From Boletus sp. NGJ (taxonomy: Eukaryota > Basidiomycota > Agaricomycetes > Boletales > Boletaceae): a DNA stretch of 64,000 bases. Numbering within the stretch: the first letter of the stretch is position 1; every line of letters begins with the position of its first letter. The DNA is taken from the NCBI GenBank assembly GCA_019096195.1, contig JAGTXK010000076.1, forward strand, positions 186,001-250,000. Direction: 5' to 3'. This document shows, in pieces, positions 1 to 64,000 of this stretch. A program made the position numbers and the translations under genes. The notes below the pieces were generated by a model that saw nothing but the letters and a program-made list of their open reading frames with translations, was not told the origin of the DNA and made no database searches.

Positions 1-99
1 GCGGACTCGGTGCGCACCCTTTTCCGGGGACGGTTACTGGTGACCGACGTCCCCGCAGAGGTGTTGTACGAAATTCGCACCTTTTGCAAAACAGGATGA
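1..99 (+). CDS. 3' end of an unidentified gene entering from the left
   Basis: The second-codon frame from base 1 stays open for 32 codons and ends in TGA at 97-99. Its last residues read LYEIRTFCKTG. The stretch is GC-rich with coding-like third positions, and the sequence becomes AT-richer right after the stop, as in a 3' UTR. I recognise no family from so short a piece. It could also be chance, since the start lies outside the window. Confidence 0.35.
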   Translation, partial: ADSVRTLFRGRLLVTDVPAEVLYEIRTFCKTG

Positions 100-479
100 G
101 TGTCACATGTCACGGATGATTTTTCATTAATGGTTCCTGCCAAGAGTTCGAGCATATCCAGCACCGTGTGAACTAGTACCTAGATGTATACTAGTACTTT
201 TCTTTCGTAAGATAACTGACAGGAATTTCGCCCGGGTCCCCGTTCAAAGGGGTCTTTTGTCCTAACAACTGATTTCCCAGCTCAAAAAATATATGTACCA
301 TCAACTACTTCATAGCAACATATATAGTTTTTGGATTTCTGAAGTCAGTTTGCATCCCTGATAACTCTCTCATGCCTATTACCTATCGAGGCCGGCCTAT
401 CCCGAGAGGGGTGTGTTATATGATGGCATGTCCCTCAGATCAACATTTATTCCACCTATTTTGTTTTACAAATCAAGTA

Positions 480-654
480 CAGTCGACTCTGTAATAACCC
501 ATACCTCTCGGGACAGGCCCAGGGGTATGGCTTATGGAAGAGTATGGGTTTTGATTGAGGCTGGAAGCACTGAAAAAGAATTTTGGGAATGGAAAATTAT
601 GTGTTTTCACAGAGTATGGGCTATACCCTGTATGGGTTATGACAGAGTCAACTG
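480..654. mobile_element. MITE with Tc1/mariner-type TA target duplication
   Basis: A 175-bp non-coding element. Its left end (480-503) and right end (631-654) are inverted repeats matching at about 22 of 24 bases, beginning CAGTCGACTCTG and CAGTTGACTCTG when read inward. A TA dinucleotide flanks each end (478-479 and 655-656), the duplication expected of Tc1/mariner transposition. Inside are further short inverted copies of a CCCATA/TATGGG motif. No transposase is present, so movement would have to be in trans. Its tips differ from those of the Tc1-like elements after 46 kb. Confidence 0.72.
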
Positions 655-656
655 TA

Positions 657-1770
657 AATGGACGCACCCACTGGCATCGACAGGGCCTGAAAACGTCGCA
701 CCCCTATGCACAGTCAGGGCAACGCGCCACTCCATCAGAAAACGACTCCTCCTGTAACTCCAAACCTTCCTTCAACGTACTGGATCGATAGCATGCGACA
801 AGCTAGCAAGTCTACAAAAAGACCTCTTCAGAGCGTCGAGGGTCAGCCGCATCTCATACAATTACAAATTACGCAGAGGGAATCCTCCCGACCGCACGGT
901 ATGAACATCGCGATGCTTCCCAAGCGGCATCCAACCTTCTTCCTACATACACACGCACACACATGGTGTGCGGGCTTTTTGTCGCCGGACGCATTGATGT
1001 GGGGATAATGGATTCACTCGCAGTCCCCAACCACGAGACATGACCACGCGTTCGAAGCAGACAGATCTGGATGCGAACGCGTCGCGGTGACGTTGCGTCA
1101 GCTATCAACAGCAACGGAGCGCACACGCCGGTGCGCTCAGTTACACCTGCTCCGACAAGCTCTCCTTGTTCACCTCGCTGTCCGTCTGTAAGTGGGCCAG
1201 AAATAATAATGAGCCAGTTGTGCACATCCAATATTCCAGTAAGAAAAAAAAAAGGAACTGACCCGTGACTGCGATGATCCTGTGGACACCTGCGCGTACT
1301 CATTCTGCACCATAGCAAAAACTACGTCAACGAACGCGAATCAGAAAGGATAAAGAAAAAAAACGTACCCCTTGCTCATCTTGGTACATCTTCTTTGACT
1401 CTGTACCTTGACTCTGATTGTCGTTGTGTCCGGTGGTGAAAACGACGGATTGTGTCATCTACGGCCCACACCCAATACATCGCTTAACAGGCATGAAATG
1501 TCTCTACAGGTGAACGGACGCACGGCTTTCGCACTACTGACGTTCAATCGGACTGAGTTGGACAATTGCCCGTTAGGGGGGGCTCTGTGATCAGCATGGG
1601 GATCTTCTTCATTGAGACCCTGACCATGTTTCACATCGCGTGAGTTAAGACTGCGTTCGTCATGTCAGCGTTCGGACAGGCAAAAGGCACCAAGAACATA
1701 CCATCCAAGTAAGGTATTGACATAGACTAGAACGATCGTCAGTACCAATAGCCAGGCGCAACGAGATCAC
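657..1770. other. Region without a supported gene
   Basis: About 1.1 kb of mixed composition. A 149-codon open frame on the minus strand (869-1318) has no recognisable domain and no clear intron context. A short poly-A/purine run lies near 1243-1254 and another near 1355-1365. I see no RNA gene or obvious repeat. Confidence 0.4.
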
Positions 1771-3552
1771 CTACGCTTGCTTGCGACCATTTGCATAGGT
1801 ATCCACAGTTGTCTCGATGGAGCTGCTATGAACTAAGAGGCTGTCAGAATTCAGCCCATCGAGAGCAGAACTAGTACACACAACGCAGAAGTATCCCGTT
1901 TGGGCAACACTGGTTTTCTCCGTGAGTGACTCAATATCAGGGTCACAAGGACACGCACGTAAATGCCAACCCCCGACAAACGAGGACTCTGACAACAGTC
2001 TGTAAAACCCCGTCAGGTCTACAAGACAAATCAAGTAAAATGAGTCGTCCAGCCAAAAAGTAAAGAATTAAAATATGAAAACTCACACCACCATCTCCGG
2101 GTATTTCGCTCGGCGTAGCGAGTAACACATCGTCGCAAATACGATCAAGTCTGTCATAACTCCCGTAACTTGACTTATCGCAGCGGTGACCTGCGATACC
2201 GACGTAAATGGAAAGGCAGGTTGTTCCAGACTCCCAAGGAAGTCTGGGAAAAGCGACACACGAACCTGCATCTGCGGAGAGCCGAATGCCGAGAGTCTTC
2301 GCTGTACAAGCCTGATAACATCAACGCACATCAGCAATGTTTAGAAGGCGAGGTGATGGCTTTTCACTAACATTTGTCCCGTGGCAGCTATGTTGGAGGA
2401 CGGCCGAGGACGTTGATTAGGTTAACACACAACAGGTGTTATTTCAGGAACTCACTCAATCCAAAGACTTTTGGTTTCCTCTCACGTCAATCAAAGTTGA
2501 TAGCAACAAATGAAAAAATGGCGTACCCAGCGCGATAAACGACAGAAATATCTTTGGCATCAAGTCAGAAAATTGGTGGGTACCAACGGGCACAAGACAT
2601 ACCAATGCTAATGCCACTACCCGGGATCCTCCAGTGACTACAATGAAAATAGTCAGTACTTGGCGACTGCGGTTGAGAAAATATTGGCTTATCAAACACA
2701 CCCTGAAAAGCACGATGGGCAAAGAAGCTACAACCAGACAAGTCAACTTGGAGACAGATCAGGTAAGCGACCATGTCACTCACAGATGTGAAATAAACGT
2801 GAGAAGGACCTAGACCAATGATAGTTCCGTCGATAAAAAGTCCACTCTGGAAACCGGGATTACACACCGATAACATGTACTGAACCTTGAGATAGATTGG
2901 AAGGAATTAAACCTCAATGAATGACGAGAACACCTCATACTCACACAGAAAGTCCTGGAGGAATACGTGAGCATGGGGCACGGAGCGCCGGGGGTTGCAT
3001 ACTTACGTAGTTGCGTATAAGACGTCCATATTGACGTTAAACAACACAATCAGATAATAGTATAGCCTAGACAGTGCGTGAGAAAGGGGGCAACGGTGTA
3101 CGAGAGGCGCGTACACTTCAGAGACTGCATGAACAGGGTGAGACAACGGTTCGAAAGACGTGTTGGAGGACCTACCTAGAGCTGATGCTGCTGTATCCAG
3201 AGTGCTAGAATGATTGAGGAAATAGAAAGTGACGTAATAGCGATCTTGCTCACCAGAGCGTCGCAACCTGAAGAAATCAAAGTGAGCAGAAAAGAAAGAA
3301 AAGGGAGAACGGATACATACGAGGTATCTTATCCACCGGTAGTCCTTTGGGTATCGTGAGTAGTAAATGTAAGTTTCTACAGGTGTGGATCGTTCTCAGT
3401 CAAGGGAGAATGGGAGAAAACGTAGCGTGCGAGAACATACGAAAGAAGGTGAGGCCGTAGAACACAGTAGCAATGACGAACCCGATGAAGAGAACACCCA
3501 GGTTCTCGAGTTCTGCAGGGGAAGGGAGGGTGGAGGACGATGCAGAGCTCAT
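1771..3552 (-). CDS. DUF6534-like multi-spanning membrane protein, many tiny exons
   Basis: Family seen in sequence: basidiomycete DUF6534-type membrane proteins of unknown function. Exon 1 (3552-3441) encodes a short N-terminus and a first membrane helix ending YGLTFF. Exon 2 (3376-3321) completes the family-typical QTYIYYSRYPKDYRWIRYL with correct phase. A 14-bp microexon (3267-3254), a 29-bp exon (3204-3176) giving LDTAASAL, and an exon at about 3124-3007 giving SHALSRLYYYLIVLF follow. Further downstream are FFAHRAFQ near 2730-2700, RQVLTIFIVVTGGSRVVALA near 2660-2590, the VMTDLIVFATMCYSLRR helix near 2170-2100, and the family C-terminal LNSDSLL near 1855-1835. Between about 3000 and 2660 I could not join the exons in one frame, so part of the model may be wrong or the gene may be damaged. 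A paralogue lies at 31.8-33.3 kb. Confidence 0.6.
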
Positions 3553-4189
3553 TGTCGTCGCCTGGAGAAGTAGCGGAATGTGGACGACATGGTGTGCGAG
3601 CCTCAGCCAGGGTTATATCTGCCTCTCAATTGAATTCAGCCCTCTCGTATACTATATACCCATATCCTTTGTCACGACATCCTATATCCATATCAGGATG
3701 TCAGTTTTTCACGACGTTGCGCATTGCGGTTATTTTGAAACCCCGCGAACAATACCCACAGAAAATAAGGGTCCCGTTGGACCCATACCAACGAATTTGC
3801 ACAGGAACTGATTGGCGCGCGTGTCGGACGGTACTAGTAGTACAGTATCTACTAGTTCAGCTAATCCTGGCTTGTCCAACAGGGTTAAAAGCACTCGAGT
3901 GATTTATATTGCTCTCTCGCTTCCGACGCCAGGCCCCCAAAAACACTGTCCTGCGCAGATCCAAGTCTCACACAATACTTACATTCAACTTAGTAATATA
4001 GCCAGTCTTGAATGCACCATCAAGGGGATTTATGATCCCTCCCTCATAGTACTAGACAGTCAGATCTAGACCAGTTGTTGATCATGACACTCCACTCTGA
4101 TACAGTTCAAACTCAGGCCCCGGCCCACGAACTGAGGGAATCTTGGAGTATATAATCCACCTGTCTAACATACATTTCACTGCATATTG
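3553..4189. other. Intergenic, upstream of the DUF6534-like gene
   Basis: AT-richer than its neighbours. It contains the near-palindrome ACTAGTAGTACAGTATCTACTAGT around 3832-3857, which could form a hairpin. No gene, RNA or mobile element was recognised. Confidence 0.3.
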
Positions 4190-5040
4190 TCATTTCTCCT
4201 GCATCCCATGATGAGAATTATACACTACTACCAGATATGTTATGAAAACGCTAACTGTCCCGTCGAAAACACTGGACCAGGTTCGAATTACCTTTCCAAA
4301 TAGATGCCTCCATTGGAGACAAGTCAACATTTCATCTTTGCAAGCGCGAAGCGAAGAAACCCCAGTAGTGGCCAACGGCTCTGACCATCGTGCGAGACAG
4401 ATAGAGCGAAAGAGAACTGCACATACCGAGTACCCTTGGTGACAAAGGAAGACTCTGGGAGGTATCATTACCTGTGACCTTGGCATCACTTCCCTTTGAT
4501 CTGTGGACGGGAAAGCATTGCCGACCTGAGTGGTGCATGTGAATGACTTAATTTAATGCCGCATCTGCGTGCCACAGATGCCAAGTAAAACGATGCAACG
4601 CGCAGTTGAACGACTCGGTTTAACCCTGGACCTTACCTGCAGCATGGCAAGATCTTCCAATGGCAAAATGGGAGCCATACCCGGGGACGGGTCAGCCCTT
4701 CGCTAGAATCAGACGAGAAAATGAGCGATGCTGCCACGGTCGCTTTCAGGCAATTCCGTCCGATTGGCAATGCTGTTTGAAGTTCTCGATTCTGAGACAT
4801 AATACTCATCAGACCAGCAATGACGGAATTTCCTAATGCGATTGTGGCCGTGCACCAAAGTTCTCGCCTTGGCCACATCTTCCACATTGTAACACGACTC
4901 ACAAGGATCCCTGTCAGTATTGTGCGTGTCGCTCTGCTCGTAAAAAGTGACGATCGTGACTGGGTTTCGTTTTATGTTGCTTATCCAGGCACGATACGAT
5001 GGGCGGTATCAAGGATGTAAACGTGAGTAATGTGCCAAGC
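4190..5040 (-). pseudogene. Decayed relative of the DUF6534-like gene
   Basis: On the minus strand a VYILDTAHRIV segment near 5020-4985 matches the family's 'LDTAH' position. It is followed by a helix-like WCTATIALGNSVIAGLMSIM segment near 4860-4800, and further on by a hydrophobic VFITYLVVVYN segment near 4240-4210. These occur in the order expected of the family, but no continuous splice model could be drawn and the frame changes within the first 250 bp. I infer a broken tandem copy of the gene at 1771-3552. It could instead be a real, very intron-rich gene that I failed to resolve. Confidence 0.33.
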
Positions 5041-5253
5041 CCGTCACTGAGACCCAGATTACCGCCCTTTGTCCTTGCTCCAATTACCCGTGATTAGATA
5101 TTTCCTCATGGATTTCTTCTCGCCTTTTCTAGACGTTCTCGGCTGACGCAACCACCCCCCGCAAATCTCTTAACTCTCAGGTGACCACTTGTCTTTGAAC
5201 TATTCTTTTCTTGCCATTCTTGCCTGTTGGACCAATTCTTGTTTTCTTTCATC

Positions 5254-7588
5254 ATGGTCGAGCCTCCTTGTACCGTCCCACCCCATCCCCATCCCCGCAG
5301 AGCTAGTTGGTTGTGGTCTGGGCATCAGAAGTTGTCAAGCAGAGATCTTACTCAGACTTCGCGAGATCCTGTGCCACCTTCCCCAAGGCAGAATTCTGAG
5401 GAGCCCGCATGCGATTCGCACCCGAGTTCGCCCCGTACAGAACCTGGCTCTCGCACTTCTTCGAGACCTAGCACACCTAGACGGCTCTCTACGTCCTCTC
5501 TCTCCCAGTTCCTTTCATTTCAGTCCTCACCACGCGCTTCGATATCTCATGGTATTCAGCAGGTCTACCAGTCATCTCCCACGTCCAATGATGGCTCTGC
5601 ACAACCGGTCGTGTTAACACGGTCGGAGGTGTCCCCTCGTACGACTGGTTCCTTTGGGAAAATGGCATTCAATTCCATGATTGGTGGCCTCACTTCTCTG
5701 TCCCTCTCTCGTACGAATGCAAACAATGACGAGAAGGAATCTCGCGGGCGCAGTTCCTCAAGAAGCAAGCCACGTTCCTCTTCGTTTGCTTTCCCCTCTA
5801 CGTCGAAGGACAAATACAAAGACAGGGATAGGGACTCTGCTTCTTTGGCTTCGAAGGAATCTTTACGTGCACGTTCGCAGTCCCCTTTTACTCTTTCTCG
5901 CTTCCGTTCTCGTGATCGCGACCGTGACCAGTCGCCGACGCCACTCCCACTCGAGGAGTCGGACAGCGAATCGATCACTTCTCGGCGTTCACCCGCCGTC
6001 CGTCCCCGAAATGCATTCACAGACGATGGGGATTCGGGTTCGGAGTTTGCGGGTGAAGAAACCGAGGACGACGAGGATGACTGGAGCGATGAAGATGGTA
6101 TGCTCGATTCCGTCACCGAGCGCAACACAGAGCAGAATGCGCAGATCGCCATCGTGGCTGGCATCGGCGAGACCGATGTGGATGCCGATATGGATGCCGC
6201 GATGGACCCCGATCCCTTGGGTGAAGGGGTCAACGTCGTCGTGCCACCTGAACCATACTTCCCCTCTACCCTGAATCGACCGAGTTTTGGTTCCGCCCGA
6301 GGGAGACGCGGTGTTCCGAAGAGAAGAAAGTCAAAGCATCACGAGCTTCTCCCACTTTCCACCTCGAGGCCTGTGTTTCAACGTGACCGGTGTACGATTA
6401 CGGTCACACAGGGCCATCCTGAGTCCTCTGGAAGAAGGAAGAGGAAATACGTCGTTGCGAGTGACCTAAGTGATGAAAGTAGATATGCCGTCGAGTGGGG
6501 TATCGGAACAGTGCTTCGTGATGGTGATGAACTGTACGCATCTCGAACTCATCCACATTTGATTATGCACCCCATCACTCTTGCAGGCTTATCGTTACCG
6601 TAGTGGAGAACGAGAACAAAGGTGAGTCTTATCACGTGGAAGGTGCTATTGGTCAGGGCCTGATGATTGCCGCTAGTTGACCCACTCATCCCGAATCCCG
6701 CAGACCGAGCCACGAAGTTGCGTAGCCAACAGGAAGTGTGTTGATATCCCCTCGACTCCCGATTGTGCTTCTTACCCACCTCACAGCGTCAAGGTCTCGC
6801 CTACATCCTCCTTCGTCAAACGACATCGCTCCTCCAGCGGACCAGATTACATGTAGCCGTCTCGTGTCAAGCTTGGCACGCAAAGAATGCCCGCCACATG
6901 CTTCTCGATATCGTCGATCACAATAAGCCGACCATGTTGATCGTTGGCTCGCGCGGCATCGGCAGACTCAAAGGGTGTGTCACAACCTGATTCCCACCAA
7001 TATTGTCTACTCAACCTCACGTAACGCTATGCTTCTAGTATCCTCCTCGGGTCGACTTCGCACTATCTCATCCAGGTGTCATCTCACTTTTTCTTTCCAA
7101 ACGCTCATCGTTGACCCCAGTTTTGTTTCTGCTTTCTTTTTCTTTTCCATTGTCCTTTGTGTCTCGTTCAATGCCTCACGTTGCTTGTCATGCGTCATGA
7201 CGATCATCTTTTTTGATAACCATCACGATTTGCGTGTCTCAATATGTGCGCCGACATACAGCGGTGTTCCGTCCCTGTGATGGTTGCTCGTCGTCGTCTC
7301 AAACGACCCCCGAAACGGTCAGCGCATCTCGCCAAACACCGTGTACACGTGTCGCTCGCGGAAGCAGGTATCGATCGAGTAGCTCCCAAGGTGGATCACG
7401 CCGTGGCGGTTATGCGCGACGAGATGCAACGGGAGGACCAGCGTAGGGGTGAAGAAAGCACACGTAGCATCGAAGAGGCCGGAGAAGGCGAGGGCGATGA
7501 AGGCGAGGGCGAGATCGAGGCCGATGGTGAAGGCGATGCGGAGAGTGCGGAAGGTGAGGTTTTTTTGGGCACCAAGATTAGGGGATAG
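5254..7588 (+). CDS. Universal stress protein family (UspA-like), long disordered N-terminus
   Basis: Six exons join in phase: 5254-6533, 6587-6621, 6704-6735, 6787-6974, 7039-7075 and 7262-7588, giving about 632 residues. Residues 1-400 are low-complexity and Ser/Arg/Asp-rich (RDRDRD and acidic DDEDDWSDEDG runs), typical of disorder. The Usp fold begins near residue 405 with KRKYVVASDLSDESRYAVEW, continues with LLIVTVVENENK, and carries the nucleotide-loop-like MLIVGSRGIGRLKG followed by ILLGSTSHYLIQ. That corresponds to the G-2X-G-9X-G(S/T) ATP-binding pattern of the family. The last exon begins CSVPVMVARRRLKRP and ends in a Glu/Gly-rich tail (EGEGDEGEGEIEADGEGD). The start at 5254 is preferred over an in-frame ATG at 5227 because it gives the usual MVEPP-type N-terminus. 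That choice is soft. The last exon is duplicated at 10.9 kb. Confidence 0.85.
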
Positions 7589-10500
7589 TATCCGAAACGT
7601 CTGAATGTTGGACGCGGAACGTACAAGAGAGGGCCGTCGGTACGTAAATGTGTCCTCTCTGGGGCATTGTACCAGGTCTGTTCTTGTTCTCATACCTCCA
7701 TACACAACTTTCTGTTTTTCTTTATAGTTTCTTTTTGAACGTCATCGGCGAACAGGGTTTCACGAAGGGAGTCTCTTGGGATCGCTCGTGTTGTCTTTCT
7801 TCTGCCTGTATTTATATTCCCTCATGGCCTCGTCTTTTCTTGTCACATGTATCTTGAATCCACAATGCAATGTCTGCATCACATTATATCAGGCTCGCGA
7901 TACATGAGGCTCACCGGGGATATTGATTAGTGCACAATGAATGTCATGGAACACATTCAACATCCATCGATTTCTGTATTTACTTGTACGGTACAGTATC
8001 TCATAAAGCATATTGTCGGTCACCTTCATTCATTAGGTCGGCAATTTGGTGGTGAGCTTGAAGGGTGAGTTTGTCCCAACATCTTGCTATGCGATATGAG
8101 ACACTGCACCATACATGCAACTAGTAAATCAAACCTAAATTGTCCATTGATTCACTCGTGCCAAACCTTCTACTTGTCACCTTCCACACGCAGGCTGCGG
8201 GGGAAGGGAGAGGTACGAGGAAAAGAGAGGAAACGACGTGGTAGATGTGAGCATCCGGAACTACAAACGAAAACCAGACTTTTGAGTCACTCACACGTCC
8301 TCTTCGTGCTTCGTGTGATCCCGGACGCGGTAATAGACCATCGGGAAGGCAAACACCATCCCGGCAGCGGTCAACACCCACGTCGAGAGGAAGATGTTCA
8401 TATATCTGTCATCATGCCAGTTTTCGAATGCGTCCAAGATCAGTCGTGTTTAGCTCGCAGGGGAAATGCAGGAGAACTCACGGTAACCCGACGCCGTCCG
8501 CACGCCATACACCTGCCGCACCACACGATTGGAGCGACTTGTCTATGTGAGGCAGGTACGCCCACCGTCGGATAAGCTCACTCAATTGTTTACCGGGTGG
8601 GAACTGTCACTTACAAAACCCGGTGAAAACGGCGAGTTTGGCTAGGTCATTGGACATGGCACCCATCAGCCAATATGCATACGTTTGCAACATGGAGTCG
8701 AGAAGGCTGTAGAAGATGATGAGCCATACGTGTGCTGGGTAGTCTTCGCTGTAAATATCGATATCGGTCGCTAGCGATACGCTCTGACGTGTGTACGTTC
8801 TGGCGGTCAGACAGAATGAGTTCTTGAGACCACATGGGCATCATGTCATGGTCTACTCACCTTTGGTAGAAGTAAGCCCAGATGTGTATGACGAATACCA
8901 TACCAAACACGAGGACCCAACCAGCAAAGGCACGAACTCTTCGTCGGTACCGTGTTTGGTCGAGGATGACGTATCCGATGAAGAGGGAACCAAAGATCTG
9001 AGACGTCCAGTAGACGAAATTGTTCAATCCCCGAGCACGGATAGTGAAGATGGCTCCATTGTAATCGTTGAATTCTGTGTTATCCCAAAACATTGCGAAT
9101 TAGCTTGAGAGAATCGAAAAGCCTTTGGAAACGGAAGCTGAAACACTGACGCCAAGTGTAGAACCAGTTGGAGGAGAAGAACATGGGAAAGAGCAGCAGA
9201 ATCCATGGATCCGTTTTGAGCGCGACAAAGAGACTGATGAATTCAGTTTTCCACGAAGGATGTCTGACTCGGACCACTCTCGTGCCATCGGTGCGGATTA
9301 TCTTATACGGGTCGGCCATGAAAATCGGAAGGACGACCCCGACAAGCGTAAGGATCAAGAAACCGATCTATAGATAGCTCGTCAACAAGGATCTTTCTTT
9401 TCTTTTGTAGATACTTACGTAGGTTCCGTTGCCAACTGACATCGACAAAATCCCATCAGTCAAAAATTTCGGACGGCAGGTTGAATCATACCTGATCCAG
9501 CCTGCAAAAAGTATGAGTATGGGACTAAGTTACCAGACAAGTTAGCTCACCGTCGAGTGAAAATTCTGCCCGAAGGCGACCGCAGAACCAACCGCACCAC
9601 CCAAGCTTAAGATTGCCCAGAACAAGCCGATGAAAGCTCCCTTCTGAGCCTCAGTTGGATATGCCATCATCAAAGCACCTTGTGCAGTCCATAACAAGGA
9701 AGCACAAACTCCAAGGATAGCACCAGCAGTGGTGACAAAATCACCTGCGCCGGGGTGAATATTCACAACCCTAACGGTCAACTAAGCGACGACGTTGAAG
9801 CTGACTTGAAGAGGGAACCACACAAAAAGGCAGAAATGTATAAAGAGTATCCCCATGTCCCCAACATGAGCGTTAGTCGTGGCCCAAGCAAATTGTTGAT
9901 CGATCTTTCGCGAATCGTTAATTACCGTCCATTCTCCGAATGCCAGGGTGCATTTCTGACTCACCCAGAGAAGAATCCGAAGAAGGCAAAAGTCGAGTAA
10001 AGCGCGGCGCTTGCGTTTGCTTGGGCTGTTGTGTTCACTTGTCCACCTCCACCAAGGCCAGTGAGCGCGTTGAACATGCCAGGACACATGAAACAGACGA
10101 ATCCTAGTAGTGCGACCTGGAGAACCGGGTGGTAGTAGATTCGTCGCCATCCTGTCGGACGTTCGAATATCGCAGGCTGCTGCTGTGAGCCAGAGTCTTC
10201 AGAAGTACGACCGCTACCAAGGTTTGCAGCTTCTGCCTGTGAGTCGGACATGGTAGTCCCAGCGAGAGGAGACCTAAAACGAATAGAAGAGTATTTATGC
10301 GAATCGTCCAAGTGGCGTTCGGCGAATCAACTATGGAATCTGAAGAGGCAAGGTTCCATGCAGACGAACTGAGAACTTGGTATGCCATTGTGATACTAAG
10401 ATCATCACTGAATATTGAATCTTCCAACATCGACCACCACCTAAGAGTTTCAAAGGCAAAACTCAATTATACGTACCACAGAGACGTACGAAGGTGTTCC

Positions 10501-10720
10501 ACCACGCCAAGGGCTGCGCAAACTAGGAGTCCTGGCACATAGTGCCTGGCAATGTTAGACATGCTCCGGCCATAGGACACCTGGATCAAGCAGACCCCAA
10601 TACGCTCGTTGTAGTATGGTGGCAGAAGTGTGAGACAAACTTGTCGGTCGTCGGTCGATCAAACTTGTGGCTCAAAAGTTAGCTTGTAATGTTCGTTATG
10701 ATCAGCCACGCTAACTCGTC
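7190..10720. repeat. Segmental duplication, unit 1
   Basis: This block and 10790-14280 are diverged tandem copies in the same orientation. Shared landmarks in the same order are the last stress-protein intron/exon (7200-7580 versus 10800-11150), the sequence around AGGGGATAGTATCCGAAACG (7582 versus 11155), the GGTACGTAAATG motif (7637 versus 11527), the AATGAATGTCATGG motif (7936 versus 11610), the whole UNC93-like gene, and its upstream region (10260-10720 versus 13840-14280). Coding parts are nearly identical and non-coding parts are more diverged. Edges are estimated to about 50 bp. Confidence 0.85.
8291..10251 (-). CDS. UNC93-like major facilitator transporter, copy A
   Basis: Integral membrane protein of the UNC-93/DUF895-like branch of the MFS, with unknown substrate. 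Exon 1 (10251-9965) begins MSDSQAEAA and contains IFERPTGWRRIYYHPVLQ, then two helix segments ending FAFFGFFSG. The next exon gives GSINNLLGPRLTLMLGTWGY (the family 'G.I.N..GPR' loop). The third (ending near 9550) carries ICHPGAGDF-like sequence and LLWTAQGALMMAYPTEAQKG. Later exons give GFLILTLVGVVLPIFMADPY, the long loop RTDGTRVVRVRHPSWKTEFI, FNDYNGAIFTIRARGLNNF, YAYWLMGAMSNDLAKLAVFTG and finally NIFLSTWVLTAAGMVFAFPM before TGA at 8293-8291. I count roughly nine short exons, and no disabling change was seen. It is convergent with the stress-protein gene. Confidence 0.82.
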
Positions 10721-10861
10721 AGTTTCATTGACACAACATTAAGAATTCCACTCAACCCTTTCATTGTTCACACATAGGCATCGTTTACACGATTTTTTGT
10801 TCGATGACGATCGCGATTTCCGTGTCTCGATGTGTGCGTCGACATACAGCGGTGTTCCGTC

Positions 10862-11038
10862 CCTGTGATGGTTGCTCGTCGTCGTCTCAAACGACCCCCG
10901 AAACGACCCGCACATCTCGCCAAACACCGCGTACACGCATCGCTCGCGGAAGCAGGGATCGATCGAGCAGCTCCAAAGGTGGATCACGACGCCGTGGCGG
11001 TTATGCGCGACGAGATGCAGCGACTAGCTCAGTGGTGA
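10862..11038 (+). pseudogene. Duplicated last exon of the stress-protein gene, orphan
   Basis: Nearly identical to the start of exon 6 of the gene at 5254-7588 (CSVPVMVARRRLKRPPKR), with the same upstream intron sequence and 3' splice site. No Usp-fold exons precede it, because the sequence upstream belongs to the 5' flank of the copy-A transporter. The open frame ends early at TGA 11036-11038, before the Glu/Gly tail. This is a passenger of the segmental duplication and is not expected to encode a working stress protein. Confidence 0.78.
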
Positions 11039-11091
11039 AGAAAGCACACGTAGGATCGAAGAGGCCGGAGAATTAAGGCAAGGGCGATGAA

Positions 11092-11122
11092 GGCGATGGC
11101 GATGGCGATGGCGATGGCGATG
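11092..11122 (+). repeat. GATGGC hexamer microsatellite
   Basis: About five units of GGCGAT/GATGGC in tandem. They sit where unit 1 of the duplication has a less regular GGCGAGGGCGATGAAGGC stretch coding for the acidic-glycine tail of the stress protein. This is an expansion after loss of coding constraint. Confidence 0.75.
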
Positions 11123-11874
11123 CGGACAGTGAGGGTTTTTTGGGCACAAGATTAGGGGATAGTATCCGAAACGTCTGAATGTTGGACATGAGGTGCGCGC
11201 GTAAAGGCTAAAAGAGGCGGCGCACGACGGCTATCGAGAGATAACTCAGTCTTCGTGCAGGAGAGTCACCGTAACGACGTTGTTACCTTTCAGACTTTTT
11301 GGACAGATCCATCATTCGTTACACGACATTGTGAGTCGTCGTTTCCGTTTGCAGATTGACATTCGTGCCACATCGTGTCATAGTGTTGCCTGAGCACACA
11401 ATACCTGATCGTGCCTATTGCCCTTATCGTACCGTATATCAGAATTCGTTCGTTATCGCGCACCTCCGTTGCCTCGGACCGGGACTGGGCAGTGCACGAG
11501 CTTGCGGTGTCCAACAGCGTGCCGCCGGTACGTAAATGTCTCCTTCCTGGGGCATTTGGCAATGTCTGCACCACAGCATAAGTCTCGACGGAGATGTCGA
11601 ATACATAATACACAATGAATGTCATGGCGTCGCCCGTTTGACACACCCAACATCGATTTCCGTATTTACATGTACATGTTACTAAACCAAACCCAAATTG
11701 TCCGATATTTCCCTCATGAGCAAGAAATTGGCGAGTAGTACTTCGCCAGTGAAACCGTTAACATCGTCAACCTTATTACGCTTGCCAAACCTACTCCTTG
11801 TCGCTTTCCACACGTAAGCTGCGAGGACGTGAGCATCCGGAATCACAAAAACGAAAATTAGGCTTTTGAGCCAC

Positions 11875-13838
11875 TCACATGTCCTCTGCGTTCTCGGTGT
11901 GATCGCGGACGCGGTAATAGACCATCGGGAAGGCAAACACCATCCCGGCAGCGGTCAACACCCACGTCGAGAGGAAGATGTTCATATATCTGTCATCACG
12001 CCAGTTTTCGAATGCGTCCCAGATCAGTCGTGTTTAACTCGCAGGGGAAATGCAGGAGAACTCACGGTAACCCGACGCCGTCCGCACGCCATACACCCGC
12101 CGAGCCACACGATTGGAGGGACTTGTCTATGAAGGGCAGGTACGCCATCGTGGGATAAGCTCACTCGGTCGTTTACCGGGTGGGAACTGTCACTTACAGA
12201 ACCCGGTGAACACGGCGAGTTTGGCTAGGTCATTGGACATGGCACCCATCAGCCAATATGCATACGTTTGCAACATGGAGTCGAGAAGACCGTAAAAGAT
12301 CATGAGCCATACGTGTGCTGGGTAGTCTTTACTGTAAATATCGATATCGGTCGCTAGCGATACGCTCTGACGTGTGTACGTTCTGGCGGTCAGACAGAAT
12401 GAGTTCTTGAGACCACATGGGCATCGTGTCATGGTCTACTCACCTTTGGTAGAAGTAAGCCCAGATGTGTATGACGAATACCATACCAAACACGAGGACC
12501 CAACCAGCAAAGGCACGAACTCTTCGTCGGTACCGTGTTTGGTCGAGGATGACGTATCCGATGAAGAGGGAACCAAAGATCTGAGACGACCAGTAGACGA
12601 AATTGTTCAATCCCCGAGCACGGATAGTGAAGATGGCTCCGTTGTAATCGTTGAATTCTGTGTCATCCCCAAACATTGCGAATTAGCTTCATACAATCGA
12701 AAGGCATTTGAAAATGGAAGCTGAAACACTGACGCCAAGCGTAGAACCAGTTGGAGGAGAAGAACATGGGAAAGAGCAGCAGAATCCATGGATCCGTTTT
12801 GAGTGCGACAAAGAGACTGATGAATTCAGTTTTCCACGAAGGATGTCTGACTCGGACCACTCTCGTGCCATCGGTGCGGACTATCTTATACGGGTCGGCC
12901 ATGAAAATCGGAAGGACGACCCCGACGAGCGTAAGGATCAAGAAACCGATCTACAGATAGCTCGTCAACAAGGATTTTTCTTTTCTTTTGTAGATACTTA
13001 CGTAGGTTCCGTTGCCAACTGACATCGACAAAATCCCATCAGTCAAAAATTTCGGACGGCGGGTTAAATCATACCTGATCCAGCCTGCAAGAAGAATGAG
13101 TGTTGGGATTAAATTGCCGGACAACTCAACTTACTGTCGAGTGAAAATTCTGCCCGAAGGCGACCGCAGAACCTACCACACCACCCAAGTTGAAGATTGC
13201 CCAGAATATGCCGATGAAAGCTCCCTTCTGAGCCTCAGTTGGATATGCCATCATCAAGGAACCTTGTGCAGTCCATAGCAAGGCAGCACAAACTCCGAGG
13301 ATAGCACCGGCAACGGTGACAAAATCACCTGCGCCGGGGTGAATATTTACAGCCCTAACGGTCAATTAAGCGGAATTGCCTTGAAGCTGCCTTGAAGAGG
13401 AAGACATACAAAAAGGCAGAAATGTATAAAGAGTATCCCCATGTCCCCAACATGAGCGTCAGTCGTGGCCCAAGGAGATTGTTGATCGATCTTTCGCGAA
13501 TCGTTAATTACTGCCCCATTCTCCGAATGCCAGGATGCATTTCTGACTCACCCAGAGAAGAATCCGAAGAAGGCAAAAGTCGAGTAAAGCGCGGCGCTTG
13601 CGTTTGCTTGGGCTGTTGTGTTCACTTGTCCACCTCCACCAAGGCCAGTGAGCGCGTTGAACATGCCAGGACACATGAAACAGACGAATCCTAGTAGTGC
13701 GACCTGGAGAACCGGGTGGTAGTAGATTCGTCGCCATCCTGTCGGACGTTCGAATATCGCAGGCTGCTGCTGTGAGCCAGAGTCTTCAGAACTACTATCG
13801 CTACCAAGTTTTGCAGCTTCTGCCTGTGAGTCGGACAT
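11875..13838 (-). CDS. UNC93-like major facilitator transporter, copy B
   Basis: Paralogue of the gene at 8291-10251, with the same exon order and splice positions. It starts with ATG 13838-13836 (MSDSQAEAAKLGS) and ends at TGA 11877-11875 after RVRDHTENAEDM. Differences from copy A include the N-terminal tail (KLGSDSSSED versus NLGSGRTSED), the helix around IFWAIFNLGGVVGSAVAF versus LFWAILSLGGAVGSAVAF, and the last few residues. All recognised family blocks are present in open frames, so both copies look functional. Substitutions concentrate in loops and termini. Confidence 0.82.
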
Positions 13839-15164
13839 GGTGGTGGTGAAAATGCTGAAACAAGAATAGAAGGGTATTTATGCGAATCGTCCAAGTGCGA
13901 AGAAGGTAACTCTGCACGTGTGCGCGTTCGACGAATTAACTATTCCGAGTTGATCTAAAATGGCAAAGCTCCATGCAAACGAATTAAGAACTTCAAACCG
14001 TGATGCCAAGATCATCGCCGTATATCCCCCAACGTCGACCACCATCTAAGAGTTTTAAAGTCAAAACGTAGTGTTAGACGTACTGCGTAGACGTACGAAG
14101 GTGTTCCACCACGCCAAGGGCTGTGGAAACTAGGAATCGCCTAGACACAGTGCCTGGTGATGTTAGACATGCTCCGGCCGTATCACACCTGGATCAAAGT
14201 GTGGCGAGATGCAGTGGGGGACGCGGAAGTAGGCAAACCCAATACGCTCGTCGTGGAATGGTGACAGAAGCATGAGACCACGAATCGATCAACCGTGATA
14301 CCAACATTAGCTTCCAACTCCGCGCATCTCCGTATGGGTGACGGTCAAGTTTACAATTTCTCACACGGCCTCCAGAACGCCTGCAAACACTGCTGGAGCT
14401 TGTAAATTTTACTGGCTCCCATCGTGATGATGTTGCTAATCTCCACCTTGTATTCCATTTTTTAGCGACCGAGATCTTCATGTACACAGTGTAGGTCGCT
14501 CAGTTCGGGATCCTCGACCCTCTTGCCCTTAACTTGCAATCGTTTCATGCTCTTTACACACGACTTATGACTCCAAGTCCACCCTGACCACATTCAAGAG
14601 TGATGTCAACACCTGTCGAACAGTGAATGAACGGGCCAGGAAAGTAGGAGGGCCACGTGCAGCGGACTGAGAGGCAATATCGAACACTGTCGCTGGCGAC
14701 ACAGGGCTATTGTAGATGTAAAGCCCTCGCATGATGATCGTTGCGCCTGCAAGCAGGCTAGCAGCGCCTGATTGGATAATGACATAGTCCATTAACAAAT
14801 ACCGATTCACCATCCACGACTGGCGTTGAACGACGCGACTATGCGGCCCATCTACCAGAGACGGGAAAATCACTGGCAGCGTGAACAGCGCATGGGAAGC
14901 GATACTTATCCAACACTCAATTGGTTAAGCCGAGGCGGGAAGCGATCGGCTGCAGGGGCCAATACCTGGGTTTATGGTGACCTGACATACTGACAGACAC
15001 TGCTTCATCGCAGGTGAAACAAACATGCATGTCGAGCTAGCGCACAGGCGCAGACAGAGAGCAGTTCCTGTACAAGGTCCTCCTTGTATCTGTGAGAGTC
15101 TCCAGTGTCTATCGGTCCACCAACGACAGCGCCAACAGGCCAACTCGGAGCCATCTGACAGTCA

Positions 15165-15292
15165 ACGCATAAATGCTCGACAGGGACCATTGAATGTGAG
15201 CCAGCCCAACAACCAGCATCATCCAATGACCATTGCTATAGATGGTTATCGTCAACTGGGGAAGAAGAGTGCTGCTATGCACGGATGATCCA
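15165..15292. repeat. Diverged direct repeat, copy 1
   Basis: About 125 bp that recurs at 15575-15702 in the same orientation. Both contain GACCATTGAA(T/C)GTGAGCCA, a shared (G/A)TCATCC(A/G) segment, GTCA(A/G)CTGGG and the end GCTATGCACGGATGATC. The minus strand reads (A/V)H(I/V)QWSLL-like peptides in both, so this may be an internally repeated exon of a broken gene. Confidence 0.6.
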
Positions 15293-15574
15293 TGGAACAC
15301 TCAGCGCGGGACGATGGGGAAGTACGGTTGTGGTAACGAGTGTGGCCGCTCTGTTGAGTACGAAAGCAGCTAAAGTACTAACCGCTCACGCACAGGACAC
15401 ATCGAAATGCTTTCCCAGCGGGGGTGATTTGAAGGGCAGATCGGCGCTCATCCCTCACTAATTCGAGCGCATATAGCCAACATCGACCACCCTGAACATG
15501 TCGCATGCTCGTCGCTATCACATCGCTCGCGACAGGGGTACTGCAGACCAACTTACAGTTCTCCACCATTTCCC

Positions 15575-15702
15575 CAGCCAACGCATCCACGTTCAACGGA
15601 GACCATTGAACGTGAGCCACCCCTGCCACCCGCGTCATCCGACTGACCACTATACATGACCGTCGTCAGCTGGGCACAGGCGTGCTATGCACGGATGATC
15701 AG
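15575..15702. repeat. Diverged direct repeat, copy 2
   Basis: Partner of 15165-15292, with unit spacing of about 410 bp. Similarity is strongest from GACCATTGAA to the GCACGGATGATC end. Confidence 0.6.
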
Positions 15703-16110
15703 TGAAGCAAGGACATTATCAGGCAGGTGAACGACGTGGAATCCTGCAGTGGTTGATGCGATGCGTGCCATGCAGCGGGAGCAAGCTCAAGTCGGAAGTG
15801 GGAAAGTTGGTGGCGAGAGAAGCAAAAGAAGAGACCCACTCGCTCGACGGGTAGGTATTTATATGCTAGCGTTCAGTGACGTGTCCGTTTCTGGCCACGA
15901 CGTCATCGAATTCTTGAGAGAGTGCTCCCCTTCCATACGAAGAAATTTTGTCTTAGCCACACGCCCTGCTGCACGGGATCACCAAGTCTTGTCGGTTTCG
16001 TCCTTCCCCACCACACCCGAAAATGCTTGCTCTGTGGTTAGCTACTATGTATACATGTCAAAAGGTTCCCTCAAGCGTTGGTATCCGTAGCAAAATGGAT
16101 AGCCATGCAC

Positions 16111-16271
16111 TCACATCGCGCCCTGTTCAAGTTCTTTGCACTCGATCCAATACCTCCATGTGTCCTTGACCACCGTCTCGACATCCTCTTTCTCGTCTTC
16201 CTTGTGTTGCCACAATTTTCGTGGAGTTATCAAGTTCACCATGACCGCCACCAATCCGGCAGCAAGGTTGT
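16111..16271 (-). CDS. Possible last exon of an unidentified gene
   Basis: After a good CACACAG 3' splice site at about 16272 the minus strand reads NLAAGLVAVMVNLITPRK, then a charged tail with KEDEKEDVETVVKDTWRYW, and stops at TGA 16113-16111. The hydrophobic-then-charged pattern resembles the C-terminus of a transporter. The preceding exon may be the short FDSTVIVLSTPL segment near 16370-16335. I could not connect it to a start. Confidence 0.3.
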
Positions 16272-17085
16272 CTGTGTGAACCGCATGTTGTGCATGATCA
16301 GATACTTAGCATTCGCCACATTGGTGTCACTTACACAAGGGTGTGCTCAACACGATCACGGTCGAGTCAAAGAGACCTTGTTACAAGTAGATATCACGGG
16401 GGCCAGCGGTATTGACGCAATCATATATATAGGGTAGCATGGGCAGGAGTGTTTCAAGTTAGGGCGCAGAACCCCGCCTACTTGATAACATCACCAACTA
16501 CGCCTGACTCGCTCTGCCCGACTTCCACAAGGGAGGTCCTCTCCCATCCACCCAGGGTTCGTACTTCCTTGTGAAAGGAACCTAGCTTCTAATGACCATC
16601 CGTACTGAGGCGCCTCAGGATCCGGAGGTTGTTGTTCACGCGGAACTGACCTATGGTGGTGACGGAACCATCGTGAACCGCTTGAACGTGGCCAATGTTG
16701 GGTTCGAACATAGTCCCGTCGGGACGACATACTCGTACAACTCGCGTAACATTAATGGCAAGATGTCGGTTTTGGACGACGAGAACATCTCCGATTCCAA
16801 TATCAACCATACTGCCACAACTTATGCCTAGACTATTCGCCGAGTAAAAGATGAACTTGAACAACACAGAATTCGAGAGGCTTGAACGAACTACGCTTAC
16901 CTTCTATCCAATACTCAGGCGGTGTAAGATTTTCTGTCGTTTAAACGCACAGGTTTATTCACCTATGCATGCATTCGATATCTACAACTGGGGTGCCGAC
17001 GCACTTACGGTAGACCAGCCATTGCGATCAGTCGCGTTGTATCTTCTATCAGCAGTGGTTGCCAAATCGCCTACCATGACCATCA

Positions 17086-20000
17086 TCAGGGATCTTTCCG
17101 TCCGTCGTCTAAAGGTCGCTCCGCATGCCTCAACCCAAGCGCCGACACATCCGCTGTGACACCATCGTCCACAATGAGCTCCCCCCCGTTCCCATCGCCC
17201 ACGCGCATACCTACCACCACCCCTCCCACTTTAAAAGACTCCGACCGATCGTCGGCGCCCGGTAACGTGCCACCACAAAGTGTGGAATAGTCCCCCTCCA
17301 CCGGCCGCGATTGTGCATCCCGCCAACTGTCTGCCGAGCCCCACACAACCTTTTCTCGACCCTCTGCTTCCTCTCGTAACGTCTCTTCTCGGCCCTGAAG
17401 CGCAAGCTGACGGAGTCGTTTGATGTTGTTGCCAGGTTCGCGAAAACTTGGAAAGGGGTGTCGGAAAGACGATGGACGAGACGGGGATTTGGACGGGGCA
17501 AGGTCGTGCGTCTCCTGTGCTGCTTCGTCTGCGGATGATGCACGTGTACTGTCGCTGTCATCCTGACTCAACACTTCCCGCTCATCAGACTCCAACCCAT
17601 TCTCCTCGCTCACAGATCGCTCACGTAAAGCAGCATCCCTTGTCAAATGTGAAAAGCGTCTCAGGTCAGCGGGTACTAAAAAAGCGAAATGGACGGGAGC
17701 TCACTTGGGGTGCGATTCAAGTCTCTTCATCACGGCAATCATCTCTTGCGCACTCTGCTTGCCCCCAAAATCGATTTTCGCCCATGCCTTTTCCATCTCC
17801 TCAATCGTCTCAATTCCAACAGGGAAATTTAGTGCCCTAAACTGGCGATCCCGCGAGTCTTCAAGTCGCCGACGAATCTCAACCTCGTCGAGGGCAGATT
17901 CAATCAACGTCCAATGAACCACCCCTGTCAGATGAAACAAGGTGAGTGAGGTCCCGAGAACCAGTCCATGAAGTGCAGCTAGAATTTCACCCACATCCAC
18001 GACCATCTGCAACCGCCCTCGCGCCATCCGTCCATTGGTCATCTAGGTAACTCACCACTCGAACATCGAGTTCCGTGATTGGACACGGTTTCCCTTCTAC
18101 TTGTTCATCCCATTCGACAGGTTGGATCCAAACGTTGAGTTCCTGGCTCAACTCGCGTGTCTCGAAAGTGCACTTGACGCTCTACAGATGGAGGTGAGCA
18201 CGCATTGTCCTGCTTGGTGGTGATGATCCTGAAGAGGAAAGCACAGGATGCACAAATGGAACAAACTTACCCGTTCTCCATAGATTGACACGACATCACT
18301 CAGAACTCTCTCGAGCAACGACACGCACTTGTCAAACACCCTCATGCCATTCCCTGAGCCATATAATCTCTCCTCCATTTCCTCGAGAGATACGTATTGA
18401 AAGCCGAAAATCCGCGCTGTGTTGTGGTAAGCAACCAGAACGCCATCCATGTTACCAATGCGTGCTTGGAAGCTGGTTTGGAGCAGGATGGGCATTTTTT
18501 GTGAAAGAGAGGACAGACTAATTTACCTGTATTTCAGGAAAGCGCTCCGAATGAGGTCGTAATATTCCTTTTCGAAACTCTCGAGAGGACCTGTCAGCGT
18601 CTTGATCAAATATCCCGAGTTTTCCTGCCAATGGACAACTGTCAACCCAGACATCATGTCAATTGTAAGGAGCGCATTTATATTTTACCTCGTAGTTGAG
18701 AATGTCCAGCCGTATAGGCACAGCGGCACGCGTCTTAATGTCAAAGACACCGGTTCCCGGTAGTCGGGGGTCAAAACAATCAAGTTGGGAGCGCATGACG
18801 AACCGGTCGGACTACGTTGGTTATGGACCACGGAACCACGACACAAATAATAATAAAATAAACGATTACACATTGCCAAGAAATCGCTCACCATCGCATA
18901 CCGATAGGCTTCTCGCTTTGCATCGAAGTCTTCCTCGACATCGGGGGCAGAACGCAAAAGCTTTTTGAACTCTCCCTCGGAGGCAGTCAAAAATTTCTCC
19001 AGCATCGTTCCCTAGATTGCAGTGATTGACATACGATTCCGGCAACCTGAAATCGACGAATAAACCTAAAGAAACGGCTCACCATCCACGTCAGTACGTT
19101 CTTCTCACCCAACTCTTCCATCTTATCAGAGTCAATTAGCCACACCCCTTCCTTATAGTTGAGCACAACAGATGTAGGCATGCGTTGGCCGGGGGTAAAG
19201 TTCGTTGGCTGACAAAAGCTCGTCAGTTTCGATTGTCAATAGTTCACGGTCCATGAGTGCGAGGGAATCGATAGTTGTCAGACAACCCTCCAAAGGAAAA
19301 GAGGAGATAGTAGGTAGATTAAGAATGATTATCAAGATCGCAAACTTGCTTCATGCTAATGATACTCGGATACTCACCTGGTGGAGAAACGCGCGACTTA
19401 ATGATCTCGTATCCACCTCTTTGTCACTAGAAATCAAAAAATAACAATGACTCAAGAGACCAGTCAACGAAGACGTCGATCCTGCAAATGGCCGTTTGTG
19501 TTGTTTTGCTATCTTCCAAAGGTCCTGGGTGATGTGCAGATGCGAGTTCATACAAGACAACAAATCAGGAGACGTGAATGATCGGGGGCGAACCCAACGA
19601 ATGTCACGTACATTATCCGTCGAGCTCTTTACGAACCCTGTCACCCGCTCGAAAGCGAAATCAGTGACTGCAGGTATGGATTCCAGCCATGGTGTAAAGT
19701 TGTAAATGCGAGAACGAGGATCTCGAAGCCAATATACGCCTGGGCTGGTGCGAGACCACGTGGTTTGGGATATAATGTAAATTGAGCGAAAGAAACTGAA
19801 CAATCTAACCTCACTGACTTGAATAACACACGGTCGAGACCATGCGCAAGCTGAGCGATAGGTTTATGCTCAGAAGGAGATTTGACGTCTACAGAACATG
19901 ATTTCGGCGGGCTTCACTTTGATTGTACTTGCACATCAAGAAATCTCGCGACGCACCTCGGAGGACATTGTTGCATTGCTTGACCTCGTCAGAGATGTAA

Positions 20001-20659
20001 CCTTCCGAACGGCGCACATAAGGAATACGACGTGGAGGAAGTACACGACTGTGTGGCGATAGATTAGACGCTGCCAGCACAGACTCCTTTCTGGCCCGCA
20101 GCTTGGGTGCAGTACGACGCTTCGTTGTAGGCAGCGGCGCCAACTCTACGCAATAGCATCAGCCAAATTCAGATGTCCGGTAAGTGGGCCTACTATCCAT
20201 TCCCCACTCAGCGCTCCAGCTCTCTAGGGCAAAACCACTCCCACTAAGAACCTGTTCCCGTGATACTTTGTGCTCGCGCGCGGCGGATACCCCCTTGCCT
20301 TTGCGTACACTTTTCTGATGTTTAGAGTCCCCGGTGATAGTCTGCGTGGACTTGGATTTATTCCGCGTCACGGGGGAATGCTTTTTTTCCTTTGGCTTTG
20401 GAGAAGGTGGCGGCGTCTTGCTCCTCTTCTTGGGTGGCTTCGGAATGCGAGACTCACGGGATGCAGAGGGGAGTTCACCAACATCACCGTGGTTTTCAGA
20501 TAGGCCTGGTGTTGGTGGGTGAGAAACGTCGGGAATGAGCTCTTCTCTGGAAGGCAGCGAGACGAACAACGTCCGAGCATATAATGGTTGCACGACGCGC
20601 CGCCCGGCGACGATTGATGCGAGTCTTGGAATAGCGGCATTTTGGTGCAGTGTCTGCAT
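17086..20659 (-). CDS. PET127: Pet127-like mitochondrial RNA-processing protein
   Basis: Pet127 acts in mitochondria in 5' processing and turnover of transcripts and belongs to the PD-(D/E)XK nuclease-like superfamily. The start MQTLHQNAAIPRLASIVAG gives an Arg-rich, acidic-free N-terminus fit for mitochondrial import. An in-frame ATG 11 codons upstream (20692) is possible. A basic, low-complexity linker with PPPSPKPKEKKHS follows. The conserved core begins with GVYWLRDPRSRIYNFTPWL near 19730. It continues with SVVLNYKEGVWLIDSDKM near 19180-19120, VFDIKTRAAVPIRLDILNYE near 18752-18695 (the DIKTR segment is the family's putative catalytic D..K), and QARIGNMDGVLVAYHNTARI near 18465-18410. A Ser/Glu-rich C-terminus ends at about 17086. 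There are about ten exons. It is divergent from borealin, with about 260 bp between starts. Confidence 0.86.
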
Positions 20660-20921
20660 GGACTCCCCAACAGCCTCACAACCAAGGTTCACGTTGAAAA
20701 AAAAAGTCTGCTCGTCGCTGTGGACGACGTCGAGGACAAAGTCGAAACGTCACTTTCAAACTCTCAATTCACGCATAGATGTACACCGGTCACGTGATCA
20801 CAGCTTTCTTTGAAAATCCCAGGCCGTGCGCCCACACCGAGCACGCCGAGCAAGACAGTTTTGAGACGTTCGTCAGCATAGAATCTGATCGTTGCACGGC
20901 GAGGGCTCCGAAACAAACAAC

Positions 20922-22401
20922 ATGAAAGTACCCCAATCGACACGTAAATACACGCCTGAAGAGAAACAGCAGCTCATCAAGAACCTCGACATCGAAGGTA
21001 TGCACACCATTCATGTCCTCCACATCGTGTATCACCCTCAACGAGCTTCGCTTCCATCTTGACGTCTCCTCCTTCTCGTAAACGTCTTTGACACGGCATT
21101 GTCATTGTCATCGTTTCTTATCACGACGCCACTCAGTCGAGCATCGCGTTCGCCAACTCGAGGAATGGCTCGCCGTCGCGCTCGAAAACTTTCGGCTCCA
21201 CCAAGAAGGCCTCATTTCACGTATTCCGAAGCTCGTTCGGGGGGTTACCATGGGCGATTTTGCGGATAAGTACAACGGGGATATCCAGGCTTGTTTGCGA
21301 GGTTTGCAGAGCGAACGGATGGGTGGAACAGAGTTTGGGATCGACAGAGATACGCGGAAGCGAAAGTGGGCGGCTGCGCAAGAGGAAGCTGAAGCATCTG
21401 GATCTGGGCAGAGGCAGGGGGAAGACGGAGACCAAGCGAAAGCTCCAAAGAACGGTGAGCTATCAACCGTGCCCTGCGTTACCCAACCGGATTGATCAAT
21501 CCTACACCACTCAGCGCGCATGATGACTACCACACCGAAAAAAACCGTCGGCGGGCCCTCGAACATGGCGCGTGCATTTGCCGTCAACCGCACGCCAGGC
21601 GCTTCCAGAACGACGACCACGCGTCCACCTGTCCCAAAGCCTTCACCTCATAAGGTCAATAAACCACCTTCGTTTGTCCTTGCTCGGGCCACATCACCGG
21701 CTAAACGACCAAATGTTACCACCAATCAACGCACACGTCCACCCTCCAGCGCGACGTTCAATCCAACCATGTTACCTCCCAAAGCACCAACATACCCCAC
21801 ACTACGTGCACCACGACACGATGAAAACATGCTTAGCGTGAACGGATCCCCACTTGCCAATCCATATACCCTCGGGCTGGGCTGGTTCACTGGGGAAGAC
21901 ATTGAAGAAGAAACACTTCTCCAAGGAAAAGGCAAGGAGAAACAAACAGACAACCATGCATCGAGGACGTTACAGCGCGTCAATAGCTTCGTCATCCGGC
22001 GTGATCCCTCCGTCAGCCTAGCCGCCGAACCCCAACCCCAAACAAACGGGACGCACTCTCAAACGCACACCCGCACCAACTCACAAACGCAGAACGTTGC
22101 CCCTCACACTGCCACACACTCACGCTCCAATTCACGAACGCAACTCCTCTCATCATCCGTCGCAGTCCCGCCACTTTCAAATAATCCTCCTGTTCCGTTG
22201 GCCACAGTGCCGTCGAGTTCTGCCTCCGCGCTCGTGTCTATACCCATGAAAGACGGCCACCTCCTCGAATTCGACCCCCTCTCTACGTCTCCACGTGCGC
22301 TCGACAAACTTGTTGGTATTACCGACAGCGCAAAGAAGCAGGCCAAAGAGGAAATGGCTAGACTCGTGAAAGAAGCTGTCAGAAAATGGGTGATCGAATA
22401 G
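20922..22401 (+). CDS. Borealin-like subunit of the chromosomal passenger complex
   Basis: Borealin/Nbl1 links INCENP and survivin (Bir1) to target Aurora kinase to centromeres. Three exons join in phase: 20922-20997, 21137-21454 and 21515-22401, giving 426 residues. The N-terminal triple-helix segment is clear: RKYTPEEKQQLIKNLDIE, VEHRVRQLEEWLAVALENF and QEGLISRIPKLVRGVTMGDF, then KYNGDIQACLRGLQSERMGG. A long Pro/Thr/Ser-rich disordered middle follows. The C-terminus carries VSIPMKDGHLLEFDPLSTSP and ends with a helix (KKQAKEEMARLVKEAVRKW), matching the borealin C-terminal domain of metazoan-like, longer borealins rather than the short yeast Nbl1. TAG is at 22399-22401. Confidence 0.88.
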
Positions 22402-22667
22402 CCAAACCTGTCTCGGCAATTTACCCGTCGACAGGGACTCGGTTTTGCATAGTTTCGAGACTTTCTTGTCATCCAGACCATATTTATTCAATTCCCGCAG
22501 TATCTCTTTACACGACCGTCACCGATGTATAACTGCTCCGTTGGTTGCATTCAGATAATCTAATCGTGGCCGGTGTCACCACAAGTACAAGTCGATCCAC
22601 AGCATTACCACGGTACCTGCGATCCCTGAAAGCCTGATTAATCGACAACGTCAAGGATAACATCGAA

Positions 22668-23059
22668 TTAGATTTTGGGCGATAGCTCAATATCAGAAAT
22701 GTATACAAAACGGTTCGTGGTTCGCTCAGCGATACGGATAGTTACTGTAAGCGGAACCGGGCCCAGGAGGCTTGTTCGCGCAGGTGATACATCAGTAGCA
22801 CCGCGCACGACCTGCACTTCTGAAACTACCATTGGCCTTCGTCGTTGCCGACTCGAAGCCCGCAGGACTAAGAGATCATGAGCTGACGATGTCAGTCGTG
22901 AACCGAAAACGAAGTAAGAAACGAATATCGGTGATAACTCACGCGTCCGTTGGGGCTCGAAGTCTTTTTTTTCGGACCCATATAAAGGACATGACGCGCT
23001 TGATCGTCTCTTTGTCGTACATGGGCAGATAGATCGTAGACGTTTTCATCGATGTCCAT
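22668..23059 (-). CDS. Small two-exon gene of unknown function
   Basis: Exon 1 (23059-22943) starts MDIDENVYDLSAHV and ends at a good GTGAGT donor in phase 0. Exon 2 (22811-22668) follows a GTGCAG acceptor and ends GPVPLTVTIRIAERTTNRF then VYISDIELSPKI with TAA at 22670-22668. The joined protein would be about 86 residues: an acidic/polar N-terminus and a C-terminal half with alternating hydrophobics, suggesting beta strands. No family was recognised. Support comes from compatible phases, coding-like composition and an otherwise empty 1.1-kb interval. An alternative acceptor at about 22865 leads quickly to a stop. Confidence 0.45.
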
Positions 23060-23528
23060 TGCTCATAGAGCCATATGAACCAAATTAAATAATATCACCG
23101 CGCCATGCAAGTACGCCCCGAAGACGAGCGCAGGGTCCCAAGCGCCGTCTCATCACATAAAGTTTTGGTGACAGATATTGGTGTGTCAACACACAGCGCT
23201 GAGCGCAATGATCCATCGTGTATCAACCGCCGATCGTTGCGCGATCTATGATAGATTGGTTGAAGTTGGAGAACGGATAGAGGGCGAGTTGATCAGAGTG
23301 TTGACTCGGAGTATAGTTGGGGGGTAGTGTTCATACCTTGGGCCTTGATGCTTCTCACTCCAGTCGGACACAATACTATTCGTCAACGAGCTTGCATTTG
23401 ATGTCGTTTGGTGAGGTCCATTGACTGGTCAGCCCGTAAATTGCAGAGCTGCGCAGTGGTATCCTTCGGAGTTGGTCAAGTTGCCACTTAGTCACGAACA
23501 GTAAAGCGCTAAATGAGGTGTGTTGACT

Positions 23529-24592
23529 ATGTATCACCTCCTCAAGGGCCTACACGAATACCTTACTCGGTGAGCACTTCGTTGGCAACCTCAAACATAT
23601 CGTCGAATGCTACAGGAAAGAAGAATTTTCGATCATCATCATCGGTCTCGATGGTGCCGGTAAAACGGTAAGCACATCCATTACCCCAGATGACGCGCGC
23701 GTGTCTACTTGCACTGACGATGGCACGCTTGGGAACTCATGGGCAGACGTTACTGGAGAAGATCAAGACGCTTTATAACGATGCCCCTGGCCTCGAGCCT
23801 TCGAAGATAGGACCGACAGTAGGGCAGAATAGTGCGTCATTTCAAGTACTCCTCCGAGTGGCACATAAAGTTCATCATTTTATCAGTGGGCAAGGTCTCG
23901 CTCCCTTCCACGATTCTCAGTTTTTTCGACCTTGGTGGCCAAAGGGGGATTAGGTCGATATGGCACCGATACTACGAGGACTGTCACGCCGTCGTGTACG
24001 TGATCGATGCGCAGGACAGGGAGAGGCTCGGGGAAGGGTGGGAAGTGTTTGGTATGTCAAATATTCCCTTGCAACACGCTGTCCACCTGTTGGCTATCAC
24101 TGACACATTTATACATCCTGCCTCACACACACAACACGCACAACAGACAGTGTCCTCTCTTCACCTCGAACCCTCAACGTCCCACTCCTCCTTCTCGCGA
24201 ACAAACAAGATACACCTACGAGCATGTCCGCGACCGAAATTCGACATGACTACGAAGTGTGGGACCACCATCGACGGGACAGCGCACGGAGGCGGTACGC
24301 AGACGAAGAAGGTGAGGAAGAGGAAAGGAAGAAGAGGCGGCTCGCGAGCCTGGAGGTGTTGGGCGTGTCAGCATTAGAAGGGTACGTTCGTTTCGCTCCT
24401 TCATTCCCCATTGTTGGTTGAACGTATGGCTTGTATAGGCAGGGTGTGCGTGAGGCAGTTGACTGGTTGTTCCTGCGTGTCCAGAATAGTAGGCAGTGAG
24501 TGCGATTTGTTCTCGTCCCTGGGATCTCGCTGATATTTGGTTCCAGAGACCTTGGAGATCGTGCGACGAGAACAGGCTGGAGGACAGGATGA
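23529..24592 (+). CDS. ARFRP1 / Arl3-type small GTPase
   Basis: Arf-related GTPase acting at the trans-Golgi, where in animals and yeast it recruits Arl1 and golgins. Seven exons join in phase: 23529-23569, 23616-23667, 23747-23831, 23887-24051, 24147-24381, 24439-24495 and 24547-24592, giving about 226 residues. The start MYHLLKGLHEYLTRKEEF matches ARFRP1, which lacks the Gly2 myristoylation site of Arfs. G-motifs seen are GLDGAGKT (P-loop), PTVGQN (switch I), FDLGGQRGIRSIWHRYYED (switch II, WxGG-like), NKQD and a terminal VSA (SAxxG) block. An insertion of about 35 residues, very rich in Arg/Glu (ARRRYADEEGEEEERKKRR), lies between the NKQD motif and the SALEG block. The last exon's reading (DLGDRATRTGW) is less certain. 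Confidence 0.9.
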
Positions 24593-24739
24593 CTTCCAGA
24601 CGATTCTTCGTAGTAGATTACTTTTGGATATATAGTTCTTTGCAATGGTTTGCGACAGGGGCTATTTATCACAGCCACATGTTGAGTACAAACAAACTAC
24701 GCGAAAGTGGCTTTGCCACTCGCCAACCACATCAACGCA

Positions 24740-25821
24740 ATGGGGTACTACGCAACTTACTACTCCATCGGTTTCCCTGTTTTCCTCGTTTCAATCATCG
24801 CTCTCTACCTCTTGTTCACAGGTTTGTTCTGTCCCAGCTCAAGCAGCAACACCATCACTAACCCGATTGATGCCGCAGGCTCAGGCGAAGCGTTCAATGT
24901 CGGTCGCTTTCTCGAAGAAACGAGTCCTTTCGTCTGGGGGTCTCTTGGAATAGGCCTTTGTATCGGACTAAGTGTCCTCGGAGCTGGATGGTACGTCATT
25001 TCGCGGCAGAAACTTTCATTCTGCGTCGGTGTGTTTGCTGATCCAGCGTCGTTCCTGCAGGGGCATTTTCTTGACCGGATCCTCCATCCTAGGTGGAGGT
25101 GTCCGAACGCCACGAATTAGCACCAAGAACTTGATCAGGTATGTTGGGATTATTTGTGCTGCTTCTAACATATCCTCATCCTGCACGTCTCATCCGTATC
25201 CGTTTCTGTGTCCGACTAGCATCATCTTCTGTGAAGTCGTGGCCATCTACGGGGTGGTTTGTCAACCAACGCGTTTTGTCGTAGTCCCGCAGTAATGACT
25301 TAGGATGTGATATCTAGATCCTCGGCATTGTCTATTCCGCAAAACTACAAGCCGTACCTGAGGCGGCACTCTACACACGCCAGAATTACTACACCGGTAT
25401 GCTCATTCTCGCTTCTTCTCCTAGCTCTGATGATCTCCATACTGATATTGCACCTACTTCCAGGCTTTGCCCTCTTCTTTGGCGGTCTGACGGTCGGCGT
25501 GTGTAACCTCTTTTGTGGTCTTTGTGTCGGCATCGCAGGTAGCACAGCAGCCCTGGCAGATGCTGCAGACCCCACGTTGTTTGTCAAAGTACTCGTCGTG
25601 GAGGTGTTTGGAAGCGTGTTGGGCCTGTTCGGTTTGATAGGTGAGTTCAACCCGCATCGTCGGCTCGGTGATGCGGCTCTTCTTTCTTGGTCAACGTACT
25701 GATTATGTTCTGTTTTTAAATAGTGGGATTGTTGATGACGTCGAATGCGCAAGAGTTTGTGGCGGGTACGCCTGTGTGGAGTACGGTTGCCAGCGCAGCC
25801 AGTTCTCGTGCTGTGTACTAG
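24740..25821 (+). CDS. VMA16: V-type ATPase V0 proteolipid subunit c''
   Basis: Proton-carrying proteolipid of the vacuolar ATPase rotor ring. Six exons: 24740-24990, 25061-25138, 25220-25256, 25318-25396, 25464-25640 and 25724-25821, giving 239 residues, close to the usual 200-240. It begins [20 protein letters not shown]. An in-frame ATG at 24707 is an alternative. The diagnostic blocks are [39 protein letters not shown], then [13 protein letters not shown] with the essential membrane Glu, and [19 protein letters not shown] with the second conserved Glu. Five hydrophobic segments can be counted, as in yeast Vma16. It ends with a Ser/Ala tail and TAG 25819-25821. Confidence 0.94.
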
Positions 25822-26257
25822 GCTGTACACTAAACTGCATGAAGAACCATACGTTTCACAGAACGACATACAAATGAATCAAAGTGAACAAGGTAGACCC
25901 ATTGCAGCCCTTTCCGACAGAAAAGAACCATTTGTCTCTTGTCTATCAACTCCTTGGTGGAACTCGTTTCCTCGATACTCTCGTGCTCGCCGATTTCGAG
26001 GAGTTTATCTCCTGCACCTGAGCGGTGACTCAGTCCTGAAAGTAGGGCATCAGTGTCTCATTACCAGGAAGCTGAATGACTGTGTGCCGTTTATGAACTC
26101 GATATAATATGCAGGGAGCCGCGCACAGGTCTTTAAGACCATTCGACATTCCGCTCGAGAGTGAATAATAGTCTAATATACTCCTGTAGGCCCGAGCAAG
26201 CGATGATTCATAGGGAATAAAAGCCCCAGGACAGTATTTCGCGCGTCAAAAAAAATC
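25822..26257. other. 3' flank of the V-ATPase gene; no gene seen
   Basis: Non-coding sequence downstream of the V-ATPase subunit and downstream of the tRNA on the opposite strand. An A-run at about 26248-26255 reads as a T-run on the minus strand and would serve as the RNA polymerase III terminator of the tRNA. Confidence 0.45.
26248..26255 (-). terminator. RNA polymerase III terminator of the tRNA
   Basis: Eight consecutive T residues on the minus strand, 2 nt downstream of the tRNA discriminator base. Confidence 0.8.
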
Positions 26258-26342
26258 TGGATGCGCAGGGGATTGAACCCTGGACCTTATACAAATTCTG
26301 AGCAGCTGCAAAGCATACGCGCTACCACTGCGCTACGCACCC
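26258..26342 (-). tRNA. tRNA-Ala(UGC) with a short intron
   Basis: Reading the minus strand, the acceptor stem GGGTGCG pairs with CGCATCC, including a G3:U70 wobble, the alanine identity element. The D stem is GCGC/GCGC with loop AGTGGTA. The anticodon stem TATGC pairs with GTATA, and the loop reads TT-TGC-A-T once a 13-nt intron (GCTGCTCAGAATT) after position 37 is removed. The T arm is CAGGG-TTCAATC-CCCTG and the discriminator base is A. The intron position is canonical for eukaryotic nuclear tRNAs. A T8 run follows just downstream. Confidence 0.88.
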
Positions 26343-26855
26343 ATGTTTGATATCCCGGGCCAATCCTACATGGCCCGCTGTGTCCGCATATGAAACACCT
26401 TGAAGTTGTTACGATTCCGGCTGAGGGGCCTTATAAGAACGGCCATGATATGGCAGGCTAACTAGCCTGCTTATCCTCTAGTATGCCACTCACGAAAGGC
26501 CGCTAGTGGAATATGAGGGCTTACGCCAACTTTACCAACGACGACTTATCTGAGGTTAGCGTAGCGTGAGTCCCTGTTGCACGACAACTTATGGACGGAG
26601 AATGTAAGAGGTCGAGTTGGTATACCTCAATCCTATCCCTCTCTGCATAATATCCGCACCTGTATTAGGGTGAGATAATCGTATTACTGTACTGGAAACC
26701 ATTAGATAAACGTATAGACGGTCGAATGATTCTTAAGCGCTAAACCTCTGCACCATAGGCCGAGATAAGGTGCAGGTTAGATTAGGTTCGACTAACATAC
26801 ACGTTGCCTAGCAAAATGTGATGCTACTCTTGTCGCATCCTTCCCGTAGAAAAGC
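26343..26855. other. Intergenic between tRNA and POP1 3' end
   Basis: This 0.5-kb stretch lies upstream of the tRNA and downstream of POP1. No further gene, repeat or RNA structure was recognised. Confidence 0.4.
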
Positions 26856-29800
26856 CTACGAGTCCATGAGTTCCAGGCACGCCACACGGCACGTTGTACA
26901 GTCCCGGTCCCTAATCTTCACTAATACGGACGGTTGAGAAAGTCTATCAAGAATCAACATTGGCAAACCGAACAAACGCCTTAAAGATGTGTACATACCT
27001 CAAGGCCTGTTTGCGCAGCGCCAAGTACTGTACGACGGGAATTGCACCAATCGCAAAGCCCTCGCCACGTGATAGCGAGACGTCTCCCGTTGTCACGTAC
27101 CCAATAATGGTCGTCTGAGGAGGCTTGATCTCTCCGAGCTAGAAAGAAAACAAGTGTGAAAAAATATTACTGTCCGCTGCGCATCGAAGAAGCAAGGGAT
27201 ACCATACCTCGTGCTCGTTAGGCTTGCTTGATTCGTCCCAGTTTGCAGCATTTTGACTCTGTTTCTCCAACGTCTTGATCCATTTACGTGCTTCTGGGTC
27301 GTCCATCTTGTAGATATTCGCCATGTCAGTCGGTGCACCTCTCCGTACCATTTTCGCCCGAACCATCAGGAGCCCCGATCGCATCACATCCTCCGCAGAT
27401 AACGACATATCCAGAGATGTCATGTGGTTCTTTTCTCGAAGCTTGTTTATTCCACCCAGAAACTGCGCTGGCGTAATGAACGCGTTGGAAAGCATCGTAG
27501 AGACTTGAGGTCCTCGCAGGAGCCAGGGCTGCAAGTCAGAGCCTTCCTCGTCTACCCGCATTGCGTCGGAGCCAGGGAGGTTTTCCCGTTGTGTTGACAC
27601 CAACCCTTCCTCCCCCTGTCCTCCACTCCTCGAAGTCTGTGTCGCAGTCGACTGCTCCAATCCAAGTACGACGCCCCAATCCGCACGCCAGGGACTCCTC
27701 GTTCCCAACTTCTCATAGTTTGGCTTCTTCGCGGGAGGGGTTCTTTCCCAACGCGCTTTCTCTTGCTCAGCACGATCGTTGGTGACAATGTCATATGCAG
27801 CGACGGCGGGATAGTCATTTGGGAACCCACGGACCCCGGCTTCGAAGAACTGTTTCATGCGTTCGCGTTGGCCAGCAAATCGGGTTCCTGTATACAGAAG
27901 GGAAGACAGGAATGCCATAGCCCAGCCTGCAGGGAACAACAATGTCCATCCATAGATACCTTGAACGTTCCCAGATGGTGATTTAGAGCTTGAGGAAGTT
28001 GAGGGACATTGTTCGACAGAACGTTGTATGAGAAGAATGGGAATTCGATCATCCTGACGGAGAGGATTGAGAGGGGTACCTGGAACGAGGTTCTACAAAT
28101 CGGTGGCATGTCAATACAACGAAGCAATGGAACAGTGATGGGCCAACCTTGGAACGCCTATCGTCGAGATCCTTCTTCTTGTACTTTGGCTTTTTAAGAG
28201 ATCCTCGCTTCTCCTCATCCCAGATCTCGCTCTGTGCCGTAAGAGCTGTGGGGAAGTGGAAGGCTTGGGACAGTTGGGTAGAAGGTTGCGCAACGTCGGG
28301 GTAATGAGGTTTGGCGTTCTTCGGAGGGAACCTACAAAAAGCCACGGTCGGATGTCAGCGCTGAACATTACGGGGGATCATTAACCATACTTCAGACGTG
28401 GATCAAGCACTTTGAGCCCGATTACCATCCCACGTGGTATGCTGTCAGATTGTAGACCAGTCAATGAACCCCAAAACTGCGGATCCCCAACCGTCAGAGA
28501 CTTGACAGTATGTTCAATTAAAATCTCCCGACCTTCTTGACATCCTTCCTGTCATCCATTTCAACAGGGGACAAGGCGCCTTTGATCACCTGGCTCGACT
28601 TGGGTCCCATAATCTCAAAAGCATTGATACACCCTCTAAGATCTACGATCTCAATCTCCACATGGACCTGTGGGTCTTTCTTCTTGCTCTGCTCCAGGAC
28701 GTACGAAGCTGAAGTTTGCAATGATTCGAAAACATCTTCGAAGATAGCTGGATGACAACGGACCCAGACGACCCGGGGGCTAACATTGGGCTCAGGTGAT
28801 GCGCTGTCGTCCACCTGCTTTTCCTTGCCTTTCCCTTTGCCCTTTCCTTTCCCTTTCTCTTTCCCCGGCCGTGCAGGAGGTTCAGGGATGCGCGATGAGT
28901 TGCCTTCAGGAGACGACGGCTGCCATATGATCATCATAGGACCTAACAATGCGAATGGATAACTAGCGTGCTTGTACACATGAGTGTCGCAGGCGCGACC
29001 ACCCGTTATATAACTACAATAAGTGTCAATAACGGGAAACGATCAGATACACATCACAAACCGCGTCATTGGAGAATCTTGTGGATCGCAACATCGTTCA
29101 AGCGTTGCTTGGAGAAATAGTTGTGGTCCTTTGAGCTCTATCGTCGCATAATAAGATGCGTCATGTAAGATAGAGCCATGCATCGATGCGCGGTGAGACG
29201 GTCGGAAAGCCTTCTCGGTAGGAGTTACAGCCTGAGGGGAAGATCCATCAACTGGTGCGCATTTAAGTGGTGCACAAGACATACGAGCCGATAACCCCAT
29301 ATATTCTGCATCTCTGCCCGTTTGGCATGCCAAATATGTGTCTCAAGCCATGACTTGTCGCCTAAGATAGGATTCTCCGAGTTCGATATGCAAGAGGATG
29401 ACGCCTAACGGAACTCACGCTGCCGTCTCAAGTAATCCTCCGTACGAGTGATTTGGTTCGCCTTGCCTCGTTTAGGTCGACCGAGGAGTCGACGTTTATT
29501 GGCGTCCATCTGTAGTATGATATATGTATCATATACGGTACCCCAGAATGAAGATAGACTTACCTCTGCCCGCGCCTTGTCTCGTAGGCGCACGGGGACG
29601 CGCCGAACATCGTGACTGGCTGCCCTACGACGAAGGTGTCGAGGCAGGGTTTGCCACGCACGATGCGTCGAGCTTTCACTGTAAAGCAGCGTCAGGAAAC
29701 CATTATTATGTGTAATAGGGTGACATGCCTGGCTGTCTTTATCGCCTTTTGCATTGCATCAATCTCGTACGCACGCGCCTAGACGATCGTTGGTAGCGGC

Positions 29801-30130
29801 GACCATTAGACAGCGAAATAAACGTACCTCTGTGAATCTCTCCACGTCTATAGAGGCCGGCAGACCCTGCATAGCTAGGCGCACCATCGATATCGCCCCA
29901 CGATAAAATGGAGTTCGGGAGCACGTACAGTCGAACTGAATGACCGTCTTGGACGGACCTGCAGAAGATGACGCCACAATATTCCTCTGATTCTTCGTGA
30001 GGGAAGAACCACTTCCGGTGGATGTTACAGTCTCTTGAACTGATATTGTGCGTGCATCGGCCATCTTGAGTTTCTTGCGCTCTCGCATGCTCGGTTCACT
30101 GGTGTCGTCGCTCTTTCGCTTTGGAGGCAT
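26856..30130 (-). CDS. POP1: POP1, protein subunit of RNase P and RNase MRP
   Basis: POP1 is the largest protein subunit of nuclear RNase P/MRP, acting in tRNA 5' maturation and pre-rRNA cleavage. The start at 30130 gives MPPKRKSDDTSEPS followed by basic, nuclear-signal-like runs. The N-terminal POP1 domain is seen in pieces: LPASIDVERFTE near 29860, a FRRRAASHD-like Arg-rich block near 29630, LLGRPKRGKANQITRTEDYL near 29490-29420, and KSWLETHIWHAKRAEM-type sequence near 29350-29300. The middle has VVWVRCHPAIFEDVFESLQ and IEIVDLRGCINAFEIMGPKS near 28780-28600. The POPLD domain is clear at 27950-27800: FPAGWAMAFLSSLLYTGTRF then GQRERMKQFFEAG and FPNDYPAVAAYD. The C-terminus gives IGYVTTGDVSLSRGEGFAIG near 27110-27050 and, in the last exon, LVKIRDRDCTTCRVACLEL with TAG 26858-26856. 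A (GK)n repeat lies in a linker near 28850-28810. It is divergent from the gene at 30266, with 135 bp between starts. Confidence 0.88.
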
Positions 30131-30265
30131 CGTCTTCTTAATCCACGTCGCAATAGTACTAGTGGTTGGTTGTAGACGCGTGATGCTCAATTTAAACACA
30201 CCAACACGCGACTTGTCCGGCCAACGCCGAGCCATAAAGCTCCTCTGTTCTCTACAACGACCACG

Positions 30266-31056
30266 ATGGCCACGACGATGCGCTGCCCCTCGCTCTCACG
30301 AAGCTTCGTCCAGCGCACGAGCATAAGTACAATCCACACGAGGCTCCTCTCTACCTCGTCCATCCTCCGCAATGAAGCTACACCATCGCCCAATCTCGGA
30401 ACCGTCTCCAGTCCAAAGAAACCCGTCGGTGGGTTCCGTGGCGGGTTCGGGTTTCGCATTCCTGGTCCTATTGGCCTTGTGTGTACTAATACTCTTTATT
30501 CTATTGGGGGGTGGGACGGTGTGGTGTAGGATTATCGGTTTCTTGTTTGGTTTCTCGCTGGCGTCGACATATGCTGCGTATCATCTCCTCGACGAGTACA
30601 AGGCTGCCTCGGCAGCGCTGCAGGCCAGCGTCGAAGAACTACAAGTTAGTACTGCCAAGGTATGGTTGGGAATGATTTTACTGCATGGACGGTACTCCTG
30701 AAGTTCGTATGACTGTCTCCCTCAGGTGACCGCACATGTGCGGAGAATCGAAGCGGTCGAAAAGGACTTGAAGGCGCTGTCCCAGAGCACTGCCAGCAAA
30801 GACGACCTGTCGCGGGTTCGTGCAGAAGCGAAAAAGCTGTATGACGGCCTCCATATAGGTATGTTCTTTTAAGATGTGTTGGGCCTCTCTGAGAAAGCTG
30901 TCCTACAGAATTCCTCGACCTGAGAAATCATGCGTGGGGGATGCGTAAGTGACTCTGCTGTTACCGCAGTCCCTCGTCCCCCTAATTTTGTGCCACATGG
31001 TAGAACAAGATTTGCATGCGTTAGCTAAGAAGGAGGCAATATCTGTTCGTGAATAG
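30266..31056 (+). CDS. Small mitochondrial-type membrane protein with coiled coil
   Basis: Five exons join in phase: 30266-30444, 30530-30659, 30726-30858, 30909-30944 and 31004-31056, giving 176 residues. The N-terminus is rich in Arg/Ser/Thr without acidic residues (MATTMRCPSLSRSFVQRTSI), as in mitochondrial presequences. A Gly-rich stretch (KKPVGGFRGG) precedes a single membrane segment, IIGFLFGFSLASTYAAYHL. The rest is a charged helix with heptad-like spacing (AALQASVEELQVSTAKVTAH and IEAVEKDLKALSQSTASKDD). It ends HALAKKEAISVRE. This resembles conserved uncharacterised fungal mitochondrial inner-membrane proteins, and no enzyme motif is visible. It shares a short bidirectional promoter region with POP1. 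Confidence 0.72.
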
Positions 31057-31778
31057 AGCAATACCCTATCTATATCGACGCTATATCTCTGGGCATTTTC
31101 TGAATGCAGCATTGACATGCAGGCTTCAGAGCTTTACTGATACCAGAACCGTATAACATAACCCCGTCATCGCTTACAATTCGACTTTAAATTTTGCAGG
31201 TCGCATATATTCGCTAATATCGACTATGAAGCGGAATACCATAATACCATGTGAATAGTGAGTACTTGAGTGTCCTCCTATCTTGAAGGAGCACGAACAA
31301 GTCCTGTGTTATCCAGGCCTATTCGAGTCGCTCTTGGCGCCTGCGAAGTACTATTCCAAGAGACGACAATTTGTCCCGGACGACGAGTGTTATTCCTCAT
31401 GGCGTGACCAACCCTCGACCCAATCTGTTAGCACTCCTCATTCAACGAAACTACATGAAGACTGTCATTGCAGAATCAAGGTATCAAAGGTACCGACAGA
31501 ACAAGAAAAGTGGTAAGGAAAACATGCCTTTCATAACAGGGTATACACCGTCCAGAAAAGAAGTAGAACTGCTTCTAGAACAGACCCCGTCATAAAGAAA
31601 GGAAGAGAATGAAAAGAGGTAACACTTTTACAAGTCCGAAAGTTAAAAATCTATCGTCCTGTAACTTGAACATGAACATCGATTCTGACTGCTCGCTCTC
31701 TGAACGACCGGAAAATGATCAGCAAAGACTATTGGGCAACAGCATCGATTGCTCCGAACGACGGATCCTTTACTTCCT
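31057..31778. other. Intergenic; no gene supported
   Basis: Two overlapping open frames of 60-77 codons (31283-31595) lack recognisable domains or splice context. The interval separates two convergent genes and probably holds their 3' UTRs. Confidence 0.4.
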
Positions 31779-33281
31779 CTAGACAGGGCTTCCCTCCGAG
31801 CGTTTCTCCACTTTCTTGGAGATCGTGATCATGATTGGTGGCTGGCAGAAAGTATCAGTGATATGAATCGATGGTAACAAAGGCAAGGCACATACTCTCT
31901 TGACGCACTCATTGATGAGATTGTCGCCGATCTTGAGTGTACGTTGATGCTGAATGTCATCACTCAGACGCCCGCGAGTGTTGAGTCTGGTGCAGATTAC
32001 GGGGGGGTTCAGTCATGGAGTTACGTCGCATGGGAAGGATATTAACTGACCCAGCAAGGAGGGTGTTTGCGAATACTGGGTTTTGTATGACATCAAATAA
32101 TCAGTTCCTAGTGTCACAAAGCGTTTTAGCAGAGTACTTACCTCCAGGCATCAGCACGAGTAGACCAACCCATGCAACTGAGCATGGGGTTCGTATGTCA
32201 GGTTGCACATGGACAGATCGACAAAACTTACAGTTCGTTTTTGTCAACCAATACTGCAACAGGATTAGGAGAGGCTTTGTCAGAGAGGGAGGTGAACACC
32301 CACGGCGAGAACAACGGCGATGTCAACGAGGCTGTTGAGGGAAATCAACTCGTTCACAATCTACATGTTGATGATATACGCAACATACCTCGCCACCAAG
32401 CTCGTTTCTGAGACAAATTAGTCTAGGTCAAAGCACTCGTCGCTAGGAAGACTGACCGGCTACGAAGAGAAACAGACAGGTAACACGTCCCAAGGCACTG
32501 CGCAGATAATTAATCTATGCATGTCACAGGAAGGGGTACCGCGCACGTTACTACTTCCATCGGTGTCTGAGATCTGAGATGAAACGCAGTCGTGATACTG
32601 AGCGCCAGATCACAGACTAGCCCGGAGATGATTGCAAGTGGGAATATCCAACCGTTGCCAAGCTGATTCGTCAGATTGGCGGTCGCATTTATAAAAAATA
32701 CACTCGCTGCCCCCGAGGCAGCCGTGAAAGAGAAAATACATAAAATGAAGAATGCGAACGCCAAAAGGTGGTTGTTCGACGCTTTCAGGATACGATGGGC
32801 AAAGAAACACTAACATGTTCCCGGTCAACACAAGAGCGGAGAGGCGGGGGGTGACTCACTCGCTCGAGAAACAAGATCGTAGCGCCGAGGACACTAGAAA
32901 CACCGAAAAGAATAGTGGCATATTCGGGCACGGATGCGTCCCCAACTTGCGCGCTTGCCAAAAGCCAGGCAGACGTAAAACCGAGGTGCGAAAGTAAAAG
33001 AAACCTATTATTCAGAGCGCAAATTCAGGGACTAATCATTCGAGATCGGAGTCCACTTTGTTACTGACAAAATCAGTGATGCCTTGTGGATCTCTCATCA
33101 GCTCTTTGCACTCCAGTAATCAGTCGCTTTCCTAGGGACGCAGACGACTTACCAGGACCTTCAACAACCACGTGTCGCGTCTGGAGTTCTTGTAGTACAC
33201 ACACGACTGCACGAAAACACAGCCTAACAAGAAGGCATCGACCAAGGCGCCGACACCAACAGGCCCTTCCAGAGGAGCCAT
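31779..33281 (-). CDS. DUF6534-like multi-spanning membrane protein, second locus
   Basis: Exon 1 (33281-33153) encodes MAPLEGPVGVGALVDAFLLG then VFVQSCVYYKNSRR, the family's first helix and QxxxYY motif. Later segments are FLLLSHLGFTSAWLLASAQV and EYATILFGVSSVLGATILFL near 33000-32870, and ASVFFINATANLTNQLGNGW then FPLAIISGLVCDLALSITTA near 32700-32590. The near-C-terminal FANTLLAG is spliced to LNTRGRLSDDIQ near 32070-31960, equivalent to the family 'YxNSLLATLNxR'. The final exon, after a CTGCCAG acceptor near 31830, gives PIMITISKKVEKRSEGSPV and TAG 31781-31779. Exons between 33153 and 33000 and around 32500-32100 are unresolved. Function is unknown. It is a paralogue of the genes at 1.8-5.0 kb. 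Confidence 0.66.
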
Positions 33282-33917
33282 CGTGTCAAAAGTGAAGGAA
33301 TCAAAGGATTGCGAGGAAAACGCTGGCTCGCTGCGGTGAATTTATACCGGGCGAGCGACCGAACAGAAGTATTACTGTAAAGTATTTCATAGATTCCTGA
33401 AATGTGGTCGAGGTCGGCACAGCAACGACGAGGGAGTCAGTGAGTCTATGGATACGTTACCAAACTCACAGGGGAAGAAACCATCAGAATTTGGCTGAAC
33501 GCGGACGTGATTTAGTCAGCCCATCTTCGCAAATTCTTCATATCGGAGGTTGGGAGGTGTGAGGTTCGCAACATTTTTAGAAAGACTGGCGGTCCAGGAG
33601 AGAGACCGGGATGTGGTGGAGATGGAGACTCAGGCTGTTATGTCCCGGATACTATTTCAGAACTTGACGACTACTACGAAACTCGCGAACAGAGGAGTGA
33701 GTGAACTGATTCCAAGGGAACGACGGCGCCGCCGCTCTTTGGGTTCGGGTTGGTGGGAACTTCAATGCCAAGTCGCGACCATCTTCTCCTCGGAGTCGGC
33801 GTAAAGCCGCCACGCCTCGTGCCAGAGTAGGGGCCCTCCTTCCTAACGTTGCACTAACTAACACACTGGTATATTAACACAGAACATCGCAGGCTGGTCG
33901 TCTCAAAATCTCCACGC
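33282..33917. other. Divergent intergenic region
   Basis: Lies between the divergent DUF6534-like gene and the F-box gene and presumably holds both promoters. An AT-rich TATAC element lies at 33342-33350 on the DUF6534-like side. Nothing else was recognised. Confidence 0.35.
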
Positions 33918-35051
33918 ATGTCACATCTTCCACCAGAAATCGTCCTAGTGATCCTTGAACATGCCTACTACACACCTACCGGATGCCCCGATTACACCTT
34001 CCTCGTCAACTGCTCGCTCGTATGTGCTTCGTGGTCTGTACCAGCGCAATCACTACTCTTCCGCAAGACCACCAGATTGCGATCGCACACGATCCCATCG
34101 TTCCGTGCTGCGTTAATAGCACCCGCAGTCCGCCAAAAATCCCTGGGCCACGCCGTCCGATCCCTTGACATATCTATTGGGTGGTCGTTGAACGAAAGTT
34201 GCCAGCCGGAGGCCTTTGTACAATTGCTGCAGGCTTGTCCTAGACTGTACGAACTCTCGCTGAGCACTTATGGTCTGCACGAGTTCGACCAGTTCGCACT
34301 CGCCAAGCTCAAAGATTCAGGACAATGCATCCGAGCGCTCGATCTCCAGTACTGCGGCGTGCAATCGCTGGTGCTATTTCAATTACTCGGCATATGGCCG
34401 CATATCCGGTTCTTGAAAATTGGTACGGAGATTGCTTGGCCTTGGCGTCATCCTGCGGAGACGCCGGTCTCGCGCCAGTCGAAAAGCAACTTCGGGAGTC
34501 GTAATGACACAGTGCTGCGGCCTCCCGCCCGCGTCTCATTGTACGACCTCGCGCTCTCACGCATTCCTCAACCAGCAGTTCTCACCTGGCTCCTTGGCTC
34601 CTCCGCCTCCTCCCTCCATATCTTGGATCTGCGCGAGATTCCCGGTAGCGCTGCGCGGGAAATCATGGGAGTCCATGCCCCACGTCTCCGTTCACTTCGC
34701 TTGCTTCATTACAATCTCGACTCGGCGGTATTTCTACGCCAATGCACATGTCTCGAGGAATTTATCATCTACAACATCCCCGTTCTTGTCCCGCTCGCAC
34801 CGGAACTCCCACCCTCGATCGAATTTCTGTCCTTTCGAAATCCGATACACACCTTCCGGGACACGCTGCATCCCATCCTCGATGCTATTGAGGTCCTACC
34901 GAGATTGCGTATCCTCACGTGCGATAAGAATTCAGAGGGTTTACGTGACTTTGCGATGTTGAGGACGAGATGCGCGGAGAAGGGTGTAGAGGTGGTGATA
35001 TCGGAGGTACCATTCTGGGTGGTAAGGTCGTATCAAGTGAACAAGGCTTGA
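33918..35051 (+). CDS. F-box-like protein with leucine-rich C-terminus, single exon
   Basis: Uninterrupted 377-residue frame. It begins MSHLPPEIVLVILEHAYY, a fungal F-box start (LPxEIVxxIL), with NCSLVCASWSVPAQSLLFRK completing the F-box, which normally binds Skp1 in SCF ubiquitin ligases. Residues 70-360 alternate leucine-rich strands and helices (LYELSLSTYGLHEF, LRSLRLLHYNL, EVLPRLRILTC), as in basidiomycete F-box/LRR proteins. The substrate cannot be predicted. A broken relative lies 0.6 kb downstream. Confidence 0.78.
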   Translation: MSHLPPEIVLVILEHAYYTPTGCPDYTFLVNCSLVCASWSVPAQSLLFRKTTRLRSHTIPSFRAALIAPAVRQKSLGHAVRSLDISIGWSLNESCQPEAFVQLLQACPRLYELSLSTYGLHEFDQFALAKLKDSGQCIRALDLQYCGVQSLVLFQLLGIWPHIRFLKIGTEIAWPWRHPAETPVSRQSKSNFGSRNDTVLRPPARVSLYDLALSRIPQPAVLTWLLGSSASSLHILDLREIPGSAAREIMGVHAPRLRSLRLLHYNLDSAVFLRQCTCLEEFIIYNIPVLVPLAPELPPSIEFLSFRNPIHTFRDTLHPILDAIEVLPRLRILTCDKNSEGLRDFAMLRTRCAEKGVEVVISEVPFWVVRSYQVNKA

Positions 35052-35657
35052 GTCATTCATCGTTTTTTTCATCAGTATGAAGATCCTGTGATCGTTCGCC
35101 GGTTTCCCAGGCAGCGCTCCGTCTCGAATTTTGGGCTGATGACAAGTTAACGACCTGGTGATTACTAGAGGGACTTTGAGTACTGAGCATTGGAGACGCA
35201 TATCTGGAGCTGTTTTATAGACGGCAACAGGGTTCCGTGACAAAGGTTCCGAGTTTCAGCTATTGTTTTTACATGTTAGTAAATACCTTATAACCCGGGC
35301 TCATCAAAAGCACGACTTCGGTAGATCTGTCATGTCTGAATGGCACGAAACGGACGTAAAATTTCAGCCCTCACTGGCATTCCATCGCTGTGACGCGGCG
35401 CACTCGCACCCTGCACCAGAACCCTTGTAAAATGGAACTCCTCCGCACCTGAACGTTCGAACGCTCATAGGCTTATCGCCCTCCCCTCAGAACTCGCCAG
35501 TCCTCGTGTTTCTGCCTCACCCGCAAAGCACCCACTACAGTAGCAGATACTCGCAATCCCTGTCAGTTGATGAAGCTGGTCAGTACCCACGCCTTTAGCT
35601 TGTCCTCCGATTCTGTACTCATTCCGCATGACAAGTAGTCCTTGAAGAATGGGAACC
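35052..35657. other. Intergenic between F-box gene and F-box pseudogene
   Basis: No convincing coding signal on either strand and no repeat recognised. Short open frames only. Confidence 0.4.
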
Positions 35658-37357
35658 ATGCAGACCCAGAAGACTGAGAAAGACCTTCATGTACTCCTCC
35701 TAAACAATCCTTTCATTCCTCCGAGAGGTGACGTCTGCTTCATCAATAACCTTCCTCCCGAGCTCCTTTCTGCGCATATTCGAGGTCGGTACCGCGGATA
35801 ACGATATTGACTCGGAGGACGAAGGCAACATGGCTGCTTACTCGGATTACGTCCGCTACTACCGTCTCGACGCAAAGGATGCCGATGACAGCGATATCCC
35901 TCATGGTGTCAAAATGACCGAAGAAACGTGCAGATGACGATAGAGAAGGAGAGGAGGAAGAGGCTGATAACGAGGGATCTGATGCCACCGGATCCTCTGT
36001 CTCATGGCCCCCGTTCCAGGCCGTCGTTTCCCATGTCTGCCACCACTGACGCATTATAGCATTCTCGACCCCATCTCTCTGGACGACTATTGTAGTCAGT
36101 CCAGAGGCCCGTCCACCGTACCACTACGTATCGATGCGGTTGGAGCGGAGTAAAGACCTGCCCATAGATATCTACATCGAGTGTGAACGTCAGGAACCCA
36201 CTAAACCTGACGCAACAGATGGCGGCATTCCCTTTCGACGTCGATCGCAAAATTCTTATATTCTCTACTCATTCCCCACATCCATCGCTGGCGCACCATC
36301 GAAGTCTCGGTCTCGGAGTACCGCCACATGCATGCATTTCTCAGCGCGGTCTCTGATCCCTCCATTTCCGCCGCTCCTCAGCTCGCGACGCTCGCTTGAA
36401 TTATATCACCGCGAAGAGATGGAAGAATTCGACAACTTCGGGTATCCCAGCATGTCAAAGCATTTCATCCTTTTTGGTGGTTCGGCGCCTTGCCTTACCA
36501 GCGTCGTCCTTTGGGGAGTGCATGTTGATTGGAATCAGCCATGGATCACTTCCGCGTCCAAACTTACATATCTCGAGCTCGCATTTCACGCAGAAGATGT
36601 TCGTCCCTCTTGGGCTCAATTTGCCACCAACTTGCGTGGTGCTTCAGCCCTCGAGAGACTCAGTCTACGTCTGTCAGGACCCTCTGGAGATCCCCCGGTG
36701 TGGTTTATCGAGCCGACCCCTGGAGGTCCCATAGATCTCAATGCTCCTGTCCAACTTCCCAAGGTGACAGACTTCATCTTCGTGCAACATTCACCTACAC
36801 GTTCCATCGGGCTCCTTCGCAAATTCTGTCTGCTCGCACTCCAAAATCTGGTTCTAGAATTGGACGATGGCGATTACACCGAGTTCGTTCGTGAACTTGC
36901 AGGGCCAGCTACTTCATTATCTCTGCCTTTTACTCAAGAACAGCCGCGCAGCTTGCTGACGAGCCTTGAAAGGCTTCAAATATCCGAGCTCACAATTACT
37001 CAATTTCCTTTCCTTACGCAATCTGTCTTGTTGCTCTATGACGAGCTCCGGAACCTTACGTCGCTCAACATTTCGTTGACGAACCTTTCTCCGCTGTTCC
37101 TTCACATTCTTACCACACCCTCCGAACGTAGTGGTATCTTGTTGCCTCGGCTTGTGACACTGTACGTCTCTGGGACATCCGGGAAAGTTCTCCGTACGGT
37201 AGTTTAAAAAAGAAGGGACGCAGGAGTACCCCTCAATTCGTTGTACGTAACGGTGGAGGAATATGCTGACTTGGAGAAATAGGTTAGGAAGTGGTTAAAG
37301 GAGAATTTGGAGACGTTTGATTGCTTCGACGAGGAGGATTACGAGGACTCCCTGTGA
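35658..37357 (+). pseudogene. F-box/LRR-like gene, broken in several places
   Basis: The start gives VCFINNLPPELL, an F-box opening, but the continuation LRIFEVGTADNDIDSEDEG is in another frame. Later F-box residues (FQAVVSHVCHH then RIIAFSTPSLWTTIVVS) are split by a TGA where the family has Trp (HVCxxWR). Around 36250-36410 the expected RTIEVSVSEYRHMHAFLSAV block and the following YHREEMEEFDNFGYPS block lie in different frames. From about 36410 to 37200 one long frame carries the leucine-rich region, followed by a probable intron and a last exon VRKWLKENLETFDCFDEEDY with TGA 37355-37357. I infer about three frame changes and one stop, so it is either a recent pseudogene or an assembly with several indel errors. 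Confidence 0.7.
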
Positions 37358-38415
37358 GAATGGATCGTACGAGATATGTTTTGTGAGCAGATAGACCATA
37401 TGAAATGAACAGATGGAGGAATATTCGTCGCCCTGAATCTTTCTTCCAGCGTCGCGCTCACTCGCAGGTCGTATATCGACGTTCCCTGCTGTACTCTGTT
37501 GTCAATTGTTGATCAACTGCATCCGTCTGCTTTCAAGTTCGTCACACAGCGTGCTATTTGGGATCCCGGAATAGATTTTAACGGTCATAGCAGAAGTATA
37601 AAATATCAGCGAGTTCCCAATGCCTGAACCAAAAGCATAAAAATAATGCTGCGGTCGCGTGGCTTTGGTTGTGTGCATGTGGCCATGTATGCTAAATAAC
37701 TACTGTAGATCAGCGCATGCACTAATTCCATCAGGCTCATATCAATACCCGGTTTTCACTGGGCATACGGTTTTCTTGGCTGCGGTGCCAATATTGTCGA
37801 CGCGTGACCGGATCTTACCATCGTCGCCCAGACCCACATACCTGTCCAAGTCCAATATGAAGGCCTTATCGCTAAGCGCTAAGCGCCAAAGAACGAGCCG
37901 AGATTATCTCCGATCTCCCTCACCCATCCGGCCTGAACAGTTCTCGATCAGTCATGTAAAAGCTACCCTACTACAAGGAACTCGGAACTTGGGCACCCCA
38001 GTTCCGAGTCGTGTTGTTACTAATAGACTGGATCTGGATTTGGTCATGGCACCGCTACTAGTAAATAAGCGGGGGCAAGCAGGGGCGTAGAGGGATGATG
38101 GTGACAGTGTGAGATGATGGCAGTAAGGTGGAGGGACCTTTTTACGTAGGGAACGACGACAGTTAAGTGCTATAAGTAGATGGGGGACGACTGAATGAAG
38201 CATTACGCGCGCAAAAACATATCTGATGATGCGAGAGATGCAAAAACGAATCAGAGACAAATAAAAAGGAAGGGGAGGGGGCAATACAAACAACGCCGCT
38301 ACTCATGGATCCTAAAAGACACAGACAACTCAAACCAGTCAGGATGATACAAAGGATAGTGGGAGAGAAGGCGAAATTCTACTCATCCAAGGCATGCATG
38401 GAGAAAACACAGACG
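37358..38415. other. Gene-free stretch between two convergent loci
   Basis: About 1.06 kb. A 144-codon plus-strand frame (37659-38090) and a 113-codon minus-strand frame (38293-37952) lack domain signals and overlap each other. Short inverted words occur (GCTAAGCGCTAAGCGCC near 37873-37890). No gene is supported. Confidence 0.4.
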
Positions 38416-40521
38416 CTATGGCACCACACCCACCGCGATGCCTGTCAGGACACCTGTAATAACAGCCCCCGAGAACCCCGCTCGGACGACGACCTCCCAT
38501 TGTGCACGTTTCACCGCCGCCGACTGTATCTGCGTGAGCGGCGTCGCAAACGCAGGCACACCCGCCGTAAACGAAGGTATAAAGAGGGTAAGCCAGAACC
38601 GTTTTGGTGGAGGGCTCGTGGCCGATTCCTCGTCCGGGGGCGAGGGCTTGAACGCCGGTGACGTGCGTTGGTTACATTTATATTGGGCACGTCCGAGGAA
38701 GGGGCCGACGTCCGTAAGCGTGGGGGACAACAATGGCGCGGGCGCAGACGGGTGCAGACCCGATGGATCCACAACAACCGAGGGTGACTGCGCTATGTTC
38801 AAATTCGTGCCTCCTGCGGGCAATGGCGCACTATCACCCCCACCGGTGCTGTGGTGACGCTGAGTGACCATGTTCGCCGGGCAACAAATCAAAGTCAAAG
38901 CAACGCGCACTCCTTTGACTGCGCAGCGACCTCGAGGTATCGCTCAGACTACTAGCGCTGTTGCTGCTGTAGTCGTTTGGGATGAAACCAGCTGTCGGGC
39001 CGTACTCGGATGGGCCTTTCGTACTACTCCGGGGGCTCCGCATACTCTGGCTCGGATCCACCATGACAGGGCTACCGGCGGCAGACCCCGAGATGGACAC
39101 TCTTGTGGACCAAACCTCTGGTCGCAGATGCGCAGGCTCCAAATATGCGATAGAAGTCGGCGGTAGGCGGTATTCAGGTCGGTGTAGACACGACGCCGTC
39201 GCAGGACCCTCTGGCGCAGGAACGTCGTCGAAAAACGCAGGCGAGACATCGATCTCGTTGCATCCTATCGACGAACACACCTCTGATTCGCAGGATTCGC
39301 ACGACGTTGTGGCCAGACTCGCGTCGGAGAATTGCGCACGTGGGCGTGCAGGTGGAAGGAAAGAGGTTGGGGAATCAAGGGACGACGCCGCTCCAATGGT
39401 TTTCTCCTGCATGGGAGCGCTATGAGGTGGTATAAAGAGGGTTTGACCACTGGCGTGTGTTGACCTGGAAGGCGTGGGAGGGGGGATGGGTATCGGCATT
39501 GGCCGCGATATCGTCGGTCGAGCGAGTTCATACTTGCGAAGCTGCCGAAGGTCGCCAAAAATATACACCATCAAGCAAATCTGACGATGATGCTCAGTCC
39601 CTCATCACACCGTTACCAGTATCGTACGTTTGACTTACACCTTGCAGACTGGCAATCAAAATTGTCAAACCTAACCAGAGGCCTGGGAAGGCAACCAAAC
39701 GAATCAAACGTTTGTGCGGACCATGATTCCAGCGTCCGATCGTCAACACGAGGGGAAGCACGCCGGCAACAAGTGTGAAGAGACAACCAGCAATGATTCC
39801 ACATATTGCTCTCTGCGACCCCACGTTGGTGTATGCAGCACGCACAAAACGATGGAGCGACTCGTTGAGCATATTCCGCGCCTCGATCGCTACTTCGGTG
39901 AACACGGCAGGATCAGGATGAACACTCTGCGAGTGCCACAGTAAGGACCGGCTGTGATCTTGTGGATGTGTATGCAAAACATGGGCAGGTGGCGTAGTAT
40001 GAAACGGCGCGAGGATGTCAGAGGGAATATTGAGCTCATACTCGCCGTTGGGCGTAAAAAACGTTTGCTTTGCGCGAAGATAATACATGGCGAGGGCAGG
40101 GTCGGGCGTGGGCGGTACGGGAAACTTTTGGCGCTGCGTTTGGGACGGCATCTTGTTCTTTTTGCTGAAGAGGGACGTCTTCTCGCGTTGAGCCCACGCG
40201 TGGTAACGAGCAGTATAATCCTTGAGCCAGAGAATGAAGTAAAGGTTCTCGGGGGCATGCTCAACGTAAAGGAGATACTCTTCCAAGTCCTTGAGGCCGA
40301 TCGGAGGGAGGTGCCGACGTGCGAGCACGTCTTCGAGGCGGACGTTGAGGACGGGGGTGAAGCTGCACGAGCGGACCTTGCCTACGGCAGGTGGCGGATT
40401 ACAGAGTCGATACTGTGGAGGAGAACTGGTCGGATGAAGGGTATGGCAGCAAGCAAAGGAGACTTACCGGTAGAGAGAGGAGGCCTCTTGGAGCGAGTCT
40501 TGACGGCGGAGGCTGAGCCAT
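38416..40521 (-). CDS. Rax1-like RGS-domain membrane protein
   Basis: Rax1 is a fungal plasma-membrane protein with an RGS-type domain, linked in yeast to bud-site selection. Exon 1 (40521 to about 40468) gives MAQPPPSRLAPRGLLSLP, joined to YRLCNPPPAVGKVRS. The RGS-like domain follows: LEDVLARRHLPPIGLKDLEE, YLLYVEHAPENLYFILWLKD, later FTEVAIEARNMLNESLHRFV. Two membrane helices come next (ICGIIAGCLFTLVAGVLPLV and LVAFPGLWLGLTILIASL), then a third after an intron (VYIFGDLR region). A long Ser/Pro-rich loop precedes a C-terminal block, SAAVKRAQWEVVVRAGFSGA then VITGVLTGIAVGVVP, which fits the conserved last helices of Rax1. TAG is at 38418-38416. The frame changes near 38880 within the Ser-rich loop. 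I could not decide whether a short intron or an indel lies there. Confidence 0.77.
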
Positions 40522-40846
40522 CGAGAGGAGGCGAAAGTGAGGAAACCAGGGCGATATCTATTATAGGCGAGCATGAACCAGATAAACTCACCGTAATTCG
40601 GGTCCAGGCAAGGACATGCGTCTGCCGTAAGGTTCGGAAATTGTCCGTGTTTGGAGTGTTCCTGCGATCGCAACTCGGACACGTCACGATGCACCACCTG
40701 ACGCGTAAAATAAAAAATAATCGAATTCCGGATCCATGCCGTCATGCCGCACAGCCGAACACACAGCGCTCGGAAAAGTCAAAACCGACTCCACATGAAA
40801 TGAGCTTCAATTTCTTAGCGCACGTACACGTACAAGGAGCCATCAA

Positions 40847-43800
40847 CTACCGGAATCTCTGCCGCTCGATGACCGACTTCTGTCTTGAGTCCCGCGAGAC
40901 ACGCCTGCAAACAGTAAAATAAAATGAAATACTTCTCGTATCAGCAGGGCATCGTCTTACCAATAATACTCCATCACGTCGCTCTGGCCCAGCTTCCGCA
41001 GGAAAGTCTCGTCGTGCGTGATGATAATGAGCTGGAAATTTGACCGGTTCTTGCGCTCGTTGATGATGCTGTGGTATCAACGCCGCTTAGCCACAGACCC
41101 AATGTCGAACACCGCACTTACTCGACCAGACTCTCCGCCAACGCATCGATGTTCTCAGTGTCCAACGCGTTCGTTGGCTCATCCAGCGCCAGTATGCCGC
41201 AATTTTGCCCGAACGAGTCGGAGAGCGCTAGCCGAATGACAATCGAAGCAAGCATCTTTTGTCCAGCGGAACACCGTCCCCGCATATCCATCTCAACCTG
41301 GTCCTTCGTCATAACAACCTAGCATGAGGCTCAGCAACTGACTCAATGCACGTCTTCTCTGAGAGAAGCCCACCCGATAGTTATACGACCGTTTCGAAGC
41401 TCCACCTTCCACATCGGACCGTATCTTAATCCCATCAATGTCTAGCCAATCTTATGAGCGACCTAATCGGAAATTCGTTCGTCTTGGCACACCTGTTCCC
41501 TGATAGGTCTTGTTCCACAGATGTCGCATCGTATCGTTCACCTCCTCCATCTTCAAACTGTGATACTTCATGATCGCGCTAGCACATGTCAGCGCCCGGC
41601 CTCGTTCAAGGCAGTCCGACTCACTTGTCCAACGCCTTTGCATACTTTTCCAAATCATTGTTTGCCATGTCCGACATCTATTTCATATTCTTGCTTAGCG
41701 CCGCAGCCATCACAATCACCATCGAACCTTACCTTCACTTTGACCAGTTGATCAGTATAACGTTTGTTGATGTCCTTGTATTCCCGCAGGTCCTTCTCTA
41801 CCTGTTTCAAGGTCTCGCTATGGGAACTTATTTCCCCACCGATATGAGCGTACTATAAAGGTTTCAACAATCAGATGAACCATATGAACGCCACCGGCGC
41901 GTCATGAAAAGAGAATACCAAACTCACCTTGCTCTGCATCTCCGTCTCGCGCTGCTTCTCAGCCTGATAACGGTCCTCAAAATTTCGTTTCGCCTTCGCG
42001 GCCGCCTCCATGTCGTACGAGTCGATGTCCGCCTGGGTAGCCTCAATGTCCTTCACAAGCCTCCTCATCCGAATGTTGTCGCGCAGCCTCGACATCAAAC
42101 TCCCACTCTCGTTAATCTCCCGGTCGATCCCGGCGACCGTCTCACGCACGCTCTCGATCTTGATTCCGAGTTCCGTAATCTCGCCTTCATAACGCTCAAT
42201 CTTCCCAGCGCACTCCACCAGCATCTGGGCGCGTTTTTCCCGGACGTAGCTGTTCACCGCGGAAATGAGCCCCTGAGCAGATAAAGAGGTCAGGAACAAA
42301 AAATTCCCTCACCGATCGATAACCTTGTTGATATTATCGAGCTTATCAACGCTCATGTTCATCTCCTGCGAGGACCTTTGGGCATCGGCCAACCTCGCAT
42401 TCAACTCGGCCTGGACCTGTTGGTGCTCCTGTTCCAGTCGTTCAATAGGAGCTTGCGCCTCGGCAAGCTTCCCGTCCAGTTCCTATGAAGTCACAGAACT
42501 CAGCATGTGACAAACATCATTGACAGGGAAGATGAAACCTTTGATCTTGTGGCGAGCGCACTAATCTCATTTGTCATAACAACGATTCGTGCTTCCATGA
42601 TGTCCTTGTCCCGAATCTGATTCGACAATGTGTTCTCTTTCTTCTCCATAGTATGAAGGTCGCCTTCATACGTTCGGAGTGACGAGTTCTGTCGATCGCG
42701 TTCGGTCATGATCGCCTGTCGCTCTCGCTCGTTCGTCCGACTATCAGGGAAGACATCAATGATCATGAGCAACTTCCGGCAGAGGATCTGCGCTTACATC
42801 TCATTCGAGAGCGCGTCCAACTCGGTCTGAACATCGTCTGCCGTTCTGGAGCTGCCAGTCGAACTGAGCTCCTCTTCTAAATTTGCAATCTCGGCCTTAA
42901 GACGTCCATTTTCAGACTGGTTCTTCGTGATGGCCGTCGCGTGCTGTTTCAGCGTGGTAATATCTCGGATGTCCTTCTTGATACCGTTGACCTTTTGTGC
43001 AGCCTGACAAGCGAGAATTGCATCCGTTGAGTCCTGAAGCTTACCCAGCTCAATAGCTTCACGCACCTGTTCCGATTGCTCGCTCGCAAAGGGAATTTCT
43101 GCTTCGGCTGTCTTGATCTGCTTTTCTAGCGCCGGGATTTCACCGTTCTTCAACCGGTCCCTCGATGCCTGGTGCGGCAGGAAGGTTTCCAGTCGGGACA
43201 GCTCCTCCTGCCACTCCTGGAGTTGGTTGGATTCATGTTCTACGACTTCCGGGGAGTTCTTTCTGATTTGCTCCTTGAGCTGCACATGGTAAAAGACGTC
43301 AGCTCCGGGCCTCAATAAACCTCACAAACACCACAACTTACGTATTTCTCAAACACGGCAAGTTCCCTGTCATCCATATGTCGATTACAAGCTTGGCAAG
43401 TTTTCTTCGCATGGCCAACTTTAAGGAACGTCTGGTACACTTCCACCATGCCAGCTTTACCGCTCGATTCGCTATTTGGGAGCGCACATACACCGGTTAG
43501 TCAAAGAAAGACAGAAATATCCATGCGGGTACATGCCTGGTGAGGTCGGCAACGTTGTGTCGCGCTTCTTCTAGTGCATCATTCAAGGGAACGCCACCCG
43601 CAATGCCTTTCTTTAATACTTTCTCATAGTCTACGTGGCGAATACCATATAAACGAGAGGGACATGCCAAAAAGGAGGAAGACAGGGACGTACGTTTGAG
43701 TTCATCTTGCTTGGTTTTGAGTTGTGATTTCGCTTGCGAGAGCGTTGTCTCGGCTGTCTGTAGTGCCTTGTTGGCAGTAGCCAAATCACTCTCTGCTTCT

Positions 43801-46003
43801 GCAAGCTCTTCTTCTTTATCCCTGCACCCCACACATGTTCACCAAAGTCGGCACACGAAAAATGACATCGCAGCACAAACCTTGAAATGTGGTCGGTCTC
43901 GCGTTCCATATTCTCCGGGCGTGCATCCTTGCCGACCAGCTTCCTAAACTTGGGATTACACATCTCAAGCCTGCCAAAACATCCCTCAGCAACCCAATTC
44001 AAGTCGTGTAACGCCCCCTAGAAATTTACGCACGTGTTCTTGACTTCGAGCGTCCTGCTTCTCACTTCCGACCGCTTCAAATCCAGCCTTGCCCTTGCAT
44101 CCGCCTGCAGACTTAGTCCCCTGAGTTCCGCATTCATATTGTCCCGCTTGTCATCCAACGCTCTCGCCTTGGAAGCTCGTTCGCTCAAACGCTCCTCATA
44201 GTTTGCCTCCTTGATGTCCTTCTTCAACTTTTCGAGCCGCAGCTTCCTCTCTTCGATGTCCCCAGATAAGGTCCGTAGCTCCGAAACCAATCCTTGCATC
44301 GTTTCGACTGCCACCTCCGCCTTCGATATTGCCTCCTGTTTCTCCCTCTATGACATGACAGCGGAACCGGGGTCAGCGACCGCAAGCGGCGATGATGACC
44401 ATGGGACTGACAATCTGCTCCCGAGCATTACGCCGCTGCATCTTCAAACCTTCCAACTCCGTGTGAAGCTGCCTCGATTTGTGATTGAACTCGTCGTTCT
44501 TGGCGCGAATCTCACTCTGGAGCTTCTCGTACTCGGAACGTTGCTTGCGCTGCAGATCACCCAGTCGATAGATGAACTCGTTGACCTTTTCGCGCTCGAG
44601 GGGACTATGGCTGTATCCTTTGATATTATACTTGTTGCTGATCTCTCGAATGAGATCTTCGCGTTCGGTCATGCGACGATCATGTGCCTATAATATAATA
44701 CAGAATTGTTAGGGGAGACATCATTGTGGAACAGATGGATTCGTGCCTTGGCCTCCGCAGCCAACTCTCCGTGTTCGTTGACGAGTTCGACGTGCGTGCG
44801 GCGAGCTTTCATAAGCTCGTCTTCGAGATCTTGTCGTTCCGATTCTTGTCGTCTTCGATTCTGCTTCTGCTTGGCAATGTTCTCGTCAAAGTTTCGCAAA
44901 CGAGACTGTAGCTCCTCGTCGGAACCTATTCCATGTGGTATTCAATCGTCATTCCACTCGTAAACAAGCATTACAATATCCATACCGTCGATCTCCTGAA
45001 CGGTTTCCCGGGCTTCCGATAGTTCCTGTTGATAATGTTCCTTCTTCTGTTGCAAGTTCTCTACCTTGACATACAGCTCCCGGAACTTGGTTGCAGACTC
45101 GTAGAAGCGCGCATTGTTCTTGACAAGTTCTTCGTACTGTCCCTTGCATTCCTCATACTGAAGCTGTTTAGAAGTGACGGTATTGTTGAGTTCGACAACG
45201 CGCGCGCGGAGTTTGTCTGCGTAGGCTTTTTCCTTCGAAAGAGAGTCGAGACGTTCTTTGTCTGCCTTGAGATCCGCAACGCGATCTTTGCGTAACGCTT
45301 TGATAGAGTCGAGCGCCTTAGTGTACCTACAAGAGTGATTATGAGAGTGATCATGTTGAAAAGCGAATATACAGGTTGACCGAACGTACCTCGTCGCCTC
45401 GAAAATGTCGTCGAATTTCTTCTTCAAGGCAGAGGGTTCGGCGAGCGGCCACCATGAATCTTCCTGATGACAGAAAATGACGTTCTCGAGCACCGACTTG
45501 GAGACGCCGAGCAAATGCGGAATCTCAGCGTCCATCTCGGCGCACTTTGTCGAAATCACCCCTCTCTGAACATCGTCTTATCAGCCCGTGTATCCAATCA
45601 AGCCGAGAAAACCACACACTTTGCCACCCTTCTCGGCATTACTGTCCGCCAAGCCCAGGATGCTCTCCAGCGTCTTCATCGTCAACCCCGTCTTCTTCGC
45701 TGTCACCGACAGGTTCCTCACAACGAGCATCCGCTGTTCATTTGCAGCATGAAACCGCAACTTCACTTGCGCCTTGACCTCTTTCTCGTTCGCCATCTTC
45801 GGGTCGTGCACGAAAGCACCACCGCGCGTGTTGGGCGGCTGATCACCCGTGGTGGCATACTTGAGACACTCGATGATAGTCGTCTTACCACTCCCGTTGT
45901 GCCCTACAATGACAGTGACGGGCGAGAAGAACTCGATGACGGAGACTTGTTTGTCGTCAAAGGAACGAATGCCCCTGATGGCAAGCTTGTTGAGGCTGGA
46001 CAT
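40847..46003 (-). CDS. RAD50: Rad50, ATPase of the MRN/MRX DNA-repair complex
   Basis: Rad50 joins Mre11 and Nbs1/Xrs2 in sensing, tethering and processing DNA double-strand breaks. The start [17 protein letters not shown] at 46003 is followed by Walker [11 protein letters not shown] (about 45903-45875) and, in exon 2, [20 protein letters not shown], the Q-loop region. Long coiled coils follow (for example 45290-45000 and 44680-43640). The zinc hook CQAC lies at about 43399-43385 within [18 protein letters not shown], and the return coiled coil spans 43315-41870. The C-terminal ATPase half has [20 protein letters not shown] (signature, about 41290), [19 protein letters not shown] (Walker B and D-loop, about 41200) and [13 protein letters not shown] (H-loop, about 41040). 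It ends [17 protein letters not shown] with TAG 40849-40847. At least a dozen exons are separated by short introns. All nucleotide-binding motifs are intact. Its promoter faces the transposon island. Confidence 0.96.
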
Positions 46004-46402
46004 GGCTCAAGAACTCCAATGAAGATGATGTCGGTCGTGCACGCTCTTTTGTAGTACGAGGGACAGGTATCAGAATCGTGGAAAGAGATAGCAGTCAAGT
46101 GAACCAGTGTTAGTGAGGACGAGCAAAAGGATGTTGTGGACATTCGCGCCGTGTGTGGTGTCACGCGTTTCGTCACGTTCCTTCTGTCAGGGGCTATTGT
46201 TCTGCACAGCTTCCCCTTGGATTTATTACTGTACCCTCTAGTGTTGTGCTTTGTGCTCCTTAGACTCCCACTTGTTCATTTGTGTGTGCAACTATACCTC
46301 CTTGAAGTAACCATCACAAGGTCTGCTAGTGTCACCACATCCTCAGAAAAACATATTGCCAGGACAGACTCAAGGAAGCCAGAGCATGAACTTTGTGCTC
46401 TA
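46004..46402. other. Rad50 upstream region and boundary of the CpG-poor island
   Basis: The first 160-180 bp upstream of Rad50 still contain CpG (for example ACGCGTTTCGTCACG near 46160-46175). Beyond about 46180 CpG almost vanishes and AT content rises, and the first Tc1-like element starts at 46403. The Rad50 promoter must lie within this short interval. Confidence 0.6.
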
Positions 46403-48420
46403 CAGTGGCTTAAATAGGTGTCCCAATGTTAGGCCATTTTGGAAAGACTTAACATTAGCAAAAGAACTGAAATATGTTAACTCTAATCCTTGCCCTAAAG
46501 ATGAGCTTTTAGTCATGTGATTTGGTTGCCATGGCACTGAAATATAACCATATTAAAATGTCATGTCATTGGAATACTTATTTATTGTATATACACTCTA
46601 TATTTTCTCAAGGATACAATGCCAGTGCTCACCATGTTCACACGCAGTTCACACGCAGTCATGCTCACTGCTGCTTTTGTGGGCAATTACACATCTAGTG
46701 CTTTCAATAAGTGTAAGGCCATCAAGTTATTTGATCTCTGTGCAACATCGCTTCTCTTTGAATGTTATAACATGAAAGTCTCCAACTCAGTTTTTGATCA
46801 GTCACTGAGGATGGAAAATGTCTATGTTATTGACCTGTTTCACCTACCTTTGGCTCAGCAAAATAGACAGTACATTGGTTATCTGGTCTCTGAACTAATA
46901 TAGTCTTATCTAACTCATTTTGCAGTGGTGTGTATCACTTGATTGTGTACCCATTAATGTGTATGTGATCACATTGAAGCATACTAGAACAGGCAAAGGA
47001 TCATGTTAAAATATTCAAACCAAATGTACATTTACTATCATAGTATATTTCTTTCTACAACATTTCTTATGCTGCTTTCAAAACAGATCCTTCCTTATAT
47101 CATTCAATGGATGTCTTATGGACTGTGTTCCATCCTTGGTTCCCTTTATGAGCATTTCAAAACAAATCTCCAAGAGGGTATCAAGATAGAATTCTACTGG
47201 GTTGAGCTGATACAGTAGGTGCTCTTGAGTGTATGCTCAACTTTTGTCACACAGGAAATGCCAAGGTTTTAACTAGGGGTGTTATGGACCCAACTTGGCT
47301 GTCACTTTCCTGTGGAAATATAACCATATTAAAATGTCATGTCATTGAAATACTTATTTATATTATCAATCATCATTTGGTAAATAACATAATGTTCTAA
47401 TGGATGCTGTGCTTCAACTCTGTCTTGTTATGTAGCTTACATAGCCCTGAGCACTATAAAGGGCAGGGATAACATCCAACTAACTCTATTTCACCATGAA
47501 GCCCATTTCTGCCTCTGCTAGAGCCAATTCTGTTTTTCTCTGAATCTGGCCTTTCTGCTAGAAAAATATTTTTCTAAACTGGTCTGGGAAAGTCCATTAT
47601 GGCCAGTGTTATCAAAGAAATTCATTCAGGCAAGGAAAACATTAAATTAGGTCCTTCTTCCTAGCTTTCTTCTACTAATAAAAAAAGAATTATCATTATC
47701 TCTGGTATTATTTCTAGTAAAATTGAAAATGCTGTTCAGGCAATCCAGCTCATTAATTCTACCCTCTTCTCAACTATCTCTTTCCAAACTGTTCGCCATA
47801 TGCTGAAGTCTGCATCTCTAAAAGCTACATATATCTCCATTTTGGAGAATAATCTGCTTCCTACTATGGAAAATTCTGGAATCCCTGAGAAGAGCATTAT
47901 TTTTCAACAAGATAATGATTCTGAGCACACTTCTAAAAGAGCCTAGGAGTGGCTGGAATCTCAAGGAATCAAGGTTCTTGATTGGCCAGCACAATCTCCA
48001 GATCTTAATTCCATTGAACTTCTCTGACAAATCCTCAAAAAGAAGCTCAATAGCTATGCAATACCATCAAGAGGGGTTTAGGAGCTTTGGAAAAGGATTG
48101 ATGTAGAATGGAGAAAGATAGAGGTTGAGGAATGTCAAAGATTGATAGAAAGCATATCTAGAAGACTAGAGGCAGTGATAAAGGCAAAGGAAGGGCATAC
48201 AAAATACTAAAATTATAGAATAGAAATGTTGCTCAAATAAGTGTTCTAATGACATGTCATTTTGAAATGGTTACAGTATATTTCACTTCCATGGCAATCA
48301 ACTCATATGACTAAGAGCTCATCTTCAGGGCAAGGGTTAGAGTTAACATATTTCAGTTCTTTTGCTAATGTTAAGTCTTTCCAAAATGGTCTAATATTGG
48401 GACACTTATTCGAGCCACTG
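46403..48420 (+). mobile_element. Tc1-like transposon relic with internal insertion and deletion
   Basis: Outer tips read CAGTGGCTTAAATAGGTGTC at 46403 and, inverted, end CGAGCCACTG at 48420, with TA on both sides (46401-46402 and 48421-48422). The long terminal repeats (about 46403-46585 and 48230-48420) match those of the element at 51765-53350. Transposase remains run on the plus strand from an ATG at about 47496 (MKPISASA) to about 48210. Most of the middle is lost, including the part between the helix-turn-helix region and the segment near the second catalytic Asp, and several stops are present. A block of about 0.73 kb (46586-47312) is inserted just inside the left terminal repeat. This copy is non-autonomous and old. 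Confidence 0.78.
46586..47312. repeat. Insert of unknown origin inside the Tc1 relic
   Basis: The insert is flanked by direct repeats of about 48 bp (46535-46585 and 47313-47363, both containing AAATATAACCATATTAAAAT and CATGTCATTG). It carries a 94-codon plus-strand frame (46619-46903) without recognised domain and a small tandem GTTCACACGCAGTTCACACG motif near 46637. The long flanking duplication suggests recombination or replication slippage rather than a typical transposon target duplication. Confidence 0.5.
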
Positions 48421-49346
48421 TAATTCACCATTAATAAATCACATCCATGCTATGGGAGATATAGTGCCTTGGTCATATGATTTCCCCATGGTTGGAAGGG
48501 TTATAGACACCATTGAGTATAGTTATGAAATGGTCAGTCATGTTATTAATATCATGCTTTATAGAGTATATTCACCAGTTGATAAAGCAGCTTCCTTTGA
48601 ATGCTACCCTTATCAACTAGTTGGCCAGAGAGAACATGCAGCATGTAGAGTTTGAATATTTCATGAAATACCAATATACAGCATCATGTCAATTGTAGTG
48701 ATACAGGCTGCCAAACCAACTATGAGATGTTAAAATTGCCAAGTAACCAGAGGGACATGTTGCAAGGTATGCCTCAACATGAGTTAAGGCATGAACTAGG
48801 TGTTCTACATATTTGTTAAGGGTCTACCATGAACATGTTGCTTAATAAAGAATCTTCAATGAATCTATGGCTCAATGCTTACCTCATGGTTGAATGGCCT
48901 AGTGAAATCAAAGATCTTGCTTATGATGCTGTGACCAGGTCTGCTGATTTCTTGCTTCATAAAGTGAATTTATTGATCAATGAGTGTGCTCTCTTTTAGA
49001 TCAAAACTCAACATGTTAACCTTAGTTCCAAGACTATTCACTAGAACAAGTGAGTTTTTGACATGTAGCAAACTTAACACTTACTCACAGTAATGTGGAA
49101 TCATTGTACCCTTGACTAGCTGGAATTCATCTAAGCCCTTGAATGTGGAAATCTTGCCATAAGAGAACTTGGATGTGAATTTAGCTGGTTTATTTAGGAA
49201 AGTCCACTTAGATTGCTCTAGCTCTAGATCACTGAGAGCTGCAATACTGAGGATCTATGAACAGAGATCAGTGTATTATTGGTGTGATCTGAGGCCTACA
49301 AATTTGGTTTGAGGTTGGTAAAGTGCACCCCAAAGAATTCCAATAA
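48421..49346. other. AT-rich filler without recognised features
   Basis: CpG-free, no open frame beyond 70 codons. A short plus-strand stretch (WLNAYLMVEWPSEIKDL near 48866) looks coding-like but was not recognised. It is probably remains of older mobile elements. Confidence 0.35.
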
Positions 49347-49850
49347 GTGCCATGTCTTCAAGGTTCAAGGTTTAACTTTCAATCAGATCATCAAATGGGC
49401 TGGAATGATGAGGATATAGAGAGCACACCCAAACATTTTATATGTGGTACAATCCAAAGATACAAGTCATTGTTTTGCTCACCTTCCACATGTATATATT
49501 GTATGTGTGATACTAGTGATGTGACATGTGCTGAAGTAGTACCATTAAAATCAGAAGTGTTTGAGTGGATGCTGCCAGTGGGAGAAACTGACTTGGAAGC
49601 AAAGTTCAACCAGTTGCTTGTTCATCCTAGCAAGATGTGTGGCATACTTGCTGCACAGTGGATCAGTAAACTGGCTACCCAGATAATGCTAAACATGTTC
49701 CACTATGCCAGTGTTTCCAGCAAGAACATGACCTTGGATGTGCAACATTTGAATGAGAGTATCAACTTTATTACAAACATCAAAACCATTAAAAGCAAGG
49801 TTTGCTATTTCCAGGATTGCCAATGTGAAGACATATTTAGTAGGTAGTAC
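49347..49850 (+). pseudogene. Fragment of the RNA polymerase II largest-subunit gene
   Basis: Near 49580-49800 the frame reads DLEAKFNQLLVHPSKMCGIL, AAQWISKLATQIMLNMFHYA, SVSSKNMTLDVQHLNE and INFITNIKTIKSK. This matches the highly conserved Rpb1 trigger-loop region (consensus HPGEMVGxLAAQSx[26 protein letters not shown], PRLxEIINVA). Replacements at near-invariant positions (GEPATQ to [14 protein letters not shown] to LNMFHYAS, LGVPRL to LDVQHL) show it is not a working subunit. Only part of one domain is present and no neighbouring exons were found. Many of the changes look like C-to-T or G-to-A steps, in line with the surrounding CpG loss. It is a captured or retrocopied host gene fragment. 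Confidence 0.68.
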
Positions 49851-51764
49851 TTGGGGATCTCATCAGAGATTGAGCTGATTAGATGTGTCATGCAATGTGG
49901 GTGTGTATTGAGGCTCCCACATTAAATGATGCAGATATTTAAAATCCTAGACTGGATTTAACAAGGCAGATTGTTATCTTTTAGGACACCATATTTAGTT
50001 AGTCCAGGGTCTATGTATTATAGACCATATTATTATTATTATTATTCTAATTTTATACAATGACTTTCATATTTAGCCCCTATAATTGGCCTCAAACCTC
50101 CTAAATGCTCAAGCCCATCAATAGATCTAAATACACAGACCTTATGGTATTCTCATGCTATTCCCCTTGACTCATCCTAGATCTAGATCACCTCATGCTC
50201 ACCTCATGCCCAGCTTCCCTTCTATTCCATGGTTGCACTAATACACATATTATCCTTATATTAAACCTCACTAATTGTGCATGTAGCATAGTATATCATT
50301 AGATCTAGTGTACACAAGTGTAAACCCTAGATAGTATATAAAGGCTCAAGAGCCATCAGAGGACCTCAGTCTTGTCCTCTTGGTCTTTTCCATACTCTAC
50401 TAGGCAAGCCACAGAGCTATAAGATTATTTCTACTTGCCTATTGACAATGCTAAACCCCAGATAGGATTTGGTCATTTCATTAGGGCAAGACTTCTAACT
50501 GGCCCTTGGACTAGCTATTCAATCACCTGCTCTTATCACCTCTTGTCTTGAGTTATTAGTAGGATTTCACAACCCTTGCCATCCATAGTTTCCCACTAAT
50601 CATTGTAATTATTAGTGTTATTCTCCTCCATTTTGACAAAGTCAAGGAGACACCATCAGAGCACATAGGGAGTGCATACAGCCATACCTCTAGTCATAGT
50701 AGCACTCAGTATCCTAGCAGACCCCTGAGCCCATCTTGTCAAGCCACTAGTAGGCTCTTATCCTACTGTATCTGAAGCCTGGTGCCTCAGTACATGCCAT
50801 ACTCAAGTACCTACAGGCCAGCAACATCTGTGAGAGAACCAACCCTGCTAGTTGAAGGAGTTACATAGTTGGGATTAGATTGTTAGTCACCATAGAGCAT
50901 CCTCTGATGCCACCCTCCATGCCCCCACTATCTCATCAGAGGCAACAATGTTACTTGATCCTCTCTATTTCCATTTCCAATTGAGCTTTTCTGCCATCAG
51001 AGATCTCAGATATTATTAGAGAAAGGATACAAATGGGTTTACAGAAACAAGCCTCTTGAAAACAGATCAACCAGATCAGGAGAAGAGTACATGTGGCTCA
51101 TGTCCATATTGAGGCATGTCTATGACTTGAGTTGTCATTTTCAGAGTGATCAACCCCTAATTGTATCCTGACTACTCTTCTGCAATGGTGGTCATGACTT
51201 TCTCTTCATCCTATCCCTGTACATGGTGTTCCATCTACTCTTAGACCTTGAGCTATACTCAGGACACATGCACATTACCATATAGATTTCAATAGGCACT
51301 AGCATTATCATATCTACAATCTACAGAGTATCTAGATTCCATCCTCATCCTATCCCTATTCTGAATAGACCAGCTGCTGCTCCTTCATACCTCAAGTCTG
51401 ACAAAGAGAACTCAGATATCATCACTTAGTAAGTGTGGATTATTTAGAGCAACATCAAGGGGTGAAGAGGAGATGGGCAGCAAAAGAGTTGCACTGACCT
51501 GCACAAAATAGGAATCATGCAGAATTATGATTTTATATTTCAAAATTCTCAATACCATATGTAAAATGCTACACTAAGGCCTATTTCTCTATCAAGTTTT
51601 ATACAAATCCAACCATCTACTGAGAAAATATGAATAAATCTTCCACCACCACTATTATTACTAGCTAATGCTAGCTACAACTATTACATATTCTTTAATT
51701 CTGTGACTGGTATCTTTATTCTCATATCCATATAGCATAATCACATGACCCTTGCCTTGCTTAA
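49851..51764. other. AT-rich, CpG-free DNA with LTR-like traces
   Basis: This stretch contains an (ATT)n run at about 50030-50047 and, near 50330-50350, a TATATAAAGG box. It is followed some 300 bp later by sequence that could be the end of a long terminal repeat. No matching second terminal repeat was found and no long open frame exists. I suspect an old solo LTR or retroelement remnant but cannot define its ends or family. Confidence 0.3.
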
Positions 51765-53350
51765 GATGTCCCAATGTTTGGCTATTTTGCAAAGACTTGA
51801 CATTTGCAAAAGAACCAAAAGGTATTAGCCCTAACCCTTGCTTGGCCATTGATTGCCCTAATCCTTGCCCTGAAGATGAGCCCTTAGTCATATAATTTGG
51901 TTGTCATGGCACTGTGTCATAGCCATATTAAAAGTGACATGTCATTGGGACACTTTTTTGAGCAACATTTCTATTCTTCAATTTAGTACTTTGTATGCCC
52001 TCCCTTTGCTTTTATCACTGCCTCTAGTCTTCTAGGCATACTCTCTATCAATCCTTGACACTCCTCAACCTCTATCTTCCCCCACTCCACTTCAATTCTC
52101 TCCCAAAGCTCCCATACTCCTTTTGGTGGTGTTGTATAGCTATTGAGTTTTTTTTTGAGGATTTGCCAGAGATGTTCAATGGGATTAAGGTCTGGAGATT
52201 GTGCTGGCCAGTCAAGAAGCTTGATCCCTTGAGATTCCAGCCACTCCTTGGCTCTTTTAGAGGTGTGCTTGGGGTCATTATCTTGTTGAAAGATAATGCT
52301 CTCCTTAGGAATTCCAGAATTTTCCATGGAAGGAAGCAGATTATCCTCCAAAATGGAGACATACTGCTCAGCATTCATCCTCCCTTCAACCTCTGCAACA
52401 ATCCCCACTCCACTCCCACTCATGCATCCCCAAACCATCAAGGAACCTCCTCCAAACTTTACTGTTCCCTGAACTTCCTTGTCTTGCAAAGACTTTCCTG
52501 CCAATTTCCATACATACTTCCTTCCATCTGACCCAATCCTGTTGATCTTCGTTTCATCTGACCATATAACCCTAGTCCAGTCCTCCACAGTCCAATGTTG
52601 GTGCTTGAGAGCAAAGGCTAGCCTATGTTGCCTATGCTTCACAGACAAGAGTGGCTTCTTTTTCTTGACTACAGCCTTGAGAGATGCAGACTTGAGAACA
52701 TTCCTAACAGTTTGAGCAGAGACAGGAGAAGAGAGAGCAGAATTGATGAGATGGGTAGCCTGGACAGCATTTTCAACTTTGCCAGAGGTAATACTAGAGA
52801 CAATTCTCCTTTTATCAGTAGGAGAGAGTTTAGAAGGACATCCTAATTTGATGTTTTCCTTGCCTGGGTGGATCTCCTTGATAACCCTGGCCACAGTAGA
52901 CTTCCCCAGACCAGTTTGGAATGATATTTGCCTAGTAGAAAGGCCAGATTCAGAGAGAAAAAGAATATTGGCTCCAGCAGAGGAGGGAGTGGATTTCATA
53001 ATGAAGTAGGGTTGGCTGAATGGTATCTCTGCTCTTTATACCATTTGGAGTTATGTAAGTGACATAATCAGACTGGGTTGAAGCACAGCATCCATCAGAA
53101 CCTTATGTTATTTACTAAATGATAGTTGATAATATCAGGGTCAAATAAGTGTCCCAATGACATATCCTTTTAATATGGCTATAACTCAGTACCATGACAA
53201 CCAACTCACATGACTAAGGGCTCATCGTCAGGGCAAGGATTAGGGCTATCAATGGCCCAGCAAGGGTTAGGGCTAATGCCTTTTGGTTCTTTTGCAAATG
53301 TCAAGTCTTTGCAAAATAGTCAAACATTGGGACACTTTTTTGAGCCACTG
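51765..53350 (-). mobile_element. Tc1-like DNA transposon with intact transposase
   Basis: The element has long terminal inverted repeats: right copy about 53137-53350, left copy about 51765-51968. The right tip ends TTTTTTGAGCCACTG followed by TA at 53351. The outermost 15-20 bases of the left tip are diverged or lost, so mobility of this copy is doubtful despite the good transposase. Each terminal repeat is itself bounded by inverted copies of the tip: GCTCAAAAAAGTGTCCCAAT at the outer end, and the same sequence in opposite orientation at the inner end (51946-51966). Confidence 0.85.
51983..52999 (-). CDS. Tc1/mariner-family DD34E transposase
   Basis: Uninterrupted 338-residue frame, the usual Tc1 length. 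The N-terminal paired-type helix-turn-helix spans residues 15-120 (LSTRQISFQTGLGKSTVARV and GCPSKLSPTDKRRIVSSI). The catalytic domain shows RVIWSDETKINRIGSDG (first Asp), GTVKFGGGSLMVWGCMSGSG (Gly-rich block), IIFQQDNDPKHTSKRAKEWL (second Asp) and DWPAQSPDLNPIEHLW (Glu). Thirty-four residues separate the second Asp and the Glu, hence DD34E. A basic KKKK motif near residue 118 may act as nuclear signal. No premature stop or frameshift is seen, which is notable in a CpG-depleted island and implies it is younger than its surroundings or has been maintained. Confidence 0.92.
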   Translation of the reverse strand: MKSTPSSAGANILFLSESGLSTRQISFQTGLGKSTVARVIKEIHPGKENIKLGCPSKLSPTDKRRIVSSITSGKVENAVQATHLINSALSSPVSAQTVRNVLKSASLKAVVKKKKPLLSVKHRQHRLAFALKHQHWTVEDWTRVIWSDETKINRIGSDGRKYVWKLAGKSLQDKEVQGTVKFGGGSLMVWGCMSGSGVGIVAEVEGRMNAEQYVSILEDNLLPSMENSGIPKESIIFQQDNDPKHTSKRAKEWLESQGIKLLDWPAQSPDLNPIEHLWQILKKKLNSYTTPPKGVWELWERIEVEWGKIEVEECQGLIESMPRRLEAVIKAKGGHTKY

Positions 53351-53453
53351 TAATATTACAAATCCATTTTTTTTGTGATGTACTGCCTACAAGGAAAATA
53401 GATCTCATCTGAGTGTCACCATCTACATTATATATTAGTAATAAATATATGGT
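53351..53453. other. Spacer between Tc1 element and inverted repeat
   Basis: About 100 bp of AT-rich DNA with a T8 run at 53370-53377. Nothing recognised. Confidence 0.4.
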
Positions 53454-54163
53454 GTCATGCTTGTGCTAATTTGCAGTGCTAAGCACTACTATGGCACTTT
53501 AGCAATTGCTGCCCCACTCAGCAGTCCAACTTAGGTCTGGAAAATAAATCAAGGCTTCTGGTAGATAGATTAGATAATAAGATCAATCTCTGCCATATTA
53601 GAATGAATCAAAGATTATCTCCTGCTTAGTCATGGACTCTGATGCATGGCAACTTCCCAGACATCTTCCACACTGCATGCTCATTGTTGGCCATAGTAAG
53701 CAACACATATCCACCAAATATTAATATTTTAATATGATTTTTGTTGTACTTAATAATAATAATTGCTATTATCTCTGTATGCTGAATAAATAGCTACTTA
53801 TCTACCAAAATATTACCATACAGACAGTAGTTGAAAATGAACCACCAGGTATTGCTATATGCCATGTTAGCAGGCACCACTTCCCATAATGGAGTTTGTA
53901 AATAACCTTTCATGTTAACAGGCACTACTCCCACATTGGAGTTTGTAAACTCCCCTTCAACTACACCCTTTCTCATCATTGATGGTGGCAACACTGCCAT
54001 TTCCACTCTCCTCTCTGTTGGCCGTCTAGTCTGTTGATGGCCCAACATCTTATCATTGTTCATGCTCTTTTGATTATTCCAGTCCTGTCAATGCTATAAA
54101 ATTAGCCTCCACTCTTGCCTGTTGATAGGAATTCTCACCAGGTTTGATGTTCTGTGCATGTAA
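53454..54163 (+). repeat. 0.7-kb inverted repeat, left copy
   Basis: Matches 63243-63953 in reverse complement over about 710 bp. Shared segments include GTCATGCTTGTGCTAATTTG, the AATAGCTACTTATCTACCAA stretch and TTCTCACCAGGTTTGATG. Inside, a unit of about 47 bp containing CATGTTA(G/A)CAGGCAC recurs twice (53860-53950). Just beyond, a unit of about 120 bp (54095-54165 versus 54216-54295) is tandemly repeated. It may be a terminal repeat of a retroelement (long terminal repeat or the inverted terminal repeat of a DIRS-like element). Confidence 0.8.
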
Positions 54164-54835
54164 TGTACTCCTACTAACATCTACCTCATTGCTCATGTTC
54201 CTTTAACTATTCTTGTCTTGTCTATGCTTGAAATTGACCTCTGCTCTCACTTATTAATAGGTATCCTCACCAGATTTGATGGTCTGTGTGCATAACTGAC
54301 TTTAATGTATTATTCATATATAAGCTACAGTATTAGCAGTCAAGGTGTTTGCTCTTTTCCCTTTTTTCTTCTTCTTTGTCTTACATCCATTATATCAGGC
54401 AGCTCATCATGAAACAAGCTAAAGTGATGTCAAGCTCACAATTGGTGAAGATGACCATTGTTCATGAGGGTGTCAACATTCAGACAAATACAGCAAACTT
54501 CATCCAGATCTGCACAAATTGATTGACAAAGAAGAGGAAAGCATAGAATGCCTTATATCAGTACTTCATTTTATGAGTGTTGTTTTATTCTAAACATTTT
54601 TATAGTAACTGCCCAACATATGCAGGAGCATGTTGTTGAAGCAGGCATGGAGATCAGCACACTAGAGAACAATATGTACAACTACATTTATCATGACAAT
54701 GACCTGTCTACATGGCAGGATGTCATGTTATTTTCTAATGAGGATAATGAGAATGATAACAAACTAGCCAATGGGCATTCTAGGTTAGCTGAGCCATGAA
54801 GCATTTCTAGAATATAGTCTGTGCATGAGTCAGTG
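54164..54835. other. Leader-like AT-rich sequence before the DIRS-like element
   Basis: Contains a TATATAAG box near 54317 followed by a pyrimidine-rich tract (54350-54385), which resembles a retroelement promoter and leader. An 83-codon frame (54548-54799) has no recognised domain. Confidence 0.35.
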
Positions 54836-57800
54836 AGGTGGCACAGCTCTCTTTTTTTCTCCCCATCTCACGACTTTGTAGTGTTGTTATAGTAGCCATA
54901 TCTCTGCACTACACTTTCTTGCTCACACTCTCTCCATGGATCTGCTCACCAACTGTGACAACAACAACAACAACGAGCCAGACCTCGAAGGTCCCCTTTT
55001 TGAAAGAGAGCACCAAGAACTTGTCAACACAGGTCTCACTGCAGTCCTTGCCATTGCCTCACTAAAAGCCATACACTGTGCCATCAAAGAGAAAGAATGT
55101 GTGGAAAGAGACCATGCCAGATAGGAAGAACTCATAGCACACACCAATGAGCGAGAACAAGCAGAGCAAACTCATCAATAAGAGGAAGAAAATGAAGCCC
55201 AAGTCTTATGGGAGGAATGAAAGAAAAACAAGTCCAAGTTTGTACCCATTCCAGACTGTCCGGTTCCATCAGAATCTGTTGTTGTACCAGCGCAAATAGC
55301 TCTTCACAAGCTAAAAAGCCACCAATTTGTCAAACTATGATACTAGACCAATGAAGGATTGGATGTGGCCAACCGCATCAAAGCTAACATCTCAGACAAT
55401 GCATCTCTCTCCCTCATCATCTCAGATGAGGGCAACCCCACCTTTGTCCCTTCCACTTCCACTCACAGCAAGCTACCTGTGGTTTCTGACAAGGACCTCA
55501 CATTCAAACAATTTGGACAAGCAGCCATATGCATGCTCGAAGCAATGCACTACTGCAACTGGGACTCTTTTTATATTGAAATGTTCATATTCTTCTGGGG
55601 AAACATTGAGAAGCATCCTTGCCGATACTCATGCATCACCCATCAACAAAAAGTGCTCCTTGTATATCAAGGACAGCAGCATCTCAACTGGCACAAAATG
55701 ATTGGCTCCCCTAATACTTTCAGCTTAGTGATAATCAATGAGACAACACTGCTCACAACCCTTAACAACCTCAAAGACTCCGCTAATGAACAACAAGCCA
55801 AATTCATCCAAGAGGTAAGCCTAATCACTCCTGTTGTACCACTCTCATATCACTCTCTGCGTCTACTGATTCACACCATACGCTGACCTTGTCACTGCAC
55901 TGCACATGCCATTTGCACTCCATATCACTGCTCTGCACACACCGACTGCACTCTGCATCACTGCGCTGCATACGCCCTTTCTCATACACAATGTCACTGA
56001 ACCCATATGTTACAACAGATTACCAAAAGGTACTCCAAACTATCAGAGCAGCTGAATGCCCTTGCTGCGTCCTCACAGACAGTGCAAAGCTTGGGTCACA
56101 GCAGAACCAACAGCACATCCAAATGTCCCATTTTCCCCTCAGGTCCTTCTTAGGACCACACATCCAAAAGACAACAGTCCTTTTGTGCTGCAATGAAAGA
56201 ATTTGTTGCATTCATCCTCTCCATCTGTGCTATATGCCTCGGTAGACACAGGCATAATGTCAATGCCTGCACAGTAGCTCAGACCTGGGATAACAAACAT
56301 GACACCCATACCTACCACAAAGGCCCAGGCTTTTTCATCAAAAATGACAATTGCCAATTATGTGGGGCATGGCAATGCCCTGATGGTTGTACCCAACAAC
56401 ACCATCCCCTACACAACTGCTCAGGATGTGACTCCACCTTGCACAGCACTCATAGATGCCATCATGCTTAGGACCCACTCCCCAACAACCCCATACAAGG
56501 CTGACACCTGGGAAGCCACGCTCTGCTCAGCCAATCTCCTCTCTCATTTTGCACACATTCCCATAGGCTTTCATAAATGTTTCATTGTCAAATTTCCACT
56601 TGTTTCACATGTACAAACCTGGGCACCCTGGTAAATACAGACTAGTACAAAACTTCTCATACCCCATCTCACCCTTCCCCTTTTTTCCCAACCCATCCAT
56701 TAATTCATTCATTGATCCAAATGACTTCCCTGCCTCATAAGGAAAATTCTCCATAGTCTACCTTCTAATTTCCCACCTTCCCCCAGACTTCAAAGTAGCA
56801 ACATAGGATGTGGCAGAGGCTTATTGCACCATACCTGTCCATCCATCCCAATGGCCTGTAGTAGTAGTACAAGCTGGAGATGACCAATTTTACATTGATT
56901 CATGCTTGGCATTTGGGGCCACCCCATCAGCAGGAATGTGTGGTGCCATTGCAGATGCGGGCACTGAAATCATGAGATCAGTCAATATTGGTCCACTAGA
57001 CAAGTGGGTAGATGACCACATATTTGTATGCATATGAAGACAACACCTGCTTCATTACAATGTAGACTGCAACCAATGGCACAATGACATCAAACCAAAT
57101 GGGGGCATGAAACATGCTGGCAGCCATATATAGTTTCCTGGATCAGACATTTGAGGATGTCTTCAGGAGGAATTCAATAAAGACAGCTCATTCCCCATAA
57201 GAGACTTGTCCACACAATCACCAAGATCTGCACACAACACTCTTTTTACATACAACATACAGGACATTGACACCATTTCACTCTCCCTCAGGAAACAAGC
57301 AAAGACCAACCTTTCAACACATCCACAATCTACATAGGCTTCAAATGGGACATTAAGGGCTGAATGGTCTTACTTGCACCTGGCAAAGTTGAAAAATATC
57401 CACAAGCCATCTGCGAATGGAAAGCACAAAGCACACATGTGCTCAAAGTTGTCCAACTCCTTTATGGCAAACTCCTACATGCAGCATCCTTGATCCCTTG
57501 CGGACATGCCTACCTAATGGGCCTTGAGTGCATGCTCAGTCTCTGCTCCAACCGACCATTCATGCCACATTGCCCAGTTAAGTCCATTAGTAATGATCTT
57601 GACTAGTGGACATTGAGGCTCAAGGAAGGTGATGTCCAGTGCCTCATAAAACCACCTGCCCCCTTCAGTGACATCTTCACATTCTCAGATGCAAGCTCTA
57701 GTGTTGGCATCAGCATCACAATCAACCCCTTCTGGCAAGCCTGGAAACTCCTTCCAGGCTGGCAAACAGCCAGAGGATCCACCCATGACATCGGATGGGC

Positions 57801-59010
57801 CAAAGTAGTAGGCTTCAAACTCCTTATCCACATCCTCAATACATTTGCCACTTAGTGGGCCAATTTCCTTGTCTTTGGGGACAATATGGGAGTCGTCGAA
57901 GACTAGTGGAACAACTGCTATCGGAATATGAAAACCAACAATGTCTTCAAGTGCATCCACTCCTTCCTCACTCGGACAAATAACATCCTTGAAATCCACA
58001 CAGAGTATGTGCCCAGCACAGCCAATCCTGCCGATGGCCCCTCACAAGGTATTTATCTACCACAAAAATTTCTCCTTCCACACATTCCCATCCCTCTCCC
58101 TCTTCTGCCATTCATTGTCAATGTCATTGACTCCTTTCCAAGCCCCAGCACCCAAAACCCAAGCTGCACCCTTCTGCCACCATTTTCTTTTTCAAAAGCA
58201 GAGCACATCTATGCAGCCCATCAGTGTGCATGTGCCCAAGCAGAGCTTGAAGACAACCTTATCCAAGAAACCCTTGTGCAAACAACTGCCTGAACCACAC
58301 TTTAATTCACCACTTTTGGATACAGCATCCTCCTCTACCGCACCATCACATAACAGCAAACACCCTTCCCCCCACCCCCATCCATACAACCCCCAGCTAC
58401 AACCAAAACCATCCCCTCTGTGCCCACACTGTCTGGCCAAAGACCATCTACAACTATGGACACCTGCCTCCACTTCAACCAGGACATTACCCCCATTGAA
58501 TACAGATAATGCCAGCTCATCAAGCACCATCTCTGAGCAACAATTTGACCGTATTCTTGATATAATGTGTGCAGCATGGACAGAATGAACCAAAGAGACA
58601 TACAGATTGGCACTCATTGTATTTCATGTCTTCTGTGACATTAACAATATTGCAGAACCAGGTCACTCTCCCGCATCTTCATCCCTAATTGCAACATTTA
58701 TAGCCAGCTGTGCAGGCATGTATTTGGGCTCAGCACTCTCCAACTTCACAGCAGGCCTCTGTGCATGGCACCTTCTGCACAGCCAACCTTGAGAAGTGAA
58801 CCAGAGCAAACTCACTGCCATTCTCCAAGGAGCTCACCACCTTGCCCCACCATCCTCCAAATGCCCCAAATATATACCAATAAAATGCACCCTTTTACTG
58901 CAACTACTCACATACCTTGACCTAGACCATCCATGAGATGCTGCCATCTTTGCCTGCATCCTCATCACATTCTACTCGGTCTCACACCTCAGAGAATTCA
59001 CTGTATCAGC
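54836..59010 (+). mobile_element. Fossil DIRS-like tyrosine-recombinase retroelement
   Basis: Plus-strand order of parts: a gag-like region (about 54936-55810), a reverse transcriptase part near 56800-57040 with the DIRS-type WVDDH motif in place of YxDD, an RNase H-like part near 57480-58060 with an AFSDASSS-type motif, a Pro/Ser-rich linker, and the N-terminal part of a tyrosine recombinase (about 58600-59005, ending REFTVSAI). The family replicates through reverse transcription but integrates with a tyrosine recombinase and so leaves no target duplication. The copy is clearly broken, with many breaks and CpG-depleted, and it ends at the Tc1-like element. I judge it old. Confidence 0.82.
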
Positions 59011-59012
59011 TA

Positions 59013-60611
59013 TAGTGGCTCAAAAAACTGTCCGCATGTTTGGTCATTTTTCACTAAACGTATTATTCCCCAATAACCCCTAATCCTTATCCTAACCTAT
59101 AGGTGTATGAAATAGAGCACTGACTCTTGGCTTTCTATCCATCAAGGTTTTAAGACATATAAATAAGAATTGATGAACTGGCAGCCATTTCAAAACAATG
59201 ACTCATTCGGACAGTTTTTTGACTCTAAATTTATCTAGGTATCTAGTACTTGGTATGAGCTCCTTTGGCCTTGATAACTGCTTCAATCCTTCTAGGCATA
59301 CTTTCTATCCATTTCTGACACTGTTCCTCATCAATCTTTCCCCACTGCTCCACTACTCTTTCCCACAATTGATGAACACCTGTAGAAGCATTTTCATAAC
59401 CTGAGAGGCATCTCTTGAGGTGATTCCAAGTATGTTCAATGGGATTAAGGTCTGGGGATTGTGCAGGCCAGTCCAGAAGCTTGATTCCTTGCTCTTTAAA
59501 CCATCTTTGGGCTCTTTTAGAGGTATGCTTGGAATCATTATCTTGTTGAAAGATAATGTCATCTTCTGGAATTCCAGATTCCTCCATGCTTTGCAGCAAC
59601 CCCTGCTCCAATATGGCCACATACTGTTCAGCATCCATTCTCCCCTCCACCTCACTCAAAATCCCCACTCCATTCCACCCTATGCAGCCCCATACCATCA
59701 GTGAACCTCCTCCAAACTTGACTGTGCCTTGGACCTCTCTAGCAATTAGCCCCTCTCCTTTCTTTTTCCACACATACTCTTGCCCATCTGACCCAATCCT
59801 ATTTATCTTGGTCTTATCTAATCATATAACTCTCTTCCAGTCCTCCACAGTCCAATGCTGGTACTTGAGAGCAAAGGCTAATCTTCTTTTCTTGTGACCA
59901 CTAGAAAGCAGTGGCTTTTTCTTCTTTACCACAGCCTTTAAGGAGGCTTTCTTGAGAGTATTTCTAACAGTCTGAGGACAGACAGGGGTATCAATAATGG
60001 TATTGATGTATTGGGCAGCATGAACAGCATTCCTGGCCTTGCCAGTAATAATTTGCTGGACAATAGCTCTTTTGTTGGTAGAGGTAAGCTTGGAAGGACA
60101 GCCACCAAGAAGCCTAGTCTTCTCTGGCTGGAGTTCCTGAAGCACTTGGCATACTGTAGACTTCCCTAGGCCAGTTTGGGCAGAGATTTTCCTAGAGGGA
60201 AGCCCATGAGAGGAGAGAGAGATGATATTGTTTCTTTGAGAGATGGAAATGGGTTTCATGGCAATGGTGGGAAAATAAACATGGAATGATGGGGTTTATA
60301 TATGTTGTCTGACACTCAGTTACATAATGGTGACATAATAGAAGCCCTACCAAATGTATGTAATCATATTACAGCATGCTAGGGTCCAATATATGTAATC
60401 AAAACTTAGAGTCAAAAAACTGTCCAAATGAGTCATTGTTTTGAAATGGCTGCCAGTTCATCAATTCTTATTCATATGTCTTAAAACCTTGATGGATAGA
60501 AAGCCAAGGGTCAGTGCTTTATTTCATACACCTGTAAGGGTTAGGGGTTATTTGGGAATAACACGTTTAGTGAAAAATGACCAAACATGTGGACAGTTTT
60601 TTGAACCACTG
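59013..60611 (-). mobile_element. Second Tc1-like DNA transposon, near complete
   Basis: 1.6-kb element flanked by TA (59011-59012 and 60612-60613). The left tip TAGTGGCTCAAAAAACTGTC and the right tip (inward) CAGTGGTTCAAAAAACTGTC differ by C/T changes. Terminal inverted repeats are about 213 bp (59013-59225) and about 205 bp (60407-60611). As in the element at 51765, each terminal repeat begins with the tip and ends with an inverted copy of it (CGGACAGTTTTTTGACTC at the inner end). The sequence differs clearly from the element at 51765, so it is a separate subfamily. It sits exactly between a DIRS-like fossil on the left and a copia-like fossil on the right. Confidence 0.88.
59243..60259 (-). 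pseudogene. Tc1/mariner DD34E transposase with one premature stop
   Basis: From ATG 60259 (MKPISISQRNNIISLSS) the frame runs with a helix-turn-helix (LPSRKISAQTGLGKSTVCQV) to DWKRVI. There the Trp of the family motif VIWSDETK is replaced by TGA at about 59820-59818. The same frame continues as LDKTKINRIGSDGQEYVWKK with the catalytic Asp kept. It then shows GTVKFGGGSLMVWGCIG, IIFQQDNDSKHTSKRAQRWF and DWPAQSPDLNPIEHTW (DD34E spacing) and ends KGAHTKY. A TGG-to-TGA change fits the C-to-T pattern of the island. No frameshift is seen. About 338 residues overall, so the coding region is otherwise complete. Confidence 0.86.
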
Positions 60612-60613
60612 TA

Positions 60614-63228
60614 GGTGATGTAGGATTTCTGATGGATCCAAACCTCATATGTCTGTCAGTTTGCTCTATCTTAATCCTGAGATACAGAGATATCACCTCC
60701 ATGTCACTGATCCCAAACCTGGCATAAATATTCTCTTTGACCCAGTCTAAGAACTGTTAGTTGTTGCTTGTGCTGAGTCCATCATCAACATGCCAGGCAA
60801 TGATGCACAGGATTTGTTGCCCATCCAGCAGGATGGTCTGGTAGATGAACATGGCTAGATCCACCTTTGACTTTTGAAATCCAAGGCCCATGAGTACAAG
60901 TGAGAGCAACTTGTACCATTTAAAGGCAGCTTGCTTCAGCCCATATAGGGATGCAAGGATATGGCACATGAGCAGGGTTCCTTCTGTGCTGTACTGCTTG
61001 AAACTCCTTGGCTGCTTCATGTAAATTTCCTCTTTCAACTTCCCATGCAGGAAAGCACACTTGGCATTGAAGCAGTTGAATTCAAGGTCAAGTTTGACTG
61101 TGAGCACTATGAGAATTTTGATTGATGATTGCCATGTGATGGGTGCATATGTTTGGTGAAAGTCAATCCTGGGAATCTGTGAAAAGCCCTGCACTACCAG
61201 CTGTGCTTTATACTTTCCTCCACCATTTTGATCATTCATCTTGAACTCAAAAACCCATCTATTTCTAATTGGTCTGTGACTGGCTGGTGGTTCTACCAAT
61301 TCCCACTCATTCATTTCTTTCATCAGGCCCATCTCAGTCTGCATTTCAACCATTCATTTGTCTTTGTCACCTCACTTTATTGCTTTATTATAGGTTGCCA
61401 GCAATAGTGTCATGTTATAGTTGGAGTTGGCAGGATTGCACCACATGTCGCTAAGGATAGATAGGTGGGCTTGCTCTATGATGATGAAATTGGCCTACTG
61501 CTCTGGAATTGGCTCAGCCTCATTGTTCAATGTGTCACTAAGATCACTGAGCTCACTTAAGGTGCTAAGGATCTCTGCCTTAGATGGCAATACCCTCTCA
61601 GTCCCAGTGTGCAGCATATCCAATGTGCCCACACAGAATGCAGCAAGATGTTTATCACAAAGCTACATGTTTTTGGCATAGTCAGCATCACTGTTAAGAA
61701 TGGATAACTCCGATGAAACTCTGAAGGACCGGAGTTTCTTGAGGGTGTTGGGACTTGGCTTCACCTTATGTGGTGCACCCTTACTTGAGTCTGATGTCCC
61801 GGATTTCAAAGACGTAGGAGGATCAGAGGTTTGGACTTGACATAGTCGAACGTCAAGTCAAGCAGAGGGTCAGAGTGAGTCGTCAAGACTCGGATGGGAG
61901 ACAGGAGGAGTGTTCAGAGTTGATATTTGAACTGACTTTACAGGAGTAGTACAGAGGGTTTATATACAATTGGAATGAAGGTATTAGTAACAGAGTTCGT
62001 AAGGTGTAATGAGTAACAGAAGGGAGATGGGACCTCGCCAGAGCAGTGCTTCTAAGCAAGACAGACACTGGGTCGGAGACAACTATAAGGCAGGACTAGG
62101 ACGGATGAAGAAGCATAGGTTATGTACAAAAGGAGAAGTATGATTACTATAGTGAGGGTGTTACAAGTCCAAGGATATGAGGACATACTTCGAGGGAGAA
62201 CGCGCCAGAGTTGTGGACAGAGTGCCGGAGTTGGACTTGTCGAATTACATGGGATATGACAACCACACTGAGTAAAACAATGAAGGCAGGAGGAGCAACA
62301 AAGAGGAGCAATTGGCACAGGACTGATGGAAACTGGGGCTGAAGGACTATCATAGGCAGAAGGTGAAATGTGGGATGAGCTCAAAGGGAAGATACATTGT
62401 AACTATGACAGAGGAAGAAATTCTAGAGAAGGCTGTGCTTCTATGCAAGAAGTGGAGTGAGGGGCATGTAGTTGCTCAGAAGAGTTGCATGGGCCTTCCA
62501 TAGAATGCTTGTCAAAGATGACATTATGTGAATTGAAGAATGAACATGCACTCAGCAGGCACAAATGAGGCAAGGTCAAGTTTGACTACAGGCATGGTGA
62601 GGCATGTGATGTCTGGTCATTTAAATGCCACATCAAGGTGACAGAGGTTGTTTGTTATGGGAATGCACCCTAGAGACTCCCTCTGAAACAAAAGCTCACA
62701 TCTTGCAGGGTTCCCCTTGAACTGGATCTCCCAACCTCTATTGATCATGTTGCCGACTGAGAGGAGGTTTGCCACAGCATCAGGGGTATAAAGACAATCA
62801 TGAAGATGGATACAGACTGTTCTACCTCTGATGGACAGAGCAGCTATGTAATCCCCATGCCCAGCAGTATGTAGAGCACCATGGTTGGCAGTTTTCATCT
62901 TGATACTATCATCAGGAATAAAGGTCCAGAAAAGGCTCCAGTTGCAGATCAAATGGCTAGTTGTGCTGGAGTTGGGGATGGTGCATGTCTCAGTAGCACC
63001 ATCAAGTAGGTGCAACTGCTCAGTATCATAGTGCAAGAGAGATCTTTGAAGTGGTTTGACTTGCATAATGAGACAATGTCTATGAACCCTCAGTGACACT
63101 TTGTGCTGCAATTTCTGATCCTTTCTTAGTCTCACTCTCCCTTCCCTTGCTATTGCCACCATTGTATTGCTTATCCCCTTTGTTCTTTTGCCATGGAGCT
63201 TGACCCTCCATGCTGCTATCCTTCCCAT
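60614..63228 (-). mobile_element. Fossil Ty1/copia-type retroelement, internal region
   Basis: On the minus strand, parts of the polyprotein lie in family order: protease/gag-pre-integrase region (about 63228-62617, with CTIPNSSTTSHLICN and YTPDAVANLLSVGNM), then a reverse transcriptase part (61353-60757, with HQTYAPITWQSSIKIL, YGLKQAAFKWY and a VDDG motif in the usual position of YVDD). Most of the integrase is absent. A CpG-bearing insert occupies about 61690-62345. The copy is broken, with several breaks, truncated at its right by the inverted repeat at 63243 and at its left by the Tc1-like element. Confidence 0.8.
61690..62345. mobile_element. CpG-bearing LTR-like insert inside the copia fossil
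   Basis: This block has many CpG dinucleotides (for example CAAGACTCGGATGG, CTTCGAGGGAGAACGCG), in contrast with the DNA on both sides. On the minus strand a segment beginning TGTAACACCCTCACTATAG (about 62164) and ending CCAAGTCCCAACA (about 61748) has the TG...CA form and a TATATAAACCC box expected of a fungal long terminal repeat. The exact borders and a target duplication could not be settled. I infer a recent LTR-retroelement piece, possibly a solo LTR with adjoining sequence. Confidence 0.5.
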
Positions 63229-63242
63229 AGAAGTATATTATG

Positions 63243-63953
63243 TGTACAAACCATCAAACCTGGTGAGGATTCCTATCAAAGGGCAAGAGTGGAGGCTGAT
63301 TTCATGGTGTTGACAGGGCCAGAATGATTAAAAGAGCATGAACAATGATGAGATGTTGGGTCATTAATAGACTAGACAGCAGTTGATAGAGAGGGGGGTG
63401 GGAATGGTGGTGTCGCCACCATTGACAATGAGGAAGGGTGTAGTTGAAGGGGAGTTTACAAACTCCAATATGGGAGTAGTGCCTGTTGACATGAAAGGTT
63501 ATTTACAAACTCCATTATGGAAAGTGGTGCCTGCTAACATGGCATACAGGAATATCTGGTGGTTCATTTTCAACTACTGTCCATATGGTAATATATTGGT
63601 AGATAAGTAGCTATTTATTCAGCATACAGAGATAATAGCAATTATTATTATTAAGAATAGCAAAAACTATATTCAAATATTAATATTTGGTGGATATGTG
63701 TTGCTTACTATGGCCAACAATGAGCATGCAGTGTGGGAGATGCCTGGGAAGTTGCCATGCATTAGGGTCCATGACTAAGCAGGAGATAATCTTTGATTCA
63801 TTCTAATGTGACAGAGATTGATCTTATTATCTAATCTATCTACCAGAAGTCTTGATTTATTTTTTAGGCCTAAGTTGGACTGCTGGGTGCAGCAGCAATT
63901 GCTGAAGTGCCATAGTAGTGCTTAACACCACAAATTAGCACAAGCATGACACT
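63243..63953 (-). repeat. 0.7-kb inverted repeat, right copy
   Basis: Reverse complement of 53454-54163 with scattered substitutions and small indels. It abuts the copia-like fossil at 63228-63242 and is followed by unrelated AT-rich DNA to the window end. Its orientation relative to the copia fossil is compatible with an insertion of the same repeat family into that element. Confidence 0.8.
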
Positions 63954-64000
63954 CAGTGAAAACTGGGTATGACCCATTAATATCATATATGGGCCCATAT

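Follow-up and report, generated by a model that had tools for sequence, protein, structure and literature searches.

Inverted inner copies of a putative recognition word in the terminal repeats of Tc1-like DD34E transposons from a Boletus genome

Introduction

In Tc3 of C. elegans a second transposase site lies about 180 bp inside each end, and in pogo of Drosophila each end has two 12-bp sites, with the inner sites direct across the element so that one end is inverted. In Sleeping Beauty, Minos and Frog Prince, the IR/DR group, each end has its two sites in the same direction, as described in PMC3680223 and PMC7827188. The latter source further states that the inner repeats of Sleeping Beauty are bound more strongly and captured first and that all four sites are needed, and it mentions a single site for Tc3. 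Bari of Drosophila also belongs to the Tc1-mariner superfamily and has multiple sites at each end; PMC4120734 describes these as direct repeats, two or three to an end. Tc1 elements with long terminal inverted repeats (TIR) are known from Mucoromycotina, among them CreTc1 (1672 bp, TIR 218 bp), and the available description in PMC5630946 includes no inner sites.

Here we describe Tc1-like elements of Boletus sp. NGJ whose inner site is inverted. They were encountered in a 64,000-nucleotide stretch of contig JAGTXK010000076.1 (the window, positions 186,001 to 250,000 of that contig) and were followed through the genome. Like the IR/DR group, they use a TA target, have repeats longer than 200 bp, carry two putative sites per end, have a related catalytic domain and possess an inner site predicted, from its missing tip, to be free of cleavage. 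Unlike the sites described for that group, theirs are inverted, and since direct orientation defines IR/DR, they fall outside it on orientation. Superfamily membership and several sites per end are shared with Bari, whose described sites are direct; a helix-turn-helix (HTH) motif and Tc1 membership are shared with Tc3, which would be a precedent if its inner site is inverted. Pogo differs in its short repeats and belongs to the DDD pogo branch. Element and repeat length are similar in the Mucoromycotina elements, compared here by description only, and these may share the inverted plan. In the literature searched, which was mostly without subscription papers and preprints, we found no Tc1 element whose inner sites are inverted. 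The ends reported here are best read as an inverted variation on the IR/DR ends of Sleeping Beauty and Minos.

Results

Three Tc1-like elements lie in the window: A, B and an A-like relic. Element A (51767-53352, minus strand) is 99% identical to its family majority sequence and is cut at its low-coordinate end, where the element match begins at 51767; because of this cut, its 3′ outer tip is mostly gone. Its intact transposase ORF of 338 aa (51983-52999, minus) contains HTH_Tnp_Tc3_2 and DDE_3 and has DD34E triad spacing. The 5′ terminal repeat of 212 bp (53141-53352, minus) runs from the outer word AAAAAAGTGTCCCAATG (53325-53341, minus), which stands behind the tip TACAGTGGCTC, to the inner word AAATAAGTGTCCCAATG (53143-53159, plus), inverted relative to the outer one. 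Within the truncated 3′ repeat (51767-51961, minus), the inner word AAAAAAGTGTCCCAATG (51943-51959, minus) is inverted relative to the 3′ outer word, which survives as the remnant TGTCCCAATG (51767-51776, plus). Matches to the search word TCAAAAAANTGTCC in A lie at 51948-51961 (minus) and 53330-53343 (minus), with a one-mismatch inner copy at 53141-53154 (plus). The original prediction, made from the letters of the window, had placed the words within 1-4 bases of where we find them; for A it listed the 3′ inner and 5′ outer words correctly and missed the 5′ inner copy at 53143-53159.

Element B (59011-60613, minus) is complete, with both tips and TA at both borders. Its transposase frame (59243-60259, minus) is interrupted by one in-frame stop and so appears as two ORFs (59822-60259 and 59243-59698). 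The 5′ repeat (60402-60613, minus) holds the outer word at 60586-60602 (minus) and the inverted inner word at 60414-60430 (plus), and the 3′ repeat (59011-59232, minus) holds the inverted inner word at 59204-59220 (minus) and the outer word at 59022-59038 (plus). All four matches of B to TCAAAAAANTGTCC are exact: 59020-59033 (plus), 59209-59222 (minus), 60412-60425 (plus) and 60591-60604 (minus). In both A and B the terminal repeats are thus about 0.21 kb long (about 212-222 bp), beginning with tip and word and ending with the inverted word. The decayed relic (46401-48422, plus), split by a 728-bp insert, had been predicted to share this plan, and it does so with degenerate words: outer words at 46412-46428 (plus) and 48395-48411 (minus), inner words at 46567-46583 (minus) and 48235-48251 (plus), and a degenerate repeat of the inner word at 47343-47359 (minus).

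By the sequence features tested, the elements are Tc1-like DD34E transposons. Alignment of the A, B and E transposases (E being one of the further families described below) places the triad at D147, D239 and E274, and in all three proteins DDE_3 was found together with HTH_Tnp_Tc3_2, the Pfam model of the second HTH. The first HTH of the bipartite domain went undetected in the profile and structure matches of the transposases; the match to Tc3 structure 1u78 was weak (E 0.032). Matches to Sleeping Beauty SB100X reached E 4.9e-58, or E 6.4e-72 with a three-sequence profile, and the catalytic match to Mos1 had E 1.8e-6.

The word is more frequent than chance in the window, and among the genome sites listed its close pairs are consistently oriented. 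With two mismatches or fewer, the window holds 12 matches to TCAAAAAANTGTCC, compared with an expectation of 2.29, and 0 of 100 shuffles gave as many; seven of the matches lie in A and B, two in the relic and three elsewhere. Across the 32.8 Mb searched (141 contigs) there are 556 exact copies, and the same pattern read backwards is absent. Among the first 100 listed of these 556 sites, 34 neighbour pairs stand within 600 bp of each other; all 34 are convergent and 162-194 bp apart, and no pair within 600 bp points in the same direction. The chance of an inverted match within single ends was assessed with 300 shuffles for each of 26 ends, taken from 11 copies and two family consensuses (13 sequences in all). 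In 24 of these ends, the outer 20-mer had an inverted match of 15-19/20 at best (p<=0.0033 for 22 of them and <=0.0066 for two); both remaining ends belong to one decayed copy, L079, and reached 13/20, which was not significant. The best same-strand match was 10-13/20 over the 26 ends.

From a family search seeded by DDE_3 and transposase matches, and not by the word, 19 further stretches were read, and five more loci were added from a DNA search. Together these yielded additional A and B copies and three new families: C, part of which is a decayed subgroup (C2), D and E. All five families form one clade, with transposase amino acid identity of 67% between A and B and 49% between A and E. The word is specific to the family: AAAAAAGTGTCCCAATG in A, AAAAAACTGTCCGCATG in B (the inner copy with A for the second C), CAAAAACCCTTTCCATG in C, CCAAAACTGTTGCAATG in D and CCAAAACTGTTCCAATA in E (the inner copy ending in G). 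The words of D and E are similar, the D outer word fitting the E inner word at 16/17 positions, so that there are approximately four independent word states.

The survey of ends covered 56 elements (21 from family A, 22 from B, four from C, four from D and five from E) and so 112 ends, with an inner word accepted at 13/17 or better. It left out the A/B copies L083-L089, some full and some partial, and the loci L082, L090, L096 and L102, which have one end only. In a separate step, 1 of 22 B copies was dropped before counting because its orientation was not assignable. Since A and B copies were gathered by their outer tips, their outer word is present by selection, which does not apply to the inner word; likewise, TA at both borders of 43/43 full A/B copies is partly a matter of construction, the tip search having allowed only three mismatches. 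An inverted inner word was present at 111 of the 112 ends, the exception being one end of L079 (12/17). A same-strand match of at least 13/17 was seen at a single end (D copy L093, 13/17), beside its inverted word. The inner copies are therefore inverted and symmetrical at both ends, as had been predicted, and the direct-repeat (IR/DR) reading is ruled out by orientation. Convergence of all listed pairs and the near-universal inverted word establish that the inner word is no quirk of the two window copies. The alternative of coincidence, under which other full-length members would lack it, is contradicted by the survey. No relatives beyond this genome were confirmed in viral_contigs or genome_contigs.

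The terminal repeats had been described as bounded by inverted copies of the tip. This holds for the recognition word, which does return inverted at the inner border; the tip does not, TACAGTG being present at 0 of the 112 inner sites. The missing tip bears on the further proposal that each repeat is, or once was, a mobile MITE-like unit and that the element is a composite in which a pair of these units encloses a transposase gene. In its favour, every repeat has one word at either border, the two facing each other. The inner borders lack the tip, however. Two similarity searches with terminal repeats, in which 40 of 196 and 40 of 277 candidates were scored, were read for their top 30 loci each. 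All 60 repeats, fetched by similarity alone, run on for 138 bp or more into the body; in some cases two of them belong to the same element. Among the first 100 word sites listed, 11/11 places that showed an outer-inner pair and nothing else also extend into the body. Of the 15 single-site clusters among the same 100 sites, four fall in fetched loci (L006, L007, L078 and L056), and L007, which starts inside a repeat, is uninformative on solo units. Solo units of about 210 bp were thus found neither among repeats fetched by similarity nor among pair-only places. The original prediction had taken a lack of solo units as a sign of coincidence, a criterion that was ill-chosen: their absence from these sets tells against the composite idea, which we regard as very improbable, and leaves the inverted-word layout untouched.

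Outer and inner words have mostly changed in step. When the outer and inner words of the five families are paired in all 120 ways, joining each outer word to its own inner word gives the best fit (80/85 positions). Core columns that differ between the outer words of two families are changed alike at the inner site, at both ends, in 6/6 cases for A/C, 5/5 for B/C, 4/4 for C/D and 3/3 for A/D. Concert is partial for A/B (2/3) and B/D (3/4) and, counted end by end, for C/E (3/5 and 4/5), A/E (2/4 and 2/3), B/E (2/5 and 2/4) and D/E (1/3 and 1/2). Core-to-core spacing is 165-170 bp in the five family representatives, while spacer identity is only 39-49% for A against B and for either of these against C, D or E; the C and D spacers are still 68% identical while their words have changed together. 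Exceptions in spacing are 6/42 A ends about 27 bp shorter, 2/44 B ends about 10 bp shorter, and one E copy (L099) with both ends shorter spaced. This agreement of words and spacing is the pattern expected of a pair of sites recognised by a single transposase that coevolves with them. Between D and A, transposase identity is about 36% over residues 1-98 and 57% over 91-333; the DNA-binding half is thus evolving more rapidly than the catalytic one, a pattern that coevolution of words and protein would produce.

In a rival explanation, the inner words have no function: they would be left over from an ancient inverted duplication of the end, with gene conversion keeping outer and inner copies similar. 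In its favour, the left and right repeats within an element are 90-98% alike, which shows that ends do become homogenised; the two ends of an element are for this reason not independent counts. Outer and inner sites, however, are alike in the word only, with unlike flanks and tip (mean tip match at inner sites 1.75-5.38 of 11). Moreover, B and E have a fixed outer/inner difference within the word, directly adjoining concerted columns, and the distance between the words is retained although the spacer sequence has diverged. We consider such an origin improbable as an explanation of the layout.

Discussion

By profiling the ends of five related families, we find a putative inner recognition word that is consistently inverted relative to the outer one. 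Orientation is probably constrained, because it is maintained at nearly every end while words and spacers diverge. The original prediction had argued from a plan common to diverged subfamilies that the plan is functional; all five families keep the layout, and it is very probably functional. Because the layout is kept in five families although the word has changed, it probably matters for how the elements jump.

Our preferred reading, to which we give a probability of roughly 0.72, is that the ends of these DD34E Tc1-like elements carry two recognition words each, the inner one inverted and used for binding only, in end synapsis or its control. One transposase would bind all four words, and cleavage would be limited to the outer word because only this word has the TA-CAGTG tip. 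Binding-only inner sites may help to assemble or check the paired-end complex. By analogy, their role would resemble that of the inner direct repeats of Sleeping Beauty with polarity reversed.

Transposase bound at the inner words could instead repress its own promoter, or be trapped there in unproductive outer-inner pairs, so that the inner words act as operators or decoys limiting activity. The 5′ inner word does lie upstream of the ORF in the likely promoter region (position 193-212, with the ATG near 354). There are also parallels: Bari3 transposase lowers the activity of a promoter in its left repeat, according to PMC4120734, and a third binding site restricts piggyBat, as reported in PMC11707139. 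A promoter role alone, however, would not need the 3′ inner word, which lies beyond the ORF stop and is equally conserved, and the preserved distance between inner and outer words also speaks against it. As the main function of the inner words, limitation of activity is unlikely. The two readings, operator or decoy and binding-only synapsis, overlap.

If binding-only inner sites serve synapsis, opposite polarity makes the outer and inner words of the same end the natural facing pair, and these facing words resemble two transposon ends. A transposase dimer could therefore pair them within one end, across a loop of about 170 bp, before the ends meet. We favour, as a hypothetical step, a dimer-held loop of this kind as a pre-synaptic state. 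An 'IR/IR' end, in which dimer-paired facing words over a loop of about 166 bp form a checkpoint that every end must pass and that opens afterwards so that the ends can join, with opposite polarity of the inner site either tolerated or required, is a tentative extension that we think may well be wrong. A length of about 166 bp is close to that of the DNA wrapped in a chromatosome.

Models for the role of inner sites of the Sleeping Beauty type still draw on a single orientation. A naturally occurring clade of opposite polarity, in which a distance of about 166 bp is kept in five families, offers a direct test of how inner sites act, and would allow DNA looping, dimer symmetry and local transposase concentration to be told apart. 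Should the intra-end 'IR/IR' reading be true, the geometry of Sleeping Beauty would not be general.

Repeat structure of the Tc1-like families

The two copies of the recognition word in each ~0.21-kb terminal repeat, an outer one behind the tip and an inverted inner one, are separated by a spacer whose sequence varies among the related Tc1-like (DD34E) families. Some family A copies (e.g. L004, L044, L058, L059 and L060) display a word spacing of 162 bp, and in such copies a recurrent 27-bp shortening affects one terminal repeat. Element A carries the direct repeat GCAAGGNTTAGGGCTA at 53233 and 53260, a spacing identical to the length lost, which points to slippage as the likely origin of the shortening. 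Comparison of L080, L094 and L100 revealed conserved spacer blocks common to families C, D and E, located around GTGGGAATT, GCTTTGGTGG and TGATTTGG, that may represent further candidate binding or promoter sites.

Within 46584-47361, the 5' repeat of the decayed A-like relic is interrupted by a 728-bp stretch with a near-exact 46-bp duplication of that repeat on both sides (46540-46585 and 47316-47361), too long for an ordinary target-site duplication. An identical copy, 46-bp flanks included, lies at C35:38361-39141, and a second occurrence lacks the flanks (C83:4553-5288, 87%). Among the matches listed, contigs C3, C11, C12, C14 and C20 start inside a Tc1 end, with the word in their first 134 bases, an assembly effect of Tc1 repeats.

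Coding state of families B and D

In the family B majority sequence (n = 21 copies), a stop replaces the Trp preceding the first catalytic Asp; this codon (frame 59243-60259) is TGA in the window copy versus TAA in the majority sequence. The longest ORF is 151 aa in 12 of 21 copies, and two of the 21 retain the full 338-aa ORF. This pattern suggests that family B, as a broken element, spread in trans. In family D, copies L092 and L093 carry an identical in-frame stop inside the catalytic domain, and upstream of this stop their reading frame is broken; family D is thereby another candidate for spread in trans.
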